A stretch of 64,000 bases of DNA, from the IMG/VR virus record IMGVR_UViG_3300011115_000708, positions 17,029 through 81,028 of that record. The stretch is one strand, 5' to 3'. Of the stretch, positions 1-64,000 are shown piece after piece (positions within the stretch are counted from its first letter, which is position 1; every line of letters begins with the position of its first letter). Source of the DNA: a virus. The notes under the pieces are model-generated. The model did no database searches and was not told the DNA's origin. It worked only from the letters and a program-made list of their open reading frames with translations. A program made the position numbers and the translations under genes.

Positions 1-1179
1 ACAGTTGGTGGTGCTCTTGATGCCACTATTACTACAATAATAGCGGCAGCTCCTGGAGTAAAGGAAGTTCAAGAGGTGTCATTTTCTGGAGCAGTTGCAA
101 TTGGGACAGTGAATACCCTATTCAAGGTGACCATTACAAATGGTACTAGCTCAAATTCTTATTCAACAAGCTCAAGAGAAACTTTCAGTACTCATTTTAT
201 CAAGACATTCAAGACGAAGATGTATGCATCGTCTGGGTCACTGATGTACTTCAGCCACACAGCATCACCAACTGATTGGGGAATAACATCAGTAAACAAA
301 TTCTCTGGATATGAAAATCTAGCCGCACAAATCGGATCATATACAAAATCAATTGGAGCAGCCAGCTATCAAAGCTACATGGCAATCTTTGCCAGAAGAA
401 GCACTCAGATTTGGCAGATGGTTGCTGGAGCTCCAGTTGATAACCAGGTAGCCCAATTGATGGATGGAGTTGGGGCTGTTGCTCCTGGATCAATTTCTAG
501 CTTTGGTGAGCTCGACGTATTCTTCTTGTCTGATACTGGAATTCGCTCATTGCGAGCCAGGGACTCATCCAATGCAGCAGTCGTATTCGACATTGGTACA
601 TCCATTGATCCAATCGTGCAGGCAAAAATGACCACCACTGGATACCGAAAAACCAAGTTGGCCAAGGCGATCATCGAACCAACCGATGGGCGCTACCTCA
701 TTGCAATCGGCAATACTGTTTTCGTCTACTCGTTCTTTCCAGCATCTGGAATATCGGCATGGACAACCTATGATCTTGGTTTTGAAGTGGAGGACTGGGC
801 AGTTCAAGACAACCGACTCTACTGCCGATCTGGGGAGAAGATCTACCTATACGGTGGTGACGACAACAATACCTACGATTCGTCAGAGGCATCCGTGGAG
901 CTTTCCTGGCTGTCTGCAGACAAACCAGCTCATAAGAAACGCTTCTACGGCCTGGATGTCTCTTGCGAAGGGACTTGGACGGCCCAAATCAGTACTGATC
1001 CAGTAACAAATCAGTTCGTCACTACAGGATCTGTGATCGGCCAAAACTTCAGCCAGCCAAATTTCAGGATGTCTGCGCTCGGAACCCATATTGGCTTGAA
1101 GTTCTCTACCACAGATGCATCATTCTCACGGCTCTCATCCACATGCATTCACTTTGATTTCACTGACCCCGCACGATAA
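1..1179 (+). CDS. 5'-truncated phage tail/DNA stabilisation protein (P22 gp10-like)
   Basis: The frame is open from base 1, so the true start lies outside the window; the GTG at 76 is only an internal possibility. The protein is rich in beta-strand-like segments. Its middle part (near VFFLSDTGIRSL) resembles the repeated blades of podovirus packaged-DNA stabilisation proteins, which close the portal and connect it to the tail. Ejection-type proteins follow directly, which supports a short-tailed virion. No enzyme motif is visible. It could also be another podoviral tail-tube or hub protein; the assignment rests on overall resemblance and context. Confidence 0.5.
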   Translation, partial: TVGGALDATITTIIAAAPGVKEVQEVSFSGAVAIGTVNTLFKVTITNGTSSNSYSTSSRETFSTHFIKTFKTKMYASSGSLMYFSHTASPTDWGITSVNKFSGYENLAAQIGSYTKSIGAASYQSYMAIFARRSTQIWQMVAGAPVDNQVAQLMDGVGAVAPGSISSFGELDVFFLSDTGIRSLRARDSSNAAVVFDIGTSIDPIVQAKMTTTGYRKTKLAKAIIEPTDGRYLIAIGNTVFVYSFFPASGISAWTTYDLGFEVEDWAVQDNRLYCRSGEKIYLYGGDDNNTYDSSEASVELSWLSADKPAHKKRFYGLDVSCEGTWTAQISTDPVTNQFVTTGSVIGQNFSQPNFRMSALGTHIGLKFSTTDASFSRLSSTCIHFDFTDPAR

Positions 1180-1197
1180 CCAATACCATTTGAAAAT

Positions 1198-1896
1198 ATG
1201 AGCAGTTTATTCGGAGGCGGAAGTAATAAGGCGGCAAATGAAGCAAACAAGCTGTCCAAACAGCAGTTTCAATACCAAAAAGATCAGGCTGCTAAGGCAG
1301 AGGCTGATGCTTTGGCAAAACGTGCAAGCATCGAGAAGGGCCTTGGTGACATCTCCAACATCTTCTCTCAGTACAATGATCCGTACTATGCTGGAATTTC
1401 GGAGAACTACAGACAATATGCCAACCCACAGCTTGAGAAGTCATTCCAGGAATCAAGTGGGAATATCACATCGAATCTTGCAAACAGAGGAAAACTTGGA
1501 TCATCCACTGCCGTAAAGCAGTACGGTGATCTTGGCAGCACTTATGGCGCGATGCGCCAGCAGTCTGAGATGAAGGCTCAGGATTATGCCAACCAGCAAC
1601 GACAAGCAATCAACCAGGCTCGTTCACAGACAATCGGCCAGCTTTACTCCTCTGAGTCGCCGCAGGCGGCGCTCCAGTCGGCCAATGCTTTCGTTCCACA
1701 GCTCAACGCTGGGCCATCGTTCAGCGCCATCGGTGACATCCTGAACCAAGCATCTAAATTTGCTGCCCAAGACTACACATCTGCTCAATTCAGACCACAG
1801 GGTGGAATGCTCTTTGCCAATGAATACACTGGAAATAGCCGAAGCAACCCGAATGTGAACAAGCAAAACAATGTTTCCACCTATACTGGGTACTGA
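1198..1896 (+). CDS. internal virion / DNA-ejection protein candidate, 232 aa
   Basis: This low-complexity protein starts MSSLFGGGSNKAAN and is rich in Gln, Ala, Asn and Ser, with a long helical stretch at about residues 15-50 and 85-150. There is no signal peptide, membrane segment or catalytic motif. It sits 18 nt after the stabilisation protein and ahead of three larger alanine/glutamine-rich proteins. That order is typical of podovirus internal proteins that leave the head with the DNA. The Q-rich helical composition also fits a minor structural protein. The family is not recognised with certainty. Confidence 0.5.
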   Translation: MSSLFGGGSNKAANEANKLSKQQFQYQKDQAAKAEADALAKRASIEKGLGDISNIFSQYNDPYYAGISENYRQYANPQLEKSFQESSGNITSNLANRGKLGSSTAVKQYGDLGSTYGAMRQQSEMKAQDYANQQRQAINQARSQTIGQLYSSESPQAALQSANAFVPQLNAGPSFSAIGDILNQASKFAAQDYTSAQFRPQGGMLFANEYTGNSRSNPNVNKQNNVSTYTGY

Positions 1897-1903
1897 TGTC
1901 AAG

Positions 1904-2335
1904 ATGACCATCGACGAGTTTGAGGCTGCGATCATCGACGGCCCAAGAGTCGATTGCCCAGTCACCAACCGATTCACCCCTGGTATGTACATCAGGGAAA
2001 TCTTCATGCCAGCAGGTTCGTTTGTTACCAGCATGGAGCACAAGACCGAGCATCCTTTTGTAATCTCTAAGGGAAAAGTTATGGTCACCTCAGAAAATGA
2101 GGGCCAAGTCATCTATGAAGCGCCGCATTTAGGGATAACGGCTCCTGGAACCAGGAGAGCTCTCTACATTATTGAGGACACTGTCTGGACAACATTCCAC
2201 GTCACAGACGAGACAGACGTGGAGAAGATTGGTCTTGAAATTCTAGCTCCACACAATAACATCCTGATCGAACCCAACCACCCATCGCTGAACGCGTGGA
2301 ATGGAGGCAAGCAACCAACTAACCTCATCGAATAA
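1904..2335 (+). CDS. cupin-fold small phage protein, 143 aa
   Basis: The start is set at the ATG at 1904, 7 nt after the upstream stop; an in-frame ATG at 1871 would overlap the previous gene by 26 nt. The central part reads like a cupin beta-barrel: a MEHKTEHPFVISKGK segment (His pair plus glycine turn) and a second strand group around APGTRRALYIIEDTVWTTFH. Similar single-cupin proteins occur among tail and ejection genes of podoviruses. Their ligand is unknown, and the paired His residues could bind metal. The last base of the stop codon is the first base of the next ATG. Confidence 0.6.
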   Translation: MTIDEFEAAIIDGPRVDCPVTNRFTPGMYIREIFMPAGSFVTSMEHKTEHPFVISKGKVMVTSENEGQVIYEAPHLGITAPGTRRALYIIEDTVWTTFHVTDETDVEKIGLEILAPHNNILIEPNHPSLNAWNGGKQPTNLIE

Positions 2336-3156
2336 TGACCTGGGCAGTAACAGCAATTTCCGCAGCAGCCATGGTGTCTGGAGCCATGGCCCAGCAGCAT
2401 GCATCAAACCAGCGCAACAATGCGCTTTCAGTGGCAAGCCTTGCAGAGCAAAAGCGCCAGCGCGACATCATGCTGAAAAACTCAAGTCTGCAAAGCCAGC
2501 AGCAGCAAGATGAACTAAAAGCTCGTCAGACATTCCAGGATCAGGGGATGAAAGCGTTCGACTCCAACGCGGTAAAGTCAGACACAACTGCCCAGCAACA
2601 ACAAATCGCGAATTCTCTTATTGCAGCGCAAAACGCTCAGCCAGTTGCCATCACTGGTGGCGCAACTCCCACAGATACCGTGCAGACAGTCGGAGCAAAT
2701 CCGATGGGATCAATTGGATCAAACACCTATGCTAATGACCTGGCCAAAGTGATGGCATACAACCAGGCTTATGGAAACCAACAGGCAAATGCCCAAGCAG
2801 CACTGGCCGCCATGGATCGAGCCAACATGCTTGGCGGGGAGCGCCTCCAGCGGTCTGGAGAGCAGATCGGTATGACCGCCAACCAGCTCAACGCACTCAA
2901 TCGACCGATGCAGGCAAATCAGCTTCTCAGTAACGCATCTCAAAACCTGTACGGCAGCGATGCCAACATGGCACAGCTCAAGGGTGGTGGATGGGATCTT
3001 TTCGGAAAGATTCTCTCAACTGCTGGCAGCGTTGGCCTTGGGGCTGCATCTGGCGGAGCGCTCGCCCCTGGCGGCGCTGGGTACAACACGGCGGCTGGAC
3101 TCTACAACCAGACAGCGGGAAGATTGGGCGCAGCGCCAAAAGCATTCATCGTCTAA
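2335..3156 (+). CDS. internal virion / DNA-ejection protein candidate, 273 aa
   Basis: The start overlaps the cupin stop (TAATG). An N-terminal apolar segment (residues 3-20, AVTAISAAAMVSGAMA) is followed by a Gln/Asn/Ala-rich helical body. Near residues 220-255 lies a Gly/Ala stretch (GKILSTAGSVGLGAASGGAL) able to insert into a membrane. Such segments are common in ejection proteins that build a conduit across the cell envelope. No enzymatic motif was found. It forms a set with the 1198, 3169 and 4829 genes. Confidence 0.5.
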   Translation: MTWAVTAISAAAMVSGAMAQQHASNQRNNALSVASLAEQKRQRDIMLKNSSLQSQQQQDELKARQTFQDQGMKAFDSNAVKSDTTAQQQQIANSLIAAQNAQPVAITGGATPTDTVQTVGANPMGSIGSNTYANDLAKVMAYNQAYGNQQANAQAALAAMDRANMLGGERLQRSGEQIGMTANQLNALNRPMQANQLLSNASQNLYGSDANMAQLKGGGWDLFGKILSTAGSVGLGAASGGALAPGGAGYNTAAGLYNQTAGRLGAAPKAFIV

Positions 3157-3168
3157 CAGACAAACATT

Positions 3169-4827
3169 ATGAGCAGCCTATCACCATATCAATCAGCATC
3201 ACTTGGACAAGGAGTCCAGGGAGTTGGAAATGCCATCTCCACAATCTTTGACCCGCGCATTCAAATGCAGGCTCAACAAGCTCGCCTGGCTAACGAGGCC
3301 AATGCGCTTGAAGCCAAGTATAAGCCAGACGTGTACAGGTCACAGATCGCACAGAACAACGCGTCTGCGGCAGCAGCAGCAGCATCTGCAGAGAAGTATC
3401 GTGCCGAGACTGAAGCGGCTCGCCAACGTGCAGCATTTGGTCAAAGCGCTGCAAACCTTCAAGCACCACAAGGAGTTTTTCCTGGAGTTCCCTACGCTCC
3501 TGATGTTGTTGCTCCACCATCTCCTCAGGTGATGCAATCATTCCAAGACCAGAGAGCTCTTTACTCAAACCTTTATGGTGGTGGAGGAGCCAATGATCTT
3601 ACTCAAGGAATGGCAAGAAATGCAGCTTTGAATGCCCAGGATGATTTAGCGGCTCGCCGTGCTGCGGTAGCACTTAGCGGAAATCTTCCAAACATCAATC
3701 AGGCATTCATGCCAGAGTTCCAAGGTAAAGTCATTGCGGCTCAAGGAGCTAACGATATTGCTGTTCAAAATGCAAAGTCGCAAGGTGATCTTCAGAGTAC
3801 TATTGCAAAGTCACAAGGTGACATGCAAAACACCATGATTGGTGATATTATCAAGGGAGCATTTGGATCTGGTGGCAGTGGATCTTCACTATCTCCTGGT
3901 ATGAGCTCGATGAAACTTGAAGATCTTGACAAATACGTTCAAGGCAAGTTCTCAATTCCTGGTGAACCAATGAGTCCTGAAAACTTCCAAGCTGCGAATG
4001 CTTACAAGACAAGCATGGCTATGCTAATGGGTCAGGGAGTCGATCCAATGACCGCAGACAGCCTAGCATCTCAACATCATGGAGCTGCATCTTACTCAGA
4101 TCCATTCTTTGGATCTCCACGCATGGAGACTGGCAAGGATTTCAACATGAATCCAATTAGTCCGTCAGAAGCTGCGGATATTGCTAGTAGAATCCGTGAT
4201 GACAAGACGAAGGCTGGAATGGATAGAACTAGCCAAATCATGCAGATGATGTTTCAAAATGGGCAGATTCCAGGAGCTACTGGACTTGCTGCTCCAGGTG
4301 CATCAAATGTTCCTAATGTGGTTCCAGGAACTACCACACCAGCACCTACAGCTCCAAATCCAACCGTGTCTGCGGTTACTCCAGCGCCAGCCACCTTCAC
4401 GCCACCGCAGACGCTTGGTCAGCAAGTTGCATCTGAAAAGAAATCAACCCAGCGCAAAAAGGATGTTGATTACAACAAGGCCACAATGGAATCACTTAGG
4501 AAACAGGCTGATTCTGCAAAAGTTCCATTGGATCAGATTATCGCAACCGCGATGGCTGGTGGCCAGGAAAATAAAGATGCTCTAGAAAGGGCGTTGGCTG
4601 TGCGCCCCCCATCGGTCACTACCAGTTTTGGTCAATCAGGAGCCAGTGTTGGCTTGGTTCCATTTACTAAATATGCTGGCCCGTCAATAAATGACATCCA
4701 GAATGCGGCAAGAGATCCAGAAATTCAAAAGATGTTTGGAATAAATCCAGATCTTGTGAATAATTACCTGCAGACAGGAAATGCTGGACAGACACAGGTT
4801 GGACGATTTACTGTGACCCCGCAATAA
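3169..4827 (+). CDS. internal virion / DNA-ejection protein candidate, 552 aa
   Basis: The N-terminal third (about residues 35-120) is strongly helical and Ala/Gln-rich. A near-duplicate heptad (NAKSQGDLQSTIAKSQGDMQ) lies near 205-225, followed by a Gly/Ser linker. Residues 385-430 are a Pro/Thr/Ala-rich flexible linker. There are no catalytic motifs. Length and composition resemble the mid-sized internal proteins of T7- and P22-like phages. The next gene begins one base after the stop, so the two are probably translationally coupled. Confidence 0.5.
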   Translation: MSSLSPYQSASLGQGVQGVGNAISTIFDPRIQMQAQQARLANEANALEAKYKPDVYRSQIAQNNASAAAAAASAEKYRAETEAARQRAAFGQSAANLQAPQGVFPGVPYAPDVVAPPSPQVMQSFQDQRALYSNLYGGGGANDLTQGMARNAALNAQDDLAARRAAVALSGNLPNINQAFMPEFQGKVIAAQGANDIAVQNAKSQGDLQSTIAKSQGDMQNTMIGDIIKGAFGSGGSGSSLSPGMSSMKLEDLDKYVQGKFSIPGEPMSPENFQAANAYKTSMAMLMGQGVDPMTADSLASQHHGAASYSDPFFGSPRMETGKDFNMNPISPSEAADIASRIRDDKTKAGMDRTSQIMQMMFQNGQIPGATGLAAPGASNVPNVVPGTTTPAPTAPNPTVSAVTPAPATFTPPQTLGQQVASEKKSTQRKKDVDYNKATMESLRKQADSAKVPLDQIIATAMAGGQENKDALERALAVRPPSVTTSFGQSGASVGLVPFTKYAGPSINDIQNAARDPEIQKMFGINPDLVNNYLQTGNAGQTQVGRFTVTPQ

Positions 4828-4828
4828 G

Positions 4829-7800
4829 ATGCCAATCTACAATGTCACTGACCCGACGACTGGCCAATCTCTAAAGCTCACAGGGGATTCACCTCCTACC
4901 GAGCAAGAGCTTTCCCAGATTTTTGCAGCCCAGCCACCAAAACAAGCTGAGAATCCAATTGACAGGATCTTCAGACAGGGAGAGGAGCGCAGACAGAAAG
5001 CAGCAGAAGATGCGGCCAATGCTCCATCTATGCTTGGATCGTTTGCGCGCGGCGCGCGGGAGAGCATTGGGCCTGGAATTGGATCATTGGCTGGAATGAC
5101 AATTGGAGCAGCCATGGCCCCTGCCACAGGTGGTTTATCAATGCTCATACCTCTTGGTGGAACGCTTATAGGAGGCGCTTTAGGAGGTATGGGACAAGGC
5201 GTAGTTGACCCAATGACCGCAGAGCGCGAGAAGGCTCTTCAACGTGATATGGCAACCAATCCAGTATCATCTTGGGTTGGTTCTGTATCTCCTATGGTGG
5301 CCGCAATGAAACCAAATATCTCTGGTATCGGAACGGCTCTGCGCTCGATGGAGGGCGCTGCCACTGCAGCCGAAAGAGCCGCTATCAGCGGAGCCAGGAT
5401 CAACATGGCAGCAGGAGCGGGTATCGGCGGAGGACTCAACCTTGGCATGAATGCTCTTCACGGACAGCTTCCAACGCCAGGTAGCTTTGCTGGTGACGTG
5501 CTGCTTGGTGCGGCATTCAATGAGCCAAACCGTCTGGGACGCGCTCTCGGAATGCACTCGTCTGTGCGGCCAGTCATGCCTGGTGAAGCAGCGCAAACTG
5601 CAGCGCCAGCGGTAGCGCAGTTAGTTGCTCCAGTGGCAACTCCAGCGGCGGAAGCAGTGGCAGCGCCACCAGTAGTGGCAGCAGCTCCAGTATCCACTCG
5701 GCCAGGCTATCTAGGCCCAGAAGCGCCAACTGGCCCAGTTGTAATGCCTCCAGTCGTTGAGGGCCCTTCTGTTGGATTCCAAGGGGTAGAAGGCCCGAAT
5801 CCTGGGACAATCTTCAATCCATCTGATTCAGCCGTGGTGGTAGCACCAGAAGTTCCAGCTTCACTTGGAGCCAATGGCAAACCCAAGAAGCAATATCAAC
5901 TGAAGCCAAGAGAAGAGGCTGGTATGCCACCTAAAGCAGCGGAAGCTCCACCAGTACAGACAGGAACTGGTGAGGCGCTTTCACCAAGAGATGCTGCCAT
6001 GGCTAAAATCAATTCTGAATACCAAGCTGCAGTTGACAAGGCTAACAATATCGAAAACCTATACGATAAAGGGAAAGCACTCAGAACAGCAGAGTTGTTT
6101 AGGAATGGAAAAATTGATAAGCTTAACAAGAATTTCCCACCTCCAGCAGAAGCGCCACCAGTTGCAGCAGAAGCTCCGACAGCTCCACAAGCTCCAGCGG
6201 TTTTAGCAGAACCTATAGTTTCAGCACCTGCTGAAACACCCAAGTTCACTCTTCCAGCAGAATTATCAAAATCTTCACCACGATATGGATACAAAACTTC
6301 AAACTTTACCTTGGAGTTTGCATCGGATCTAGATCGCGCGGCATATGTATTAGCCAATGATTCAATCAGCGGAAAGAAATCAAAATCTGCAGACAAGTTC
6401 AGAAAAGCTATTGCAGACGCTGGACTTGACGAAGCTGCTGTAATCGAACATGGAAAAAAAGTTCGTGAAGTTCTTAAGAAAGACGCAGAAATAGCTCATG
6501 GCTATCAAGAGGATTCGATCTACATGCCCGACCAGGGTTTTGAACAACCACCTTCCGCAGCGAAACCCGCTGCAGTTGAACCGATAGTAACCAATGAAAA
6601 CCAAACCGAAAACAATGTCCAAGGGCAAGCCAATGGGCAAGGGCAAGGGGAAACCCTGCTAACACCACCTGAGCCTCCCCCCGTTGCGGGGGAGGCCGCA
6701 ACTTCAGAACCACTAACCACTAAGCCAAATGCCACTCAAGAAAGGAACCAGCAAGAAAGTAATATCGGAGAACATCAAGCGGGAAATGAGCCACGGAAAA
6801 CCCCAAAAGCAGGCGGTCGCAATCGCGCTGTCGCAGGCGGGGAAAAGCCGCAAGAAGTAGTAATCGACAACTCGATTCCGAAATGGGAGGGAGAAGTTCC
6901 AGAAGCTCTTAATTCAAAAGGAACATCCATTCCGACATCAACCCTGGAAGGAAATCTGAAATATGCCAGGATTCAATATGATAAGGTAGTTGCTGATGGA
7001 CGGCAAGCTACGCCAGAGCTAAGGACAAAAATTTCTCGTCTTGAAGCTCAAATTGCTAGCAGACCAAAATCAATTAAGAGCCAGGCAATTGATATTATTG
7101 TAAAAAGCAATGGTGAATATCCAGTTATTGATGCAGCGATTGCGGCTGGAATGAAGCCACCACCACCTGGACTCAAGCTAATTGAAAGCCACGCAAGAAA
7201 AGGCCATAAGCTAAAAACAAAATCAATAGAAAAAAGAACAAATGCAGATTGGGATGGTCACGTTCCAATCATCGAAGCTCCAGCAGGAGTTGCAAGAGAG
7301 GTTCTGAAAAGAGTGTATGGTGGTAAAAGATCAACTGGAAAAGAGCCATCTACTGTAGCCAGTGAACTTGGAATGACTACCAGTGAGATGTGGGCAAAGC
7401 TAAGGGCTGAGCTCGATCTTGTCTCCAGAGGTGGAGAAACTCCGATTGAGGAGCGCATGAGCGAGTATCTCGGAAAAAATAATGCCGAAGAGCAGGCTCT
7501 AAACTTTGGTAATTCCGCATTAGAACCCTCACCTGGAAAAGAGCCAACACCTGTCAGCGCACTTGAAAAGGGCGATACCATGGTGATTGATGGTGAGGAG
7601 GTGAAGGTGGTAAGCACCACTGAAAACGCAGACGGATCGAGCACTGCGGTGTTGAGAGATGGTGAGAAATTTGGAGATCAGCGAGTGAATAGCGCAGACA
7701 ACAATGATCTCTACGTTGACAAGACACCAGACCAGTTTGCCCAGGAGCAGTCTGCAAAAGCATATGACGAAGCCACTGCTGCTGAAAAGGAGCAGATGAT

Positions 7801-10800
7801 GGCCGAGCAGGCAAAGCAGGAGGATAAGGCATCCGCATCAACAGAATCCAAGCCATATGATCCAAAAGCAATCTCATCGCTTCGCGAGCAAGAACGGTAT
7901 CTTGTAGATAAGCTATGGAATATGAGGAATGGCAATAAGGGAGTGCGAGTTACAGAAGAAGCCCTAGTTAATACGGAAAAAGCGATTGAAAGTGTTAGGG
8001 CTGATATTGAGAAATACAGCCAGCAAAATAAGCCAGTTTCACCAACTGAGGAAGCTCCAGCGTCAGCGGCAAAGCCAACCGAGTCTCCGCAGGAAATAAA
8101 GAACTTCAACAACAGATCTCTGCTTGAGCCACAGGAGGGCGGAGACGCATTTGTCCTACAACAAGAGCAGACAGTAGATGGAGCTGCTGTCACGCAGGCT
8201 GCGGAGCAGGCAAAGGCCAATGAGGCCCTAAACAACTCTCTCCAGCGGAACATCGACTTCGACAAACCAGTTGAGCCAGGACTTCTTCAGTCGGCAATTG
8301 ATGCAATTGATGGTCAAATTAAGGCTACGCAAAATTATCAAAAGTCTAATAGGGGACGAGTAAGTTCATTTCCTGTAGACATCATTGGAGCCCAGGCGTA
8401 TGAGGCCGTGCTCCAGGTTCTAAAGGCATCACTCAAAGCTGGCCAATCTATCAATAAAGCCGTTGCGTCTGCGATGGCAACTATCAAGAATACCAAGATC
8501 ACTAATGAAGAGCGAAGGGCGATTGAAGGAGAATTAAAGTCTCATGCCGTAAAGGTTACTGAGCTTGCCAAGGGCAATGATGCAAACATGAAGGTTCAGA
8601 TCGGCCTAATCGCAGAGTCGATGAAGGATGCTACTGGTAAGCCTGGAAATAGGCTCGGTATCAAAAATGAGCTCGTCAAAAAGTTCCCAGACCAGGCTGA
8701 GTACATCAAAAAGAATCTCAACCGCATCATGGATGAGATGGTGGCGCAGGAAGACCTCATCTCAAAATCCAAGAGTGCATCATCAAAGGAATGGGGAGCA
8801 TGGGGGCGCGAGCGTGTCGCTCAACTTAATGAGATCTACAGCGATGCTCGGAGCGGTCTGTCTGCAAATAAAGCTGCGAAAGCAGTTCGCGCAATCCATG
8901 ATCATCTTTTTACCAATATGGGCAAAAGGATGCATGATATTGCCGATGGTGTGCAGACAGGTAGGGCCAGCAAAGCTGGAAAGACATATGCTGAAAAGCA
9001 CTTTATGCTCAAGCCAGGTGAGGATGGAGTGAATATGGTTAGCACTGATATTCTCCAGGAAACCGACTCAAACAAACTTCTCAACCAACTCGGAAGACAC
9101 CTTGATGAACTCAAGGCATCACCAGATTTTGTCAGCATTGCAGACGCAAAGAAATCTGGATTCCTTGAGCGAGTGATCGAGCATGTGGTTGATCCATCGC
9201 GTGATGGAGAGCTTGCCAAAAACCCAACGCTCAAAAAGAGCGTGGAGTTCTTCTCAGCAATTCGCGGACAAGTTCTCAATTACCTCAAGCAAAACAACAT
9301 CGAAATTGGTGATCTTGGCCCACGTTCAATGAGCCGATCCATGGATGCGGTTAAGGTATTTTCAAACCGAGCTGCGTTTTTGAAAGATGCTGCATCGGCT
9401 TACGAAGCGAAGTGGGGAGCGGAGCTTCGCATCCTTGCAGCAAAAGCAGCAAAAGCTGGCCCTGGAAGCAAAGAGCAAAAAGCATTCCTCAAACGTACCG
9501 CTGAAATAAACAAGCTCGACTCAAAAGAATTTGCCAACCGATACCTGACGGCCATCGAGGCAGGTGAGCGTGGTCTTACCTCAGACGGAAATGACTTTTA
9601 TTCCAATGAAGGTGGCCTCACACCAAACATCTTTAAGGCTCGCGAGTTCGGCCAAGAAGCCGAAACATTCCTGAGGAAGTACATGATCAATGATCCATTT
9701 CAGATGATCAAAAATGAAGTCGTTGCCGCAACTAGGGCTGTGACAAAAGCCAGACTGCTGGGTGGCTTCAATGAAAAAGGTGAATTTGACAATCTTGGTG
9801 GATGGAAGAAACTTCGTGCAGACCTGGAGGCTGAAGGAAATGGTGACATGGTTCCGCTGTATCAGCAGACTCTCAAAAACTATCTCAACGTCAAAGGCAC
9901 AGACAACCAGACAAGCCAGAGCATACTACAAGGCATTCATGGCCTTACGCAGCTAACCTATCTATCAAGAGCCGCAGTATCATCGTTAGGAGAACCAACT
10001 ATGGTTGGCGTGAGAGCTGGAAGTCTGCGAGAAGCTGCAAGAGCTAATGTTGAAACAGCAAAAAATTTCGTTAAGCTGATCCGCAGAGCAAAGCCATCTG
10101 AAAGCATCATCATTGCGGAAGCTCTAGGTGAGATCAAGATTGGCCAACATGCAATGATGGGAAGTGAGTCAATCAACAATGCTTTCAGTGGTCGTGGGTT
10201 ATTTGGGAATCTTGTTAGCCAATTCCATGAGAAGACATTTCTAACAGATTTGACAAATGCCACTATGGCCGCATCAATGGATGTTGGTAAGGCGTTCATC
10301 AACATGAACCTCAAGCTAATAAAAGAAGGTGGAGCTCTAAGCCGTCTGTCTTTGCAAGGATTACGCGAAATCGGAATCAGCAGGGAAGATCTTCCAATGA
10401 TGCAGGAGTTTGCTGCCAGATTTGATAAGGAACCAAACTGGTCAAAGCTCGTCCTGGAAGACAGCCCAGCAGCCGCGAAGTTCCGCGATGCACTCACGTT
10501 GTTCAAGCGCACTGGAGGCGCTCTTGACCCTACCAGAGCCTCGAAAACAATGGCATCTACCAATCCGCTTGCCAGTTTGTTCTATTCGTTGAGTGGATAC
10601 CTTTACGAGTTCCACGACAAGATTACTAGGCGTTATTTAGCAAGAGGAAAAGCCATGATCACTGGAAAGATGATGATGGAAGGTAAAATGCAAAAACTCA
10701 AAGGGCCAGAGCGATGGGCAATCTTTGGGGAGATTGCAAAAGGAGCCGTGGCGCTCTATTCGACCCAATATGCAATTCAGTTGATCCGCGAAAACCTCTA

Positions 10801-11248
10801 CGCAGACCCAGAGCGCATCGCCAAGGATAAGCGCAGAACTCCTGGTCAAATAGCCAAGCTCAGGGCTGCCGCTGCTCTCTCGCGCTCGTCTGTGTTCGGC
10901 CCATACGACAGCATCTTCAACGCCATCACCCAAGCTCGCTACCAGCGCGATCCAGCTACCACCCTCCTTGGTGCTGAGATTGGTGGAATCTCAGACCTAT
11001 TTGGCCAAGTTGCCAACATGATCCAGGGAGAGCGCAATGCTAAAGGAACCAATACCGCAGAGCGGAAATTGACCAGAAGCCTCTACAATATGACCGTGGC
11101 TCCTGCAGTGGGAGCATTGGCGGCCACCATGCCTGGATATGCAGTTCCATCTACCCTAATTCAAGCTGCCTACCATCCAGCAATCAGAGAACAATTTGTC
11201 AAAGGAGTGGCTGGGCCCCCAGTATTGCCTAAAATGCCAGCGAAATAA
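4829..11248 (+). CDS. giant internal virion/ejection polyprotein-like protein, 2139 aa
   Basis: This is the largest gene in the window. The N-terminus ([17 protein letters not shown]) matches a short motif that commonly opens very large podovirus virion proteins. A Gly/Ala-rich, potentially membrane-active stretch lies near residues 70-130. Pro/Ala linkers follow at about 245-310 and 440-480, then a charged helical middle. The C-terminal 800 residues are globular and alpha-helical (for example [20 protein letters not shown]), resembling the large polyvalent-protein-associated domains of phage ejection proteins. I see no lytic transglycosylase, protease or RNA-polymerase catalytic motif. The likely role is injection with the DNA and channel formation. 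Confidence 0.55.
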
Positions 11249-11292
11249 TCTTGCAGACAGGCCATTATTCGCTAATCTCACCACGCAAACAT

Positions 11293-11457
11293 ATGAAAAC
11301 CATCCTATTATCGTATCTAAAGCAAGAATCCACTTGGCGTGGACTATTCCAATTTGCTACAGCAATCGGAATCGGTCTGCGTCCAGACCAATCTGCTGCA
11401 ATTCTTTCTGTAGGAATCGCCGCCGTGGGGGCCATCAACACGTTCAAGAATAAATGA
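11293..11457 (+). CDS. holin-like small membrane protein of phage A, 54 aa
   Basis: An upstream in-frame ATG at 11251 exists, but 11293 gives MKTILLSYLKQESTWRG, which aligns with a second small protein in this window (28738-28899, minus strand). It has one or two short apolar segments (GLFQFATAIGIGL and QSAAILSVGIAAVGAI) and a lysine end. The stop overlaps the ATG of the endolysin gene by 4 nt. Holins form membrane lesions that release or activate endolysins; size, topology and position support that role here. It lies 44 nt after the 2139-residue gene. Confidence 0.65.
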   Translation: MKTILLSYLKQESTWRGLFQFATAIGIGLRPDQSAAILSVGIAAVGAINTFKNK

Positions 11458-12005
11458 GCGTAAAAGAGATCCAATCAAAGATTGGAGCAACTCCAGATGG
11501 TGAGTGGGGGCCTAGAAGCAAGGCTCTGTGCAAGATCCATCTCCATGATCTGATGCCATCACCAAACCCATGGCCATCAGATGACACGCTCTCTATGACG
11601 CGATTCTACGGCGAGGCTGGCGAGCGCAATCTCGTCAACCTGGACGTGTCTGAGTTTGGCGTGAAGTACGATGGTCAGCACGTCAAAACGATTCGCTGCA
11701 ACAAGAAAGTGGCCGAATCGCTGGGTCGAATCATTGAGGCTATTGCAAACAGCGAATGGGCCTACATGCTTCAGCGGTTTGATGGATGCTACAACTACCG
11801 AAAGATGCGCGGAGGAAACTCACTTTCAATCCACTCATGGGGCGCTGCGGTTGACTTCGATGCTGGCAATAACATGAACAACCAGGCATGGCCAGAAAGC
11901 GCCACCATGCCGCTCGGTGTGATGGAGATTTTTGCTCGTGAAGGATGGATTTCGGCAGGGGCATTTTGGGGGCGTGATGCGATGCATTTTCAAGCGACAA
12001 AATAA
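11454..12005 (+). CDS. endolysin: peptidoglycan-binding plus M15 (VanY-like) peptidase
   Basis: Residues 4-25 (QSKIGATPDGEWGPRSKAL) resemble a minimal peptidoglycan-binding repeat. The catalytic part has the M15 zinc signature: SIHSWGAAVDFD with ligands His127 and Asp134, and a C-terminal MHFQ with His178. M15 phage enzymes cut peptide cross-links or the L-Ala-D-Glu bond of peptidoglycan. The start overlaps the holin-like gene (ATGA), and another small membrane gene follows 4 nt after the stop, giving a compact lysis cassette. The length (183 aa) is normal for such endolysins. Confidence 0.85.
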   Translation: MSVKEIQSKIGATPDGEWGPRSKALCKIHLHDLMPSPNPWPSDDTLSMTRFYGEAGERNLVNLDVSEFGVKYDGQHVKTIRCNKKVAESLGRIIEAIANSEWAYMLQRFDGCYNYRKMRGGNSLSIHSWGAAVDFDAGNNMNNQAWPESATMPLGVMEIFAREGWISAGAFWGRDAMHFQATK

Positions 12006-12009
12006 AATC

Positions 12010-12192
12010 ATGGACGAGAACTATTCATTTGTTTTTAGGTCGGCATCCATCTCAATAATGAACTCATTGGCCGTGACAATCTCTTTTCTTCCGCAGATAG
12101 AGCAATGGCTAAGGATCACATCTTTATTAACAGCAATCACTTACACACTGATTCTCTCGGTAAAAGCCTTGGCTAAAAAAAAATCCAAATAA
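12010..12192 (+). CDS. small membrane protein downstream of endolysin, 60 aa
   Basis: The start is the ATG at 12010, 4 nt after the endolysin stop; a longer in-frame start at 11932 would run inside the endolysin. Two apolar stretches (about residues 10-25 and 33-50) end in a basic tail (KALAKKKSK). It may be a second holin, an antiholin or a pinholin-type regulator. There is no lipobox, so it is unlikely to be an outer-membrane spanin. It is assigned by size and lysis-cassette position only. Confidence 0.55.
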   Translation: MDENYSFVFRSASISIMNSLAVTISFLPQIEQWLRITSLLTAITYTLILSVKALAKKKSK

Positions 12193-12205
12193 TTTCAGAA
12201 AGTGG

Positions 12206-12232
12206 TTGACCTACCGCAAAAAGCAGTAGAGT
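12206..12232 (+). promoter_or_regulatory. candidate promoter before the phage A early operon
   Basis: TTGACC at 12206-12211 and TAGAGT at 12227-12232 are separated by 15 nt; the ATG of the HTH gene is at 12245. The spacing is short, but the same TTGAC-to-ATG distance recurs at two other operon gaps (16542 and 19945). Confidence 0.35.
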
Positions 12233-12244
12233 CTCCTGCTGCCG

Positions 12245-12466
12245 ATGAAACCAAAGCTGACCATAAAATCCATCGTGAATCATTTCGGTGGTGCTACCCA
12301 GCTATCAAGACTCCTGTCAAAAGGATGTGAAGTTAGCAAATCTAGCAGAACTGTTGAATCGTGGATTTACAGGGATTCCATCCCTGCAAAGAAACTGATG
12401 GACTTGGTTTTGCTTGGTGACAAGATCGGAAAGCCGCTGGTGCTTGACCAGCACATCCAAAAATAA
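12245..12466 (+). CDS. small HTH DNA-binding protein (Cro/YdaS-like), 73 aa
   Basis: The sequence IVNHFGGATQLSRLLSKG followed by SSRTVESWIYRDSIPAKK has the shape of a Cro/YdaS-type helix-turn-helix: a short helix, a Gly-containing turn, and a recognition helix with a Trp. It is the first gene after the lysis cassette and follows a promoter-like sequence. That suits an early regulator that switches the replication operon. No CI-type repressor or integrase is near, so lysogeny cannot be inferred. Confidence 0.6.
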   Translation: MKPKLTIKSIVNHFGGATQLSRLLSKGCEVSKSSRTVESWIYRDSIPAKKLMDLVLLGDKIGKPLVLDQHIQK

Positions 12467-12469
12467 AAA

Positions 12470-12880
12470 ATGACACACACTGAAGAGTTGGTCGCTAGTC
12501 GAAAGGCTATCGAAGAGAAGATTGCGGGTTTGAAATCCGAGATCAAAGAAATTGACAGAGCACTTGAGTATATCGCTTGGCCAGTAATGGAACAGCGTCT
12601 GCTTACAGACAACAAAGACCACGGTGAGTTCAAGCTCAATGTGGACGGGATTGTCATCAAGGGCGCTGTCAGGAAGTCAGTAAGTTGGGATTCAGAAAAG
12701 CTGAAGAGCATCGCAAGCACATTGCACCCAGAAGATGCTGCTGAGATTTTCGATGTGAAAGTCTCTATCCCAGAGAAGAATTATCAAATCCTCGTTGAAT
12801 GCGAGCATCCATCTCTAGGAGACATCATGATGGCTCGCGAAGTTAAACTGTCACCATTTACCATTAAAATTGAAGCATGA
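12470..12880 (+). CDS. coiled-coil phage protein of unknown function, 136 aa
   Basis: The N-terminal 35 residues form a heptad-rich helix (EELVASRKAIEEKIAGLKSE). The rest is mixed alpha/beta with no recognised motif. It begins 3 nt after the HTH gene, and its stop overlaps the Sak4-like ATPase start by 4 nt. Small coiled-coil proteins often precede phage recombination ATPases, so a role as recombination or replication accessory is inferred from position. No homologue was recognised. Confidence 0.55.
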   Translation: MTHTEELVASRKAIEEKIAGLKSEIKEIDRALEYIAWPVMEQRLLTDNKDHGEFKLNVDGIVIKGAVRKSVSWDSEKLKSIASTLHPEDAAEIFDVKVSIPEKNYQILVECEHPSLGDIMMAREVKLSPFTIKIEA

Positions 12881-13773
12881 ACGGAATCGTAAAGGCTGAC
12901 GACCGCCTAAAGGCTCGTCCAAAAATCAACATCGCATTGTTCGGACAAAGCGGTGTCGGCAAAACCACCCAAGCTCGTACTCTCGTTCCAGAGAGGACTC
13001 TGTTTGTGGATCTTGAAGCAGGAACCCTTGCTATCTCTGGATGGGCTGGGGACGTGTTTGACGTGCGGGAGTTCGCCAAGAACATTGGCGCTCACCCGTG
13101 GGAGATGACCCGTGCTCTCGCCGTGTACATCGGCGGCGCAGATCCAGCAGACCGTAGTGGATTCTATTCCAAGGCTGTCTACGATAAGGTGGTAGAGGTG
13201 TTCGGTGATCCTGCGAGCATGGACAAGTACGACACTGTGTTCATTGACTCCATCACCGTGGCTTCACGCTGGTGCTTCTCATGGGCACAGACACAGCCAG
13301 AGGCGATCAGTGAGAAGAATGGCAAGCCAGACACCAGAGGGGCCTACGGACTCCTTGGACGCGAAATGGTGCGCTGGTTGACCCACCTTCAGCACAGCCC
13401 TAAATCAATCATCGTGGTCGGCATCCTCGACCGAGTCGAAGACGACCTCAAGCGAGTGTCGTACTCTCCTCAGATCGAGGGCGGTAAGACTGGCCGAGAA
13501 ATCAATGGGATCTTCGATCAGGTAATGACAATCGACTACCTGTACGATGATCTTGGAAAGCCAGTGATTTCCGCAGACGGAAAGAAGCAAAGGTGCATCT
13601 ATTGCACCCAGGACAACAAGTTCAACTTCCCAGCTAAGGATCGGTCTGGACGACTCGACTCAATCGAGCCGCCAGACATCGCCTATCTGATGAACAAGAT
13701 CCACAATGGCCCTCGTCTCGACGAAAAAATCATCACCACAATCCAAACACCAACAGTCTCATCTGACCAATAA
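12877..13773 (+). CDS. Sak4-like RecA-fold ATPase (single-strand annealing/recombination)
   Basis: Walker A is at residues 23-30 (GQSGVGKT) and a Walker B-like strand is DTVFIDSITV near residue 120. The rest matches the AAA_24/Sak4 architecture: a RecA core of about 300 residues without extra domains. Sak4 ATPases act with phage SSB proteins to anneal or pair single-stranded DNA during replication and recombination. The following gene is a DUF669-like SSB candidate and a Cas4-like nuclease lies downstream, which completes the usual phage recombination set. The start overlaps the upstream stop (ATGA). Confidence 0.8.
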   Translation: MNGIVKADDRLKARPKINIALFGQSGVGKTTQARTLVPERTLFVDLEAGTLAISGWAGDVFDVREFAKNIGAHPWEMTRALAVYIGGADPADRSGFYSKAVYDKVVEVFGDPASMDKYDTVFIDSITVASRWCFSWAQTQPEAISEKNGKPDTRGAYGLLGREMVRWLTHLQHSPKSIIVVGILDRVEDDLKRVSYSPQIEGGKTGREINGIFDQVMTIDYLYDDLGKPVISADGKKQRCIYCTQDNKFNFPAKDRSGRLDSIEPPDIAYLMNKIHNGPRLDEKIITTIQTPTVSSDQ

Positions 13774-13791
13774 CCAAACCAAACTACTACC

Positions 13792-14379
13792 ATGTTCAAC
13801 TCAAAATCTGGAATCCAAGAATCGGCTGCAATTATCCCAGCAGCTACCACATCCAAGGCCGTTCTCATCGTCCGCGAGCTTAAGACCTCGCAGAAGAGTG
13901 GAGCAACCTACCTCGACATCGAGCTTCGATTGGTGGGAGGAAATTACGAAGGCCGCCGTGTCTATGACATGATCATGAATCCATTCTGCCCACTCGCCAG
14001 CGAAGGTGGAAAGAAAATGGGAATCCTTGGACTCACCCGTATTTGTGAGGCAATCGGAATCTTCAAGATTGGAGATGAAGCATCCTACACACGCTATGAA
14101 GGTCGTGGAATCCATGACGTAATCAACGATATTGAAGGTCAAACCGTAGCGGTGAAGCTCAAGATCGAGAAGGGTGAGGATGGCCGCGCAGACCGCAACA
14201 AGGTCAGCGAATGGCTTACACCTAACCCGCTGTCTGGCGGAGCGCACAAGTCGTGGGTAGAGCTTCATACTGGAACTCCCAATCCAGCGACTCGCTCAAC
14301 GGCATTCACTCCGAATCCAACCAGCCAAAATGGAGACACCCCAGCATGGCTAAATGGCCCAGGGAAAGATCCGTTTTGA
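13792..14379 (+). CDS. DUF669-like single-stranded DNA-binding protein
   Basis: The body reads as a beta-rich OB-like domain (residues 18-140, with KAVLIVRELKTSQKSGATYL and EGQTVAVKLKIEKGE). A disordered Pro/Asn-rich tail ends in GPGKDPF. A tail ending in Pro-Phe resembles SSB C-terminal tips that recruit partner enzymes. DUF669 proteins usually lie next to Sak4 or RecT-type recombinases, as here. It probably coats single strands during phage A replication. A 188-nt gap with a large hairpin follows. Confidence 0.7.
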   Translation: MFNSKSGIQESAAIIPAATTSKAVLIVRELKTSQKSGATYLDIELRLVGGNYEGRRVYDMIMNPFCPLASEGGKKMGILGLTRICEAIGIFKIGDEASYTRYEGRGIHDVINDIEGQTVAVKLKIEKGEDGRADRNKVSEWLTPNPLSGGAHKSWVELHTGTPNPATRSTAFTPNPTSQNGDTPAWLNGPGKDPF

Positions 14380-14462
14380 TATGATAAATTGAAAAAATTG
14401 GCAGCAAATGCAGACAGAAGTGAAATTGCACTCGCATTTGTTGCCAAATACTTACAAACTAC

Positions 14463-14552
14463 AGCGTCCAGCAGTCAGAGATGGTGTCTGGGGAGAACCC
14501 AGAACGGGTATTTCTCGTGCGATTCCTTGTGAAATACTGACTGCTGGACGCT
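14463..14552 (+). ncRNA. candidate structured RNA or DNA cruciform with three-way junction
   Basis: Outer arms of 16 nt (14463-14478 and 14537-14552) are perfect reverse complements. Inside are two further stems: TCTGGG (14487-14492) with CCCAGA (14498-14503) around a GAGAA loop, and GTATTTC (14508-14514) with GAAATAC (14531-14537). Together they form a compact three-way junction in the only long gap of the replication operon, 15 nt before the next ATG. No T-run follows, so it is not an ordinary terminator. It could be a regulatory leader, an RNA gene or an origin structure. Confidence 0.55.
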
Positions 14553-14567
14553 CTTCTTTACAAAAAG

Positions 14568-14885
14568 ATGAGAAAAATCGAATTCGCCATTCAAATTACG
14601 AATTGGCTCGCAAGACAGGACGACTTCAGTCCAATCCACGCACTCTGTTTGATGTGCGTTTCAGACGGTAGAACCACAGTTGCTCGCATCCTCGGCAGAA
14701 TAAGCGGAGTTAATGAGGTTGACATGAGAGATGCCGTTATTGACCTCCACAAATCTGGCTACATCGAATGTGATCACGGCAAGAAGAATCACATTGGATC
14801 TCCCAAGTGTGAATGCTGGCTCTCGACTCGGGGAGCAATTGTGATTTCAAAAATCCTTAACCCAGCAAAAAAAGATGCAGCTTAG
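14568..14885 (+). CDS. winged-helix-like DNA-binding protein, 105 aa
   Basis: Residues 35-75 (TTVARILGRISGVNEVDMRD then AVIDLHKSGYIECDHG) have the pattern of a winged-helix domain: helix, recognition helix and basic wing. Several cysteines (CLMC, ECD, CEC) might bind zinc. The stop overlaps the helicase start by 11 nt, so both are on one message downstream of the 14463-14552 structure. It may be a small transcription regulator or a replication accessory. A frame starting at 14408 covers the hairpin and is not credible. Confidence 0.55.
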   Translation: MRKIEFAIQITNWLARQDDFSPIHALCLMCVSDGRTTVARILGRISGVNEVDMRDAVIDLHKSGYIECDHGKKNHIGSPKCECWLSTRGAIVISKILNPAKKDAA

Positions 14886-16545
14886 ACCACGGCAAGTAAC
14901 ATTCGTTGACCGCTGCCATGCCGCACTGGAATCCAAGGGGAACACCATCGGTGTGGCCACGGTTGGATTCGGCAAGACGATTGCGTTGTCTGCGCTCGCA
15001 GCCAAGTACAAAACTGGGGTGATCCTCCAGCACCGAATCGAACTGCTTGAGCAGAATCGTGACAAGTTCAAGCGGGTGGCCCCAGGAATGAAGGTGGCCA
15101 CCTTTGCCGCAGACCACAAACGGTGGGCCGAGGACGGCCATACGTTTGCCATGATGCAGTCGCTTGTGGGAAACCTAGATATGATGAAGCCAGTGGACAT
15201 CGTCGTCATCGACGAGTCACACCATGCCGAATCCAGTTCGTACAAGAAGATCGTGTCTGAGTGCAAGAACCTCAACCCAGACGTGAAGATCCTGGGAGTG
15301 ACGGCTACGCCTGAGCGCGGTGACGGCAAGGGGCTGAAGTCCATCTTCTCCAATGTCGCAGACATCGTCACACTCCAAGAGATGATTGACTCACGCTTCC
15401 TAGTGAAGCCGCGCACCTACATCATCGACATGGGTGTGAAGGACAAGCTGGGGGATTTGAAGAAGGGCAGCGCTGAATTTAACATGGATGCTGCCGCCAC
15501 TCTCATGGATGTGGAACCAGTCACCACTGAGGTGATAAAGAACTGGATGACACTGGCACAGGATCGTCGGACGATTGGCTTCGCCACCACAGTGGCTCAC
15601 TCGATCAAGATGACCGAGGCATTCGTACAGGCTGGTGTGAGAGCAGAACACGTCGATGGGACTACGCCATCCAGAGAGCGCAAAGCAATCTGGAAGCGTC
15701 TGCGGACAGGTGAGACTCGCGTTGTCTGGAACTGCGCCGTGGCAACCGAGGGATTCGACGAACCAGGAATCGGCTGCGTCATCCTCAATCGGCCATCAAT
15801 GCACCGATCCACGATGATCCAGATGATCGGTCGCGGTCTGCGTACCATTTCTGAGCCACAAAACTACCCTGGACTCATCAAAGACGACTGCATCATACTG
15901 GACTTTGGTGCTTCGCTTCTCACTCATGGAAGCCTAGAAGCCAATACCAGCATTGAGGAGAATGTCTTCAAGGATGGCGAGGCTCCAACGAAGGAATGCC
16001 CAGAGTGCAATTCCGAGATTCCATCTGGATGCAAAACCTGCCCGATCTGTGAGTACGAGTTTCAGACAGGGCCGAAATCCGAGAAGGAACAGTACGGAAA
16101 TTTTGAGATGACCGAGGTGGATCTTCTCAAGCTGTCGCCGTATAGATGGGAGGAAATCTTCACAAACCAAGTCATTGTTGCAGAAGCAATGACAGCAAGC
16201 GCGATTCTCGTTAATTTTCGAGGCACATGGATGGCCTACGGCTTTCGTCTCGACGGTGATCGCAAGACAATGAAGCTCATCACTGTGAGCCATGAGCGCT
16301 TAAACGCGCTGTCGATGGCAGACGACTTCCTCCGCGAGTTCGGTGACGCTACAGCAGCCAAGAAATCAAAGCGGTGGCTAAATGAGCAGTTATCTGACAA
16401 GCAAGCTGCAGTTCTTGGGATAGTAGCCGATCCAACAAAATCAGTGTTTGCCCTAAAGATGAATCGTTATGAGGCATGCTGTAGAATCACTTGGAAGTTT
16501 AATGAGGAAAAAATAAAGAGAAGTATTATGGCGATAAATTCTTGA
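14875..16545 (+). CDS. SF2 DEAH-type DNA helicase with C-terminal zinc ribbon
   Basis: The motifs appear in order: a Walker A variant TVGFGKT near residue 29, DESHH (motif II) near 115, TATPERGDGKG (motif III region) near 142, and the motif VI segment MIQMIGRGLRT near 321. Residues 374-395 hold four cysteines (CPEC and CPIC) of a zinc ribbon, followed by a helical tail. Such phage SF2 helicases resemble the UvsW/RecG-like or Ssl2-like group and act at replication or recombination intermediates. Phage B carries its own, different SNF2-type helicase at 25381. Confidence 0.85.
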   Translation: MQLRPRQVTFVDRCHAALESKGNTIGVATVGFGKTIALSALAAKYKTGVILQHRIELLEQNRDKFKRVAPGMKVATFAADHKRWAEDGHTFAMMQSLVGNLDMMKPVDIVVIDESHHAESSSYKKIVSECKNLNPDVKILGVTATPERGDGKGLKSIFSNVADIVTLQEMIDSRFLVKPRTYIIDMGVKDKLGDLKKGSAEFNMDAAATLMDVEPVTTEVIKNWMTLAQDRRTIGFATTVAHSIKMTEAFVQAGVRAEHVDGTTPSRERKAIWKRLRTGETRVVWNCAVATEGFDEPGIGCVILNRPSMHRSTMIQMIGRGLRTISEPQNYPGLIKDDCIILDFGASLLTHGSLEANTSIEENVFKDGEAPTKECPECNSEIPSGCKTCPICEYEFQTGPKSEKEQYGNFEMTEVDLLKLSPYRWEEIFTNQVIVAEAMTASAILVNFRGTWMAYGFRLDGDRKTMKLITVSHERLNALSMADDFLREFGDATAAKKSKRWLNEQLSDKQAAVLGIVADPTKSVFALKMNRYEACCRITWKFNEEKIKRSIMAINS

Positions 16546-16570
16546 CTTTAATTCTAGGAAAAAATAGAAC
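16542..16570 (+). promoter_or_regulatory. candidate promoter, TTGACT-N17-TAGAAC
   Basis: TTGACT (16542-16547) and TAGAAC (16565-16570) are 17 nt apart, a standard sigma-70-type spacing. The ATG of the next gene is at 16580, so transcription would begin only a few bases before the start codon. There is no Shine-Dalgarno motif between them. Confidence 0.45.
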
Positions 16571-16579
16571 CTCCGAGAC

Positions 16580-16915
16580 ATGAAATTATTCAAGCCGAAA
16601 AGCCAAGACATGGGCGAAATTCATCTTGCTATTGCCAAGGAAATCTTGTCCCTAATCGACCCGCCAATCTCAATTGCATTGGTATTGAAGAACAGGCCGA
16701 GCCACTACATCTCCTCATGGAGAAATGTGCTCTTCCACGTCTTTAACAAGAACATGGGAGTCAACCAGTCATCAATCGCCATGTGGTTCAAGGTGACAGA
16801 ACGCACGGTGTGCAGGGGAATCAATCTCACAAAAGAAGTGCTCTCAAAAGAATCAGATGAGGCACAGCAACTGAAAGAAATCATCAAAAAATCAATCGAG
16901 AAAACAACAAAATGA
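16580..16915 (+). CDS. DnaA domain-IV-like HTH protein, 111 aa
   Basis: The stretch SWRNVLFHVFNKNMGVNQSS followed by IAMWFKVTERTVCRGINL matches the layout of the DnaA C-terminal domain: a long helix, a helix-turn-helix ending at a T-[ED]-R-T-V recognition helix, then a basic helix. There is no ATPase domain. Phages use such stand-alone domains as origin-binding or regulatory proteins. A diverged counterpart is encoded by phage B at 47311-47592. The stop overlaps the nuclease start (ATGA). Confidence 0.6.
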   Translation: MKLFKPKSQDMGEIHLAIAKEILSLIDPPISIALVLKNRPSHYISSWRNVLFHVFNKNMGVNQSSIAMWFKVTERTVCRGINLTKEVLSKESDEAQQLKEIIKKSIEKTTK

Positions 16916-17661
16916 TCCAGGAACAAATCGACAAAGCAATGATCGCCAAGCAGATGGCGCAAGAAAAAAGAACCTACCTTGGAGCCTCGCGTTGGGGTGA
17001 AGAGTGCATGAGAAGGTTGGCTTACGAGTATCACCACACTCCCGCAGACGGAGAGGAAGACTTCCCAGGCAAGATCCTGCGAATCTTCGACATGGGACAT
17101 GATGGTGAGACTCGCATGACCGAGTACATGCGTCTGGCTGGATTCGATCTTATCACCGAGAAGGCGAACGGCGGACAGATGGGATTCTACGCCATGGACG
17201 GCAAGCTAAAAGGACATTGCGATGGGGTTATTACAGGAGGCCCAGTGGATCTGCCGTATCCGCTAATCTGGGAGCACAAGGCGCTCAACGACAAAAGCTG
17301 GGCAGACACGAAAAAGAAGGGCGTGAAGGAAAGCAAGCCAGTTTACTGGAGCCAGATCCAAACCTACTGCGCCTACCTCGATATTCCCAATGGCGGTCTG
17401 TTCACGGCCATCAACCGCAACACAGGGGAAATCTACTCAGAGCACGTCGAATTTGACCCAGTTGCGGCACAGGCGCTTTCAGACAAGGCAATTAGGATCG
17501 TACAGACACGAATCCCAGAAGAGATGCCAAAGATGAGCAATGATCCGTGCTTCTTCAAATGCGGTTGGTGCTCATTTAGAAAGCGTTGCCACAACATCAA
17601 GGAGATGACCATCTCAACTCCAGCCGCAGCAGCTAAAGAATTTCCATCCTGGCTCAAATGA
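16912..17661 (+). CDS. Cas4-like PD-(D/E)XK exonuclease with Fe-S cysteines
   Basis: Residues 26-36 (SRWGEECMRRL) match the N-terminal Cas4/RecB signature with Cys32. The PD-(D/E)XK core shows an Asp in GHCDGVITGG, a WEHKAL (E-x-K) motif and a QIQTYCAYL motif. Three C-terminal cysteines (FKCGWCSFRKRC) complete a probable 4Fe-4S cluster. These enzymes degrade or resect DNA ends for recombination. No CRISPR array or cas gene is nearby, so it is a phage recombination nuclease. It overlaps the genes on both sides by 4 nt. Confidence 0.8.
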   Translation: MIQEQIDKAMIAKQMAQEKRTYLGASRWGEECMRRLAYEYHHTPADGEEDFPGKILRIFDMGHDGETRMTEYMRLAGFDLITEKANGGQMGFYAMDGKLKGHCDGVITGGPVDLPYPLIWEHKALNDKSWADTKKKGVKESKPVYWSQIQTYCAYLDIPNGGLFTAINRNTGEIYSEHVEFDPVAAQALSDKAIRIVQTRIPEEMPKMSNDPCFFKCGWCSFRKRCHNIKEMTISTPAAAAKEFPSWLK

Positions 17662-19937
17662 TCAACCAAGAGGACATCACCACTTACTTGTCCTGCCTAT
17701 TTGCCAATCATGTCTGGGACAAGGACGAGTTCCTTATTACCAGAGGAGTTGGCGAGAAAGGTACGAGACAAGAGGGAATTTACGCTGAAGACCAGCATTT
17801 CCAGCCAGCCTTATTCTCGATCACAGACGCGTTGTTCTCCAGCGCCGAGCGGTATCGGGATCACTTAGTCGGCATGTTTGTCATCCCTGCAATCTTGAAC
17901 GATTCAAGGGCCAAGGAGGAAAATGTGAAGCTGCTTCCAGCACTCATCCTTGATCTGGATGATGTGCCAGCACAGCAGGCGATTGAGTGGCTTGAGGAAG
18001 AAATTGGATCGCCGTCGATGGTGGTGGCAAGCGGAGGCAATAATCAGTACGGCCCAAAGCTCCACGCCTACTACGTCTTTGACGAGCCGCTTCCACCAGC
18101 GAACGTACTGCCACTGGTGACCAACCTAGCATCCATGCTTGGAGCAGACCCGAGTTTTGCCAGAAGGACTCAACCGATCCGAATCCCAGGAACGATCCAC
18201 CAGAAGAATGGAGAAGCGAGCTCAGTCAAGTTGTTGTCATGGAGCTCAGACACGTTCTCAGAGGATGAACTGATCGAGAAGATCAAGAAGGCCGACCCAT
18301 CGCCATGGGCATCTTCCAAGACGATGATGCCGATTGTATCGGCTGGCGTATCGTTCTCATCCACGACATCAACAGACAGCTCGGCCTTGCTAACCACTAC
18401 CATCCGCGAGGGTGGAATGGATGGGATCACTCGATGGGATGCCTTCTCAAAGGTGGCTGGACACTACCTCAGGGTGTGCCGCGAAGGCGGCATAAGCGAA
18501 GCGGAAGCATTCGCTGCTGTCTGCGGATGGACACTGGCTCACATGAGCCCACCGTGGCCAGAGGATCGTATTAAGCAGGAGTTCCGCGCTCTTCTCACAA
18601 GGGAGGTTGGAATCCGTGGCCCAATGCCAGAGATGAAGGCGTACCAGCCAATCGTGTCGGCATCTCACAAATCAGATGGACTTAAAGCCTGGGCCGCTCA
18701 CCGATGGGTGACCGCACCAATTCCGCAACACACGTTCCTGGTGGATGCACTTGTCATCAAGGGCGAGCCACACTTGTTTGTTGCCGAGGGCGGTGCTGGA
18801 AAGACATTCCTCATCGCAGACTTGGCTATGAAGATCGCAGCTTGGCAGGATGGTGACGACACCGACTGGTGCGGCCAGAAGATCAAGAGCGGTGGTACAT
18901 CAGTGCTGATCCTATGCGAGGACTCGCAGACAGAGATGCATATTCGCCTGATGGAGTTGGACAAGACTGGCCTGATCCAGAAAGCTGGTGACAAGCTCAT
19001 CGTGATGCCGATGACGGCAATCGGCGGATCATTCCCGCTCACCGAGCGGAATCCAAAGACTGGACTCTCCACCACCAGCCAGCGCTGGAGCGAAATGCTT
19101 GGTCTGTTGAAACAGCTACCAGACATCGCGCTGGTTGCCATCGACACGCTCAATTCGATCACCCACGGCGATGAGAACTCGGCAGTGATTATCTCCGAGA
19201 TGATGCGTGAGGCACACCGTGTATGCGGCGAGCTTGGCGCTGCCCTTGTGATCAACCACCACCTTCGTAAGTCGAACGAGCCGATCAAGAGCCTAGAGGA
19301 TCTGCGGGATTCAATCCGTGGATCTACTGCTATTCCATCCTACTTCCGAATCAATTTCGGGATGTTCAGAGCGAATGACTGGGAGCGCAGATGCAAGGCG
19401 CTCAACGTGAAGCCAAATAAGAATGCGATCTGGCGCATGGGAATCGCCAAGTGTAACATCATGGGTCTAATTGAAGATGAGCGCACCTTGGTGCGAGTCA
19501 ATGGCGGCGTAGTGGACATGACCAAGCAAGATCCATTCTCCAAGGCAGACACTGGAGAGCGAGTTTCCTGGCTCGTCTTAGCATCACAGATTGCGGCCCA
19601 GGATGGATATCCATTCAGCATGGGCGGCAAGGGGGCATCCAACGGCTACTATGTCAGACGGAACCAGCTTCCAGAGATGCTAGTGAAGCTAGGGCCAATC
19701 GAGATTGGCAAGATATTCGATGCGGCCATGGCTGGAAAGCAGCTCGTATTCGCAACTGCAAAAGGTGGAGCGTCTGCGAAATGGATCGATGTCCCCAGCG
19801 GCCCATACGCCAAGAATGACTCTGGTGAGGAGCTTGCCAAGGGTTCTTGGAAGTTCCCAGACTGGAACGAGTGGGTTTACGATCCATCTCAAGGAATCTG
19901 CGTGAAGAAAAAGAAAAATAACGAGATGACTTTGTGA
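17658..19937 (+). CDS. bifunctional primase-helicase (AEP-like N-terminus, RepA/DnaB-like RecA core)
   Basis: The N-terminal 200 residues carry the AEP-type pattern: an acidic strand ILDLDD near 97, a KLHAYYVFDE strand near 137, and RIPGTIHQKNG near 178. The C-terminal half is a RecA-fold ATPase: Walker A GGAGKT near residue 378, Walker B LVAIDTLNS near 496, and VINHHLRKSN near 535. The arrangement fits a phage replicative primase joined to a RepA-like hexameric helicase. It is the last large gene of phage A's replication block; no DNA polymerase is visible in the window. Confidence 0.75.
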   Translation: MINQEDITTYLSCLFANHVWDKDEFLITRGVGEKGTRQEGIYAEDQHFQPALFSITDALFSSAERYRDHLVGMFVIPAILNDSRAKEENVKLLPALILDLDDVPAQQAIEWLEEEIGSPSMVVASGGNNQYGPKLHAYYVFDEPLPPANVLPLVTNLASMLGADPSFARRTQPIRIPGTIHQKNGEASSVKLLSWSSDTFSEDELIEKIKKADPSPWASSKTMMPIVSAGVSFSSTTSTDSSALLTTTIREGGMDGITRWDAFSKVAGHYLRVCREGGISEAEAFAAVCGWTLAHMSPPWPEDRIKQEFRALLTREVGIRGPMPEMKAYQPIVSASHKSDGLKAWAAHRWVTAPIPQHTFLVDALVIKGEPHLFVAEGGAGKTFLIADLAMKIAAWQDGDDTDWCGQKIKSGGTSVLILCEDSQTEMHIRLMELDKTGLIQKAGDKLIVMPMTAIGGSFPLTERNPKTGLSTTSQRWSEMLGLLKQLPDIALVAIDTLNSITHGDENSAVIISEMMREAHRVCGELGAALVINHHLRKSNEPIKSLEDLRDSIRGSTAIPSYFRINFGMFRANDWERRCKALNVKPNKNAIWRMGIAKCNIMGLIEDERTLVRVNGGVVDMTKQDPFSKADTGERVSWLVLASQIAAQDGYPFSMGGKGASNGYYVRRNQLPEMLVKLGPIEIGKIFDAAMAGKQLVFATAKGGASAKWIDVPSGPYAKNDSGEELAKGSWKFPDWNEWVYDPSQGICVKKKKNNEMTL

Positions 19938-19944
19938 AAAACGA

Positions 19945-19974
19945 TTGACAGATAACTATGAAAAGCTCTCGATA
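19945..19974 (+). promoter_or_regulatory. candidate promoter with consensus TTGACA
   Basis: TTGACA (19945-19950) with a weak TCGATA (19969-19974) lies immediately after the primase-helicase stop. The next ATG is at 19980, only 5 nt beyond, again implying a very short or absent leader. Confidence 0.35.
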
Positions 19975-19979
19975 GGCAT

Positions 19980-20174
19980 ATGGAACGTAGCGAATATAAA
20001 GGGCGCAAGTTTTTTGTTGCCTATCGAGAACAAGACCGATCTTTTCGGGTTGACACTCCAGATGGATATTTCATCTTCGACAAGAAAACCACACCAAGAA
20101 GCGCACAGCTTCAAGCCGATTACCTGAAACAAAAATATGAGCGATCCACACAGCGCAGGGAAGGGGACGAATAG
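19980..20174 (+). CDS. small hypothetical protein, 64 aa
   Basis: A compact charged protein (KFFVAYREQDRSFRV then TPDGYFIFDKKTT) with alternating apolar and charged residues typical of a small beta-sheet domain. The start lies just after a consensus TTGACA box. An alternative frame (19945-20127) in the same place is less protein-like. Its 3' end overlaps the next gene by 38 nt, so one of the two starts may be wrong. No family is recognised. Confidence 0.45.
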   Translation: MERSEYKGRKFFVAYREQDRSFRVDTPDGYFIFDKKTTPRSAQLQADYLKQKYERSTQRREGDE

Positions 20175-20331
20175 ACGAGCCTATAGCTCTCAAGCATGGC
20201 ATGACAACTTTGACAAGATTGACTTCTCAAAGAAGCCATTCATGGATGAGGTGAAGAAGGTCTGCAATACGGTTGGAAACTGTCAGTGTGCAGATACAGG
20301 AAACGAGATGACCCTTGATGAGATTAAGTGA
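20137..20331 (+). CDS. small hypothetical protein, 64 aa
   Basis: It starts MSDPHSAGKGTNRRAYSSQAW and is hydrophilic, with three cysteines in the second half (VCNTVGNCQCADTG). No domain is recognised. It overlaps the upstream small gene by 38 nt, which is longer than the usual 1-11 nt overlaps here. Its reading frame is supported by its position in a tightly packed rightward operon. Confidence 0.4.
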   Translation: MSDPHSAGKGTNRRAYSSQAWHDNFDKIDFSKKPFMDEVKKVCNTVGNCQCADTGNEMTLDEIK

Positions 20332-20353
20332 TGAAAGTAAAACAACAGACAAC

Positions 20354-20467
20354 ATGAAAGAAATACTAACATACGCAGGAATATGGGTCGTTGCATCAAT
20401 CGTGACGATGGTCTTCTGGAATAAATTCGTGGATCATGATGACGAAGATAACTGGCCCAAAATATGA
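20354..20467 (+). CDS. 37-residue single-span membrane peptide
   Basis: It starts MKEILTYAGIWVVASIVTMV, giving one membrane span of about 20 residues, and ends in an acidic tail (DHDDEDNW). The stop overlaps the next ATG by 4 nt (ATGA), the arrangement used throughout this operon, which is the main reason for calling so short a gene. The function is unknown; tiny phage membrane peptides often modulate host envelope or superinfection. Confidence 0.5.
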   Translation: MKEILTYAGIWVVASIVTMVFWNKFVDHDDEDNWPKI

Positions 20468-21108
20468 AAAACAATGATCCAAAGGGTGCAATTGGCGACA
20501 CCAAATCACCGCTAGGGCTAATTCCATCCTGCGCGATGGAACAGACAGCGTGGGTACATAAACTTGGAGCCAAGAAATACGGCCCATACAACTGGCGCAA
20601 GACTGGTGTCTGCGCTACTACCTATGTCAATGCCATCATGCGGCATCTCAATGCCTGGAAGGACGGCGAAACACTAGATCCAGAGAGTGGTTTCTCCCAC
20701 CTGGCTCACATTGCCGCATCCTGCAATATCTTGATGGACGCAGACCACTGTGGAACTCTTGACGATGACCGAGACATTACCCCAGACAATCAGGTAGCAT
20801 TCGATGATTTAACTCCTGTGAAGTCGTTGCCAGACGAGATGTACGACTTCATGAAAGAAGGTGATCGTGTCTGTGAAGGTGATGAAGGGTATTCTGATAC
20901 TGGAGACTATTGGTTTGTCACCGCCTTCAAGACTAAGGACAACTACCGAGTTCCGAAAGGAAGAAAGTACCGCCGTATAAAGAATGGTGGATTAGAGAAA
21001 GAAAGCGTGTCTGCAGATGAATGCAAATGCGGTAGAATCAAGATCAAGCATTTCCTTTTAGGAGTAATCTGCGAAGACTGCGAAGTAAAATGGCAAGACC
21101 CATACTAA
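20464..21108 (+). CDS. dATP/dGTP diphosphohydrolase-N-like protein with C-terminal zinc ribbon
   Basis: Residues 34-95 (GAKKYGPYNWRK, then AIMRHLNAWKDGE and SGFSHLAHIAASCNILMD) match the phage all-helical MazG-like domain annotated as the dATP/dGTP diphosphohydrolase N-terminal region. The conserved K-Y-G-x-x-N-W and H-L-x-A-W motifs are present. The C-terminus has CKCG and CEDCE, a short zinc ribbon. It may clear nucleotides or alter pools during replication. No PurZ-like gene is seen, so modified-base synthesis cannot be claimed. The last stop base is the first base of repeat R. Confidence 0.65.
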   Translation: MKNNDPKGAIGDTKSPLGLIPSCAMEQTAWVHKLGAKKYGPYNWRKTGVCATTYVNAIMRHLNAWKDGETLDPESGFSHLAHIAASCNILMDADHCGTLDDDRDITPDNQVAFDDLTPVKSLPDEMYDFMKEGDRVCEGDEGYSDTGDYWFVTAFKTKDNYRVPKGRKYRRIKNGGLEKESVSADECKCGRIKIKHFLLGVICEDCEVKWQDPY

Positions 21109-21266
21109 TGAAACACCCATGCTCACTTTGCGGATCAACGAATTGGCCCGATCCAGAATCACTTTGTCCGTTATGCGATGGGCCTGCCGAACCTGGCCCA
21201 GATCCAGATGAGGACTGCCCAGACCACGACTCGCATGACGAAACTATTTATCAAGAAAATATATGA
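21108..21266 (+). CDS. 52-residue double-CXXC zinc-finger protein (R copy 1)
   Basis: It starts MKHPCSLCGSTNWPDPES and continues with CPLC, so two CXXC pairs could hold one zinc. The tail is acidic and His-rich (DEDCPDHDSHDE). The start shares one base with the upstream stop and the stop overlaps the next ATG by 4 nt. An identical copy is at 56617-56775. Function unknown. Confidence 0.55.
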   Translation: MKHPCSLCGSTNWPDPESLCPLCDGPAEPGPDPDEDCPDHDSHDETIYQENI

Positions 21267-21574
21267 GTGATACACCAGAAACAGATAATCAATCATTCGT
21301 TGCAGAACATAACCTCGGTAAAGAACTATGCGTCGAGGCGTGGTTTTGTGAAATCATGGAACGCGAACGAGATGCGTGGAAATTGAACTCTCAATCAAAT
21401 CGTGATGAATATCATAGATTGATGATTGAAGTAGATGATCAGAATTTTCTAATTAAGAACATCATCAAATTACTGGAAATACCGGAGAATCTATCTAAGG
21501 CAGAACATGGTGCTAAAATACATAGAACCATCAAAGAACTGCTTGAGATAAAAAAATACTGCAAAGTACCCTAA
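21263..21574 (+). CDS. MSDTPETD-type coiled-coil phage protein, 103 aa (R copy 1)
   Basis: It opens with MSDTPETD, a short start shared by many small phage proteins, including another in this repeat (22635). The rest is helical and charged (MERERDAWKLNSQSNRDEYH), consistent with a coiled coil. There are no catalytic motifs. Identical copy at 56772-57083. Function unknown. Confidence 0.6.
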   Translation: MSDTPETDNQSFVAEHNLGKELCVEAWFCEIMERERDAWKLNSQSNRDEYHRLMIEVDDQNFLIKNIIKLLEIPENLSKAEHGAKIHRTIKELLEIKKYCKVP

Positions 21575-21585
21575 CACAACCAGCG

Positions 21586-21693
21586 ATGGACTTGATCGAA
21601 GTCGCCTCGACCGATAAACGAGGAAACGCAGGTAGAGAATCCTGCTCGCTGACCACTTTTATGAGAGAACAAAACAACGACGACGAACCATGA
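21586..21693 (+). CDS. 35-residue peptide (R copy 1)
   Basis: It starts MDLIEVASTDKRGNAGRESC and ends EQNNDDEP. The call rests on the stop overlapping the next ATG by 4 nt and on filling an otherwise empty 115-nt gap. Identical at 57095-57202. No function is inferred. Confidence 0.35.
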   Translation: MDLIEVASTDKRGNAGRESCSLTTFMREQNNDDEP

Positions 21694-22052
21694 ACAATCC
21701 ACCAATGACCGAACCCGAAGCGAGAACCGTGGCACTCCTTCGGATGCACTTTGGCTGCACTTTCGGAAAACTCGCTATGTGCTGCCAAGCATTATGGGAT
21801 GCTAACCGCTGTGAGGAAATTACTGGATACCGATATGGCTCCCCAATGGGGCAAGCTATGGTAATCGCAATGGAAGATCACTTCCAGCTAGAACGCTGCG
21901 AGTCTGACAACATGAGCATGGGCGAGCAACGATGCGCAACTTGCGGACTGTCTCAGGTGGCAATTAGCCGATCGCACGATACGCCCAAGCAATGCGGGTT
22001 CTGCGGAGAGTTTGCTTCGATGTGGAATTCTATCAATCCGAACGAACCATGA
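21690..22052 (+). CDS. zinc-ribbon phage protein, 120 aa (R copy 1)
   Basis: The N-terminal 70 residues are helical (LLRMHFGCTFGKLAMCCQAL). The C-terminus has two CXXC pairs (RCATCGLS and QCGFCGEF) with a short spacer, a classic zinc ribbon. The role is unknown; nucleic-acid or protein binding is likely. The stop overlaps the next ATG by 4 nt. Identical copy at 57199-57561. Confidence 0.6.
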   Translation: MNNPPMTEPEARTVALLRMHFGCTFGKLAMCCQALWDANRCEEITGYRYGSPMGQAMVIAMEDHFQLERCESDNMSMGEQRCATCGLSQVAISRSHDTPKQCGFCGEFASMWNSINPNEP

Positions 22053-22375
22053 ACATTATCCTAAATAAAGAACAGGAAGACAGCATTGTTATAAGCTATC
22101 AAGAAGCTATTACTGCTGCAATTAAAGCTGCAGTAGATAAAGAACTTAGCTCAATTAGGAATGATTGGAAAATTCATGATCAAGTTCAACAATTTGTGCG
22201 AAAACAGTTTGGAGAAATGTTGAACTCAATTATTGCTGAAAAGCTAATAGAACGAGAGTTAGTTGAAGAACTGGTTAAAGAAAAACTAGCATCCTCAATT
22301 AAAAGTCGTCTTACCAAACAACTAAATGCTTTGTCAAAAGCAGAAATAGCAATTGAACACGAAGGAGATTTATGA
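22049..22375 (+). CDS. helical hypothetical protein, 108 aa (R copy 1)
   Basis: The start is chosen at 22049 because it forms an ATGA overlap with the upstream stop; a longer frame from 21992 would run into that gene. The protein is Lys/Glu-rich and almost wholly helical (VEELVKEKLASSIKSRLTKQ), and the gene is visibly more AT-rich than its surroundings. No family is recognised. Identical copy at 57558-57884. Confidence 0.55.
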   Translation: MNIILNKEQEDSIVISYQEAITAAIKAAVDKELSSIRNDWKIHDQVQQFVRKQFGEMLNSIIAEKLIERELVEELVKEKLASSIKSRLTKQLNALSKAEIAIEHEGDL

Positions 22376-22638
22376 ATAAAGAAAACGCACATTTATACCT
22401 ACCGCTTGTGCAAGCACTGGCAGAAGGGAAAACGATTCAATTCAATCAAGGCGACGCATGGATAGACGCTGCAACTAATGCTGATTTCAAGTGGTTGGAC
22501 AGTCCTGACAATTACCGCGTGAAGCCAGAACCGCGCACATGGAGTTTCTGGTTAGATAAAAAAGGAAATTTGTGGCATTACCACATAACTCCACTTGCTG
22601 ATTGGAAACGCATCACCGTGCAGGAGGTGCTGGAATGA
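22372..22638 (+). CDS. small conserved phage protein with YRVKPEP motif, 88 aa (R copy 1)
   Basis: It starts MNKENAHLYLPLVQALAEGK and contains WLDSPDNYRVKPEPRTW, a pattern common in short phage early proteins of unknown function. A clear Shine-Dalgarno (AAGGAG) precedes the ATG, unlike most genes in this window. Its stop overlaps the next ATG by 4 nt. Identical copy at 57881-58147. Confidence 0.65.
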   Translation: MNKENAHLYLPLVQALAEGKTIQFNQGDAWIDAATNADFKWLDSPDNYRVKPEPRTWSFWLDKKGNLWHYHITPLADWKRITVQEVLE

Positions 22639-22835
22639 GCGACACGCCAGAAACAGATGCGGCAGAAATCGTTCTTTCTCCATTAGAAGGCGATCAGTGG
22701 GTTCGAGCTGACGTTGCCCGTAGGCTAGAACGCGAGCGTAATATAGCTTTTGCTGACATCAATTTGCTTTGCGACAAAGTATTGGAATTGAATACACTGC
22801 TGCAAGCACATGGAATTATCGAACACGAAAACTAA
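22635..22835 (+). CDS. second MSDTPETD-type protein, 66 aa (R copy 1)
   Basis: The start is the ATG at 22635, preceded by AGGAGG and overlapping the upstream stop. It opens MSDTPETDAAE like the 21263 product, then a helical region (ARRLERERNIAFADINLLCD) of coiled-coil type. It may interact with its relative two genes upstream. Identical copy at 58144-58344. Confidence 0.6.
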   Translation: MSDTPETDAAEIVLSPLEGDQWVRADVARRLERERNIAFADINLLCDKVLELNTLLQAHGIIEHEN

Positions 22836-22836
22836 A

Positions 22837-23187
22837 ATGACTGACAAACAAATAAACCAACGGATCGCGGAAGCGTGTGGGTGGAAATTGAAATCAAATG
22901 GATTAAATCCCATGTGGTCTTGGCAAAATGAATCTCTAACTCACAGAATAAAGTGGGTAGCTAACAAAGAAATGGCTTCTCAAGGAGTATTGCCAAACTA
23001 TGTAAACGACCTAAACGCCATGCACGAAGTTCAGAAGGTGCTAACAAATACTCAATGGGGAGTTTATGTTAATTACCTAACTGCTACCACAAAACATGAT
23101 TACAGACGAGCGTGTGCTGAGGCATCCGCTCGCCAACGAGCAGAAGCCTTCCTAAGGACACTTGGAAGATGGGAGGAGGAAGTATGA
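22837..23187 (+). CDS. phage ABA-sandwich-like protein, 116 aa (phage B version)
   Basis: The start is the ATG at 22837, one base after the previous stop. The pattern IAEACGWK, then LPNYVNDLNAMHEVQKVL and ARQRAEAFLRTLGRWEEE, is that of small phage ABA-sandwich proteins, function unknown. The first 299 bases lie in repeat R; the last 17 codons diverge from the other copy (58346-58738), which is 14 residues longer. Confidence 0.6.
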   Translation: MTDKQINQRIAEACGWKLKSNGLNPMWSWQNESLTHRIKWVANKEMASQGVLPNYVNDLNAMHEVQKVLTNTQWGVYVNYLTATTKHDYRRACAEASARQRAEAFLRTLGRWEEEV

Positions 23188-23221
23188 ATGCGAAACATCA
23201 CGCTTTCAGGAGAATCAATAC

Positions 23222-23239
23222 TTTCAGCATTTGCTGAAA
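23222..23239. other. conserved hairpin TTTCAGC-ATTT-GCTGAAA (phage B side)
   Basis: A perfect 7-bp stem with a 4-nt loop, just after the R-spanning gene. The same 18 bases occur at 58723-58740 although the bases around them differ. There is no T-run, so processing or protein binding is more likely than termination. Confidence 0.5.
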
Positions 23240-23266
23240 TCGACAAAACTTACCAAACACAAAACG

Positions 23267-23518
23267 ATGGAAATTGAACTACAAATCTGGAAATCAAAAG
23301 CAGAAGGTTATTTGCAAGACTACCTCGATGCTCTGAAGCGCATGGATAAGATCTCAGCCGATCGCGACCTCTGGAAAGCTGAAGCGACTCGCTGGCGCGA
23401 TATGTATCTCCAGTACGACGAAATGCTGGAGGGACAAGTGCAAGAATCAGTGAACAAGATCAACAAGATCTGGGAAGATCTCAATGAGCTCAAAAAGAAA
23501 GTCGAGGACGAACTGTGA
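23267..23518 (+). CDS. coiled-coil phage protein, 83 aa (phage B)
   Basis: The start is placed at the ATG at 23267 (MEIELQIWKSKAEGYLQDYL). It is helical with heptads throughout. It is a diverged counterpart of 58779-59093 (shared pattern WKS-[KR]-AE and Y-L-Q then LKR). The stop overlaps the next start by 4 nt. Function unknown. Confidence 0.55.
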   Translation: MEIELQIWKSKAEGYLQDYLDALKRMDKISADRDLWKAEATRWRDMYLQYDEMLEGQVQESVNKINKIWEDLNELKKKVEDEL

Positions 23519-24096
23519 GAATAAACCCAATACACGCGCAGCGTGACCTAGATAAAGTCAAGATGCAGTGGTGTAGGACTTGCAAGACTGATAAGCCTAC
23601 ATCGGCATTCTATAAGTGCCATCGCACCAAGTGCATGGACTGCAAGCGTGAGGAGAAACGACTGAAGCTACGCAACACAGTCAAAGACTTCTGTCACTCA
23701 TGCAGCACATGGAAACCAGAGACATCGTTCGGAGTAAATACCCGAGGTGATGAGCGACTGAAGACCTGCAAGTCATGCACAAAGGCAAAGGATGATCGGA
23801 TGCCAGCAAGCATTAGAGAGATCCAGATTAAGCCACTGCCGGTCATCTCTAAGGAGAATCGATGGCATCTGCACCAAGGTACTGTGACGCTCTTCATCGT
23901 AGGCCCAGGAGAGTTCGCCATGCACAAGTGTTCCGAGCCAGTTTACCGAGGAAAAATTGGCACTCCCGAGGAGCGGGAGATTGCCAAGACCGCGATTGCC
24001 ATGCTCAATGCCGACATCCAGAATAATCTTGACGCTGGGCCGGAAGCAATTCAAGAAACACTCATCAAGGCGAAAGCCAAACATCAAACAAAATGA
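23515..24096 (+). CDS. double zinc-ribbon phage protein, 193 aa (phage B paralogue)
   Basis: The start is a GTG overlapping the previous stop; an ATG at 23563 is possible. Two cysteine clusters (WCRTC with CMDC, then FCHSC with CKSC) form tandem zinc ribbons like those near HNH-type nucleases, but no HNH catalytic residues are seen. The C-terminus (GTVTLFIVGPGEFAMHKCSE) is shared almost word for word with the phage A protein at 59277-59933. The stop overlaps the start at 24093 by 4 nt. The role is unknown; DNA or RNA binding is likely. Confidence 0.65.
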   Translation: MRINPIHAQRDLDKVKMQWCRTCKTDKPTSAFYKCHRTKCMDCKREEKRLKLRNTVKDFCHSCSTWKPETSFGVNTRGDERLKTCKSCTKAKDDRMPASIREIQIKPLPVISKENRWHLHQGTVTLFIVGPGEFAMHKCSEPVYRGKIGTPEEREIAKTAIAMLNADIQNNLDAGPEAIQETLIKAKAKHQTK

Positions 24097-25094
24097 CATG
24101 GATACTACCAAAGCAGTTACACACGTTAGCCTCTGTGCAGGGTACGGAGGCATTGATCTCGGACTCAACAGAGCAATCCCAAATTTACTCACAGTTGCTT
24201 TTAGTGAGATCGAAGCATTCGCCTGTGCAAACTTGGTCTCGAAAATGGAAGCGGGACTCATGGACTGCGCTCCTGTGTGGACGGATCTTAAAAACTTCCC
24301 ATACGAGCAATTTCACGGACGAGTGGACATCCTTTCTGGGGGTTACCCATGTCAGCCATTCTCAGCAGCAGGGAAGCGAGCGGGAGCAGACGACCCAAGA
24401 CACCTCTGGCCTTTTATCGCAGAAGGAATTCGACTTATGCGACCCAAGATGTGCTTCTTCGAGAATGTCGAAGGACACATTACGTTGGGACTCTCCAGCG
24501 TCATCAGCGACTTGGAAGAACTGGGTTACAAGGTGTCGTGGGGAGTATTCAGCGCGGCTGAATGCGGTGCGCCACACCAACGGAAGCGTGTCTTCATCTT
24601 GGCCTACTGCCAGCAGCAGGGATTGGAAGGATTCAGCGGGCATGGCAACCTCGTCAATCAACAAGGATGGATCGGACAGGAACCGGATCGATCAACTGCC
24701 AAGGGCAGTATTTCACGATCATGGGAGGTCGTTAGTTGGGCAGCCGACTGCAATGAGGATGACGAATGCTCAATCTGCGGACTTGAATACGCAGAAGAAT
24801 GCCAATGCTTTGGCCCAACGCAAGACGGCATTGAGTATGAAGAATTCGATGGGGTCTTGTATGGGCGACCAGAACAATTCTGGCCGAGCAGACCAACTCA
24901 GCCACAATTTCCAGGAGAACCACCAAGAGTCAATCAAGCTCAATCCACGTTGGGTAGAGACATTGATGGGACTTCCAGTAGGATGGACACTCCCGAGTTG
25001 TACACAACCTGTGACAATCGAACCGACGAGTTACGATTGCTTGGCAACGGAGTCGTGCCAGCAGTTACCGAGCGAGCATTTAGAACTCTTTTAA
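24093..25094 (+). CDS. 333-codon frame nested over the methyltransferase gene (possible overlapping gene)
   Basis: This frame spans the whole methyltransferase gene in the +1 frame without a stop. Its ATG overlaps the upstream stop as ATGA, the rule for real genes here, 5 nt before the methyltransferase ATG. It contains two stretches I recognise from phage proteins often labelled methyltransferase-associated: WPTASSRDWKDSAG (residues 170-183) and LNPRWVETLMGLPVGWT (283-299). The residue mix in other parts is shadow-like (many Ser, Gln, Thr). It is either a genuine overlapping gene or a widely conserved shadow; see findings. Confidence 0.35.
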   Translation: MTWILPKQLHTLASVQGTEALISDSTEQSQIYSQLLLVRSKHSPVQTWSRKWKRDSWTALLCGRILKTSHTSNFTDEWTSFLGVTHVSHSQQQGSEREQTTQDTSGLLSQKEFDLCDPRCASSRMSKDTLRWDSPASSATWKNWVTRCRGEYSARLNAVRHTNGSVSSSWPTASSRDWKDSAGMATSSINKDGSDRNRIDQLPRAVFHDHGRSLVGQPTAMRMTNAQSADLNTQKNANALAQRKTALSMKNSMGSCMGDQNNSGRADQLSHNFQENHQESIKLNPRWVETLMGLPVGWTLPSCTQPVTIEPTSYDCLATESCQQLPSEHLELF

Positions 25095-25114
25095 CTGAAC
25101 TACTCAATGACTGA
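24098..25114 (+). CDS. C5-cytosine DNA methyltransferase (Dcm family)
   Basis: The motifs appear in order: I (HVSLCAGYGGIDLGL, residues 9-23), IV with the catalytic Cys85 (GGYPCQPFSAAGKR), VI (FENVEG, 121-126), VIII (QRKRVF, 161-166), a variable target-recognition stretch, and X (LLGNGVVPAVTERAF near 315-329). The start is the ATG at 24098; a longer frame from 23957 would overlap the previous gene. It probably protects phage B DNA from host restriction. No partner restriction enzyme lies nearby, so it is an orphan enzyme. The target sequence cannot be read from the protein. Confidence 0.9.
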   Translation: MDTTKAVTHVSLCAGYGGIDLGLNRAIPNLLTVAFSEIEAFACANLVSKMEAGLMDCAPVWTDLKNFPYEQFHGRVDILSGGYPCQPFSAAGKRAGADDPRHLWPFIAEGIRLMRPKMCFFENVEGHITLGLSSVISDLEELGYKVSWGVFSAAECGAPHQRKRVFILAYCQQQGLEGFSGHGNLVNQQGWIGQEPDRSTAKGSISRSWEVVSWAADCNEDDECSICGLEYAEECQCFGPTQDGIEYEEFDGVLYGRPEQFWPSRPTQPQFPGEPPRVNQAQSTLGRDIDGTSSRMDTPELYTTCDNRTDELRLLGNGVVPAVTERAFRTLLTELLND

Positions 25115-25388
25115 ATCACAACTAGAAAAGAAGGTCTGTGCATGGGCCAAGGACTGTGGCATCTCGACGCTAAAGCTCTCTGGGCCAAATGACCGAGGAA
25201 AAGCAGACCGGATGTTCATGAAGCATGGTAAGATCATGTTCTTGGAGTTCAAAGCAGCAGGTAAGAAACCAACTGCACTTCAGCAACGATTCCTCAAGCA
25301 ACGCGTGGACGATGGGTTCGTCGCTGGATGGACTGACGACTATGTTGAGGCAATCGACATCCTCTGCAAATTCTTCCTGTATGAGTGA
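25107..25388 (+). CDS. VRR-NUC endonuclease
   Basis: The 93-residue single domain has the VRR-NUC pattern: an N-terminal helix (ESQLEKKVCAWAKD), GPNDRGKADRMF with the catalytic Asp, and the FLEFKAAGKKPTALQQ block carrying E-x-K and the downstream Gln. Stand-alone phage VRR-NUC proteins cut branched DNA and often precede an SNF2 helicase, exactly as here. It overlaps the methyltransferase stop and the helicase start by 8 nt each, so all three are probably translated together. Confidence 0.85.
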   Translation: MTESQLEKKVCAWAKDCGISTLKLSGPNDRGKADRMFMKHGKIMFLEFKAAGKKPTALQQRFLKQRVDDGFVAGWTDDYVEAIDILCKFFLYE

Positions 25389-26730
25389 AGATTTCAAACC
25401 ATTCCCATACCAACCTGCGATGGTCGATTGGTGTGTCGATAATTCATCCTCGGCATTGTTCGTATCTCCAGGCAAGGGCAAGACAGTCTGCACACTCGCG
25501 GCGATCGACCGATTGATGCGGTCTGGCGAAAGCCGAGGTGCGCTCATCATCGCCCCGCTGCGCGTCTGCTCGATTACTTGGCCAAACCAAGTCGAGCGTT
25601 GGAACCACTCAAAACGGTTCCGCGTTGCCCACCTGCGGACGAAAGAAGGGATGCAAGCATGGCAAGATGGGTCTGCTGATATCTACCTCATCAACTCCGA
25701 GCAACTGATCGCCAAAGCACCGATCCTGTTCAAGGGCAAGGTGCTGCCAGTAGACACTTTGGTCATCGACGAGTTAAGCCTCGCCAAGAACCCAACTAGC
25801 AAGCGGTTCAAGACGCTGCGGAAGTACCTGCCGATGTTCAAGCAGAGAATCGGGTTGACCGGCACTCCTGTGCCGAACAATTATCTCGACCTGTACGGAC
25901 AGATCCGTCTGCTCGATGACGGCAAGCGACTCGGAAAGTCATTTTCTGAGTACAAGAGTAAGTTCTTTTACCCTGCGGACTATATGGGCTATACCTTCAA
26001 ACTTAGCCCAGGAGCGAAGGAGGAGATCGATGCGCTCCTCAGCGACCTCTGCTTGGTCATCATTGGCGACGAGAGCGACCTTCCAGCATCCTCGGTGGTC
26101 GATGTGCCAGTAACCCTCCCAACAGACGCTAGGAAGGCGTACAGGACGCTTGAGAAGGAGTTGTTGATCGAGATCAAGGACAAGGAGGTTGTCGCCCTCA
26201 CAGCAGCAACCTTGTGCAACAAACTGCTCCAGATCACCGGAGGCGCGGTCTACGACGACGAGAAATCGGTCGTGCCTATCCACACTGCCAAGATCGAGGT
26301 ACTGCGGAAGATCCGCAAGCAGCACAAGGACGAGCCGATCCTCGTCTTGACTGCGTTCAAGCATGAGTCTGCTCGGATCTTGGCTGAGATCGAAGGAGCC
26401 GAGATGTTCGATGAACGCCGGTTGCAGGACTGGCAGGATGGCAAGATCAAGACATGGGTGGCAGACCCTCGTAGTTTGTCACATGGGATCGATGGACTCC
26501 AGAAGTCCGGAAGGATAGCAGTCTGGTTTACGCTGACGTACTCCAACGAGACGTACATCCAGACCAATGCTCGATTGATCCGTACTGGTCAGTCTGCTGA
26601 GACGCTGATCTACCGGCTAACCGCGACCAACACGATCGACGATGCAGTAGCCGAGGCACTGCGGGAGAAGACCAACACGCAGAGCGGTCTGATGAGTGCG
26701 CTCAAGGCACTCCAGACGATGCAGGGATAA
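25381..26730 (+). CDS. SNF2-type SF2 DNA helicase/translocase
   Basis: The start is the ATG at 25381 (MSEDFKPFPYQPAMVDW); an in-frame extension from 25225 would cover the nuclease gene. Motifs: Q-like PYQ at the start, Walker A SPGKGKT near residue 30, a DEL[SL]-type motif II (VIDELSLAKNP) near 123, LTGTPVPN (III) near 159, and an [NQ]-x-R-x-x-R-TGQ motif VI near 397. Together with VRR-NUC it forms the common phage pair for branch processing or fork restart. It is the last rightward gene before the convergent terminator. Confidence 0.85.
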   Translation: MSEDFKPFPYQPAMVDWCVDNSSSALFVSPGKGKTVCTLAAIDRLMRSGESRGALIIAPLRVCSITWPNQVERWNHSKRFRVAHLRTKEGMQAWQDGSADIYLINSEQLIAKAPILFKGKVLPVDTLVIDELSLAKNPTSKRFKTLRKYLPMFKQRIGLTGTPVPNNYLDLYGQIRLLDDGKRLGKSFSEYKSKFFYPADYMGYTFKLSPGAKEEIDALLSDLCLVIIGDESDLPASSVVDVPVTLPTDARKAYRTLEKELLIEIKDKEVVALTAATLCNKLLQITGGAVYDDEKSVVPIHTAKIEVLRKIRKQHKDEPILVLTAFKHESARILAEIEGAEMFDERRLQDWQDGKIKTWVADPRSLSHGIDGLQKSGRIAVWFTLTYSNETYIQTNARLIRTGQSAETLIYRLTATNTIDDAVAEALREKTNTQSGLMSALKALQTMQG

Positions 26731-26913
26731 AAGGCTGAGATCGCCCTAAGACGATCTCGAAAGCTCATTTCACACATGGTGGATGAGCAGAAAAAATGCA
26801 GGGGCAGTCACCTATCACCCGATAGAACCACCCCTGCACCCATGAACATGAAACAAGAAACAGAAACGCTAGTCTCCAAAACGGAAGATACTCGGATCTA
26901 GCCTCTTGTCAAC
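26731..26913. other. convergent intergenic gap of phage B
   Basis: It holds the terminator described at 26791-26838 and no credible coding frame; the rest is unstructured. Confidence 0.6.
26791..26838 (-). terminator. rho-independent terminator at the end of phage B late operon
   Basis: TGCAGGGG (26797-26804) pairs with CCCCTGCA (26831-26838). A second inner stem is CTATC (26812-26816) with GATAG (26821-26825). On the minus strand the hairpin is followed by six T (26791-26796 read as A on plus). It lies between the convergent helicase and endolysin genes. Confidence 0.8.
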
Positions 26914-27387
26914 TTAAACAGTAAAGCGGATCACCGAGCGGATCTTGCTCGCATCCCTGCGCTTCCTGTAGACTCCATCTCCCTCTCTATCACCACCAGA
27001 GTTAGTGTTGCCTTCCACGGTCTGAACCATGCCGTTCTTGTCGATGTCGGCAACGCAAATTCCTATGTGCGAGAAGGTAAATACGACGATGTCTCCTCTG
27101 CGGATGTCGTTCTTGTGGGGCTTATGCAACTTGACCGAATCATCGACCGATAAGCACCATTTCTCGAAATCCCATGCTCCAGCAGTCTCTGGGCGCGGGA
27201 ACGTGTATTTCTCGCCACCGAGAGAATGCTCTACGCACCAGCATACGAATGCGGCACACCATGCCCAAGGCCCAGAAGGCAACCATGTCGAGCGTTGGTA
27301 TTCCTCGATCTTGGCCCCGCCATTGGTTTTCGTCTCACGCACACCCACCTGCGATTCCGCGGTCTTCGCTAGTTGTTCAGCAATCAT
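26914..27387 (-). CDS. CHAP-domain endolysin of phage B
   Basis: A CHAP (NlpC/P60-like) cysteine peptidase or amidase. The catalytic Cys44 is in WCAAFVCW, His107 in FTFSHIGICV, and a third polar residue is in EGNTN near residue 127. The length (157 aa) is a minimal catalytic domain with no wall-binding module. It differs in fold and chemistry from phage A's M15 endolysin, which shows the window holds two lysis systems. It is the last gene of the leftward operon, and its ATG overlaps the upstream stop. Confidence 0.85.
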   Translation of the reverse strand: MIAEQLAKTAESQVGVRETKTNGGAKIEEYQRSTWLPSGPWAWCAAFVCWCVEHSLGGEKYTFPRPETAGAWDFEKWCLSVDDSVKLHKPHKNDIRRGDIVVFTFSHIGICVADIDKNGMVQTVEGNTNSGGDREGDGVYRKRRDASKIRSVIRFTV

Positions 27388-27614
27388 GCCTTTCGGTAAA
27401 GGTTGGCAAGACTACCGTCAATCGAAATTTTCCGTTTAGTGAGCATTCCCTGCGCGACAAGACGAGCAAGTTGCTGCTGTGCCGTATGTCTGTTAATCCG
27501 AGTTTTGACGATGTACTCAGCAAGTGTGAACTCATCATCCATCCTGTCATGGCTGATGTGCTGAGAGATTGCAAACTCAAGGCTGGATAATGCTTTTTGC
27601 GTTTTAGTTTTCAT
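27384..27614 (-). CDS. small winged-helix-like protein, 76 aa
   Basis: The pattern FTLAEYIVKTRINRHTAQQQ followed by LARLVAQGMLTKRKIS is a winged helix with a recognition helix and basic wing. It is coupled to the endolysin by a 4-nt overlap. A regulator located in the lysis region might time late expression, but that is only an inference. No effector domain is present. Confidence 0.6.
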   Translation of the reverse strand: MKTKTQKALSSLEFAISQHISHDRMDDEFTLAEYIVKTRINRHTAQQQLARLVAQGMLTKRKISIDGSLANLYRKA

Positions 27615-27705
27615 ATGTCAATGTTTTGGCGATTTGTTTACACGTCTGTAATAACGTATAAAGAATTGGACGAAAAGTGGGTGTATTCGGGTATTGTATC
27701 ACACG

Positions 27706-28437
27706 TTACAGAACTCCCATCGGAGAGATCCATTGTCCACCCTCATTGATGACGTGCCAGGCGTTCCACTGTCCGGTCTTGCTGTTGATCATTCCGTACA
27801 ACCATCCTTGTCGCCACGCGAGTTTGGCAGGAGTTCGATCTGCATAGGTCATCAAGTCGATGTCAGCAAGGCATCCTACCGAGTATGATGCTTGACCGTC
27901 AATGTGTCTGGCAATATATGTATCTGGACGGTGACAATGACCGCAAATGTTCGGCCCCCAATTATCATGGTGTGATCGAGAAGGAGATACCGTAGCGCGG
28001 AACCCATGAATGAGTTTCGGGCCGCCCTCGGGCATCTGGAGATACTTGGAGACGTGGTACGGAACCCACTTGATCTTGAGCTTGCGGAACTCTTGCTCTG
28101 CTGCCTCCGCGAGGTTAGCGCAATGCTCACGCAAGATGCCGTCGGAACAATGAGTAGAGTGCAGCCATATCCTGTCATCATGATTTCCCAAAGTAAGGAA
28201 TCCTGGCCGATACTCGGACAAGAACTGCATACCTGCATTGAAGTCCTCGGAGATTCCAAGTGCCTTCTCCTCGACCGAGCATCCTCGCCTCAGACTAGGA
28301 GCGTCGATGAAGTCACCGAGGTGAATCCGGTGATGCGGTTTCCATTCGGCAACGAAGTCGAAGAACTTCTTCTTTGCGCTCTCGCACACTAGGTTTCCAT
28401 GCGAGTCACCGCAGACAACGAATTTTTTCCAACTCAT
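27706..28437 (-). CDS. calcineurin-like metallophosphoesterase
   Basis: All metal-binding motifs are present: GDSHG (residues 10-14), GDFID near 41, GNHDD near 86, a later His, and GHCHRPD near 166. The family hydrolyses phosphodiesters or phosphomonoesters with two metals. Phage members include nucleases and cyclic-nucleotide or cyclic-oligonucleotide hydrolases; whether this one counters host signalling is unknown. It is in the late operon, overlapping the metallopeptidase gene by 4 nt, so it may be a virion or lysis-time protein. Confidence 0.8.
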   Translation of the reverse strand: MSWKKFVVCGDSHGNLVCESAKKKFFDFVAEWKPHHRIHLGDFIDAPSLRRGCSVEEKALGISEDFNAGMQFLSEYRPGFLTLGNHDDRIWLHSTHCSDGILREHCANLAEAAEQEFRKLKIKWVPYHVSKYLQMPEGGPKLIHGFRATVSPSRSHHDNWGPNICGHCHRPDTYIARHIDGQASYSVGCLADIDLMTYADRTPAKLAWRQGWLYGMINSKTGQWNAWHVINEGGQWISPMGVL

Positions 28438-28736
28438 GATTTACTGATTTTGTTCATTAACGTATCTAACGCGGGAAAGAAAATGTTCTCGATTGAACGA
28501 ACGATTGGTTCCTCTTCGATCCGTTCAGACCATGAATGCCCTGCTACAGCTAGTGATGCGTGTAGCATCTCATGCCTAATCGTGTCAAGGAGCATCTTGT
28601 CGCTCTTTAGGCACTCGCGGGAGATTCTGATCTCCTTATCGTCGAACGACATCTCACCATAGTCGTCCATCTTCTTGATGACGATACGGAATCGAATCCC
28701 ACCTATACAGATGGATCTTGGTGGCTTGAATGCCAC
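28434..28736 (-). CDS. minimal zinc metallopeptidase-like protein (HExxH), 100 aa
   Basis: The start is a GTG one base after the upstream stop. The central helix DTIRHEMLHASLAVAG has the HExxH zinc motif (His-Glu-Met-Leu-His), with an acidic stretch downstream that may provide a third ligand. Similar short SprT/M48-like proteins occur in phage late regions; substrates are unknown. It could also be a structural relic of a peptidase. Confidence 0.6.
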   Translation of the reverse strand: MAFKPPRSICIGGIRFRIVIKKMDDYGEMSFDDKEIRISRECLKSDKMLLDTIRHEMLHASLAVAGHSWSERIEEEPIVRSIENIFFPALDTLMNKISKS

Positions 28737-28737
28737 A

Positions 28738-28899
28738 TCAGTCCTTCTTAAAGGCGTTGATCAAGCCAACGAGTGCAGTACCACCGGCAATGATCGCAGC
28801 AGCCTGTGCAGGTTGAAGGATGATGCCGAACGCAGTGGTGATCTGGATAAGTCCGCGCCATGTGGACTCCATTTTCAAGTAATCGATCAAGGTCTTCAT
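28738..28899 (-). CDS. holin-like small membrane protein of phage B, 53 aa
   Basis: Encoded on the minus strand from the ATG at 28899: MKTLIDYLKMESTWRGLIQI, then two apolar stretches and a KKD end. It aligns along its full length with the phage A protein at 11293-11457 (shared MKT-[IL], YLK-x-ESTWRGL, QxAAI). The shared ESTWRG motif is the diagnostic point. It lies with another small membrane gene between tail and lysis genes, fitting a holin. Confidence 0.65.
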   Translation of the reverse strand: MKTLIDYLKMESTWRGLIQITTAFGIILQPAQAAAIIAGGTALVGLINAFKKD

Positions 28900-29084
28900 T
28901 ATTTTAGGTTCTTACGAATGATTGATGCGGCTGAGAGAACTGAGACAAGGATACCTGCAACAAGAGCAACGGTCTGCAACCAAGGGTTGAGATCGCCTGG
29001 GAGAGTTGCGACAATGCTGGCAAGCGGTGCTGATACACCAACGATTCCTTTGCCGGCGAGTGGCAGATGATCAAATGGATTCAT
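28899..29084 (-). CDS. second small membrane protein of phage B lysis region, 61 aa
   Basis: The start is at 29084 (MNPFDHLPLAGKG); an upstream in-frame start at 29135 would overlap the next gene more. It has two apolar segments (VGVSAPLASIVATL and LQTVALVAGILVSVLSAASI) and a basic end (RKNLK). The stop shares a base with the next ATG. It is a candidate holin or antiholin partner of the ESTWRG protein. Confidence 0.55.
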   Translation of the reverse strand: MNPFDHLPLAGKGIVGVSAPLASIVATLPGDLNPWLQTVALVAGILVSVLSAASIIRKNLK

Positions 29085-29391
29085 CAGCAGGTTGAACGAG
29101 TTCGACAACTGGCGCGACGTACAGCACACTGCCATCCGGTTGCGGTTGGTAGATACTCAGATCAAACGCAGGAGCGGTGTGGTCGAGCTTGGCTACGGTG
29201 AGCGCAGCGTGGAACGCAGAATAAGCGGTGAGTGCAGCAACCGCGTTCTTACCGAACACCTCCAGCACCGCTGGATCAGCAGCGAGCGAATGCAGGTGTT
29301 TGAGTCGAGCTTCAACGAACGAGATCGTGTCGGCAGTTACCTGCTCGATCTCAGCGGCAGCGCGGAAGGCGGGAGTGATTGAGGTGTACAT
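29071..29391 (-). CDS. hypothetical protein after the tail fibre, 106 aa
   Basis: The N-terminal 70 residues are alanine-rich helix; the C-terminus is Pro/Val-rich (DGSVLYVAPVVELVQ). It lies 9 nt after the fibre-like gene and overlaps the membrane gene by 14 nt. No family is recognised. It may be a fibre-assembly or lysis accessory; neither is shown by the sequence. Confidence 0.5.
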   Translation of the reverse strand: MYTSITPAFRAAAEIEQVTADTISFVEARLKHLHSLAADPAVLEVFGKNAVAALTAYSAFHAALTVAKLDHTAPAFDLSIYQPQPDGSVLYVAPVVELVQPADESI

Positions 29392-29400
29392 GAGTGTTAA

Positions 29401-31824
29401 TTATACTGGTTGGACAAAACGGATATTTGCCACCATATAGGCAAATGAAGCAAGTGGAGATGAGACATTGTTAATTGCTGCTCGCATACACGCACCAGAT
29501 CTAACATTAAGATTGTTATGAAGTCGATTGATTCCAGTAATGGATAATACTACCGTACCACCAATCGACAATTCACAACCGTAAGTAGATCCGCTAACCG
29601 TATTACGCAACTGGATATCATAAGCTTGTCCAGCAGTTATTTCAACAGCAGTAGAAGAAATTTTTGAAAATGCTCCATTTGAGGTAAATGCACCGTTGCC
29701 TGTTGACCCTACTAGATTAAAAGTCGTTGAAGTAACACCAGCAACTTCAAAAATTCCGTTTGCAGCAGTGTTACCACCTACGTTTACAACCTCAACAAAG
29801 TCACCATTTGCTAATCCGTGTGACGAGCAAGTGATTTGAATTGGAGATGCGTTTGTCGCTCCAGTAATAAAGTTTGACTCATAACCCGCTCTTACTTTAC
29901 CAATTACTCGCGCTTGATAAATTGTTGTGCTGCCAGATTTTTTGTTGAGCCGTATTCCAAAACCATTGCATCCAAATGCGGGAACAGTTAATCCACCAGC
30001 AAAAAGCTCTCCTACCGCAATGCGAAGAATATCATCTTCCGCAGTGCTACGAGCAAGTATTAGCTTGAAGTATACAGACCAAGGAATCGAGAAATCAATA
30101 ATAGTTCCATTTCCAGTTTCGGGAAAGTAGGTATAACTTTTGCCAGTCTCAACGATTGAAGGAGTCTGGATTATAATTCCGTACTGACTGCCAGCAGTAG
30201 TTCCTGCTGCGTATCCAACGACGTAAGTCGGCCCCGTATAACTTCCAATACCAATACCGTTTACCGCTGTGCTTATTGCAGAAGGTGTGGAGGTAACAGG
30301 AAACTCTGCGATTGTTTTGTATCGAGCATCCCCATCATTGCGGTTAATCAGATCAGTTGCTCCTGCTGTGCCAGTTACATTTACTGCTGTTGGGCGAGCG
30401 GTGTTCGTAAACGCTGCGGTTCCAGCAAATGTCTGGTTGCCAGAGAACGACTGGTTATTGGAGAGTGTTGCAGTCTGGCGAGTAGTGCCGTTGATCTGCA
30501 CAAACGATCCAGCAGTTGTAGTCCATACATCTCCATTTACAGGCGATGTTGGTGCTGCGCCGTGCGGCAGCTTTAAGTTGGCAGTAGTAGTAGTTGATGC
30601 AACAGTTGCCAGTATTCCACCAACATTCAAATTTTTTGTGATATAAGCTCCACCAGTCATCCGCAATGCGCCACTTGAAAATGACGTTGATTGCTCTGGA
30701 TTACTGAGCGAAACTATTTGGTTGAATGTCTGATCAGCAGTAAATGTCTGCGATTGATTGCTTAGAGCAATAGTTCCAGTTGCCCATGACGGAAATGAAT
30801 ATGAATAAGTACTTCCAATCGAATTAGAGAAATTGATTGATCTGTTTATGTTTAGCTCAATACTACCAGCAGTAGTTCCGATAGAGAAACTTCCACCAGC
30901 AACTCCACCTTCAGCAAATTCATCAAGTATTTGATCGTAAAGATTCAAATTTGATGCGCTAACATTTGTTGCTGATACATCTACTGCATTTACAGTATTA
31001 AAAGATGAATCGCCCAAATGATTTCTCAGTACTATAGTATCAATAGTTGCAGCAGAAGCAGCATCCGTAATATCTGTACTGACAAGATAACGATTTTCCC
31101 ACAGGGTAGCTCCACGCATCAATGCTTGTCCTTCAAGCGGAGTGGTGATGTCCACATCAGAAAGCTCGGTAAGCTCAAATCCATTCTGCACATGGACGTT
31201 AAGCTCAACGATCGTGTTGCCATTGATTCGGGTAATCACACCGAGATAGACTTGGTGGTAGGGAGCAGATGGTTTATTCGCCAATCCAAACAGCAGTCCA
31301 CCAGCAGTAGTTGGTGAGAGCCAGATCGGATCTCCCTCGACGATGCCTGTTGGCTTAGAGATGCTCACCGTCAATCGACCCTCGGTTACAACGTAGCCGA
31401 ACGCATTGTTGGCAAGTGTGGAGACGTTGATGCCGATCGTCTTGCTTGATGTCGCCTCAACGTCTGCCTTGGCGAGACCAATGATGATATTGGCTCCAGA
31501 CGCTCCAGTGACGTATACAGCTTGTCCAGCAGCGATTGATTGTCCTGCCTTGGCGTAAAGCTCGAGACCAGTTGCCTTGCCTTCCACATGAGGTGCTGTG
31601 ACCGTGCCAGTGAAGATTGGCGATGCGAGGTTGGCTTTTAGGTCAAGCGCAGTCTGGAGGTCGGTCTGGCTCGACAACGTGCCGGTAATCGATCCCCATG
31701 TATTGATGCCAGCAGCACCGGTTGGGCCTTGATTGATATAGACGATCGTTGGTTGATTGCCACCACCGATCAAGACCGAGGTAGGCCCAGAGAACGCTTC
31801 GATCTCAACAGTTTGAAGACTCAT
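29401..31824 (-). CDS. tail fibre / receptor-binding protein candidate, 807 aa
   Basis: The protein is Ser/Thr/Gly/Asn-rich. Its N-terminus (GPTGAAGINTWGSITGTLSS, then ASPIFTGTVTAP) is the motif set seen in phage tail-fibre shafts. A block PTSPVNGDVWTTTAGSFVQI and repeated NQSFSGNQTFAGTAAF-like units lie in the middle. Near residues 640-700 is an FCCH-like segment (SHGLANGDFVEV). The C-terminal 150 residues look globular and may bind the receptor. Its position after the hub and baseplate-like genes and before lysis fits a host-recognition protein. Confidence 0.75.
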   Translation of the reverse strand: MSLQTVEIEAFSGPTSVLIGGGNQPTIVYINQGPTGAAGINTWGSITGTLSSQTDLQTALDLKANLASPIFTGTVTAPHVEGKATGLELYAKAGQSIAAGQAVYVTGASGANIIIGLAKADVEATSSKTIGINVSTLANNAFGYVVTEGRLTVSISKPTGIVEGDPIWLSPTTAGGLLFGLANKPSAPYHQVYLGVITRINGNTIVELNVHVQNGFELTELSDVDITTPLEGQALMRGATLWENRYLVSTDITDAASAATIDTIVLRNHLGDSSFNTVNAVDVSATNVSASNLNLYDQILDEFAEGGVAGGSFSIGTTAGSIELNINRSINFSNSIGSTYSYSFPSWATGTIALSNQSQTFTADQTFNQIVSLSNPEQSTSFSSGALRMTGGAYITKNLNVGGILATVASTTTTANLKLPHGAAPTSPVNGDVWTTTAGSFVQINGTTRQTATLSNNQSFSGNQTFAGTAAFTNTARPTAVNVTGTAGATDLINRNDGDARYKTIAEFPVTSTPSAISTAVNGIGIGSYTGPTYVVGYAAGTTAGSQYGIIIQTPSIVETGKSYTYFPETGNGTIIDFSIPWSVYFKLILARSTAEDDILRIAVGELFAGGLTVPAFGCNGFGIRLNKKSGSTTIYQARVIGKVRAGYESNFITGATNASPIQITCSSHGLANGDFVEVVNVGGNTAANGIFEVAGVTSTTFNLVGSTGNGAFTSNGAFSKISSTAVEITAGQAYDIQLRNTVSGSTYGCELSIGGTVVLSITGINRLHNNLNVRSGACMRAAINNVSSPLASFAYMVANIRFVQPV

Positions 31825-32159
31825 GCTGGTCGTGTTACGAGTTTGCGGAATTTAGCAGTGCCTCCTGCAATGAAGATCACGTTGCCGGTTGGAGTGTCGA
31901 GGACAACGTCCCAGTAGTAAGTGCCAGGATCGACCGCGAGAGTCTGCTCATCGGTCTTGCTTACCAAGATCACTCCGTTGTCCGGTGTTGGGATTGTCGG
32001 TGACAGGTCGAGGGTGACCGTGGACGAGGTAACGCTAGAACGGATCTGACCTCGGGCTGAGTAGCCGGTCAGCGGGAATGCCGCTCCTGTTTCGTCCTTG
32101 CATGAGAACGTCATTGTGAGCGTCTCTCCGCTGTAAAAGTCAAGATTCGTCCCCGCCAT
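31821..32159 (-). CDS. beta-sandwich baseplate/fibre accessory protein, 112 aa
   Basis: The sequence (MAGTNLDFYSGETLTMTFSC, then DPGTYYWDVVLDTPTGN) resembles the N-terminal BppU-type or Ig-like beta-sandwich that attaches fibres in siphophages. It overlaps the fibre start by 4 nt. A bridging role between tail tip and fibre is inferred from fold pattern and position. Confidence 0.55.
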   Translation of the reverse strand: MAGTNLDFYSGETLTMTFSCKDETGAAFPLTGYSARGQIRSSVTSSTVTLDLSPTIPTPDNGVILVSKTDEQTLAVDPGTYYWDVVLDTPTGNVIFIAGGTAKFRKLVTRPA

Positions 32160-32212
32160 GACGCATCGTTATCGTAAAGGAACCTAGATTGCAAGGGAGA
32201 CGAGGATCGTCT

Positions 32213-33487
32213 TCATTTCCAGAGCAGTGTTCCTTCGTGGATCTGCTGGATGATTCCATCGCTATCGCAATAGCTCAGAGGGATGTATTTGACGGTGCTT
32301 GTGTTGGCTGGCAGAGTTGGCTCAGAAAAAGGCCCACGAACCCCTGTGACGCTACCAGCCGCTAAGTCTAAGGCGATGAACGTGTAAAGCGAAAGTGGAG
32401 AAGCGGCATTGAGCTGTATTACAACTGAGAAGTCTTCACCGCTGTTGAATGTGTCTTTTCCGTAAGTGGTTGCAATATAGATTCCACTAGGGTCGATCAG
32501 CTTCGATTCAGCACGCTGGGCGATTACTGATCCATAGTCAGTTAGCGTTGCAATGCCAGAGTCATTGATGGCTACGTTGTATGTGCCATCAGTCCATTTT
32601 TGAGATGACACCTCGGTCATCTCTGTGGGAAATGACATTACGTCAGAGTAAGCTGAGAGTTCTGTGTAAACTGAACCACCTTCATAGACGACCTGAACAG
32701 TGAAGGGCAAGCCTCCGGTATTAAGTGAGTCTCCATAAGCTGTTGAAGTTCCTGTGAATGTATTTCTCCCAGATGGGGTAATGTAAGGAGGAGATGCCCC
32801 GCCAGGACATGACAATGTAAAATCCCAAGCAGTCCCCGCCAGCGGAGCTTCTACAATAACCTTCGCCCAAGTGGGTGATGCAGTCGTCTTCGTGAATGAC
32901 GCAGTACCAGAACCAGAAACTGATCCAGTATTGATGACTACAGAACCATTGTACTCAACCTTAAAGGTGTCTGGAATAGGGTTTGCCTCGTAATACAGGG
33001 TAACGACGCCAGTGTCTGCCCCTAGGTCTACGATGAACTCTCCACCGCCTACACCACCATTCTGCTGCGAGGCATTGCACGCTATTCTTCCGTAGATCGG
33101 AATTGATCCTGCTGGCGCGGTAAAGATTACGTCGTCTGAGTCTCTAAACTCAACAACTCCAGTAGATGCATTGATGGTCAAATTGAATGGCACATCGGTT
33201 CTTGAGCTTATGTCTTCAGAACTCCATGTTTGATTAGTGAACTGCTTCATCCATCCATATGGGATTGTTGAGTTGGGAGAGTTCTTGATGAATAGGTTCC
33301 TTCCCGACCCACCTGCAAATCGAGGTGCAAAAGTTGTGGCTGTAGTATCAGGGTCTGGCGATGCGGCTTGAACATCAGTTTTGCCAACGAAAAAGCTCCC
33401 AGTTGTCGCTGATGTGATGTCGATAACACTTCCAGTGTTTACCGTTAAGTCACCTATCGGGTCCCTGTTTATCGTGAATTGTGGCAT
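32213..33487 (-). CDS. tail-associated structural protein, 424 aa
   Basis: Strand-rich, Ser/Thr/Gly-rich sequence with no signal peptide. A region near residues 85-130 (FAPRFAGGSGRNLFIKNSPN to SEDIS) and a long beta section follow. It lies between the hub-like gene and fibre genes, so tail-tip or fibre location is likely. No catalytic motif was recognised. A 53-nt gap separates it from the next gene. Confidence 0.55.
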   Translation of the reverse strand: MPQFTINRDPIGDLTVNTGSVIDITSATTGSFFVGKTDVQAASPDPDTTATTFAPRFAGGSGRNLFIKNSPNSTIPYGWMKQFTNQTWSSEDISSRTDVPFNLTINASTGVVEFRDSDDVIFTAPAGSIPIYGRIACNASQQNGGVGGGEFIVDLGADTGVVTLYYEANPIPDTFKVEYNGSVVINTGSVSGSGTASFTKTTASPTWAKVIVEAPLAGTAWDFTLSCPGGASPPYITPSGRNTFTGTSTAYGDSLNTGGLPFTVQVVYEGGSVYTELSAYSDVMSFPTEMTEVSSQKWTDGTYNVAINDSGIATLTDYGSVIAQRAESKLIDPSGIYIATTYGKDTFNSGEDFSVVIQLNAASPLSLYTFIALDLAAGSVTGVRGPFSEPTLPANTSTVKYIPLSYCDSDGIIQQIHEGTLLWK

Positions 33488-33489
33488 GG

Positions 33490-35184
33490 TTAAACGTAGA
33501 CGATATTGTCCTGTGAGGTTTTTCTGATCTTGTCAACGATCGTTCGGTAGTCGTTTCGAGGAGGACATCCAAGGTTGATCGTAGTAGATCCTGTCTTAAT
33601 ATCAAGTATCTCGCTCTCAACAAGTGCGCCCATGGATGTGAATGCTGGCAGCGAGTTGCTGATGTTGATTCTATTGCCTCGGTATCTTGTGCCGCCAACG
33701 TCCTCTTGGACAAGATTGATTGATCCTTCGTACGGCAGCCAACTCTGTGCTGCTTGAAGGAATGCAGCGAGTCCTGCTGGCGGGAAGATGAAGGAGTAAT
33801 CTGATGGAGCGTACACGGTCCCGCCAGTTGCTGTAGTTGCCTTAACAGCCATGCTGAATGGCGTTGCTCTTATTAACAATGATCGATTTTCTGGGTAAGC
33901 ACCAGTCCCTTGAAATCCACTTGTATTTATTGACCAACCAATAGTTTTAGAAAAGTAATCATCAGGTATTGAGATTGATGGTGTTCCATACCCATTATCT
34001 CTGTATTGCGCCCAAATTAGCCAACCGCTTAGAGTGGCATCAATAACTGGGGTGGTTATCCATGAGGGAACTGAGGCAGTTGTTAGGATCTTGTATGTCG
34101 AATTGAGTTCTGTACCTTGTGCGTTTTTTAATGAGTTACCAGGTAATGAAAAGGCATTTAATGTTGCGTACCTTGCCTGACCAAACTCTTGTCTGATGTT
34201 CCATAGATTTGCTGCATAATACCCAAATCCAATTGGCATATGCGCAACACCGGCATTGGCTTTTGCAATATCAAGCATTTGGCTTGATGACCTGTCAACA
34301 ACGGTGATGTTGGCTGTGTCGTACTTGAAGTTTGGTAGGTAGGTATCAAGCTCAGGCCCAGAGATAGTCAGAACCTGCCTTGTTTCTCTAGGCCCAGATC
34401 CAGATTCCTGCTTGACGAATTGTGTGAGTCCAGTGCTAGATCTTGTGACGTATGGTAATGACACGTTCGACACTTGAAGCTCGATGATGGGATTGATGTC
34501 GATCGATGTAATCGGATCGGTTGCAGCATTGAATGTGACGGAGCCAGCACTTGCCGTCCTACGCTCAACGTACATTCTGGCTGGGGTTACCGAGTAGTCG
34601 AACCAGACCATAGTATCTGGCACAAGTCTCACAAGCTCAGATAGAACCTGCCCGCAGGTTGACTGGTTGAGCGTGATCCTCGGGAAGGTGGTCATCGTTG
34701 CGCAGTTTGATCCAGCACCGGTCGTAGCAACTGGAACTCCGAGTGCTGCACATCGGTCGATCACAGAGTGAATGCTTGTCCTTAGATCTTGACCAGTGGA
34801 CGCAGAGCCAAAGACTGCGCTCAATCGTTCAGCGGTGTTACCCGCGCCGTCCTGTAAGTTCGTTGTGAACCCAATGCGCTCCATCCACCACCAAGGCCCA
34901 GAGACGGTTACCTGGACTTGCTGTGAATCGCTGCTGATCGCGTTACGCACGTTGGTCACAGTGCCGTGGAAGAACTGTACACCATCACGATACAACGTCA
35001 TCGACTGCTTCAGTTCTGGGATCGTAGCCGAGGTGATCGCCTCTGGTGAAATCGAGAACGTGAAGGTGTCCTCGGCAAGAGACTTGAATGCAAGTTGCGC
35101 TGAGTCGATCTGAGCAGCCTCAAGAGAACGGACTGTTGCGTCGAACGTCTTCCCTGACTCTCCTTTGATTGTCCATGCGATCAT
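33490..35184 (-). CDS. tail hub / baseplate protein (gp27/gpD-like), 564 aa
   Basis: The N-terminus MIAWTIKGESGKTFDATVRS and the strand pattern LYRDGVQFFHGTVTNVRNAI are typical of hub proteins that cap the tail tube (T4 gp27 and Mu/P2 gpD family, siphophage Dit/Tal region). It is encoded right after the tape measure gene, overlapping it by 4 nt. It would form the trimeric hub carrying the fibre proteins. No lysozyme or peptidase domain is attached. Confidence 0.65.
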   Translation of the reverse strand: MIAWTIKGESGKTFDATVRSLEAAQIDSAQLAFKSLAEDTFTFSISPEAITSATIPELKQSMTLYRDGVQFFHGTVTNVRNAISSDSQQVQVTVSGPWWWMERIGFTTNLQDGAGNTAERLSAVFGSASTGQDLRTSIHSVIDRCAALGVPVATTGAGSNCATMTTFPRITLNQSTCGQVLSELVRLVPDTMVWFDYSVTPARMYVERRTASAGSVTFNAATDPITSIDINPIIELQVSNVSLPYVTRSSTGLTQFVKQESGSGPRETRQVLTISGPELDTYLPNFKYDTANITVVDRSSSQMLDIAKANAGVAHMPIGFGYYAANLWNIRQEFGQARYATLNAFSLPGNSLKNAQGTELNSTYKILTTASVPSWITTPVIDATLSGWLIWAQYRDNGYGTPSISIPDDYFSKTIGWSINTSGFQGTGAYPENRSLLIRATPFSMAVKATTATGGTVYAPSDYSFIFPPAGLAAFLQAAQSWLPYEGSINLVQEDVGGTRYRGNRINISNSLPAFTSMGALVESEILDIKTGSTTINLGCPPRNDYRTIVDKIRKTSQDNIVYV

Positions 35185-36932
35185 CGTGCTGGTAAAGTAT
35201 TTGATTTCGTTGCTTGCAAGTTATCGAGCTTGCGATTGAGTGCATCGTAATCAAGTTTCATCTTGGAGAAATCAGTAATCATTCTGGTGATTACTTGAGT
35301 TTGACCACTATTTGCTTCATTGATTTTAGCAGATAGTGTTGCCAATGATGCAGCAGTTTGAGTTGCTTCGCCAACTTTGATCTCATGGTCAGCAACTGCT
35401 GTTTTGAGTTGCTCCATCGCTTGCTTCTCACCAGTTGTCTCTGGCTTTACACCATCAATCAATTTTGTGATTGTCTCAGCTTTTGCCTTTCCTTCTTCTT
35501 CAATCTTGGTAATGCTTGCAATTACATTATCTTGATTGAAGGTATTAGCGAGAGTTGTGAGTTGCATCGACACCTGTTGTGCCGTTGATTCAAAATTGGT
35601 CTTTGCGTTTTGGGATTCAACAAGTGCTATGTTTAAATCTTTAGTAAGAGATCCATTGTCACTTACTTGACTCTGAAGTTCTTTGATTGCTGCTTCAAGA
35701 ACAGGAATTCTTTGGACGAATTCTGGATTTTTCATTTCCCTTTGAGCATTCTTTGCAGCTTCGCTAGGGAATTGTGATCTAATAAGTCCTCCAATGGCAC
35801 CACCATATGATGCTGCTTTTGCTATTTCAGCTTGAGTAGCTTTTTGCTCAGATATATTTTGAAGAACTGTCAACTGGTTCTTTAAATTCTCAAGCTCCTT
35901 CTCGCTTTCAGATAGAATCTTTTGTTGTTCTGCGAATGCTTGAGTTTTCTGAGCAAGTGTATCATCTGCTGCTTTCTTTGTTTTTTCAGCAGCAGATTGC
36001 TTTGCTTTTTCTTCAGCAACCTTATTGTTGTACTCTTGCGTTCTTATCGCTTCATTCTCTGCTGCATAGAAATCGATGATCTGTTTTGGATCATAGGTCT
36101 TACCCATCATCTCCTGCAACTTGATCTGAGCAGCATTTAGCGATTTGGAGTTCTGCAATGCAGCAAGTGAAAATTCGCCTTCAGCTTTTGCGATTTCAAC
36201 GAATTTCTGTCTAAGTGCTTCTGCTATCGATTGAGAGTTAGACAATGCGGAATAACCCATATCGTAATCCTCACTCAATGTTTTTGCCGCAAGTGCTGCA
36301 CCTTCATCAATGGCTTTAGCTAGGAAGTCTGCGCGTTCCTTAGCCTTCTCCATCGAGTCACCAATGCCACTGAATACCTTGTATGCCACAAGACCAACAG
36401 CAACAAGCGCACCAGCGATTGCTCCTTGTGGCCCAAATGCTCCGAGGAACTGCGGAAGTTGTTGACCTAATGCAGTAAGTGCAGATGTTCCAGCAGATAC
36501 CTGTGTAGCAAAGTCAGCAACCTGGTAGCCTGCTTGTTGAACCTTGATTGCAGCACCTCTTGCTGATTTAGTTGAGGATACTGAATCTTCTCTTGCAGCA
36601 TTCTCTGCTGCTTTACTAGCCTTCTTTTCTTCTGCGGCTTGCAGTCGTTCTACTGCTGCTTGCTCACGCTTGAGTGCTGCCTCCTTGCGTTGAGATGCCA
36701 TCTCAGCCTGTTTGGCCTCACGTTCTGTCCTGCGTTGAGCAACTCCTGCTGCACGTTCGGCAGCAGCCTCTGCGCGTGCTTGACGAGCAGCATCACGTTC
36801 GGCCTTTGCTTGTGCCGTTGCCTCAGCCTTAGCTATTGCAGCCTCAGTCTGCTGAATGCTTTTCGTAGCCTTATCAGCACCAGACGTGTTTGCCGTGGTG
36901 TTGATGTTGATGTCAATTTTCTTGTTCGCCAT
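35181..36932 (-). CDS. tape measure protein, 583 aa
   Basis: Long charged helices (residues 25-115, Ala/Glu/Arg/Lys repeats) are followed by an apolar segment at about 155-185 (GAIAGALVAVGLVAYKVF) and more coiled coil. That is the standard layout of tape measure proteins. The length would set a tail of roughly 85-90 nm if the usual 1.5 angstrom per residue applies. It lies between tail tube genes and the hub gene. No peptidoglycan-cutting domain is present. Confidence 0.75.
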   Translation of the reverse strand: MANKKIDININTTANTSGADKATKSIQQTEAAIAKAEATAQAKAERDAARQARAEAAAERAAGVAQRRTEREAKQAEMASQRKEAALKREQAAVERLQAAEEKKASKAAENAAREDSVSSTKSARGAAIKVQQAGYQVADFATQVSAGTSALTALGQQLPQFLGAFGPQGAIAGALVAVGLVAYKVFSGIGDSMEKAKERADFLAKAIDEGAALAAKTLSEDYDMGYSALSNSQSIAEALRQKFVEIAKAEGEFSLAALQNSKSLNAAQIKLQEMMGKTYDPKQIIDFYAAENEAIRTQEYNNKVAEEKAKQSAAEKTKKAADDTLAQKTQAFAEQQKILSESEKELENLKNQLTVLQNISEQKATQAEIAKAASYGGAIGGLIRSQFPSEAAKNAQREMKNPEFVQRIPVLEAAIKELQSQVSDNGSLTKDLNIALVESQNAKTNFESTAQQVSMQLTTLANTFNQDNVIASITKIEEEGKAKAETITKLIDGVKPETTGEKQAMEQLKTAVADHEIKVGEATQTAASLATLSAKINEANSGQTQVITRMITDFSKMKLDYDALNRKLDNLQATKSNTLPAR

Positions 36933-36933
36933 C

Positions 36934-37725
36934 TTATGGTGAGGTGAGTCGTCCTTTGACTGAGGTATTCAAGATCACTGATGTGCCGATCTGGGTAACT
37001 GCCACATCGACGCTGGCATCGTAGAAAAGCATATCGTTCATCAATGTCCATTCTGATGCTGCTGTTGTAGATGCTGATGTTGGAGCAGCAGTAATTCCAG
37101 TGCAAGTCCCATTTGCAATCGCTATATTCAATGTTGAATCATTTGCAGCATATGGACTCTTGCGAGTAAGCACAAGATCTGCTCCAGTTCCACTCACATT
37201 AAAATATTGCTGGACTGGAGGATATGTTAAAAAAAACAATCTTACAGTTTCCATCCATTGGGATGGTGTTTGATTAACAGTAACGGGAATTGAAAAAATA
37301 AATGACGCAAAATCAAGACCTGCTCCTGTTAAAGTAACATAAGCATTACCTGCTCCTGTAATAGTACCTAATCCAGTTGCAGTCTCGACTTGGCGCGTCC
37401 CCATTGTTGTTGGGTATGGTTGGCTGAGTCTCACAGTCAATCCAGACTGATTCGATAATCGAACCGGCATGGTCTGCACGAAGTAAGAAACCCAGCGTTG
37501 ATACTGATATGACGATCCATCGATAAGTTGGAACCTCGATGTGAACGAGGCAGATACCATCGTGCCAGGACGAAAGAACTGACGACCATATGTCCCGCCA
37601 ATGTACGAGACATCTTGGAAGCTGTAGTTGCTGCTGATGTTGAGACCAGATGTCTCTGCGCCTTGACCTTGATCCCATCCGGCAAGGTCAATTATCTTAT
37701 CTCCTATGAATGCGGCTGCATACAT
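36934..37725 (-). CDS. tail structural protein, 263 aa
   Basis: A beta-rich protein beginning MYAAAFIGDKIIDLAGWDQG, with many aromatic and small polar residues. It sits between the major tail tube candidate and the tape measure gene, where assembly chaperones are usual, but its length and strand content look structural. I see no slippery frameshift site linking it to a neighbour. It may be a second tube or tail-completion protein. Confidence 0.5.
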   Translation of the reverse strand: MYAAAFIGDKIIDLAGWDQGQGAETSGLNISSNYSFQDVSYIGGTYGRQFFRPGTMVSASFTSRFQLIDGSSYQYQRWVSYFVQTMPVRLSNQSGLTVRLSQPYPTTMGTRQVETATGLGTITGAGNAYVTLTGAGLDFASFIFSIPVTVNQTPSQWMETVRLFFLTYPPVQQYFNVSGTGADLVLTRKSPYAANDSTLNIAIANGTCTGITAAPTSASTTAASEWTLMNDMLFYDASVDVAVTQIGTSVILNTSVKGRLTSP

Positions 37726-37727
37726 TA

Positions 37728-38639
37728 TTAGACTGCTGCAATCGTGAACAATGCGTTCGGAACTCCAGAAGTGAACGTGCGCTTCGCTGCCATCGTCAAC
37801 TTGCCAAGGCGATTCTCAGTTGGTGAGAATCTGCGATCGATGCTGATGATTTGCACCGTAGCATCGTAGTTGAGACCACCAGTTACGCTTGTCGAAACGT
37901 CTAGTGTGACCGCTGATAACTCCTCACCGGCATCGAGTGAGTCGAAGTAGGTATCAAAGAACGAAGAACTCACACCAATCGGTGTACAACTGATCGTTGA
38001 TCCGATATTGCCAAGTGCCATCGTGACGGTTCCAATTCCATCGACAACCACTGGAGTCAATGCAAGATCAAATGAGATCTCGAATCCATCAGACGAATAG
38101 AATGGCGTTCCAGCGGCAAGAGTTGCAGCGTAGGGAGCAGCAATAATCAATGCTGGATCAAATGCTGTTCCAATTGAGTTCCCACCAGTACCAACGTAGG
38201 TATAGTACGATGTGAGAGCATTTGGGTTAGCCGAATTCTTGACTAGGCCGGTGAACTGAACCGATCCAAGTTGCGTATTGTTTGCCGTGCAGCGCAGTGT
38301 CGGCAGCTTGGTGATCGCGGCGTTGTGGATCGTATAAATTGCATCAACCGAGGTGATTACAAGTGCCTTATCGCTTGCTCCGTAGATCGATGTGCCAATC
38401 GTAGTATTTCCGTATGGGAAGAGAGTTGTGAGTGCTTCGATCTCGCCAACTGGCTCAAACTCGATAACGACCTGCATATCGGTCTTGGACTTGCCAACCA
38501 TACCATAAGCATCGACTTCCTTATCGAAGGTCGATTGGTTCATGGTGAGAGTCACTCCACCTTTAGAGTAGAAGGTTGCAGAATCGTAAACGATCTTGCA
38601 TGGGCCGCGAACAATGGTAGTGCGATCAAAAGTTGCCAT
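37728..38639 (-). CDS. major tail tube protein candidate, 303 aa
   Basis: It starts MATFDRTTIVRGPCKIVYDS and contains GGVTLTMNQSTFDKEVD, the N-terminal strand pair seen in tail tube proteins (start, 'property' strand, then a dimerised beta-sandwich). Residues 190-240 and 250-303 continue the sandwich with SPTENRLGKLTMAAKR. Its position after the tail-completion gene and before the tape measure supports the assignment. Confidence 0.65.
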   Translation of the reverse strand: MATFDRTTIVRGPCKIVYDSATFYSKGGVTLTMNQSTFDKEVDAYGMVGKSKTDMQVVIEFEPVGEIEALTTLFPYGNTTIGTSIYGASDKALVITSVDAIYTIHNAAITKLPTLRCTANNTQLGSVQFTGLVKNSANPNALTSYYTYVGTGGNSIGTAFDPALIIAAPYAATLAAGTPFYSSDGFEISFDLALTPVVVDGIGTVTMALGNIGSTISCTPIGVSSSFFDTYFDSLDAGEELSAVTLDVSTSVTGGLNYDATVQIISIDRRFSPTENRLGKLTMAAKRTFTSGVPNALFTIAAV

Positions 38640-38644
38640 AATAC

Positions 38645-39124
38645 TTATCTAGTTGGGGATGTGTTGCTTAGTCCGATTGGAATTGTGAATGAGACTGCTT
38701 GCTGAAGCATTGAATCATTCGATTGCTGTGAAACTGAGTTGAAGAGCATAACACCACCGGAGAGAGGTTGATCATCAGCATCCATCGGTTGAGTGTGATG
38801 GATGATGCGGCATACTGCCTCAGCGATCTCGGTTGCGCTAGGAACTTTCGCTGCCTTAGACCTCCAAACTGATGGTATTTCAGAGACTGTCACTCTGAAC
38901 TTCGCATCTGACAAGTATGGGCCAGGCGTGTTCTGACTGTCGGTCTCTGCTGACTCGAAATTGACAAGAACGAATGCACCGGCAGTCTGCATCGCGTTGA
39001 GGATGGATTTCTCGACATCCTTGTGATCCTCGACGAGTACTGGGATCTTTGGTGCTGTTCTAAAGTAGTCGTGAGTTGCGAGGGTCTCAGCAATGCTCTC
39101 GACGATTTGACGTATGATGGTCAT
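38645..39124 (-). CDS. tail terminator/completion protein candidate, 159 aa
   Basis: A helix near the N-terminus (IIRQIVESIAETLATHDYFR) and a strand-rich body (KFRVTVSEIPSVWRS, EIAEAVCRIIHH) resemble small tail-terminator proteins that cap the tube. It is followed by the tail tube gene and overlaps the connector-like gene by 4 nt. Assignment is by size, order and pattern. Confidence 0.55.
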   Translation of the reverse strand: MTIIRQIVESIAETLATHDYFRTAPKIPVLVEDHKDVEKSILNAMQTAGAFVLVNFESAETDSQNTPGPYLSDAKFRVTVSEIPSVWRSKAAKVPSATEIAEAVCRIIHHTQPMDADDQPLSGGVMLFNSVSQQSNDSMLQQAVSFTIPIGLSNTSPTR

Positions 39125-39573
39125 GGTGCGCTTGTGAAGTCCATGAGTGCCGCTCCACCGTATCTGAACGGTGACGAGCTTGAGTAGGCAAATGCGGACG
39201 ATCCAGCGTCATCTGAATCGGCATCGTTCTTCGATAGGTCGTCCAGATAGTTCTCAGCAGACTCAACCGAGATCTTGCGATCTTCACCATTGAACTCAGC
39301 GAGTGATGGGAATGCTTCCGAGAGGAGACGACGAGCAAGTGCGTAGCCGTGTCTGTGCGCCCCAGGAGGGACGTAGAGACCCGTGTTGGTAACTTGTACC
39401 AGTCCACGCTTTCTACGTCCCGCATTGACCCGTGAGACAATCTCTTGGGCGATCTGCCCGAGGATGTCGTTTAGTTTGGTTTCTGGCGTTGGTGACTCTG
39501 CAAGTAATGCTTCAAACTCGTCAGATGCGAGTCTGTCCTTGATGCCATCAATAGTCAGTAGAGTCCAAGCCAT
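39121..39573 (-). CDS. head-tail connector (Mu gp36/DUF1320-like), 150 aa
   Basis: The N-terminal helices (IDGIKDRLASDEFEALLAES, then ILGQIAQEIVSRVNAG) and a GRRKRG turn match the small helical adaptor proteins that bind under the portal. GLYVPPGAHRHGYALARRLL is a conserved stretch in this family. It lies between head and tail genes, downstream of a terminator-like hairpin. Confidence 0.65.
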   Translation of the reverse strand: MAWTLLTIDGIKDRLASDEFEALLAESPTPETKLNDILGQIAQEIVSRVNAGRRKRGLVQVTNTGLYVPPGAHRHGYALARRLLSEAFPSLAEFNGEDRKISVESAENYLDDLSKNDADSDDAGSSAFAYSSSSPFRYGGAALMDFTSAP

Positions 39574-39583
39574 ATAAAAGAGT

Positions 39584-39625
39584 GCCTCGGACTAGGGGAA
39601 AAACGACAAAACCCTAATCCGAGGC
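39584..39625 (-). terminator. hairpin terminator after capsid/decoration genes
   Basis: GCCTCGGACTAGGG (39584-39597) pairs with CCCTAATCCGAGGC (39612-39625), 14 bp with one G-U-type mismatch. Downstream on the minus strand is ACTCTTTTAT. It sits in the only sizeable gap of the head-tail block and may lower tail gene transcription relative to capsid. Confidence 0.65.
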
Positions 39626-39637
39626 TATATTTGTTCC

Positions 39638-40039
39638 TTAGAACAAGAGTTTAGCTACCATGTTGCCAGCAATCGTTCCAGCACTTAGAGTCATCGTTTG
39701 CGCGATGCGAACATAGCGTCGAGTGTTTGCAGGAACGCGGAAGCGAATAGTCTTAGCTGCAACTCCGACACCACCAGCGGCAGTTTGAGTTGTAGAGATT
39801 GCAGGATCTACAGCAGCAAAGGTCACATTATCAGCACTGTCTTCCAGTGCGTAAGTGATAATTTTTGCGTTAGTAATTCCAGAAGAAGCAGGAGCAGAAA
39901 GCTCGAAAACGACTTTCTCTACATCGCCACCAATGACCTGTTCAAGGTCAAAGCCAGCGGTGTTTGCTCCAGCTTGAGCGATTGCGACCGTACTTGTAAA
40001 AGCAGCGTCTTGATTATTGCGATTGAATTCGTATGCCAT
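39638..40039 (-). CDS. head decoration or minor capsid protein candidate, 133 aa
   Basis: It starts MAYEFNRNNQDAAFTSTVAI and has a small beta-rich body (IRFRVPANTRRYVRIAQTMT). Proteins of this type and size directly after the major capsid gene often decorate the capsid. There is no other clue. The gene ends at the 39584-39625 hairpin, 19 nt downstream of the capsid gene. Confidence 0.55.
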   Translation of the reverse strand: MAYEFNRNNQDAAFTSTVAIAQAGANTAGFDLEQVIGGDVEKVVFELSAPASSGITNAKIITYALEDSADNVTFAAVDPAISTTQTAAGGVGVAAKTIRFRVPANTRRYVRIAQTMTLSAGTIAGNMVAKLLF

Positions 40040-40058
40040 ATAGGTGTTCTATTTAGAG

Positions 40059-40994
40059 TTAGGCGAATGTCTCGGTATCGGAGATCGAGTCCGTGACGAT
40101 GATTGGAATTCCGAACGACTCAGTTGCAAGACCATTGAGAAGACCACCGAAGGACTCTTGCTTGGTGTTGGGAGTAGTGGAACGACTGATTGACAACTGG
40201 AATGCCGAGCGACGACTCATCAAGAAGTGAGTAGGCTTGACACCAACTGGGAACTGACGAAGCAGATCGAGCAACTTGGCATCGGTGCAGGTTGTTCCAG
40301 TAGCAGTACCAAGGTTCTTGATACGACCGACAGCATACTTGTTGGCGCACTGAAGACCAACCCATGCGGTAAGGTCAGCAATGTAAGCAGCGAAGCGTTT
40401 GCCATTTCCATCAGATGCGTCACCTTCGCGGAATGCGCTCAGATCGATGGTCGTGTTCTGACCATAGACGTATTGCACACCTTGCGAACCAGCAGCGATT
40501 GCGTATACAGACGAGCAAGCACTACCGGAACCTTGTGTTCCATCAACAACAACACTACCAAGAGTGCTGACGAGTGCTTGAAGACCAGGGAATCCTTTTC
40601 CGTCTTGTGACGTTCCGTAGATGGTTTGTTGACCGACTTTGTACAGGGCTTCAGCCATGACACCGCGTGCTTCAAGTGCTTGATAAGCAACTGCACCGTC
40701 GATATAGGCGTTTGCAGCAGCCTTATCACACTCAACGCGAGCGGACAGGAGGAATGCTTCGATCGTGCGTTCGGTGAACTGCGATTTCACTGCGTCCGTT
40801 CCTTCGTTCAAGGCGCGGAAAGCAACCGTAGGACGACCGGTACGAGCGGAGATCTTGTAGGATGTACCAGGAATGGTACGAGCAGGGATGATCGTAGTTT
40901 CTGGTGCAACGGTGGCGACTTCTTCGATCAAGCCCACTGCCATATCAGCAGAGTTGAGCTTGGCGAGGTCTAATAGGGTAAGGTTATTAGCCAT
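40059..40994 (-). CDS. major capsid protein (HK97-fold)
   Basis: The N-terminus MANNLTLLDLAKLNSADMAV is followed by a P-domain-like segment (ISARTGRPTVAFRALNEG) and an A-domain/C-terminal part (FPVGVKPTHFLMSRRSAFQL). This is the usual organisation of HK97-fold capsid proteins of about 310 residues. It lies directly after the protease/scaffold gene and before the decoration gene. It forms the icosahedral shell of phage B. Confidence 0.75.
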   Translation of the reverse strand: MANNLTLLDLAKLNSADMAVGLIEEVATVAPETTIIPARTIPGTSYKISARTGRPTVAFRALNEGTDAVKSQFTERTIEAFLLSARVECDKAAANAYIDGAVAYQALEARGVMAEALYKVGQQTIYGTSQDGKGFPGLQALVSTLGSVVVDGTQGSGSACSSVYAIAAGSQGVQYVYGQNTTIDLSAFREGDASDGNGKRFAAYIADLTAWVGLQCANKYAVGRIKNLGTATGTTCTDAKLLDLLRQFPVGVKPTHFLMSRRSAFQLSISRSTTPNTKQESFGGLLNGLATESFGIPIIVTDSISDTETFA

Positions 40995-41006
40995 TGGTGT
41001 TGTGTA

Positions 41007-41972
41007 TTAGGATTGAGATTGTGCGCGGATCGCTGCTTCAACGCGAGCGAGACCGGTGAGTTGTGGTGCATCCTCGGTACGACCAGCGAGGATCGTGTTG
41101 CCCGAGAGAGCATCTTTGCCTGGAAGTGAAGCAAGCACTTTGATTGCCTTCTCGTCAGCAAGGATCGAGTTAAGCCAGAATGACTTGGCATCTTCGTCTT
41201 GTGGAGCGATGCGACCAGCAAGAATAGCTTCTTCGATCGCGTGTTCAGCAGATGCTGATGCTTTCGACGAGAGTTGCTTCTTGAGAGCAGCGTTCTCTTC
41301 TTCGAGTGCCATGAACTTGTCCTTCAAGGTGGTGTAGTCATTGCTTGCAGCAACTGATGCTGCCTCGACGGTTTCGGCATTGAGAGCAACTTCGCGGAGA
41401 TTGGCGAGTGCTGCTTTCGCGGTTTCCAAGGCAGTTTCTGGCGATTCACTCGCTTCGACAAGCCCCAGTTCGACTAGGTGGTTGATATCCATAATTAGTT
41501 CTGTGTGTGATGCGGCGATGCGCGGGATTTCTTCAAACGCTGGATCATTGACCAACGAGCCAATCTCACCGCGAGGTGGGAGACCAGATGGAACACCAGT
41601 ATCTGAAAGCAGAAAAGTCGGGGAGAAGTACGAGTAGTCTTTGCCTTCGATCGCCTTGCGACCGGCTTCCGTCCATTCGACATCGAGGACAAGACCTACC
41701 CCAGACTCGTAGCGAAATTCTTTAGGAATGAATGAAGCTGGGCCTTGCTTGTGATCGAATCCGGCGAATGGACGGACATTGGATTCAAACCTCTTGCCAA
41801 GATCTTCAGCGAAGGATGCAGCGATGCGCTCATCGATCTGAACGTCAACACGCTTAGGCTTGCCTCCAACAGTAGCGGAGATTGAGTGATGACCTTCTGG
41901 AAGATATACGATAGTTCCTTCTGACGTGGAAATGTCAGATTGGAATGCTGCTTGCGTAATTGATCCACTCAT
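41007..41972 (-). CDS. Mu gpI-like capsid protease with scaffold domain
   Basis: The start is set at the ATG at 41972 (MSGSITQAAF); a more distal ATG at 42071 would overlap the next gene by 56 nt. The N-terminal half (VRPFAGFDHKQGPASFIPKE, then GKDYSYFSPTF) matches the Mu I-type prohead protease. The C-terminal half is a coiled-coil scaffold (ALEEENAALKKQLSSKAS). The protein should self-cleave during capsid maturation. The position just before the capsid gene is the expected one. Confidence 0.75.
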   Translation of the reverse strand: MSGSITQAAFQSDISTSEGTIVYLPEGHHSISATVGGKPKRVDVQIDERIAASFAEDLGKRFESNVRPFAGFDHKQGPASFIPKEFRYESGVGLVLDVEWTEAGRKAIEGKDYSYFSPTFLLSDTGVPSGLPPRGEIGSLVNDPAFEEIPRIAASHTELIMDINHLVELGLVEASESPETALETAKAALANLREVALNAETVEAASVAASNDYTTLKDKFMALEEENAALKKQLSSKASASAEHAIEEAILAGRIAPQDEDAKSFWLNSILADEKAIKVLASLPGKDALSGNTILAGRTEDAPQLTGLARVEAAIRAQSQS

Positions 41973-42015
41973 CGGGTCTTCATTACCACATAACTTGGAA
42001 AAACCCAAATGGAAC

Positions 42016-42636
42016 TTACTGAAGATTGGAGAGGATGTGATCAACTGCTGAATCGATGAAGATATTGACATAGGTTTCTTCTGGTGGGAGTGCTGTGGGC
42101 CAAGGCTTTTGATTGACTGACTTCCTTAGCGAGTAGATCGGTGTGATTCCACCTTGCTCATCCTTGCGAGCAAGAACTCCCTTGGCAGCGAATAGTGGTG
42201 CGATCGATCGTGAGTAGTCTTTTGCGAGTACTCCATGAGCAGTTGGATGGATTGGGATCGTGAGGAACTTCTTGCGCTTTGCAGTGATCACTCCACCAGT
42301 CACTTTGTGAGCAAATCCAGTAGTGCTATTCGATATTGTTGCTGTTTGGCTAGTGACTCTTCCTACGTTCCATCCAGACTCAACTAGCTTCCACCAGTCT
42401 GTCAGCTTGCGTCCTGGTCCATGAGTCGGCAACGATGTGTTGAGCCATGTGGCTCTACCTGCCGTCGTGTAGTATCCCTTGATCGCGATCAATGCGGACT
42501 GCGCTCCAACCTTTAGTGCCTCTTGGCGAACAGTAGGAGACATCGCTTGAATGAGATCTGTCTTGATCTCGTCAAGTCCAGAGACGTTGATGTTGATACC
42601 AACGAACCCTTTACCGATTGTCGAGCTTGTCTGCAT
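42016..42636 (-). CDS. Mu gpG-like virion morphogenesis protein, 206 aa
   Basis: The pattern NVSGLDEIKTDLIQAMSPTV near the start, then basic stretches (AKRKKFLTIPIHPTAHG and PLFAAKGVLARKDEQG) resembles phage virion morphogenesis proteins of the Mu G / gpS group that act at the tail neck. It sits between protease and portal genes as in Mu-type head clusters. It shares one base with the next gene. Confidence 0.6.
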   Translation of the reverse strand: MQTSSTIGKGFVGININVSGLDEIKTDLIQAMSPTVRQEALKVGAQSALIAIKGYYTTAGRATWLNTSLPTHGPGRKLTDWWKLVESGWNVGRVTSQTATISNSTTGFAHKVTGGVITAKRKKFLTIPIHPTAHGVLAKDYSRSIAPLFAAKGVLARKDEQGGITPIYSLRKSVNQKPWPTALPPEETYVNIFIDSAVDHILSNLQ

Positions 42637-42881
42637 TATTGATCGAGACCGGCGATGATCGAGTTTGCGATTTCGTTCTCAAGCGCATCAGTCAGTGCCT
42701 TGGTATCCAACTGACCGAATAGTTGTGGGATCTTCTCAACCACTGACTCAACCTCCTTGTAGAACGCACCAACCGTCATCCGCTCGCTCTTGTCGAGCAA
42801 GTCGGCAATGATTGAATCGATTGGATTCAACCATGCACTTGCCACATCGAGTATCTCTTGGTCATTCATTGCGTTGAGCAT
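42636..42881 (-). CDS. short helical protein resembling the tail of Mu-type portals, 81 aa
   Basis: Wholly helical and acidic (MNDQEILDVASAWLNPIDSI, then LFGQLDTKALTDALENEIAN). Such a segment usually forms the C-terminal part of DUF935 portal proteins; here it is a separate frame overlapping the portal 3' end by 20 nt. Either the portal C-terminus has become an individual gene, or this is an unrelated head accessory. A frameshift artefact is possible. Confidence 0.5.
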   Translation of the reverse strand: MLNAMNDQEILDVASAWLNPIDSIIADLLDKSERMTVGAFYKEVESVVEKIPQLFGQLDTKALTDALENEIANSIIAGLDQ

Positions 42882-44547
42882 TTAGGATCTTCTTCGCCCA
42901 TGCGAATCCTTCATCACCACCCCATCCGTTCCATGCTTGCCATCCTTTGCCCTTCTCGTCCCATGTCGATCCCTGCTTATCCACTTCGTGACGAGCGAAG
43001 AACGATAGCATCCGCTTGACCGTGTCGGTAGATAGCTCGACGCGGTTGGAGATGTCCCTTGCGCGAGCGAGACCAACGCCGGTCATACCACGCTCACTCA
43101 TCGGCTTGATCCTGCGGATCTCAAGTGCCTTGCGGGCGTTCTCAGCCATTGCCTCAGTTGGTTGAAAGCCTGTGGCAGCACTCTCAACTTGCATTGTCAA
43201 TGGGTCGATGCCTGGATCTGATGGTGGCAGATCAAGTGGAACTCCAAGATCCGTTGGAGATGGCATCGGTGATGCAACTGGTGGAATATCTCCTGTGAAC
43301 AATGGTTCGCCTGGGATCGGCTCGGGAATACCTAGTTCCTCGTAGACATACTTCAATGTCATCGGCACACCGATCTCCTTGTAGATCTTCATCCGTTCTG
43401 CGATCGCCTTTTGATCCTTCGCGTGTGGGATCTCCAAGCAGCAGTACGGCATATCCTCGGCAGATACTTCGCCAAAGTTCATGCGGACAATCGCTGGGAT
43501 CAACTGGCTGTTGATGATCGATGCAACCCACTCGGATACCATCTTCAAGACATCTGCGCGAATGCCAGCGTGGACATCACCCAATGCTCTAGATCCTGTA
43601 TTCGTATTGTCAGTCGTGAGCGTTTGGCCGAGGAGCAAGATGTCGCAAGCCTTGTCAGCAACATCCATCAAGTGCGACTGCGGCAAGTTCGATGCGTCTC
43701 CATTGGCTGCTGAGTGGATCTCGTACTCCACTCCTGGCCCAAACGCTGCCCAACCGCTTGAGCCGATCGACTCCAGCATCTCCTGTGCCTTGTTGAGTGC
43801 GTCCTCAGTGCCGTCGGTCTTCGCGGTACGCGTTGGAATACCGAACAACTGAGCATACTGCATCAACCATCCGAGACCATAGACTGCTCCGAGCCAATGC
43901 TTCGTGAGCGTCCGTAAGTTTGCAGCATGGATCGGGTGTGTGCCACCTTGACTCCAGACACCGATCAAGAAGCGATCAAGTGGAAAGTCCTCAAGCGTTG
44001 AGTAGTTGACACCGAGTGGAGCGATCATCAGACGATCGATCTCCATGTTCATCGATGGGTAGGCCAAGTATTTCGCTGGAACCGGCGCATAGCATCGAGG
44101 TGACACAATCCCATTCTCGATCTTCCAGATGATCTCAAGCACCGAGATGCCCTTGGCATATGCGTCGATCAGTGCCTTGACCATGCCCGAGTTGTCGAGT
44201 TCCCAGTATCCTGGGCGCGGCGCGAATGACTCCATCGCACGTTCGACTGTCTCGTAGATCAAGAGTGCTTGTGGAGTTGCCTCCTCCATGCCTTCGCGGA
44301 TGCCTGGCTTGATCTCGATCTCAAGTCGTGCAACAGCACCGGAAATCTCATTGAGTGCCTTGCGAAGTCTAGGCCAAGTATCTAGCATCAAGCGGAATAG
44401 ACGGTCTTGGTCTTCCAGTTTGCCTGTGCGAACATTACGCAGAATTGCGCGGATCTGATCTGGCGTTACGTTCGCCAAATCATAGTCGTTTGTCCTATAG
44501 TTTACTGGAATAGGCCAAACTACACCCTTACGCTCATCCTTGGTCAT
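42862..44547 (-). CDS. portal protein, Mu gp29/DUF935-like, with fused C-terminal domain
   Basis: The N-terminal 420 residues match DUF935 portals: LANVTPDQIRAILRNVRTGK near the start and SEWVASIINSQLIPAIVRMN in the C-terminal arm. After residue 460 a distinct basic segment (RGMTGVGLARARDISNRVEL, then FFARHEVDKQGSTWDEKGKG) is joined; similar modules are found alone in phage head clusters. Portal dodecamers sit at one capsid vertex and admit DNA. It starts 45 nt after the terminase stop. Confidence 0.85.
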   Translation of the reverse strand: MTKDERKGVVWPIPVNYRTNDYDLANVTPDQIRAILRNVRTGKLEDQDRLFRLMLDTWPRLRKALNEISGAVARLEIEIKPGIREGMEEATPQALLIYETVERAMESFAPRPGYWELDNSGMVKALIDAYAKGISVLEIIWKIENGIVSPRCYAPVPAKYLAYPSMNMEIDRLMIAPLGVNYSTLEDFPLDRFLIGVWSQGGTHPIHAANLRTLTKHWLGAVYGLGWLMQYAQLFGIPTRTAKTDGTEDALNKAQEMLESIGSSGWAAFGPGVEYEIHSAANGDASNLPQSHLMDVADKACDILLLGQTLTTDNTNTGSRALGDVHAGIRADVLKMVSEWVASIINSQLIPAIVRMNFGEVSAEDMPYCCLEIPHAKDQKAIAERMKIYKEIGVPMTLKYVYEELGIPEPIPGEPLFTGDIPPVASPMPSPTDLGVPLDLPPSDPGIDPLTMQVESAATGFQPTEAMAENARKALEIRRIKPMSERGMTGVGLARARDISNRVELSTDTVKRMLSFFARHEVDKQGSTWDEKGKGWQAWNGWGGDEGFAWAKKILNAQRNE

Positions 44548-44592
44548 TGGAACGCTTTACACTAATTGATTGAAGTTGTCACGCATAACGCT

Positions 44593-45957
44593 TCAGAACT
44601 TGTTGAACCCACCGACGATCGGTGCTGTGAACGGAGTGCGACCAACCCTAGTGATAGCTTGGCCGGTGATAGCTCCGTTCATCTCTGGGCCACAGACGAT
44701 GCACCCGAGAAGTGCGTCAGCACGGTCGGGTGACTTGAGTCCCATGATGCGCATCGTCTCCTTCGCTTGTACACGCAACTTGCCATTCTCACTCCACTCG
44801 GTCTTCCGCGTGGTCAACTGGTTGAATGTGATCGGATCAAGGTTGCCGAGGTTCACTCGTCCTCGCTCGATCTCACGACATCCAACGTGCCAGACCTCAC
44901 CAATCAAGTTCGCGTACTCGTTCGGTTCACGACTTCTCGATCCTCCATGAAACCGATTGATCCTCCACCCTTGCTCTGCCATCGCATCTATCATCACTGA
45001 GCCGAGACCATCGGCATCACCCCAGATCATCGATGGTTTCAGTTGTTCCTTCTCGAATAGCTTGATGAACTGACGAACGCCCTGCATCGTGTCTTTCTCG
45101 ACCCATGTGCGCGAGATCCGAGCCGAGTTACCTCTTCGGACTGCAAGCACGTTCTCGTCTCGACCGGCAGCGAAGTCACAGAACGCAACGATGTGACCAT
45201 CGAGCGGTTCGGGTTGCTCGTCGATCGCCTTGAGAAGCCTATCACTTGATATCAGAAGTCGGTCGATGTCCTCCGCAAACTCAGCTAAGTGCATCGACCT
45301 GTAGATCGGATGGTTCTCACCATAGATCGACAAGTCTCGATCACGTTTCTCCTGCGGAATGTGAGCGCACTGGTCAGACCGAACCTTCACCCGCTTCCAG
45401 TGCGATGCTTCTTCAAACTGCGACCTATAGAACCAACCAACTGGTGCGCCTGGACTCGATGTCGCTAGGATGCGCGAGCAAGTACAGCGATCGACCGCGG
45501 TCTTGATGCTGTCTGGGATTGTCTTCGCCTCGTCAAGAACGTACAGCACCGGCGAGTCGGCAGTTGCGTGGTAGCCTTCCGCTCGTCCCGCGTTATCAGT
45601 CGAGAACCCGCTTGCCCATCCACCTTGCGGAGTCTTGATCTCGGCTTGGTTCCAGATCCACCCGTCGAACATCGGGTTGCCTCGGTACAATTCCATCGCG
45701 GGCCAAAGTTGCAGCAATACCTGCCTCCACGACCCAGACGTGATGACAACCCTCCCTTTCGGGTAGTTCGCAAGGAACCACAAGATCGTCGGTGCAATGA
45801 TCGCCGCAGTCTTCCCCGATCCGTTCGCAGCAACCACAGATGTCCGAACGTCGTCGTTGATATAACGGAACGCTTGCATCTGCCAATCGTATGGCTTTAG
45901 ACCGAGTACGCCAAACGCGAATGGGCCTAGCTCAATAGTCGGTTTCGGTAGTTGCAT
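44593..45957 (-). CDS. terL: terminase large subunit
   Basis: The ATPase half shows Walker A AANGSGKTAAI near residue 45, Walker B VLYVLDEA near 138 and the coupling motif ATSSPGA near 166. The nuclease half has a first Asp cluster (VAFCDFAAGRDENV near 258), a second (IWGDADGLGS) and a third (KSPDRADAL near 415). Together these are the hallmark of TerL enzymes that pump DNA and cut at packaging ends. It overlaps the small terminase gene by 26 nt. Confidence 0.9.
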   Translation of the reverse strand: MQLPKPTIELGPFAFGVLGLKPYDWQMQAFRYINDDVRTSVVAANGSGKTAAIIAPTILWFLANYPKGRVVITSGSWRQVLLQLWPAMELYRGNPMFDGWIWNQAEIKTPQGGWASGFSTDNAGRAEGYHATADSPVLYVLDEAKTIPDSIKTAVDRCTCSRILATSSPGAPVGWFYRSQFEEASHWKRVKVRSDQCAHIPQEKRDRDLSIYGENHPIYRSMHLAEFAEDIDRLLISSDRLLKAIDEQPEPLDGHIVAFCDFAAGRDENVLAVRRGNSARISRTWVEKDTMQGVRQFIKLFEKEQLKPSMIWGDADGLGSVMIDAMAEQGWRINRFHGGSRSREPNEYANLIGEVWHVGCREIERGRVNLGNLDPITFNQLTTRKTEWSENGKLRVQAKETMRIMGLKSPDRADALLGCIVCGPEMNGAITGQAITRVGRTPFTAPIVGGFNKF

Positions 45958-46423
45958 CCCAACGCTTTCTGAAGTCTTCCAACTGCTTGTTCTCGATCTG
46001 GACGTTCTCCATCGACGACGTGTTCACGTTCACCATGATGTCTGGGTTCTTGCCAACCTCAGACCAACGCGCACGACACTTCATCCAGAAGATACACGCT
46101 GGCAATGCCGTGCGCTTGTCGTCTCCCATCGCAATGTCGTAAAGTCGTTGTGCAACCGAGGTCGTCGCCTTCGTCTGTCCCAGAAGGAACTCTTCCTTGT
46201 AGTGACGCTCGATCGTGTTGTCGTCGATGCCGATCTGCGCTGCCATCATCCGCAGTGGGATGCCGAGACCTGCCATCTTCTCGACCAACGCACTGTTGAT
46301 CTCGGTCTTGACGTGCGGCTTGAACTTACCGTCTGGAAGTCGTTCAATCTTCTTCCCATCAACCTCGGTAGCTTCTACCTCGATGATGTGTGGCTCTGGA
46401 TCTAGCTTTTTTCTCTTACTCAT
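45932..46423 (-). CDS. terS: terminase small subunit candidate
   Basis: An HTH-like region (LVEKMAGLGIPLRMMAAQIG, then IDDNTIERHYKEEFL) resembles the N-terminal DNA-binding domain of small terminases. A helical oligomerisation part follows (ATTSVAQRLYDIAM). It lies directly before terL, overlapping it by 26 nt. It should choose the packaging site on phage B DNA. The Mu gpF-like gene is upstream. Confidence 0.75.
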   Translation of the reverse strand: MSKRKKLDPEPHIIEVEATEVDGKKIERLPDGKFKPHVKTEINSALVEKMAGLGIPLRMMAAQIGIDDNTIERHYKEEFLLGQTKATTSVAQRLYDIAMGDDKRTALPACIFWMKCRARWSEVGKNPDIMVNVNTSSMENVQIENKQLEDFRKRWDATTETDY

Positions 46424-46426
46424 AGA

Positions 46427-47314
46427 TTACCTTCCCATCTTGCTACGCAGAAAGTCAAGCGACACCGATCCGTCGGCGTTCAAGACCTGCTGACCAAACC
46501 GATCAACGAGACGCTGACGTGCCTTGATCGCAATGTCGTCTGGTACGTCCTTCATCTCTGCCTTGACTCCGCTCATCATCGCTTGCGCTGGCTTTACCCC
46601 GAACATCGATACGTTCGGTGGGTTGATCCGCTGACCATCTACAATCACACCAAGACGGATTGCCTCGCGTCTTGAGATAAATTCTTGCACCATGTACGAG
46701 TTGAACCCATACGGCCCCCAAGGGACAACGAACCCACCAATATCAGCACCATTCTGGAATAACCAGAAGTTGAAGTCGTCCAACCGACGAACCTCACCCT
46801 CAGCCGCAACGTGCCTCGGACGCTTGATGATCGCACCTGGCCGCCGAACGAACCGAGCCGCAGGGAAAGCATTGAGCAGCGTAGGGTCTCCCACGATCCT
46901 CTGCCAGTTAGCGAACGTCTGCGCTTGCTCGATGTTCGTGTTGAAGATTAGCTTGAGCCGTGATGCACCGGCAATGTTCTGCAACGAGTCGTCTGGGAAG
47001 TCTTCACTCGTTGCCAGTCCCTCGCTGACCAGCAATGTCCGCGCCTTCATCCGAAAGTCCGCAAGGTTACCCACCTTGTACGCAGTGGATTGCGATCCGG
47101 TCGGACTCGTCATCTGCTCAACTGCTCCAGCTTGCCAATCCAACAACATCGATCGAAATCGAGAAAGAACGCCAGCACTCGCAACAGTAGCCGAAAAGAA
47201 CGCCTTCTGACGGATCGCTGGGGCAACAGCCTGCCAATCACGCGACGACATCTCTGACGGAAGTACCTTCTTGCTAACAAGTGCTTTGATTGCATCAATG
47301 AATTGCTGGATCAT
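46427..47314 (-). CDS. Mu gpF-like head morphogenesis protein, 295 aa
   Basis: The start is the ATG at 47314, overlapping the upstream stop as ATGA; an in-frame start at 47383 would lie inside that gene. Residues 135-195 (LKLIFNTNIEQAQTFANWQR, then FVRRPGAIIKRPRHVAAEG) match the phage head morphogenesis (Mu F / SPP1 gp7) family. These are minor head proteins bound to the portal. In Mu the gene follows the portal; here it precedes the terminase genes, an unusual order. Confidence 0.75.
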   Translation of the reverse strand: MIQQFIDAIKALVSKKVLPSEMSSRDWQAVAPAIRQKAFFSATVASAGVLSRFRSMLLDWQAGAVEQMTSPTGSQSTAYKVGNLADFRMKARTLLVSEGLATSEDFPDDSLQNIAGASRLKLIFNTNIEQAQTFANWQRIVGDPTLLNAFPAARFVRRPGAIIKRPRHVAAEGEVRRLDDFNFWLFQNGADIGGFVVPWGPYGFNSYMVQEFISRREAIRLGVIVDGQRINPPNVSMFGVKPAQAMMSGVKAEMKDVPDDIAIKARQRLVDRFGQQVLNADGSVSLDFLRSKMGR

Positions 47315-47592
47315 GGGTTGGACTTGATTTGCAGGTAGAGGTCGAGTGCCTCGTCGGTCTTGATCCGCATTGTTGCCAACCATGAGTAAATCGACCTCGG
47401 GGTTTTATTGAACGCCAAGGCGATGTCGTCTGGATGAATCCCGTCGTCGAACAGCACCTGCGCGATCACCGCTCTGATGACCTGCAATGTCGGGTTCACC
47501 TTGACCTGCCCCCTGTGGATCGTAGACGCAGGGATGCCTGTCGCCTCGGATGCTCGATTCAAGATTGATGCGATGTGGAGATGCAGCACCAC
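47311..47592 (-). CDS. DnaA domain-IV-like HTH protein of phage B, 93 aa
   Basis: The stretch TLQVIRAVIAQVLFDDGIHP then DDIALAFNKTPRSIYSWLAT has the DnaA C-terminal layout: helix, HTH with a T-P-R-S-I recognition helix, and a trailing helix. It is a diverged counterpart of the phage A protein at 16580-16915. Here it opens the leftward late operon, so a role at the nearby repeats (47.79 kb) or as a late regulator is possible. Confidence 0.6.
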   Translation of the reverse strand: MVLHLHIASILNRASEATGIPASTIHRGQVKVNPTLQVIRAVIAQVLFDDGIHPDDIALAFNKTPRSIYSWLATMRIKTDEALDLYLQIKSNP

Positions 47593-47790
47593 AGCAGATA
47601 AGCAGATCCGGTAAGGAACATCAAGTGGTTCGGGTTGCGTGGTTGCGTGAGGAATCGGAATTTAACGCAGAATCTAACAGAAGTCCGTCAGAATTGTGCC
47701 AATTTACAGGAGGGGGGGGGTAGGGGTGCAATTTGCCCCCCATAAAACAAGCGGGCCCCCCCCATAAAACAAGCGGTGACCGATCGGCAT

Positions 47791-47842
47791 GACCGCGGGA
47801 CGACCGCGGGACGACCGCGGGACGACCGCGGGACGACCGCGG
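47791..47842. repeat. 11-bp tandem repeat GACCGCGGGAC, 4.7 copies
   Basis: Four full units and one partial unit in direct array; each contains the palindrome CCGCGG. The spacing, about one helical turn, is what protein-binding iterons show. Confidence 0.85.
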
Positions 47843-47952
47843 AGCATGGCCTAGGACGGCAGGGAAGTATGCCGGTGCATGGCAGGGTGCGCGACTCGAG
47901 ACCGACGTGGTACGGTAGACGGCAGGTGACCGCATGACGGTGATGCGATCGT

Positions 47953-47970
47953 TTCAAACGATCGTTTGAA
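47953..47970. promoter_or_regulatory. 18-bp perfect palindrome TTCAAACGATCGTTTGAA
   Basis: A perfect inverted repeat without loop, flanked on the left by a partial further copy (GATCGTTT). The form is that of an operator for a dimeric regulator; the binding protein is unknown. Confidence 0.6.
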
Positions 47971-48377
47971 TTCGGGTGTGGCGAGGATGGATCGGCAGGG
48001 TAGATCGCGGGTGATCCGGCATGATTGCACCTTGCCAAGGTGAGGGGGGTGTGGGGGGTATGTTTGTCAGTCCTTGGATTTCACGGGGGCGAAACGGCAG
48101 GGAATTGCACGGGATTTCCCTTATTTATATTACTTTGAAATTCTGTCATAGAAAACAAGCCTCCGGAGCCTCCGGTGAATATTTAAAGTGGGAAACAAGC
48201 CCCCCGCCCCCTCCGGACGCAAAGCGTACGCTTTCCCGTCCGTTTATAGCCTCCCCTAGGTTGTCCACATGGGGCGTGAAGACGGATCGGATTGCGCCAA
48301 GTAAACCCTACCCTTTCCCACTACGGCTCCCATTGCCACCCACCTCACCCACCCCACCCTCGCCACATTGACGCACA

Positions 48378-48409
48378 AAGGGTGCGCAGGAATTACCCCA
48401 CGCACCCTT
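48378..48409 (-). terminator. hairpin after the small-gene operon
   Basis: AAGGGTGCG (48378-48386) pairs with CGCACCCTT (48401-48409) around a 14-nt loop, 32 nt beyond the last stop (48441). The T-run is poor, so termination is only likely. Confidence 0.4.
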
Positions 48410-48414
48410 ATCTA

Positions 48415-48435
48415 CCCTACCCTCGCCCTTACCCC
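48415..48435 (-). other. G-quadruplex motif on the minus strand
   Basis: Read on the minus strand it is GGGG-TAA-GGG-CGA-GGG-TA-GGG, four G-runs with loops of 2-3 nt. It follows the 48441 stop codon directly, so it would be in the 3' part of that transcript. Confidence 0.5.
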
Positions 48436-48440
48436 TACTC

Positions 48441-48689
48441 CTACTCAATCGGACGCAATGCCCCGAGATGATCCATGCACATGATACGTGCAGGTGCGTC
48501 TGCGTGCCATGCATTGACTTGCACCCTCACCTCGGCCCCGAGGCGCGCTAACGCAACTAGCTCGCCATAGGTTGCGGATGTGTTGCCGGTTATCATTCGC
48601 CATGCCTCGGCCGCGTGATCGTGCTGGTCTGAGATCCGATAGCGGTCAGCACGGGCGGGGCGCACCCATAGCGGGGGAGTTGCACTCAT
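48441..48689 (-). CDS. small hypothetical protein, 82 aa
   Basis: A basic and Ala-rich protein (MSATPPLWVRPARADRYRIS) with a central helix (GELVALARLGAEVRVQVNAW). It is the last of four genes joined by ATGA overlaps (49367 to 48441). No family is recognised. It may belong to the early/regulatory set of phage B. Confidence 0.5.
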   Translation of the reverse strand: MSATPPLWVRPARADRYRISDQHDHAAEAWRMITGNTSATYGELVALARLGAEVRVQVNAWHADAPARIMCMDHLGALRPIE

Positions 48690-48937
48690 GAGGCCACCTC
48701 CAATCCTGCAATTAGCTTTGCCCCTGCAATTACCCCTACCCTAGGAGCGCCCGCGTCAATCAAAGCAAGTGCAACGATCTTGCCAAGCGTGCCATCACCC
48801 TTGGCAAGGTACGTGATCACCTCCCCCCACTTTGCGTAGTTGTCTCGGGTTGCCTCAGGACGTGTCTTGATGGATTGCACCAAGGGTGCTAGCTCGTGAG
48901 CAAGGCTTTCAACCGTGCGCTGAAAAACCGCGTTCAT
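48686..48937 (-). CDS. small hypothetical protein, 83 aa
   Basis: A helical N-terminus (MNAVFQRTVESLAHELAPLV) is followed by an apolar C-terminal half (VALALIDAGAPRVGVIAGAK). It overlaps both neighbours by 4 nt. No domain is recognised. Confidence 0.5.
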   Translation of the reverse strand: MNAVFQRTVESLAHELAPLVQSIKTRPEATRDNYAKWGEVITYLAKGDGTLGKIVALALIDAGAPRVGVIAGAKLIAGLEVAS

Positions 48938-49149
48938 GCGACCACCTCCCCAACCCTTGTGAATGAGATTGAAAGCAGATCGTCACCGCTTGGCATTAAA
49001 GGCTTTTCCGGAACTGATTTAAAGCCTAGCACCGCGTAATATTGAATGAAGAAGTTGGCAAGTGCTTCTTTCCTGTCATCACCGATGCCGGACGTTTCTA
49101 CAATCGTTTGATCGTGCCAATATCCAATTGTAAGCTTCCATTTTTTCAT
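48934..49149 (-). CDS. small hypothetical protein, 71 aa
   Basis: The start is at 49149 (MKKWKLTIGYWHDQTIVETS), which overlaps the upstream stop by 4 nt; a longer frame to 49209 would intrude into that gene. It is a small alpha/beta protein with a GDDRKEALANFFIQYY helix and shows the same general plan as its upstream neighbour. No function is known. Confidence 0.5.
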   Translation of the reverse strand: MKKWKLTIGYWHDQTIVETSGIGDDRKEALANFFIQYYAVLGFKSVPEKPLMPSGDDLLSISFTRVGEVVA

Positions 49150-49367
49150 GCGACCACCTCCACTTGTTCGATCGTTTCGCGGAAAACCGTTCTTTTGTAC
49201 ACTCGCCAAGCGGGAATGTTATCAGCATTTCCACTTTGCTTTGCTATTTTTAACGCGCACGCCCGCGCACGTTTCCATGCCGTTTCGAGGGTGCGTGCTT
49301 TTCCGTAACCTTTGCCCCACGCGTTACCTGCGGTTGCCCACTCATAAGTGATTTCAATCGTTTTCAT
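49146..49367 (-). CDS. small hypothetical protein, 73 aa
   Basis: The start is at 49367 (MKTIEITYEWATAGNAWGKG); the frame extends upstream through an (AAC)n tract that looks like untranslated leader. A helix of Arg/Ala/Lys (RTLETAWKRARACALKIAKQ) dominates. It is the first of four ATGA-coupled small genes, preceded by the AAC-repeat leader and no Shine-Dalgarno. Confidence 0.5.
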   Translation of the reverse strand: MKTIEITYEWATAGNAWGKGYGKARTLETAWKRARACALKIAKQSGNADNIPAWRVYKRTVFRETIEQVEVVA

Positions 49368-49392
49368 GTCTATTTTTCGTTGTTCGTTGTTC

Positions 49393-49410
49393 GTTGTTGT
49401 TGTTGTTGTT
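49393..49410 (-). repeat. (AAC)6 repeat in the leader of the 49146-49367 gene
   Basis: Six GTT units on plus, AAC on the coding strand, followed by AACGAAC-type repeats up to about 17 nt before the ATG. It parallels the AAC tract before the 54123 gene. Confidence 0.6.
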
Positions 49411-49423
49411 TTACCAAATGATT

Positions 49424-50143
49424 TTACGCCAACGCCGCACGCGTTGCCCGAGCTTTTTTTGTTCCGTGTGGATTGATCCAAATTGAGGGTTGCCGTTGCT
49501 TGGACAACCCCGAGCAAAGTTTGCACTGAGAGCATTCGAGATTGCGCGTTTCACTGAGGCACTCGAGCGACTCGGCAGGCTTTACGGGTGAGACGTGGAA
49601 CGTGCGGAACCCGAGTGCGGTTGCTAGTTTCAAGCTATTTTCCGTTTCCGTAGAAGCCATGAAGAACGCGCTATAGCCGTGTGCAAGTGGGTTAGTCCGC
49701 CAGTCATGAAAATAACCAGTCCAACCCGCGCTAACGCTTGCAATCGCTTTGACCATTGCCAAGGGCAAAAGCGTAGGGTTGCCGTATGCCCCAAAGCGGA
49801 TTTTCCGCCCCGAGAATGCAAGCGGGTAGTGGGCGGGGATGAGGTCAGTATACCCGCCCCGCTTGTACTTGACCCATATTTGACGCGGAGCTTGTCCAAC
49901 ATTGACATAGCACCCATTTCCCGCCGCAAACGGGCATTCTCGGCAGATTGTTGACGCGTCCAACCCACGCTTAACCGCGTCGACGGGATTGTGGTGCTCA
50001 AGCAAAAACCAAATTTGAACCATGTTCCCCGTTTTTTCATTTTTGGTCTTCATCGTTGCGATTGCGACATACGGCTCACCCGCGACTATGCCCCTATGCA
50101 AGACATACCCGCCCCGCTTTTTAAATTTGGGCGCGGCAATCAT
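49424..50143 (-). CDS. conserved Cys-rich phage/plasmid protein, 239 aa
   Basis: It contains ICRECPFAAGNGCYVNVGQA followed by PRQIWVKYKRGGY, and a late cluster LECSQCKLC. I recognise this combination (two Cys pairs, CYVNVGQ, basic aromatic stretch) from uncharacterised proteins of phages and plasmids, but know no function for them. The cysteines could bind a metal or an Fe-S cluster. It lies in the leftward operon between a membrane peptide and four small genes. Confidence 0.6.
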   Translation of the reverse strand: MIAAPKFKKRGGYVLHRGIVAGEPYVAIATMKTKNEKTGNMVQIWFLLEHHNPVDAVKRGLDASTICRECPFAAGNGCYVNVGQAPRQIWVKYKRGGYTDLIPAHYPLAFSGRKIRFGAYGNPTLLPLAMVKAIASVSAGWTGYFHDWRTNPLAHGYSAFFMASTETENSLKLATALGFRTFHVSPVKPAESLECLSETRNLECSQCKLCSGLSKQRQPSIWINPHGTKKARATRAALA

Positions 50144-50289
50144 AGCGCGCCTCCGATCACAAGCAAGGTTGCTAAGCCGGTTGCCAAGGCTATCGTTTGC
50201 AAGGTGTATTGCACGCCTCGAGCAATTCCAAATATCGCGACCATGCCCAAAAGCAGGGTTGCTGTGATAATTATTAAGTCAATTTTCAT
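50140..50289 (-). CDS. 49-residue two-span membrane peptide
   Basis: It starts MKIDLIIITATLLLGMVAIF and has a second apolar half ending TLLVIGGAL, with a short polar link. The stop overlaps the next ATG by 4 nt, which supports it as a real gene. The role is unknown; it may be a superinfection-exclusion or regulatory peptide. Confidence 0.5.
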   Translation of the reverse strand: MKIDLIIITATLLLGMVAIFGIARGVQYTLQTIALATGLATLLVIGGAL

Positions 50290-50294
50290 GAATT

Positions 50295-50552
50295 TTAATA
50301 GGTTGGAACTAAGCGAGACTCGACGGAGTGGAGTTTATCTAAATGACGGGAGAGAATGCGTGCCAACGCATTCACGGCGCGGTTATGCTCCAGTGTACCA
50401 GTCACATCTAAATCGACGATGACATGACAAGGAGTAATCTCAACGATGTGGATCGGGAATGCGCGACGCTTTATCCAGTTGCGGACTAACGGCAGCGCGG
50501 TGGGGACGTGCAACGGTTCCGTTTTTTCAGTAGTGAATTTGAATCGGTTCAT
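50295..50552 (-). CDS. small hypothetical protein, 85 aa
   Basis: The start is at 50552 (MNRFKFTTEKTEPLHVPTAL); a longer frame to 50591 adds residues with no support. It is a compact alpha/beta protein with HIVEITPCHVIVDLDVTGTL, rich in strands. It is the first leftward gene after the iteron-bearing gap. No family is recognised. Confidence 0.5.
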   Translation of the reverse strand: MNRFKFTTEKTEPLHVPTALPLVRNWIKRRAFPIHIVEITPCHVIVDLDVTGTLEHNRAVNALARILSRHLDKLHSVESRLVPTY

Positions 50553-50591
50553 TTTTTTATAGGCGCGCCTTGTTTGCGGCGACGGGTGCAA

Positions 50592-51100
50592 GATGACATG
50601 CGGATTTTATCAGCGCAATCAAATTTTAGCTTTTCCGCATTTATTTTTGTTTGCGCTCAATTCCTAGGTTTTCCGCCATTTCCACAAATCTCCGGCCTAT
50701 GCAATCGGCCACCGGCAACGGTACGGTGCGCGGTGCTGGCAACCCTAGGCAACCGGCAACCGGCAACCGGCAACCGGCAACCGGCAACCGTATGCCAATT
50801 GCCAGGTCGCGAAATGCTATTCACTAGCTTGTGAAATTTCACAATTGACGCATTGCATGATCATTCATGAAATGACGCATCATCGTTCATGATCGTTCAT
50901 TACATTAGCCGAAAAAAATAAAAAAAATCCCCGAAAGCCTGGTGACCCCCCTGTAGTGGCATCTAAATTTTTGAAAAAAAAATCGCCATCCCCACTCACC
51001 TACTTGCACATGAGCAGCACATAAGCCGACCATGCTAGAGTAGGTGAGGTCGATCGGGAAAAATTACCGAATACGGGCGAAAAAAAATTTTTTTTTAGAA
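50592..51100. other. candidate replication origin of phage B (non-coding gap with iterons)
   Basis: This 509-bp gap lies directly beyond the 3' end of the primase-helicase gene. It contains six tandem GGCAACC units (50748-50789), three degenerate copies of [GC]ATC[AG]TTCAT near 50859-50897, and A/T-rich runs (for example 50910-50930 and 50972-50983). Clustered iterons plus an AT-rich stretch next to an initiator-type gene is the classical origin layout. A promoter for the leftward small-gene operon must also be here. Confidence 0.55.
50748..50789. repeat. 7-bp tandem repeat GGCAACC, six copies
   Basis: Six perfect units head to tail, with looser relatives just upstream (GGCAACG near 50714, GGCAACC at 50738). 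Confidence 0.9.
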
Positions 51101-53338
51101 TCACTCTCCTATCTGAACATTGATCCAGTAGCGATTCGTTTTCTTCGTTCGATCCATGCCAGAGACGGTCACGCCGCTATTCGGTTGCTTCGATAGCTTG
51201 GCAAGTGCCGAGCCACAAGCACCAGACCATGTGAACAACTGACGCGCCTGGTCACGCACTGGTGAGTCGATCGCAAGCAACCTGGACTCGATCTCAAGTG
51301 CTGAGAACTCGCGGGGCAAGTCCATCCAGTTCGAGTTGATCATGAGATCCATGAGCCTGTTCGCTGGCGAGTGGACATCAAGTGATTCACTCAACTCTGG
51401 GTCACGCCACGCCTTGATTCCCGATCGCGAGTCCTTCAGATCATCTGGGATCTGCCAGTTGATCAACTCATTTGCGAAGTATGGCATCTCTGCTCGCAGG
51501 TCATCCTGCAACTGCTTACGACCATCTGAGGTTGACGTATCGATCGGCATTATGACCGGAGCACAATGCAAGATGATAATCTTGTCGCTAAGGTCGTTGT
51601 CGATCGGTGGGATGATCTGCATTGCCTCGGGTGTATCATTGCAGCAGACCATCACGCTCCACACTGGACGGCATGAGATCGCAGAGACGTTCCGCTTACG
51701 CATCTCGATGATGTGTGGGTACATCGCCTCCTTGAACGCAGCGCCAAAGTTGCGACGAGCGCGGATGTCGGTAGATCCAACGCAGTCATCGACCAAGAGT
51801 AACTCGGCCCCAACAAGGTTGTCGTTCCACATGATCCCACCACCCCATGCGGCGTGTGGGTTGGCAGTGCGCCCACCGAGCATCTGTGCGACGATCCAAG
51901 CGAGGAGTGACTTTCCAGAGTTTACTTCACCGGCAACTACTAGCATCGGTGCTGGGATATGCTGGTGCGATCGGACTGCTTGGTAGCGTGTTGATAGCCA
52001 TGAGATGAAGACGATGAGTGCCTGTGGATCTGGGAACGCCTGTATGATGATATCATCGATCAGTGACGTTTGACCAGCGACCGGCTGAGGGATGAGTGCC
52101 TCGGAGGTGATGAGGATCTGGCGACCATCGTGGTCACGCATGAGTCCGCGTTGATGCCCTGCCATCGCACCATACCACTCAACCGATCCATCGAGTTCAC
52201 GGTTGAGGATCGCCTCGGTCACCGCGTCCCGAAGATCCGCTGGCTTTCCAAACTGCGGAGCAAGGTGGCGAGTGAGTCCAGTGACGACCGGCGACCTCTT
52301 GCCATAGACCGTGTAATGGTTGTTATTCTTGACCAAGTACTTGCCGCTAGGGGTATCATAGAAAATGTCCTCAGCAGGAAATGTACGGCGATCTGCCGGA
52401 TCAGAAACTGGATCGATTGGCATCGCGATCGCGGTCGTGATACGATTTTCACGCTGTTCGCTGGCAGCCTTCTTCAGCGTCCTCGATGGTTTCCATCCGT
52501 TGTTCGACGCATGATGCCAGAGTGTGCCGATCGTAAACTTCTCAAGACGATCCTTGAACTTCTCGGCATACTCGCCTGGTCGATCCTCTGGCCAATGATT
52601 GACGAGGATTGCAGTTGCATCCTCACCGAAATGATTCCAAGCAGCGGAGCAGATCTCAAGCCAGATTGAGTAATCTTGCCGCGGGATTACCGAGATCATG
52701 TCCTTGAGATCATCAAGGGTAATGTCGATCGATGAGTCGTGTAGGATCATCGACTGCTCGTCCTTGACGATCGGTTGCATCTCCTTTGCCTCACCATCAC
52801 GCAACCATGCGGTCGGATCGTAGGACACGAAGCAAAGTCTGATCGGATCTTTACAGCTCTGGTCGATCGTGAGCGATAGCTTTGCGAAATACTCCTCAGC
52901 TGCGAGAAAGCACTCCTTGTGAGTCATTGGATCATCCTTAATGCGGATGATACCTTTAACGCCCTTGCCGGATGGTGAGGTAAATACCCCAACCGAGTGA
53001 GGATCGTTGATGATAATGTTCCGCATCTCCTCAATGCTCCATCCAATGTTGTCCTTTGCGTCCAGATCGATCTGTAGCAAGCCCGAGTGGGTGAAGCGAC
53101 CTTCGCTCGCAGCGTTCTTACGCTTGCCGGTCACAAAACCACTGAGCGAGACGCATGGTAATGCACGTTTGAGGTTCTCAGCCTCTAGTTTAAGGCCATC
53201 AGCAATGTGCTGTCGGATCGATAGGATGCGAGGTGCAAACTCATCCGAGCGAATTGCATCGAACAGGTCTGTTAGACTGACAGTAGCGGCAGCAGACCAT
53301 GCCTGGGCGTTGGTGTAATAGTCGATTTCTGGATTCAT
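51101..53338 (-). CDS. primase-helicase (VirE/BT4734-like primase, PriCT-2, SF3-like ATPase), 745 aa
   Basis: Residues 85-190 carry the BT4734/VirE-type AEP pattern: LLQIDLDAKDN, TSPSGKGVKGI and KDPIRLCFVSYDP. Residues 210-290 (YSIWLEICSAAWNHFGEDA, then FTIGTLWHHASNNGW) match PriCT-2. The C-terminal half has an SF3-like Walker A (AGEVNSGKS near 470) and a Walker B (LLLVDDC near 515). It probably initiates and unwinds phage B DNA. It differs completely from phage A's enzyme at 17658. The gene is transcribed away from the divergent gap and toward the iteron region. Confidence 0.8.
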   Translation of the reverse strand: MNPEIDYYTNAQAWSAAATVSLTDLFDAIRSDEFAPRILSIRQHIADGLKLEAENLKRALPCVSLSGFVTGKRKNAASEGRFTHSGLLQIDLDAKDNIGWSIEEMRNIIINDPHSVGVFTSPSGKGVKGIIRIKDDPMTHKECFLAAEEYFAKLSLTIDQSCKDPIRLCFVSYDPTAWLRDGEAKEMQPIVKDEQSMILHDSSIDITLDDLKDMISVIPRQDYSIWLEICSAAWNHFGEDATAILVNHWPEDRPGEYAEKFKDRLEKFTIGTLWHHASNNGWKPSRTLKKAASEQRENRITTAIAMPIDPVSDPADRRTFPAEDIFYDTPSGKYLVKNNNHYTVYGKRSPVVTGLTRHLAPQFGKPADLRDAVTEAILNRELDGSVEWYGAMAGHQRGLMRDHDGRQILITSEALIPQPVAGQTSLIDDIIIQAFPDPQALIVFISWLSTRYQAVRSHQHIPAPMLVVAGEVNSGKSLLAWIVAQMLGGRTANPHAAWGGGIMWNDNLVGAELLLVDDCVGSTDIRARRNFGAAFKEAMYPHIIEMRKRNVSAISCRPVWSVMVCCNDTPEAMQIIPPIDNDLSDKIIILHCAPVIMPIDTSTSDGRKQLQDDLRAEMPYFANELINWQIPDDLKDSRSGIKAWRDPELSESLDVHSPANRLMDLMINSNWMDLPREFSALEIESRLLAIDSPVRDQARQLFTWSGACGSALAKLSKQPNSGVTVSGMDRTKKTNRYWINVQIGE

Positions 53339-53644
53339 GTTTTTACGTCAAAAAGAAGCCCCGCCACTTGTGATCCCCACTGGATTTTCTTCAGTGGCAA
53401 GTGACGAGGCAAAATGTATAAATTTGCTATGCAGGGATCATTCTGCAACTTTGCGTTGGGCAAGGTTTCACCGAGAAACCAGAAAAACGTCTCCAGAGCA
53501 AGAAAAATCGTCAATTAGTCATGGAATCCATTGATTTTGCAACAGGATGCGAAAAAATCGCACCATAACGTATTTTTTTCTTGCGATCGTTGGAAATCGG
53601 ATCATTGTGCCTTCCGTGACCGAGAAACGGCACATAGAAACGAC
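53339..53644. promoter_or_regulatory. divergent promoter gap of phage B with nested hairpin
   Basis: The gap separates the leftward primase-helicase from the rightward early operon. It contains a nested inverted repeat: CACTTG (53365-53370) with CAAGTG (53398-53403), and CCACTG (53377-53382) with CAGTGG (53392-53397), plus TGCGA-N5-TCGCA near 53547. No confident -10/-35 pair could be chosen. No protein-like frame is present. Confidence 0.5.
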
Positions 53645-53905
53645 ATGAAAAAGAGAAAATACTTCAAAATTCGCACCCGCGAGGATGACCCGAAAGTCAT
53701 CAAGCGGATTGATAACCACCATACCAGTTACACGTTCGAGCATCGGACTGTGACAGGTCAATACTACCGTGTGCATCCCAGCATCGCTGACCATGAGGCA
53801 CTCTGCATGATGCAACACCGAGTAGAGAAGTTCGCACCTGCTATTGGCAATGGTGTGATCATCCGAGCAGATGTTCTTAAAGCCCTTGACGCAGAACCGG
53901 TATGA
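53645..53905 (+). CDS. small early protein of phage B, 86 aa
   Basis: The start is the ATG at 53645 (MKKRKYFKIRTREDDPKVIK), first gene of the rightward operon; the frame reaches 53531 but the extension is not protein-like. It is basic and has a small alpha/beta pattern with paired histidines (DNHHTSYTFEHRTVTG). The stop overlaps the next ATG by 4 nt. No family is recognised. Confidence 0.5.
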   Translation: MKKRKYFKIRTREDDPKVIKRIDNHHTSYTFEHRTVTGQYYRVHPSIADHEALCMMQHRVEKFAPAIGNGVIIRADVLKALDAEPV

Positions 53906-54114
53906 TTGACGAAAAACGCAAGCTGGAACAACTCTACGACGAGTATGCTGATCGCCAGAAGCGAGCAGACCGCGAAGAGACGTTTTACGACATAGCGTAC
54001 ACGCTCTTCGTCGTAGCAGTTTTCATTGCATTGGCATTCATCTTCCGAGATGAGATCAAGGCAATAAAGAATCTCCCCACAACAACAACAACAACAACAA
54101 CAACACAACAATAA
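53902..54114 (+). CDS. single-span membrane protein with polythreonine tail, 70 aa
   Basis: An N-terminal charged helix (EKRKLEQLYDEYADRQKRAD), a membrane span (YTLFVVAVFIALAFIF), a short basic region and a tail of nine Thr coded by ACA repeats. The repeat could vary in length by slippage without breaking the frame. The gene also supplies the AAC-rich leader of the next gene. The function is unknown; it resembles small inner-membrane phage proteins. Confidence 0.5.
   Translation: MIDEKRKLEQLYDEYADRQKRADREETFYDIAYTLFVVAVFIALAFIFRDEIKAIKNLPTTTTTTTTTQQ
54079..54104 (+). repeat. (ACA/AAC)n trinucleotide tract
   Basis: About eight AAC units at the 3' end of the membrane gene, ending 19 nt before the ATG at 54123. 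It codes for threonines in the upstream gene and forms the leader of the SSB-like gene. Confidence 0.7.
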
Positions 54115-54122
54115 GTAAGCAT

Positions 54123-54848
54123 ATGATCCTTAAAGACAAACAAAGCAGCGAGTTCATCTCACACCCAGAAACCGACGGCATGGTGAAAGCCGTGATCGTC
54201 GATATTACACCTCTCAAAGAAGTGGATACACAATACGGAGTGAAGGAGGTATTCCAGATCGTATTTGAATCGGAGGTCGAGAATGACGAGGGCAAACGAT
54301 TTTGCGTCTGGTCACGCCGATTTACTCCTTCGCTTAGTGACCGTGCGAATCTTCGCAAAGAACTCAAGAAGATCATGGGCCGAGACTTCACCGCTCTCGA
54401 ACTAAAGGGATTCGACATCGAGGCACTCATCGGATTTGGAGTCAACCTCATTATCCAGCATGAGATCGGATCGAACGGCAACACCTACGCGGTGATCTCG
54501 TTCATCGCCCCAGACAAGTCTGGATCGACGCTGAAGGCATCCGGTGCGTATACCCGAGTTAAAGACCGCGAGGTTAAGGACTACGATAATCAGTCTAAGT
54601 CTGCTGCACCGGCAGCTAAGAAAGCAGCACCTGCTGCCAAGGCAGTTGGATGGCAGTCGGTGATCGTCCACGTTGGACGGTTTAAGGGTAAGGCACTCGG
54701 AGATATTCCAGAGGACGGTGTGATGGCATTGCTCGACCACTGGTTGCCAACTGCTGATGTTGCAAACGGCGACGACGCAGCACTTGCCAAGGCACTCAAG
54801 GAGTTGGCAGTCATCCTAGATCCAGGTACACAAGATCTCGGATTCTGA
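54123..54848 (+). CDS. SSB-like protein with DUF3820-type C-terminal domain, 241 aa
   Basis: Residues 15-145 form an OB-like beta-rich domain (KAVIVDITPLKEVDTQYGVK, then VNLIIQHEIGSNGNTYAVIS), as in phage single-strand binding proteins. An Ala/Lys/Pro linker follows. Residues 180-215 (VHVGRFKGKALGDIPEDGVM, then LLDHWL) match the small 'GRFKGK' domain found fused to exonucleases and in DUF3820 proteins. The combination suggests a replication SSB with an added interaction module. It ends LGF, less acidic than a canonical SSB tip. Confidence 0.6.
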   Translation: MILKDKQSSEFISHPETDGMVKAVIVDITPLKEVDTQYGVKEVFQIVFESEVENDEGKRFCVWSRRFTPSLSDRANLRKELKKIMGRDFTALELKGFDIEALIGFGVNLIIQHEIGSNGNTYAVISFIAPDKSGSTLKASGAYTRVKDREVKDYDNQSKSAAPAAKKAAPAAKAVGWQSVIVHVGRFKGKALGDIPEDGVMALLDHWLPTADVANGDDAALAKALKELAVILDPGTQDLGF

Positions 54849-54915
54849 GCCATGAGTCGTCGGACTCTGTAAGCGATGACAGGCGGGAAAGACCGCCACT
54901 TTACTTCCCAAGAAC

Positions 54916-55296
54916 ATGACCATAGCAGAAAAGATCGCAATGATGAAGGGTGGCACACCACCATCGAAACTACTCTCAAAGCCTATGCTGGTATCCTCGT
55001 CGCCAGCACCGGAGAAAAAAAAGGTCGAGGAGATAGTGGACGAGCGCAGCTTGTCGCAGACGATGGGCGAAGGGATCGACCACACGCCAGTAAACCCACA
55101 GATCGGTCAGAACGAGTGGAACGAGGCACTGAACGCGTTCAAGAGCGAGATGTGCATCGTGAGCGACCCGAAAGACCCAGAGATGGCGTGGATCGGCTTG
55201 CGGCTCAATGGCAAGGAGGAGAGACCGCTCCTGCTGTACCAACTGCCATACTGGGAGCATCCGCTGACGGTTCGCCCAAGCAACCAACCGTTCTAA
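54916..55296 (+). CDS. hypothetical protein, 126 aa (poly-A slippery run inside)
   Basis: It starts MTIAEKIAMMKGGTPPSKLL. A polar, disordered N-terminus is followed by a compact domain (WIGLRLNGKEERPLLLYQLP). It ends in NQPF, reminiscent of an SSB-interacting tip. A run of eight A at 55015-55022 gives an A-AAA-AAG heptamer in frame; a -1 shift would read on to 55445. Homology is not recognised. It is placed between the SSB-like protein and a Cys-rich frame. Confidence 0.5.
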   Translation: MTIAEKIAMMKGGTPPSKLLSKPMLVSSSPAPEKKKVEEIVDERSLSQTMGEGIDHTPVNPQIGQNEWNEALNAFKSEMCIVSDPKDPEMAWIGLRLNGKEERPLLLYQLPYWEHPLTVRPSNQPF

Positions 55297-55319
55297 CCAT
55301 CACTGATCGACTCAAAGCA

Positions 55320-55445
55320 TTGGCGCAGCGAGCAAGGAGTAAATGTCCAGACGAATGCTGCCAGACATGCTACAACAAACACTGCCGAGTACTACTAAAA
55401 ACCTGTTGCGTCTGCACAGGTGACATCAACCTAAAACAACGATAA
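55320..55445 (+). CDS. Cys-rich mini-protein with uncertain start, 41 aa
   Basis: The frame carries KCPDECCQTCYNKHC and KTCCVC, nine cysteines in about 25 residues, a strong sign of a real metal-binding peptide. No ATG precedes it; a TTG at 55320 is the only near start, and a -1 frameshift from 54916-55296 is the alternative. Listed because its cysteine spacing is unlikely by chance. Confidence 0.4.
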   Translation: MAQRARSKCPDECCQTCYNKHCRVLLKTCCVCTGDINLKQR

Positions 55446-55449
55446 ATCT

Positions 55450-56151
55450 ATGAACACAGAAACCATGATACTGACAGGTGAGGGCTACGCTCTCACGATC
55501 ACCCCAGAAGCTGAGATCCAAAAGACTGCGCTGCTCGACGTTGCTCGCGCAGTCCAGAACGTTCGCTCCAACGACGAGTCCGCTGACGCAGCATTCCATA
55601 TGCGCTCGTTGGCACAGATGCGGATCGCGGTCGATAAGAGCCGCAAGGAGATCAAGGAGCCGGTGCTGCGGATTGGCAAACTCATCGACCAGACTGCCAA
55701 GAACTTCTTGGCTGAGATCGAGGACGAGGAGGAACGCATCCGAGGACTGATCGGGGATCATGCTGCCGAGATGCTTCGACTCAAGAAAGAAGCCGAGGAG
55801 AAAGAACGCCTTGCATTTGAGGCTGAGATGACCGCTAGGGCGATTGCAGAGTCCGGTGGGATTGCTGCTGTCATCGAGGCTAGAGACGCGCTACAGGACA
55901 AATTGAAGGCATCTGAGGAGGTTGCCAGCACCAATGTCGCCCAAGGAGTTCGGTTCGTCTGGGATTTCGAGGTCACCTCGGTCGAAGACTTGATGCGGTT
56001 TGCTCCAGACCTAGTGAAGGTCGAGCCAAAGCGCAGAGAGATCATTGCATGGCTCAAGGGACTTGAGGAGAACGAAGACCGCGATGCTGCCGCAATCGCA
56101 TCCCAAGTTGGAATTGTGGCGTACAAAATCCCAAGTATCTCAACACGATGA
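55450..56151 (+). CDS. DUF1351-like phage recombination accessory protein, 233 aa
   Basis: A long coiled-coil core (RIAVDKSRKEIKEPVLRIGK to LAEIEDEEERIRG) and a C-terminal VEDLMRFAPDLVKVEPKRRE segment are typical of DUF1351 proteins found beside phage SSB and annealing genes. They are thought to assist recombination or replication. The stop overlaps the next ATG by 4 nt. Confidence 0.65.
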   Translation: MNTETMILTGEGYALTITPEAEIQKTALLDVARAVQNVRSNDESADAAFHMRSLAQMRIAVDKSRKEIKEPVLRIGKLIDQTAKNFLAEIEDEEERIRGLIGDHAAEMLRLKKEAEEKERLAFEAEMTARAIAESGGIAAVIEARDALQDKLKASEEVASTNVAQGVRFVWDFEVTSVEDLMRFAPDLVKVEPKRREIIAWLKGLEENEDRDAAAIASQVGIVAYKIPSISTR

Positions 56152-56477
56152 ATACAGAAACAATCAAGATGGATAAGCCAATGAAATTCCCACAACGCTG
56201 GTATTTGATCTTCGTTCGCCCACCAGGATCGAAAGTCTGGACTCAGCACCAGAAAAAGGTTGACGGTGGTCATTGGATTCCATGGACTCACAGCAATCCG
56301 CTGAAAGTAGCGGATGAGGCAAACATGATCTTTATGAGTACCGGTTGGTCAGTGAACGTCATCGACATCGACCACGAGGTTGAAGTCCATGACGAGCAGA
56401 CACTGCACTTCTCAGAGGAGACGTATGAGCAAATCGTAATGATGGATAACGCAAAACTAAACGCATGGATACACTGA
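56148..56477 (+). CDS. hypothetical protein, 109 aa
   Basis: Aromatic-rich N-terminal half (RWYLIFVRPPGSKVWTQHQK) and an acidic, His-containing C-terminal half (DHEVEVHDEQTLHFSEETYE). Strand-rich with no known motif. The stop overlaps the next gene by 13 nt. The product may belong to the DUF1351 operon. Confidence 0.5.
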   Translation: MNTETIKMDKPMKFPQRWYLIFVRPPGSKVWTQHQKKVDGGHWIPWTHSNPLKVADEANMIFMSTGWSVNVIDIDHEVEVHDEQTLHFSEETYEQIVMMDNAKLNAWIH

Positions 56478-56620
56478 GCATAATTGGAAGAGATCCGATC
56501 CTTACTTACAAGATCACCCAGTTGATCGGCAAACGAGCAGAACGCGCTAGAGTACGCCAACAGCGTATCGATGCTATTCTATCACCACTAGCAACCATCA
56601 AACGCATCCTTGGACTATGA
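56465..56620 (+). CDS. 51-residue basic helical peptide
   Basis: It starts MDTLSIIGRDPILTYKITQL and has an Arg-rich helix (GKRAERARVRQQRIDAIL). The ATG lies inside the previous gene and the stop overlaps the first ATG of repeat R by 4 nt. Small size, but both junctions follow the operon rule. Confidence 0.5.
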   Translation: MDTLSIIGRDPILTYKITQLIGKRAERARVRQQRIDAILSPLATIKRILGL

Positions 56621-56775
56621 AACACCCATGCTCACTTTGCGGATCAACGAATTGGCCCGATCCAGAATCACTTTGTCCGTTATGCGATGGGCCTGCCGAA
56701 CCTGGCCCAGATCCAGATGAGGACTGCCCAGACCACGACTCGCATGACGAAACTATTTATCAAGAAAATATATGA
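56617..56775 (+). CDS. 52-residue double-CXXC zinc-finger protein (R copy 2)
   Basis: Same sequence as 21108-21266. Here its ATG overlaps the stop of the phage B peptide at 56465-56620 by 4 nt, so it is coupled to a different upstream gene than in copy 1. Confidence 0.55.
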   Translation: MKHPCSLCGSTNWPDPESLCPLCDGPAEPGPDPDEDCPDHDSHDETIYQENI

Positions 56776-57083
56776 GTGATACACCAGAAACAGATAATCA
56801 ATCATTCGTTGCAGAACATAACCTCGGTAAAGAACTATGCGTCGAGGCGTGGTTTTGTGAAATCATGGAACGCGAACGAGATGCGTGGAAATTGAACTCT
56901 CAATCAAATCGTGATGAATATCATAGATTGATGATTGAAGTAGATGATCAGAATTTTCTAATTAAGAACATCATCAAATTACTGGAAATACCGGAGAATC
57001 TATCTAAGGCAGAACATGGTGCTAAAATACATAGAACCATCAAAGAACTGCTTGAGATAAAAAAATACTGCAAAGTACCCTAA
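56772..57083 (+). CDS. MSDTPETD-type coiled-coil protein, 103 aa (R copy 2)
   Basis: Identical to 21263-21574; see there for motifs. The ATG overlaps the zinc-finger stop. Confidence 0.6.
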   Translation: MSDTPETDNQSFVAEHNLGKELCVEAWFCEIMERERDAWKLNSQSNRDEYHRLMIEVDDQNFLIKNIIKLLEIPENLSKAEHGAKIHRTIKELLEIKKYCKVP

Positions 57084-57094
57084 CACAACCAGCG

Positions 57095-57202
57095 ATGGAC
57101 TTGATCGAAGTCGCCTCGACCGATAAACGAGGAAACGCAGGTAGAGAATCCTGCTCGCTGACCACTTTTATGAGAGAACAAAACAACGACGACGAACCAT
57201 GA
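57095..57202 (+). CDS. 35-residue peptide (R copy 2)
   Basis: Identical to 21586-21693, with the same ATGA overlap into the next gene. Confidence 0.35.
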   Translation: MDLIEVASTDKRGNAGRESCSLTTFMREQNNDDEP

Positions 57203-57561
57203 ACAATCCACCAATGACCGAACCCGAAGCGAGAACCGTGGCACTCCTTCGGATGCACTTTGGCTGCACTTTCGGAAAACTCGCTATGTGCTGCCAAGCA
57301 TTATGGGATGCTAACCGCTGTGAGGAAATTACTGGATACCGATATGGCTCCCCAATGGGGCAAGCTATGGTAATCGCAATGGAAGATCACTTCCAGCTAG
57401 AACGCTGCGAGTCTGACAACATGAGCATGGGCGAGCAACGATGCGCAACTTGCGGACTGTCTCAGGTGGCAATTAGCCGATCGCACGATACGCCCAAGCA
57501 ATGCGGGTTCTGCGGAGAGTTTGCTTCGATGTGGAATTCTATCAATCCGAACGAACCATGA
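57199..57561 (+). CDS. zinc-ribbon phage protein, 120 aa (R copy 2)
   Basis: Identical to 21690-22052, with RCATCG and QCGFCG pairs. Confidence 0.6.
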   Translation: MNNPPMTEPEARTVALLRMHFGCTFGKLAMCCQALWDANRCEEITGYRYGSPMGQAMVIAMEDHFQLERCESDNMSMGEQRCATCGLSQVAISRSHDTPKQCGFCGEFASMWNSINPNEP

Positions 57562-57884
57562 ACATTATCCTAAATAAAGAACAGGAAGACAGCATTGTTA
57601 TAAGCTATCAAGAAGCTATTACTGCTGCAATTAAAGCTGCAGTAGATAAAGAACTTAGCTCAATTAGGAATGATTGGAAAATTCATGATCAAGTTCAACA
57701 ATTTGTGCGAAAACAGTTTGGAGAAATGTTGAACTCAATTATTGCTGAAAAGCTAATAGAACGAGAGTTAGTTGAAGAACTGGTTAAAGAAAAACTAGCA
57801 TCCTCAATTAAAAGTCGTCTTACCAAACAACTAAATGCTTTGTCAAAAGCAGAAATAGCAATTGAACACGAAGGAGATTTATGA
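57558..57884 (+). CDS. helical hypothetical protein, 108 aa (R copy 2)
   Basis: Identical to 22049-22375; AT-rich gene with the same ATGA start. Confidence 0.55.
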   Translation: MNIILNKEQEDSIVISYQEAITAAIKAAVDKELSSIRNDWKIHDQVQQFVRKQFGEMLNSIIAEKLIERELVEELVKEKLASSIKSRLTKQLNALSKAEIAIEHEGDL

Positions 57885-58147
57885 ATAAAGAAAACGCACA
57901 TTTATACCTACCGCTTGTGCAAGCACTGGCAGAAGGGAAAACGATTCAATTCAATCAAGGCGACGCATGGATAGACGCTGCAACTAATGCTGATTTCAAG
58001 TGGTTGGACAGTCCTGACAATTACCGCGTGAAGCCAGAACCGCGCACATGGAGTTTCTGGTTAGATAAAAAAGGAAATTTGTGGCATTACCACATAACTC
58101 CACTTGCTGATTGGAAACGCATCACCGTGCAGGAGGTGCTGGAATGA
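57881..58147 (+). CDS. small phage protein with YRVKPEP motif, 88 aa (R copy 2)
   Basis: Identical to 22372-22638, including the AAGGAG ribosome-binding site. Confidence 0.65.
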   Translation: MNKENAHLYLPLVQALAEGKTIQFNQGDAWIDAATNADFKWLDSPDNYRVKPEPRTWSFWLDKKGNLWHYHITPLADWKRITVQEVLE

Positions 58148-58344
58148 GCGACACGCCAGAAACAGATGCGGCAGAAATCGTTCTTTCTCCATTAGAAGGC
58201 GATCAGTGGGTTCGAGCTGACGTTGCCCGTAGGCTAGAACGCGAGCGTAATATAGCTTTTGCTGACATCAATTTGCTTTGCGACAAAGTATTGGAATTGA
58301 ATACACTGCTGCAAGCACATGGAATTATCGAACACGAAAACTAA
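58144..58344 (+). CDS. second MSDTPETD-type protein, 66 aa (R copy 2)
   Basis: Identical to 22635-22835, including AGGAGG upstream. Confidence 0.6.
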   Translation: MSDTPETDAAEIVLSPLEGDQWVRADVARRLERERNIAFADINLLCDKVLELNTLLQAHGIIEHEN

Positions 58345-58345
58345 A

Positions 58346-58738
58346 ATGACTGACAAACAAATAAACCAACGGATCGCGGAAGCGTGTGGGTGGAAATTGA
58401 AATCAAATGGATTAAATCCCATGTGGTCTTGGCAAAATGAATCTCTAACTCACAGAATAAAGTGGGTAGCTAACAAAGAAATGGCTTCTCAAGGAGTATT
58501 GCCAAACTATGTAAACGACCTAAACGCCATGCACGAAGTTCAGAAGGTGCTAACAAATACTCAATGGGGAGTTTATGTTAATTACCTAACTGCTACCACA
58601 AAACATGATTACAGACGAGCGTGTGCTGAGGCATCCGCTCGCCAGAAAGCAGAAGCATTTCTAAAGACATTTGGAGAATGGGAGGAGGAAGCAGAAGAAT
58701 GTTTACAAGACTTCCTCGATTCTTTCAGCATTTGCTGA
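58346..58738 (+). CDS. phage ABA-sandwich-like protein, 130 aa (phage A version)
   Basis: The first 299 bases are repeat R. From 58645 the sequence diverges from copy 1, changing the C-terminus to ARQKAEAFLKTFGEWEEEAE and adding 14 residues that end FSIC. The added end overlies the TTTCAGC-GCTGAAA hairpin. In phage B the same hairpin lies outside the coding frame. Confidence 0.6.
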   Translation: MTDKQINQRIAEACGWKLKSNGLNPMWSWQNESLTHRIKWVANKEMASQGVLPNYVNDLNAMHEVQKVLTNTQWGVYVNYLTATTKHDYRRACAEASARQKAEAFLKTFGEWEEEAEECLQDFLDSFSIC

Positions 58739-58740
58739 AA
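58723..58740. other. conserved hairpin TTTCAGC-ATTT-GCTGAAA (phage A side)
   Basis: Same 18 bases as 23222-23239, here covering the last codons and stop of the 58346-58738 gene. Confidence 0.5.
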
Positions 58741-58778
58741 TCGACAAAATCTACAGAACACAAAACGATGGAAACTAA

Positions 58779-59093
58779 ATGAGAACCGTAAAAGAAGAAC
58801 AATTACAAAAGGACGTGAAAGTTTGGAAATCAAGAGCAGAAGCGCATGAGGAAAACTATTTGCAAATGCTCAAGCGTATTGACGACGTTATCGCAGAACG
58901 TGATGAAGCAGTTCGCAGTTGCCATATCTGGCAAAAAGGTCATGGGGTAATTGTAGCTGAACGCAATGCCGCTATTGCGGAGCGCGATAGATTGATAACG
59001 GCCATTGAAATACACAGGGCAAAAGCGTTTCCGCTTACTGGAGAAGATTTTGATCAAGAGCTATGGGGTGAAATTGAAACCACAACCAACTAA
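58779..59093 (+). CDS. coiled-coil phage protein, 104 aa (phage A)
   Basis: Heptad-rich throughout (RNAAIAERDRLITAIEIHRA) with VWKSRAEAHEENYLQMLKRI near the start, aligning with the phage B protein at 23267-23518. It lies between the R region and the zinc-ribbon genes in the same order as in phage B. Function unknown. Confidence 0.55.
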   Translation: MRTVKEEQLQKDVKVWKSRAEAHEENYLQMLKRIDDVIAERDEAVRSCHIWQKGHGVIVAERNAAIAERDRLITAIEIHRAKAFPLTGEDFDQELWGEIETTTN

Positions 59094-59094
59094 A

Positions 59095-59280
59095 ATGACT
59101 AAAACTCAATGGTGCAGACGATGCCAGAAGGACAAGCCAGTACGCGAGTTCTACATCTCCCACCGTACTCGGTGCATGCGGTGCATGTCTGAGTGTGCGA
59201 AGGAGCGGCTGTCTGACCCAAAGAAGCGGCAGCAGCAACGTGATCGCTGCAAGAAGAACTACTACGAGAATAAAGAATGA
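59095..59280 (+). CDS. single zinc-ribbon mini-protein, 61 aa
   Basis: The start is the ATG at 59095 (MTKTQWCRRCQKDKPVREFY). CRRC and CMRC give one zinc ribbon, followed by a basic tail (KKRQQQRDRCKKNYYENKE). It resembles the first ribbon of the next gene, so the two may derive from duplication. The stop overlaps the next ATG by 4 nt. Confidence 0.6.
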   Translation: MTKTQWCRRCQKDKPVREFYISHRTRCMRCMSECAKERLSDPKKRQQQRDRCKKNYYENKE

Positions 59281-59933
59281 GCAGTCTACAGACAAAACGA
59301 GAATTAGGTAAAATCGGTGAACAATGGTGCAGGACATGCGAGAAGCACAAGCCGATAGTTGCCTTCTACCCATGCCATCGAACGATGTGCATGGACTGCA
59401 AGAAGGCTAAGAAGCGAAAGTCATTGCGTGAATGCGTGAAGGACTTGTGCCATTCATGCGGCAAGTGGAAGCCACAGACACAATTTGACATCAACTCAAG
59501 AGGTGATAGGATAATGAGTACCTGCTCTTTGTGCACCAAGAAGAAAGCTGAAAAGCGCGATATAAAGAAGCAAGCCATCACTACCATATCACTCTATGAA
59601 TTACAGACAGGGCCCCAGGAAGAGATCAAGATTAAGAAGGATTTATGGTATCTCCATAAGGGCACTGTACATCTTTTCATTGTTGGCCCTGGCGAGTTTG
59701 CAATGCATCGTTGTACTGAGCCAGTGTATAGGGGACGTATTGGAACAAAGGAAGAAAGAGAGATTGCAAAGATCGCTATCGAAAAATTAAATGATGATTT
59801 GGCAAATAATTTTGACAAAGGCCCAGAAGTAATTAAGAAAGCTCTTGACGAGGCGAAAGCCGAGTATGCGAAACAACAAACAAACACAAAAAATGAACAG
59901 CACACAAACAGAAGAAGTATTGAAGGCCATTGA
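59277..59933 (+). CDS. double zinc-ribbon phage protein, 218 aa (phage A paralogue)
   Basis: Tandem cysteine clusters (QWCRTC with CMDC, then LCHSC with CSLC) are followed by the conserved block GTVHLFIVGPGEFAMHRCTE. The phage B relative is at 23515-24096; identity is highest in the C-terminal block, while the linker between domains differs in length. Presumably nucleic-acid binding. It overlaps the next gene by 41 nt. Confidence 0.65.
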   Translation: MSSLQTKRELGKIGEQWCRTCEKHKPIVAFYPCHRTMCMDCKKAKKRKSLRECVKDLCHSCGKWKPQTQFDINSRGDRIMSTCSLCTKKKAEKRDIKKQAITTISLYELQTGPQEEIKIKKDLWYLHKGTVHLFIVGPGEFAMHRCTEPVYRGRIGTKEEREIAKIAIEKLNDDLANNFDKGPEVIKKALDEAKAEYAKQQTNTKNEQHTNRRSIEGH

Positions 59934-60354
59934 AGACGGACAGATCTTAGTGGATGAAAGCACCAGCCAAGTATTAAATGCGCTCAAAGAGGAGCAGTTG
60001 ATAAATCTGAAACTAAGTGAGACGCTGAAGTCGGTTTCAGATTGCATCAATGGAGCCACAGAAGTGATAAAGCTGGAGTACGCGGCTATCACGACTCTGC
60101 GGACAGCTCTCTTGGCAATTCACCAGCACTACGGATTCTCAAGCAAGTCTCTAATTAAGCTCATTCCAACGGATACAGACGAGGATGAAATTGTAATGGA
60201 GTTTGGAGAGCTCATGGAGAATGCCGAGAATCTTGCAGACAGGGTAGCAAGGGTACTGGGTAAAACCGAGGATGAACGTCCACCGACAATGAAAGAGCTC
60301 GATGAAAGTTGCGGAACTGAGTTCGTGTACGTTGATCAAAGCGAGGATTCCTGA
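59893..60354 (+). CDS. helical hypothetical protein, 153 aa
   Basis: The start is the ATG at 59893 (MNSTQTEEVLKAIEDGQILV), inside the previous gene; the frame opens earlier at 59845 with poor residues. It is acidic and helical (EFGELMENAENLADRVARVL). No family is recognised. The upstream overlap of 41 nt is larger than usual, so the previous stop or this start may be misplaced. Confidence 0.5.
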   Translation: MNSTQTEEVLKAIEDGQILVDESTSQVLNALKEEQLINLKLSETLKSVSDCINGATEVIKLEYAAITTLRTALLAIHQHYGFSSKSLIKLIPTDTDEDEIVMEFGELMENAENLADRVARVLGKTEDERPPTMKELDESCGTEFVYVDQSEDS

Positions 60355-60362
60355 TCAAAGAC

Positions 60363-60746
60363 ATGAGCGCCGCCCAGAACAGACCGAATCCGAATCCACT
60401 GGAAGATCCGAACAAGCATCTCATGGCTGCTCTGAAGATCTACTCAGACAATGGAATCTACTTCGGTGATGTTCTGGAGTGGCATCTCATGAATGGCGTG
60501 GTGCATTCCACGACAGACGTGTTTGCGCTTGGATTCCCTTGTGCGCTTAGCGACCCGATGACCGCCCTATCCATGGAGGACAAGAAGGCCGACTGTCTGC
60601 ATTTCACGATGGTGGTCGGCAATATGTTCGATGCAGTGATCGGGTTTGCAGATAGGTTTGACTTCCTGGCGTTCAGACGTGATACTAAGTCCGACTCCAG
60701 AATCAGATTCTACGACTACGGAAAGTTCATGATGAAGATCTCTTGA
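60363..60746 (+). CDS. hypothetical protein, 127 aa
   Basis: The sequence GIYFGDVLEWHLMNGVVHST, then FALGFPCALSDPMTAL and FTMVVGNMFDAVIGFADRFD, is a well-packed alpha/beta protein without catalytic motif. A phage protein of this sort sits beside small basic virion-type proteins in some podoviruses. No function is inferred. Confidence 0.5.
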   Translation: MSAAQNRPNPNPLEDPNKHLMAALKIYSDNGIYFGDVLEWHLMNGVVHSTTDVFALGFPCALSDPMTALSMEDKKADCLHFTMVVGNMFDAVIGFADRFDFLAFRRDTKSDSRIRFYDYGKFMMKIS

Positions 60747-60770
60747 GATAACACAGACAGACCAAACAAT

Positions 60771-60899
60771 ATGAAAAAAGGAAATAGCTGCAAAATGATG
60801 GGTGGAAAAATGACCAAGGACTCAAGCTCAAAATCACATGAGAAGGGCGAGTCGAAGGCGATGAAGAAGAAGGAAGCCAAATCTGGACGCAAATCGTAA
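60771..60899 (+). CDS. 42-residue lysine-rich peptide
   Basis: It starts MKKGNSCKMMGGKMTKDSSS and is extremely basic (KAMKKKEAKSGRKS). The last base of the stop is the first base of the next ATG. Such peptides can bind DNA in virions; the function is unproven. Confidence 0.5.
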   Translation: MKKGNSCKMMGGKMTKDSSSKSHEKGESKAMKKKEAKSGRKS

Positions 60900-61141
60900 T
60901 GGAGAAGCGATTCAAGAAAGTGGTGACCAACCCAGACACTGGCAGGAGCAAGACTGTCAGATACGGCCAGGCTGGTAAAGCCGCAGACGGCGGTGACAGG
61001 ATTCGTCCTGGAACTGCCAAGGGCGATGCTTACTGCGCCAGGTCTGCCAAGATCAAGGGTGATTGGAAATCAGACCCAAACTCGCCCAACAATCTTTCCA
61101 GACAAAAGTGGAAATGCAACGGAAGCAAATCCATGAAGTGA
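60899..61141 (+). CDS. basic DUF6321-like phage protein, 80 aa
   Basis: It contains RYGQAGKAADGGDRIRPGTA, then GDAYCARSAKIKG and DPNSPNNLSRQKWKCNGSKS, the signature I associate with a small basic phage family of unknown role (DUF6321-like). It is the last gene of the phage A rightward operon, just before a double hairpin. Confidence 0.6.
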   Translation: MEKRFKKVVTNPDTGRSKTVRYGQAGKAADGGDRIRPGTAKGDAYCARSAKIKGDWKSDPNSPNNLSRQKWKCNGSKSMK

Positions 61142-61153
61142 CATAAAAAATTT

Positions 61154-61227
61154 CCTGCAACGATGGGTGTTGTTGCAGGGGTGTTGGTGATGCAAGAAGG
61201 CCGATGAGTGTGTTGCTCATCGGCCTT
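61154..61227 (+). terminator. double hairpin ending the phage A rightward operon
   Basis: CCTGCAAC (61154-61161) pairs with GTTGCAGG (61172-61179). AAGGCCGATGAG (61197-61208) pairs with CTCATCGGCCTT (61216-61227), a perfect 12-bp stem with a 7-nt loop. The second hairpin is also positioned to stop the converging minus-strand genes. Confidence 0.75.
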
Positions 61228-61243
61228 CAACTTTGTCTGCGTA

Positions 61244-61468
61244 TCAGAGGTTGCGCCAACCGTGTTGCCTCACGGCCACTCTACCACCAGAGAGTCGGCG
61301 GGTGGATACGATAGCTGTGCAAAGGTGGCCACAGCAGTCGTGCTCACACCCACAGCGCCACCGAAATCGGTCTTCGATGTCCTCGTCCGATGGATGGCCG
61401 TACACGATGTGGAATTGTCTGAAGGACTCTCCGTCTGAATCCCATCTAGCTTGCTTTGATGTTGTCAT
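61244..61468 (-). CDS. small Cys-rich hypothetical protein, 74 aa
   Basis: MTTSKQARWDSDGESFRQFH, then WRCGCEHDCCGHLC: six cysteines in the centre suggest metal binding. It ends close to the bidirectional hairpin. A plus-strand frame over the same bases is less protein-like. No family is recognised. Confidence 0.45.
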   Translation of the reverse strand: MTTSKQARWDSDGESFRQFHIVYGHPSDEDIEDRFRWRCGCEHDCCGHLCTAIVSTRRLSGGRVAVRQHGWRNL

Positions 61469-61480
61469 ATTGGGTTGATT

Positions 61481-61636
61481 TTATGCCATCACCTCATGCG
61501 AGGATGGATTGATGATGCGGATGAGATAGGCGATCACCATCTCTGGCGTGTCGTCTCCAAGTGGATGCATTCCTGTCTGGCCTTCCATGTGGTAGGTGAT
61601 CCAGCCGTTTTCGATTCGTAGTACTAGGTGCTTCAT
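61481..61636 (-). CDS. 51-residue hypothetical protein
   Basis: The start is at 61636 (MKHLVLRIENGWITYHMEGQ); the remainder is a helix with I/V pattern (MVIAYLIRIINPSS). The frame continues upstream but the extension is arginine/proline shadow of the next gene. It is located between two leftward genes. Confidence 0.5.
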   Translation of the reverse strand: MKHLVLRIENGWITYHMEGQTGMHPLGDDTPEMVIAYLIRIINPSSHEVMA

Positions 61637-61661
61637 TTTGTTTGGTTTGGTTTTTGGGAGA

Positions 61662-62462
61662 TCAAATTCCAACTTCCGAGAGCGCCGCCTTCTTGGCAAG
61701 CCTCGCAGCCTTCTTGGTGATGTAGCGAGCCGCATTGAGTTCGCGCTTCCGCTCCTTCGTGAGGCGCTGGGTGGTGGTCTTTGGCAATGACATGCCCCTG
61801 CCGTCTGGTGGGCATCCTGCGGCCTCCCAGCGCTTCTTGCGGTTCGCCTTGCGAGCCTTGGCAATCCGCATCTTGTTGGCAAGGTAGTAGGCACGGGAGT
61901 ACTTGCCATCTGAGTTGTTGGCTGCCTGCCACCGCTTGGATGCCTCACGCTTCTTCTGGAGGCGCTCTTCCTCGGTGGCCGCAGACCGCTCGACCACCCG
62001 CTTCAGCCGCGCATGCACCTTAGCGCGATATTCGGGATTCGATTCCATTTTTTTCTTGTGATGGCGCTTGGCTGCCTCCGCGCTCTGCTTGCGGTAATCA
62101 GACAGCCGCTGCTTCGTCCCCCAGTACTCACCACCGACGAAGCGGCGGTTGTACTGGATGAAGAAGATGCCATCGCGGTCTGGGTGTGGGAAGCCCGACC
62201 TGAGCTTCAACTCTGGCCGCGCCTTGAACATGGCCATGATCTCAGACCATTCTTCTGGGCTGAACTTCTTGTGCGCCGCCAGGCGGAAACATCCCTGGCC
62301 GCTCTCGGCCATCACCCTTGCAGTCTGCAGACGGCGCTCGGATGGTGGAAGGGCCGACTGGGGCAACGGGGCCGCTGGCATCGGTTGCTGAAGCCACTTG
62401 GGCAGTGGTACTGGTGGTTTCTCGTTCATATCTTGGTTCGTTTCGTTCATATTTTTGTTCAT
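61662..62462 (-). CDS. basic coiled-coil protein, 266 aa
   Basis: The N-terminal 45 residues are Pro/Glu/Ala-rich and disordered. The middle (about residues 60-115) has an ordered segment (FSPEEWSEIMAMFKARPELK), and the C-terminal half is Lys/Arg-rich helix (KKRWEAAGCPPDGRGMSLPK to KKAARLAKKAALSEVG). Several in-frame ATGs near the start leave the exact start open. Its charge suggests nucleic-acid binding. No family is recognised. Confidence 0.5.
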   Translation of the reverse strand: MNKNMNETNQDMNEKPPVPLPKWLQQPMPAAPLPQSALPPSERRLQTARVMAESGQGCFRLAAHKKFSPEEWSEIMAMFKARPELKLRSGFPHPDRDGIFFIQYNRRFVGGEYWGTKQRLSDYRKQSAEAAKRHHKKKMESNPEYRAKVHARLKRVVERSAATEEERLQKKREASKRWQAANNSDGKYSRAYYLANKMRIAKARKANRKKRWEAAGCPPDGRGMSLPKTTTQRLTKERKRELNAARYITKKAARLAKKAALSEVGI

Positions 62463-63068
62463 TTCTAATACATTCTGGTTTGCGGAAGGTGCTTATTTGT
62501 CTCAAAGCGTGTTGAGGAAACGGCGGAATGGTCGAAATAGCACCTGTCGCTAAATTGCATGGTATTTGGGTTATTTAGACAAAACAAGCGAAATTTTGAG
62601 AAAAGATTTTTCCCATATAAACAAAGGGATTGCGGGGAAAAATGGTGGATCTAATGGAAATTCGTGACATAGCACGCGAGTGACCATGTTATGTTCCAAG
62701 AATCTAATACAAAAAAAAGAGGGTGAGGAAGTCGTGGTTTTTAAGCGAGTTATGACTTGGTTTTAGGAAAAAAAGCGGGAGGATTCTATAAGGTAGTAAA
62801 TAGGTAGAACCTTTATTTCCTACTCACTTCCTCCTTCCTCCGTCAGAAGGAAAGCTCCAATCCCCCTGACGGGGGGAGCATCCTCTGAACGGGAAGGTAG
62901 GCAGACACCGAGGCCCGACCCCAGCACCACCACGCGCAGCGAATGAGAAAAAAAAGGGCGCAGGGTTTTTGATGTTCACGAAACAGATTTCGTCAACATA
63001 CCTGCATCACGATACGGTAAGGAAAAAGATTGATAGCGCGGAGAGCATCGGTCATGGTCGGCTCAGAC
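62463..63068. other. 606-bp divergent intergenic region
   Basis: It lies between the leftward gene at 61662-62462 and the rightward nuclease. It is AT-rich at the left (TATAAA near 62620) with polyA tracts. A hairpin at 62854-62879 has CCCCC (62862-62866) pairing with GGGGG (62871-62875) plus GCTCC/GGAGC ends. One copy of GATAGCGCGGAGAGC lies at 63032. A promoter or origin is plausible; no coding frame is convincing. Confidence 0.45.
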
Positions 63069-63644
63069 ATGAAAGCAATAGCGCGGAGAGCGAAGGGGGC
63101 GGCCAAGGGGGAGACAGCGGGAGCGGCGCAGCCGCGAGCAAGAGCAGGCGCTGCGAAGCAGGCAAAGGCAGACGGGGATGGCGCTGCGAAGCAGGGAGAC
63201 AGGCAGGGAGCTAAGCAGGGAGCTAAGCGGTCGCATCTTGAGCTGAAGTGGATCGGTCTGTGGGATGAGCTCGGTGGGCCAGAACTGCAGGAGGAGGTGA
63301 AGTTTCACGCAACGCGGAAGTGGAGGGCGGACTTTGCCCATGAGGGGGCGAAGGTGTTGATCGAGATCGAGGGCGGGGCGTGGGGTGGCAGACACACCAG
63401 GGGCGGGGGTTTCACGGCAGACCTGGAGAAGTACCTGGCTGCGTTCCTAGACGGTTGGTCTGTGGTGAGGATCGGTGCTGGACAGATCAACTCGGTGGTG
63501 GTGCAGGCGGTGATCAAGCAGGTGAGGATGAGGATGGGCGTGAGGGTGGGGGCTGGGATGGCGGTGGGTGATAGCGCGGAGAGCGTGAGCCGTGGCGGCA
63601 GCGGTGAGGATAGCGCGGAGAGCGTAGCGGATAGCGCCGAGAGC
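63032..63644. repeat. dispersed 15-mer GATAGCGCGGAGAGC, five copies
   Basis: Copies at 63032-63046, 63078-63091 (first base differs), 63570-63584, 63609-63623 and 63630-63644 (one change). Those near the N-terminus of the nuclease gene are read as IARRA, those at its C-terminus as DSAESV, so the repeat is conserved as DNA, not protein. Confidence 0.85.
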
Positions 63645-63662
63645 GTGGAGTGGCTGCGGTGA
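63069..63662 (+). CDS. Vsr/DUF559-like single-domain endonuclease with repeat-rich ends, 197 aa
   Basis: The start is tentatively the ATG at 63069; a TTG at 63030 is also in frame. Residues 55-145 hold a nuclease fold: LEEEVKFHATRKWRADFA-like strands with the catalytic Asp, KVLIEIEGGAW, then GGRHTRGGGFTADLEKYLAA, and GWSVVRI. This is the PD-(D/E)XK/Vsr-like layout of phage homing or packaging-associated nucleases. Both termini are low-complexity and formed by the 15-mer repeat and Ala/Lys stretches, so the functional part is the centre. The gene is markedly GC-richer than the rest. Confidence 0.6.
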   Translation: MKAIARRAKGAAKGETAGAAQPRARAGAAKQAKADGDGAAKQGDRQGAKQGAKRSHLELKWIGLWDELGGPELQEEVKFHATRKWRADFAHEGAKVLIEIEGGAWGGRHTRGGGFTADLEKYLAAFLDGWSVVRIGAGQINSVVVQAVIKQVRMRMGVRVGAGMAVGDSAESVSRGGSGEDSAESVADSAESVEWLR

Positions 63663-64000
63663 AATTTTTTTGATTTTTTTTCGTTTTTTTTCGACCGTCG
63701 ATTTTTTCTGGTTTTACCTCCAGCCTGTCTGCGCTCGTCGGCCTCGGCGGTCGGATCGGGTGGATCGGGCGGGTTGTGGGGCGATGATCGGGGCGGATGG
63801 GGCCGTGCTGGCGCTGGGCGGTGTCTGTGAGCTCGTCTGGCGGCCTGTCTGGGGCTGGACAGCGGAAATGGTTTGCGGCCTGCCTGAGGGCCGTTTGCGG
63901 CGCAAAAAAAGGGAGGCCGTTTCGGGCCTCCCTTTGATGGGATGGGGGGATCGGGCCGTCAGTATCGGCCTCGGGCCGTGGCGGTGAGCCAAGCGGTGGC
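63663..64000. other. GC-rich terminal stretch without a convincing gene
   Basis: It begins with T-runs (TTTTTTTT near 63665-63690) and continues GC-rich. Frames on both strands are arginine/glycine or proline/serine shadows. It holds the hairpin at 63904-63935. It may be the start of the next phage A gene region beyond the window. Confidence 0.5.
63904..63935. terminator. bidirectional hairpin terminator
   Basis: GGGAGGCC (63911-63918) pairs with GGCCTCCC (63925-63932), loop GTTTCG. Seven A lie before the stem and TTT after it, so termination may act in both directions. Confidence 0.65.

Follow-up and report, generated by a model that had tools for sequence, protein, structure and literature searches.

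The small subunit of the C5 cytosine methyltransferase (C5-MTase) M.EcoHK31I, which has YGGCCR specificity and needs both of its chains to methylate, is encoded in an alternate frame that overlaps the gene for the large one, and M.EaeI is also a two-polypeptide C5-MTase. The motifs are distributed between the chains in different ways: in M.EcoHK31I, the large subunit carries motifs I–VIII and X together with a predicted target-recognition domain (TRD), and the small subunit carries motif IX (PMC3404938, citing Lee, Kam and Shaw 1995); in M.AquI, the second chain carries motifs IX and X (PMC3404938). In phages, an out-of-frame gene within a methylase gene has been described in the case of the ShiLan domain, but this hidden gene encodes an HNH endonuclease, is a homing insertion, and forms no part of the methylase (PMC11855218). 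No description of a nested gene in phage C5-MTases was found in the literature searched (open-access text only).

The locus considered here lies in a window (the whole stretch of viral DNA analysed) of 64,000 nucleotides from IMG/VR record IMGVR_UViG_3300011115_000708. A C5-MTase gene, ORF A, shares nearly all of its DNA with a second open frame, ORF B. The ATG of A sits 5 nt 3' of the ATG of B (ATGACATG), which itself overlaps the TGA (24094-24096) of an upstream ORF (23515-24096) in an ATGA, and the stop of A ends at 25114, 20 nt past the end of B. An earlier note on this DNA had described the +1 frame as open across the gene from this ATGA overlap, and had quoted two motifs from it; the coordinates agree, and both motifs are where it had placed them, WPTASSRDWKD at B codons 170-180 and LNPRWVETLMGLPVGWT at B codons 283-299, the DNA of the latter giving LGRDIDGTSSRMD in the A frame. 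The features are as follows:

24093..25094, plus strand: ORF B (beta), nested +1-frame gene of 333 codons (333 aa) with an ATG start; PHROG_1008-like; carries an inferred target-recognition cassette and a putative motif IX
24093..24100, plus strand: paired start codons ATGACATG, with the ATG of B at 24093 and that of A at 24098
24093..24323, plus strand: N-terminal region of B, codons 1-77, constrained in both frames, with a conserved WILPKQLHT...RSK...KWKRDSWT
24098..25114, plus strand: ORF A (alpha), C5 cytosine methyltransferase with motifs I–VIII and X, without motif IX
24338..24364, plus strand: motif IV of A, GGYPCQPFS, with the catalytic cysteine
24566..24595, plus strand: motif VIII of A, GAPHQRKRVF
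24600..24938, plus strand: cassette of B, running from WPTASSRDWKD as far as motif IX and inferred to recognize the target; a linker in the A frame
24641..25039, plus strand: A residues 182-314, the linker between motifs VIII and X, predicted to be mostly disordered
24746..24811, plus strand: Cys-rich stretch in the A frame, DCNEDDECSICGLEYAEECQCF, seen in the sequence
24881..24931, plus strand: conserved WPSRPxxxQxxxEPPRV in the A frame, where B is weakly conserved
24939..24989, plus strand: LNPRWVETLMGLPVGWT, read as motif IX of B, of which LGRDIDGTSSRMD in the A frame is the shadow
25031..25060, plus strand: motif X of A, LRLLGNGVVP

This arrangement resembles that of M.EcoHK31I in that the large chain has motifs I–VIII and X without motif IX, which is in a second chain from an overlapping alternate frame. 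It differs in three respects: B covers the whole of A and begins upstream of it, from the paired start; the enzyme belongs to a phage, with no endonuclease identified; and, whereas the TRD is predicted in the large subunit of M.EcoHK31I (PMC3404938), the constraint seen between related loci and the predicted disorder of the A linker place recognition, by inference, in B. The former prediction counts against recognition in B, although it comes from published work as a prediction and does not define this type of enzyme. As in M.AquI, the split falls after motif VIII, and motifs IX and X are both in the second chain in loci L051, L081, L093, L094, L119, and Arthrobacter phage Andrew; in the window and most relatives, however, it is the large chain that keeps motif X. 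Andrew gp43 and gp44 (L089:2510-3659) are the two chains of such an M.AquI-like split, with motif X in B. Already annotated as a gene is gp56 of Paenibacillus phage Shelly ("g55 internal gene"), which is the same nested +1 gene but is given as a hypothetical protein, without a function or a link to motif IX, and which starts inside A rather than upstream. What appears to be new is that B covers all of A, that recognition apparently lies in B, and that the arrangement is common.

Whether B is a gene at all has to be settled first, since a tblastn match to an overlapping frame may arise as a by-product of the amino acids and codon usage of A, which is to say that B would be open and similar only as a conserved shadow. 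The strong conservation of motifs IV–VIII of A fits such an origin, and here constraint is mainly on A (omegaA 0.03-0.04) and that on B is at its weakest (omegaB 0.40-0.53). The number of stops to be expected was obtained by shuffling the synonymous codons of A within each gene. In the window (200 shuffles), the B frame has 0 stops against 6.6 expected (minimum 2 among the 200), and the third frame has 19 against 18.1, i.e., no depletion. In a test on 79 genes, the core of B has 12 stops against about 480 expected, and the third frame again matches expectation; all 12 stops fall in the distant phages epsilon15, RcAqua, and Shelly and in one odd locus, L052. A shadow of A would thus contain about 6 stops per gene, as the A-preserving shuffles do, where approximately none are observed.

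An unbiased sample was drawn from IMG/VR by a search with the codons of motif IV, in which 111 viral C5-MTase genes were scored among the matches listed. The +1 frame is depleted in 98 of these (6 stops against 455 expected), which makes the nested design common among viral C5-MTases of this motif IV form. The other 13, again among the matches listed, show no depletion (111 stops against 109 expected) despite similar catalytic motifs, which is not what a shadow would give, and most of them have a canonical motif IX of the LTPRE or LSVRE type in A; in this sample, genes in which A possesses a canonical motif IX lack the nested frame.

A separate ATG for B is also present in every one of the 80 related viral loci, at -2 (42 loci), -5 (32), or -8 nt (6) of the start of A; in the 42 loci with the ATG at -2, A starts with GTG, so the stronger codon belongs to B. 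Substitutions between related loci were then sorted by their effects in A and in B, with the limits that a transition weight was assumed, that multiple hits were uncorrected, and that recombination leaves the pairs not fully independent. In the N-terminal half of B, NN/NS is 0.26 (95% CI 0.19-0.34) and SN/SS is 0.37; in the C-terminal half, the values are 0.08 (0.06-0.12) and 0.30. By comparison, other genes of these loci, scored in their +1 frame, gave omegaB values of 0.71-1.28 and 1.15-1.17. Purifying selection acts on B as well as on A, and does not so act in the control genes. B (24093-25094) is therefore a genuine, well-supported overlapping gene with a conserved start. The earlier note had left the choice between a true overlapping pair and a shadow; stop depletion, the ATG in all 80 loci, and the substitution patterns decide for the pair, and two findings that the note thought would refute it, stops in the +1 frame of close relatives and no constraint on B beyond that imposed by A, did not materialize: there are no such stops, and omegaB is low compared to control genes. 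The conserved shadow can be set aside with near certainty.

Searches with B against phage genomes by tblastn gave matches in 56 records, and all those opened, which include C75C1, epsilon15, RcAqua, Shelly, R23.9, Spikelee, N15 (where gp58 carries this frame), and Klebsiella phage 2, fall within C5-MTase genes, in their +1 frame. To the 80 IMG/VR loci found with A as query, queries with B added 86 more, nearly all of them fully nested; in bacterial genomes, 77 of 80 matches of B are nested, and the other 3 overlap partly. Stand-alone, non-nested B genes were sought among the relatives, and none were found. Two candidates, Tunturiibacter phage Tunturi_1 gp50 and Cylindrospermopsis phage Cr-LKS3 gp58, were rejected since a full A lies in frame -1. 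Both gp50 (L090:2216-3187) and gp58 (L091:2021-2758) are annotated as methyltransferase but correspond to B, the catalytic chain being unannotated.

Pfam PF00145 matches A (2.1e-37) over residues 9-177 only. B has no family in Pfam and no accepted one in NCBIfam, but over residues 70-299, it matches PHROG_1008, "DNA methyltransferase" (6.8e-16), which the Shelly relative of B matches at 5e-74. The name would fit the catalytic chain, but the family to which B and its relatives belong is that of the nested beta frame. The suspicion in the earlier note of a database family that is a conserved shadow is thus half borne out: what PHROG_1008 represents is indeed the nested frame and not the catalytic chain, yet its members are real proteins and the family is no artefact. 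Searches with B revealed no detectable homology to solved structures and nothing credible in Pfam or PADLOC.

As regards the motifs, A holds I–VIII and X, with no motif IX in its frame, and in this it differs from a canonical single chain, which has motif IX in the frame of motifs I–VIII. B holds LNPRWVETLMGLP, equivalent to the canonical motif IX LTPRECARLMGFP. In the canonical C5-MTases of the same sample, RRLTPRECARLMGFP stands 28-32 residues (aa) ahead of motif X; B reads KLNPRWVETLMGLP, at a median distance from the motif X of A of 31 codons in the family of the window and of 21 in the wider sample. Moreover, Papez and L256, relatives with a single chain, have the B-type motif in frame, directly ahead of motif X. 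On the basis of this resemblance, the near-canonical spacing, and these single chains, LNPRWVETLMGLP is read as motif IX; this reading has no significant profile match behind it, and a phmmer search with the C-terminus of Papez, aimed at confirming it, gave no credible match. Plasmids were also searched for a typed relative of M.EcoHK31I or M.EaeI, which yielded only more C5-MTase genes, none so named.

The position of motif X varies: it is in B and not in A in nine loci (L051, L081, L093, L094, L119, L265, L272, L284, and Andrew), which means that the A/B pair together retains the full motif set, and the pair behaves as if only joint possession of this set were needed. In another locus, L120 (2314-3210), the A-frame chain ends in a B-type motif IX without motif X, which may reflect either genuine variation or an indel introduced in assembly. 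Some of the nine loci bear on a second explanation, in which a programmed +1 frameshift near motif VIII joins the catalytic half of A to the cassette and motif IX of B, the start of B being unused. One such shift would give a complete chain of motifs I–X in L051, L081, L093, L094, L119, and Andrew, and single chains do exist in Papez and L256. In most loci, however, motif X is in A, and two opposite shifts would be required; furthermore, the ATG of B and its first 77 codons, which are upstream of such a shift, are conserved and constrained (omegaB 0.18/0.34 for codons 1-77 compared to about 1 in control genes). Programmed frameshifting as the sole route is disfavoured on these grounds and seems very improbable.

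The locus constitutes a system in which it is possible to tell, for each segment, which of the two frames the constraint belongs to. Codons 1-77 are constrained in both, motifs IV–VIII mainly in A, and the segment from motif X to the end of the gene in A. Between motifs VIII and IX, the rates at A positions 1, 2, and 3 (0.121, 0.022, and 0.044) have the pattern of a B-frame reading. At motif IX, B is invariant (omegaB 0.00/0.05) and A is free (omegaA NS/SS 1.34, few sites); the LGR-x-x-DG-x-x-x-R pattern, which the earlier note took for the usual pre-motif-X pattern of the enzyme frame, is thus the shadow of LNPRWVETLMGLP in B. A nevertheless has 0 stops in the VIII–IX segment against 374 expected (73 loci): A is selected to remain open across the cassette, needing read-through to reach motif X. 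The linker is not wholly passive, since A keeps the EPPRV stretch conserved within it. Stretches of the form QEQYxWEPxR near motif X in Shelly and C75C1 are related to the WPSRPxxxQxxxEPPRV of A. Among L006-L085, the first 169 codons are near-identical in many loci, and sequences exchange wholesale after about nt 507 of gene A. Such an exchange of the cassette that follows motif VIII is what specificity swapping would be expected to produce.

In the AlphaFold2 (AF2) model of A, two parts are confident, the catalytic fold at residues 1-181 and the helix of motif X at 315-338, with a pLDDT below 50 at residues 182-260 and 278-314 and a low-confidence break in the disorder around EPPRV. Foldseek aligns this model with M.HhaI over about 180 columns; no recognition domain is present in the AF2 model of A. 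B modelled alone is poor (pLDDT 55.7, pTM 0.25), too poor for a fold search; this would be expected if B folds on A, but a poor model is not evidence that it does. Since B possesses an N-terminal region of its own and could be assigned neither a fold nor a domain, it might be a phage protein unrelated to the enzyme in function, such as a regulator or a counter-defence protein, that shares DNA with the enzyme without being a subunit of it. This is unlikely: B has the motif IX missing from A, at about the right distance from the motif X of A, and can carry motif X too; the nested frame is missing, among the matches listed, when A has a canonical motif IX; and A is left without a predicted recognition domain.

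The partition of the motifs, the selection on B, and the absence of a recognition domain from A make it most likely, with high confidence, that the enzyme is a C5-MTase naturally split into two polypeptides as M.EcoHK31I is, an explanation in which the translation of B, its association with A, joint methylation, and recognition by B are inferred. A would be the catalytic subunit, with motifs I–VIII and X, and B, from its own ATG in the +1 frame, would be a second subunit that contributes motif IX together with the cassette for target recognition. Ribosomes may start in either frame at the adjacent start codons, producing both chains from one mRNA; A and B would fold together, with B providing the small (recognition) domain absent from A, and A would traverse the cassette as a disordered linker up to motif X. 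That the cassette is the target-recognition region is inferred from its evolution in the B frame and its swapping between relatives, without activity data.

A wider proposal, somewhat favoured but less secure, is that a large class of phage C5-MTases is ordinarily built by nested coding in two frames, in which B holds the whole target-recognition domain, the A linker is largely dictated by B, and one cassette swap replaces both specificity and linker, the origin being a single-chain ancestor, a frameshift, and subunit complementation. A split enzyme would account for both the puzzling hidden ORF and the mis-named family by an enzyme architecture that can be tested, with two chains obtained from about 1 kb by a long, strongly supported, same-strand overlapping phage gene pair. 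By implication, many database entries for phage "DNA methyltransferases" are one subunit only, sometimes the non-catalytic one, so that an annotated ORF cloned alone and recoded would yield an inactive enzyme.

Two minor observations concern the locus and its surroundings. The Cys-rich stretch DCNEDDECSICGLEYAEECQCF in the A linker is zinc-ribbon-like, with similar stretches in L051, L081, and L178, in some of which it is located where motif X switches frame. On the 3' side of the locus, the window at 25107-26730 contains a 93-codon ORF that is VRR-nuclease-like by eye, without a Pfam match, and an SNF2-type helicase (PF00176).

Follow-up and report, generated by a model that had tools for sequence, protein, structure and literature searches.

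The window analysed in this work is a stretch of DNA of 64,000 nucleotides (positions 17029-81028 of an 81028-bp IMG/VR record), in which a non-coding block (47593..48440) separates two minus-strand operons where the replication genes give way to the packaging (late) genes. The first-pass annotation of this DNA had described the block as gene-free, and the negative codon-usage scores of all open reading frames (ORFs) inside it confirm this; the motifs reported for it (viz. an 11-bp array, duplicated units, a palindrome, a hairpin and a G4 motif) are also all present. Alignability of the block to related genomes is limited to a few conserved elements, the remainder being mostly unalignable. The genes that follow it on the minus strand are, in order, those for a 93-aa HTH protein (47311..47592), a 318-aa head morphogenesis protein (46427..47383; phrog_220; 37% to the Akkermansia phages Chambord and Chantilly), the terminase small subunit (TerS; 45932..46423; phrog_309, 5.6e-07) and the terminase large subunit (TerL; 44593..45957; phrog_7579, 1e-07; 54-56% to contigs of Luteolibacter pohnpeiensis), and then a Mu-type portal protein. 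The block is hence not directly upstream of the terminase, as had been claimed, but is separated from it by two genes. Nor does the genome otherwise have almost no gaps, for a larger gap of 957 bp (50144-51100), between the primase gene and a DUF7227-like gene, is also gene-free and packed with repeats. This second non-coding block contains a GGTTGCC x6 array, an A8T8 palindrome and T-tracts, and it is largely kept in the relative L002, where the 7-bp unit differs.

The first 678 bases of the record (L120:2-678) match its last 690 bases (63315-64000 of the window) at 92%, and an identical stretch of about 120 or more bases closes this overlap. With its ends overlapping in this manner, the record seems to represent a complete genome, circular in map and about 80.35 kb long. 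Short repeats abound in the overlapping region, where the GC skew is 0.35. By head and portal proteins, the closest isolated phages are those of Akkermansia; in view of this and of the TerL relatives in Luteolibacter contigs, the host of this lake-type virus is probably a member of the Verrucomicrobiota. DNA comparison with named phages gave no match, and Rfam and tRNA searches of the sequence returned nothing.

The highest-scoring tandem array of the window is located within the block at 47791..47842 (minus strand), where Tandem Repeats Finder (TRF) reports a period of 11, 4.7 copies, 100% match and a score of 104; its unit, read with the late operon, is CCGCGGTCGTC. Five relatives reach into the block (viz. 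L002, L003, L004, L005, and L006), and an 11-bp tandem array is present at the same place and in the same orientation in all six genomes compared, including the window. The core CCC-N3-GTC-N2 is common to all six at the 11-bp step, with a few single units deviating in it, so that in all six the direct repeats are tandem and helically phased, as in iteron-type origins. The units themselves differ, being CCGCGGTCACC in L002, CCGGTGTCGTC in L003 and L006, CCTCGGTCCGC in L004, and CCGGTGTCGCC mixed with CCTCGGTCCGC in L005, whose array sits at the end of a contig and is to be read with some caution. L004 and L005 belong to one species, with 97.6% identity across 4.2 kb; even so, 5 of the 11 positions of the main array unit are different between them, period and core being unchanged. 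The array persists in relatives down to about 78% nucleotide identity with core and orientation unchanged. Comparison with close relatives had been set as a test of the block, and the array comes through it with its place, period, orientation and core conserved; among the other motifs the palindrome is kept in one relative only (L002), and the hairpin and G4 motif are not kept. L002 also possesses another 11-bp array, unrelated to the first (ATGTTGGCCCA x4.9), which lies across the AT-rich element described below, on its upstream side.

Several other elements accompany the array. A promoter-like module, TACCCCCCCCCTCCTRTAAAT ... TTCTGTTAG(A), is located at 47673..47722 (minus strand), and its C9 tract is of invariant length and at a fixed 40-bp offset to TTCTGTTAG in all six genomes, with TTCCGTTAG, one base different, taking the place of TTCTGTTAG in L006. 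Between module and array are two copies of CCCCCCATAAAACAAGCGG (47736-47754 and 47758-47776), in place of which most relatives have one shorter copy, GTTTTATGGGGG. The lowest-GC 40-mer of the block is GCTTGTTTTCTATGACAGAATTTCAAAGTAATATAAATAA (48121..48160, minus strand), a candidate unwinding element or second promoter, and in each of the three genomes extending that far (window, L002, and L004) the homologous 40-mer is the GC minimum of the block (reached by 1, 19, and 10 of 500 shuffles, respectively). An AT-rich element adjacent to the repeats, as in iteron-type origins, is therefore found in 3/3 genomes, its unwinding role being putative. It is surrounded by a conserved non-coding element (48035..48220, minus strand) that carries two copies of GCTTGTTT and shows 76% identity to L002 (171 columns) and 77% to L004 (178 columns). 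The motif AAACAAGC occurs four times in the block and eight times in the window, where 2.65 occurrences are expected.

The exact 18-bp palindrome TTCAAACGATCGTTTGAA (47953..47970) is operator-like, and no perfect palindrome in the whole 81-kb record is longer; with up to 3 mismatches, 0.01 matches to it are expected. L002 keeps its core, AAACGATCGTTT, adjoining its array, and in L004 and L005 a different palindrome, CGATGTATRTACATCG, occupies its place. Directly after the upstream operon lies a 9-bp hairpin (minus strand) with arms AAGGGTGCG (48378-48386) and CGCACCCTT (48401-48409), which is terminator-like in its position, fails a terminator scan, has no run of five T after it and is absent in L002. 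The G4 motif at 48415..48435 is broken in L002, and a second one is present at 48339..48359 (both minus strand); the block holds two of the four G4 motifs and six of the 12 G-runs of 6 or more in the window.

The 93-aa protein, the first gene product of the late operon, is a candidate reader of the array. Its AlphaFold model (AF2, seven sequences) has a pLDDT of 89.6 and matches the DnaA domain IV fold over the whole domain: the best structural matches are 3pvp and 1j1v (Z 12.5, 1.8 A over 87 residues), and the six top matches are all DnaA chains (Z 9.5 to 12.5), the next non-DnaA structure scoring 6.9. The top three Foldseek matches are also DnaA domain IV chains, with weak E-values. The Pfam family Bac_DnaA_C (PF08299) gave no match to this protein at E 1, its curated cut-off not being reached, and no DnaA was retrieved when solved structures were searched by sequence with the 93-aa family or with the protein at the equivalent place in L008; the resemblance of the 93-aa protein to DnaA is thus visible from the fold comparison alone. 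The L008 protein itself matches Bac_DnaA_C (37.9 bits vs. a cut-off of 31.5). The 93-aa protein is without an AAA+ part. Its identity among array-bearing relatives is 59-85%, its presumed recognition helix RSIYSWL is unchanged across the array-bearing genomes, and it is near-identical in L004 and L005 although their array units differ. Hence, the protein would read at most the shared core. In L008 (773-1433) the genes for the Bac_DnaA_C protein and, after it, for a TrmB-like winged-helix protein immediately precede the head gene. In the more distant relatives L012, L013, L015, and L016 a winged-helix protein gene takes the place of the DnaA-IV one, and the spacer before the late genes carries, in an origin-like layout, GGGCAG-type repeats in both orientations around an AT-rich centre (L012:4907-5760).

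The block is probably either a replication start site or a late-gene switch, and both functions could reside in it. The reading that we rank first, tentatively and at somewhat less than an even chance, is that of an iteron-type replication origin read by a DnaA-like protein, which the first-pass annotation had not considered. The 11-bp array would represent helically phased iterons, to which the 93-aa protein would bind with all copies on one face of the helix; the bound protein would help to open the AT-rich element at 48121-48160, about 280 bp from the array, where helicase and primase would load and replication would start, and the promoter-like module would start the late operon carrying the 93-aa gene. 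This reading is favoured by the phased repeats, the AT-rich element and the protein of DnaA domain IV fold, together with the association of arrays with initiator genes elsewhere (see below), and it is also supported by the conservation of array place, step and core in 6/6 genomes while the unit sequence drifts, and by the second 11-bp array of L002 beyond the AT-rich element. The iterons of plasmids are helically phased (PMC5043065) and, like lambda iterons, have an AT-rich stretch nearby; the block differs from both types of origin in that its 11-bp unit changes within a species and in that it is without an identified Rep or O protein. The low-affinity DnaA sites of Escherichia coli oriC are 2 bp apart, a 9-mer + 2 bp giving the same step of 11 bp (PMC6727663), and a DnaA domain IV fold is common to both systems, whereas the unit of the block is GC-rich and not a DnaA box. 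The oriR of SPP1, which is located in the late region, consists of direct repeats and an AT-rich DNA unwinding element (DUE) (PMC6316719); the likeness of SPP1 oriR and oriL to the block is one of layout, since SPP1 gp38 is a full origin-binding protein and the candidate reader here is a 93-aa protein of DnaA-IV fold.

Arrays of this kind were also sought in IMG/VR, by scanning for GTCNNCCC in three copies with a step of 11 bp, with the reversed core CCCNNCTG as control. Outside the family, 35 matches were found for GTCNNCCC vs. 28 for the control, and a widespread GTCNNCCC motif is rejected on these counts. The core itself is therefore not enriched and the enrichment lies in the gene context: of about 52 non-redundant loci in the two sets together, arrays representing about 13 lineages overlap replication-initiator or helicase-loader genes (counted as replication-initiation, O-like, replisome-organizer, and DnaD-like helicase-loader genes), a post hoc comparison in which the arrays were picked blind to gene content and were C-rich and of a single period. 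About six of these lineages belong to the GTCNNCCC set (L138, L155, L157, L165, L167, and L170) and about seven to the reversed-core set (L172, L177, L178, L181, L183, L186, and L191), the calls for L177 and L155 resting on similarity to other DnaD-like proteins. Among 81 ORFs at 100 random positions on the same contigs, no initiator is found in the top 25 families listed, and phmmer searches with the initiators against the ORFs at 100 random positions found none. The initiator gene of L157 and its kin contains the array, an AT-rich tract adjoins it, and a DnaB-type helicase gene follows, an arrangement like that of lambda ori. It is possible that 11-bp tandem arrays are a general mark of phage origins. 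Arrays within initiator or helicase-loader genes are present in the unrelated phages L157, L163, L165, L167, L170, L172, L181, L186, and L191.

Some observations count against an origin at the block. The array of the window is intergenic and not inside an initiator gene, and its candidate reader is without the Bac_DnaA_C match and the AAA+ domain of DnaA. The gap at 50144-51100, beside the primase gene, is a rival candidate for an origin. The cumulative GC-skew minimum, at about 55.6 kb, is outside the block, though GC skew alone is indecisive.

The main rival, which we consider possible but rather unlikely, is that the array is an upstream enhancer from which the DnaA-IV-like protein activates the late promoter module in the manner of GafA or GafY. 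The location of the block just ahead of the head-terminase-portal operon and the promoter-like module are explained as well by this reading as by an origin, and the rigidity of the module in all six genomes and the constant orientation of the array agree with it. The sources cited here describe, in the parts concerned, a GafA N-terminus that is DnaA-DBD-like (PMC6363796), binding of GafA 75-125 bases upstream of TerS and stand-alone small DnaA-like genes in Hyphomicrobiales (PMC9638019), action of GafY from about -113 to -123 (PMC11150451), and activation of gene-transfer-agent (GTA) packaging clusters by proteins of DnaA-IV-fold type (PMC6363796, PMC9638019). A DnaA-DBD-like protein near a terminase and structural cluster located downstream is likewise found in the window; a difference is that those parts of the GafA/GafY literature describe no tandem array and that no sigma-like partner was found in the window. 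However, the distance from array to module varies from 37 to 147 bp among the genomes, a sigma-70 promoter scan gave no good promoter, an activator seldom needs 4 to 14 or more identical sites, and the C-rich 11-bp arrays elsewhere accompany initiator genes. The suggestion that the block contains a late promoter or a pac/cos site stays alive in its first part, through the module conserved in 6/6 genomes and the DnaA-IV-fold gene heading the late operon; nothing specific supports its second part.

A pac site, at which TerS, as a ring of HTH domains spaced by about one helical turn, would wrap the phased array, is improbable. Such a ring would fit the array and tolerate drift of its unit, and the pac of SPP1 includes direct repeats (PMC4737164) upstream of the packaging genes, as does the block; however, in SPP1 the site extends over the beginning of the TerS gene, whereas here TerS is the third gene and starts at 46423, about 1.4 kb from the array at 47791. 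The wrapping is disputed (PMC9611059), HK97 TerS binds a 15-bp site (PMC11331095), and the predicted TerS model is too poor to judge its DNA-binding domain. The record ends overlap at 63315-64000, about 16 kb away, so that the assembly break is not at the block. The contigs of three relatives (L003, L005, and L006) do end within the array, but short-read assemblies break anyway at long runs of identical 11-bp repeats, where contigs can be expected to end; a physical terminus deduced from these ends was rejected, two of the three contigs also breaking together in the gene at 36934-37725. The least probable reading, that of a neutral minisatellite in which 11-bp arrays of a non-coding spacer arise and are kept uniform by slippage, agrees with the turnover of the unit within a species and with the 7-bp arrays in other spacers of the genome, but it is weakened by leaving unexplained the persistence of the array in 6/6 genomes down to about 78% identity with core and orientation constant, and random slippage also offers no explanation for the link between arrays and initiator genes.

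If the block is an origin, as we prefer, then phage origins could be located in metagenomes simply by their phased 11-bp arrays, and an initiator or origin accessory consisting of DnaA-IV only would be unusual for a phage. The L004 and L005 pair, with different units at 97.6% identity, provides a natural test of sequence reading vs. helical-phase reading. A more specific proposal, to which we give a low probability, is that a stand-alone DnaA-domain-IV reader recognises the phased array from its spacing together with a short core, the unit being swappable within a species while the protein stays unchanged.

Other repeats are found elsewhere in the window. A direct repeat of 2.17 kb (21104-23273 and 56614-58774) is 98.4% identical between copies that are 35.5 kb apart, and a TTCGTTG x5.3 array is located at 49376-49410, with a AAACAACG array at a like place in L002.
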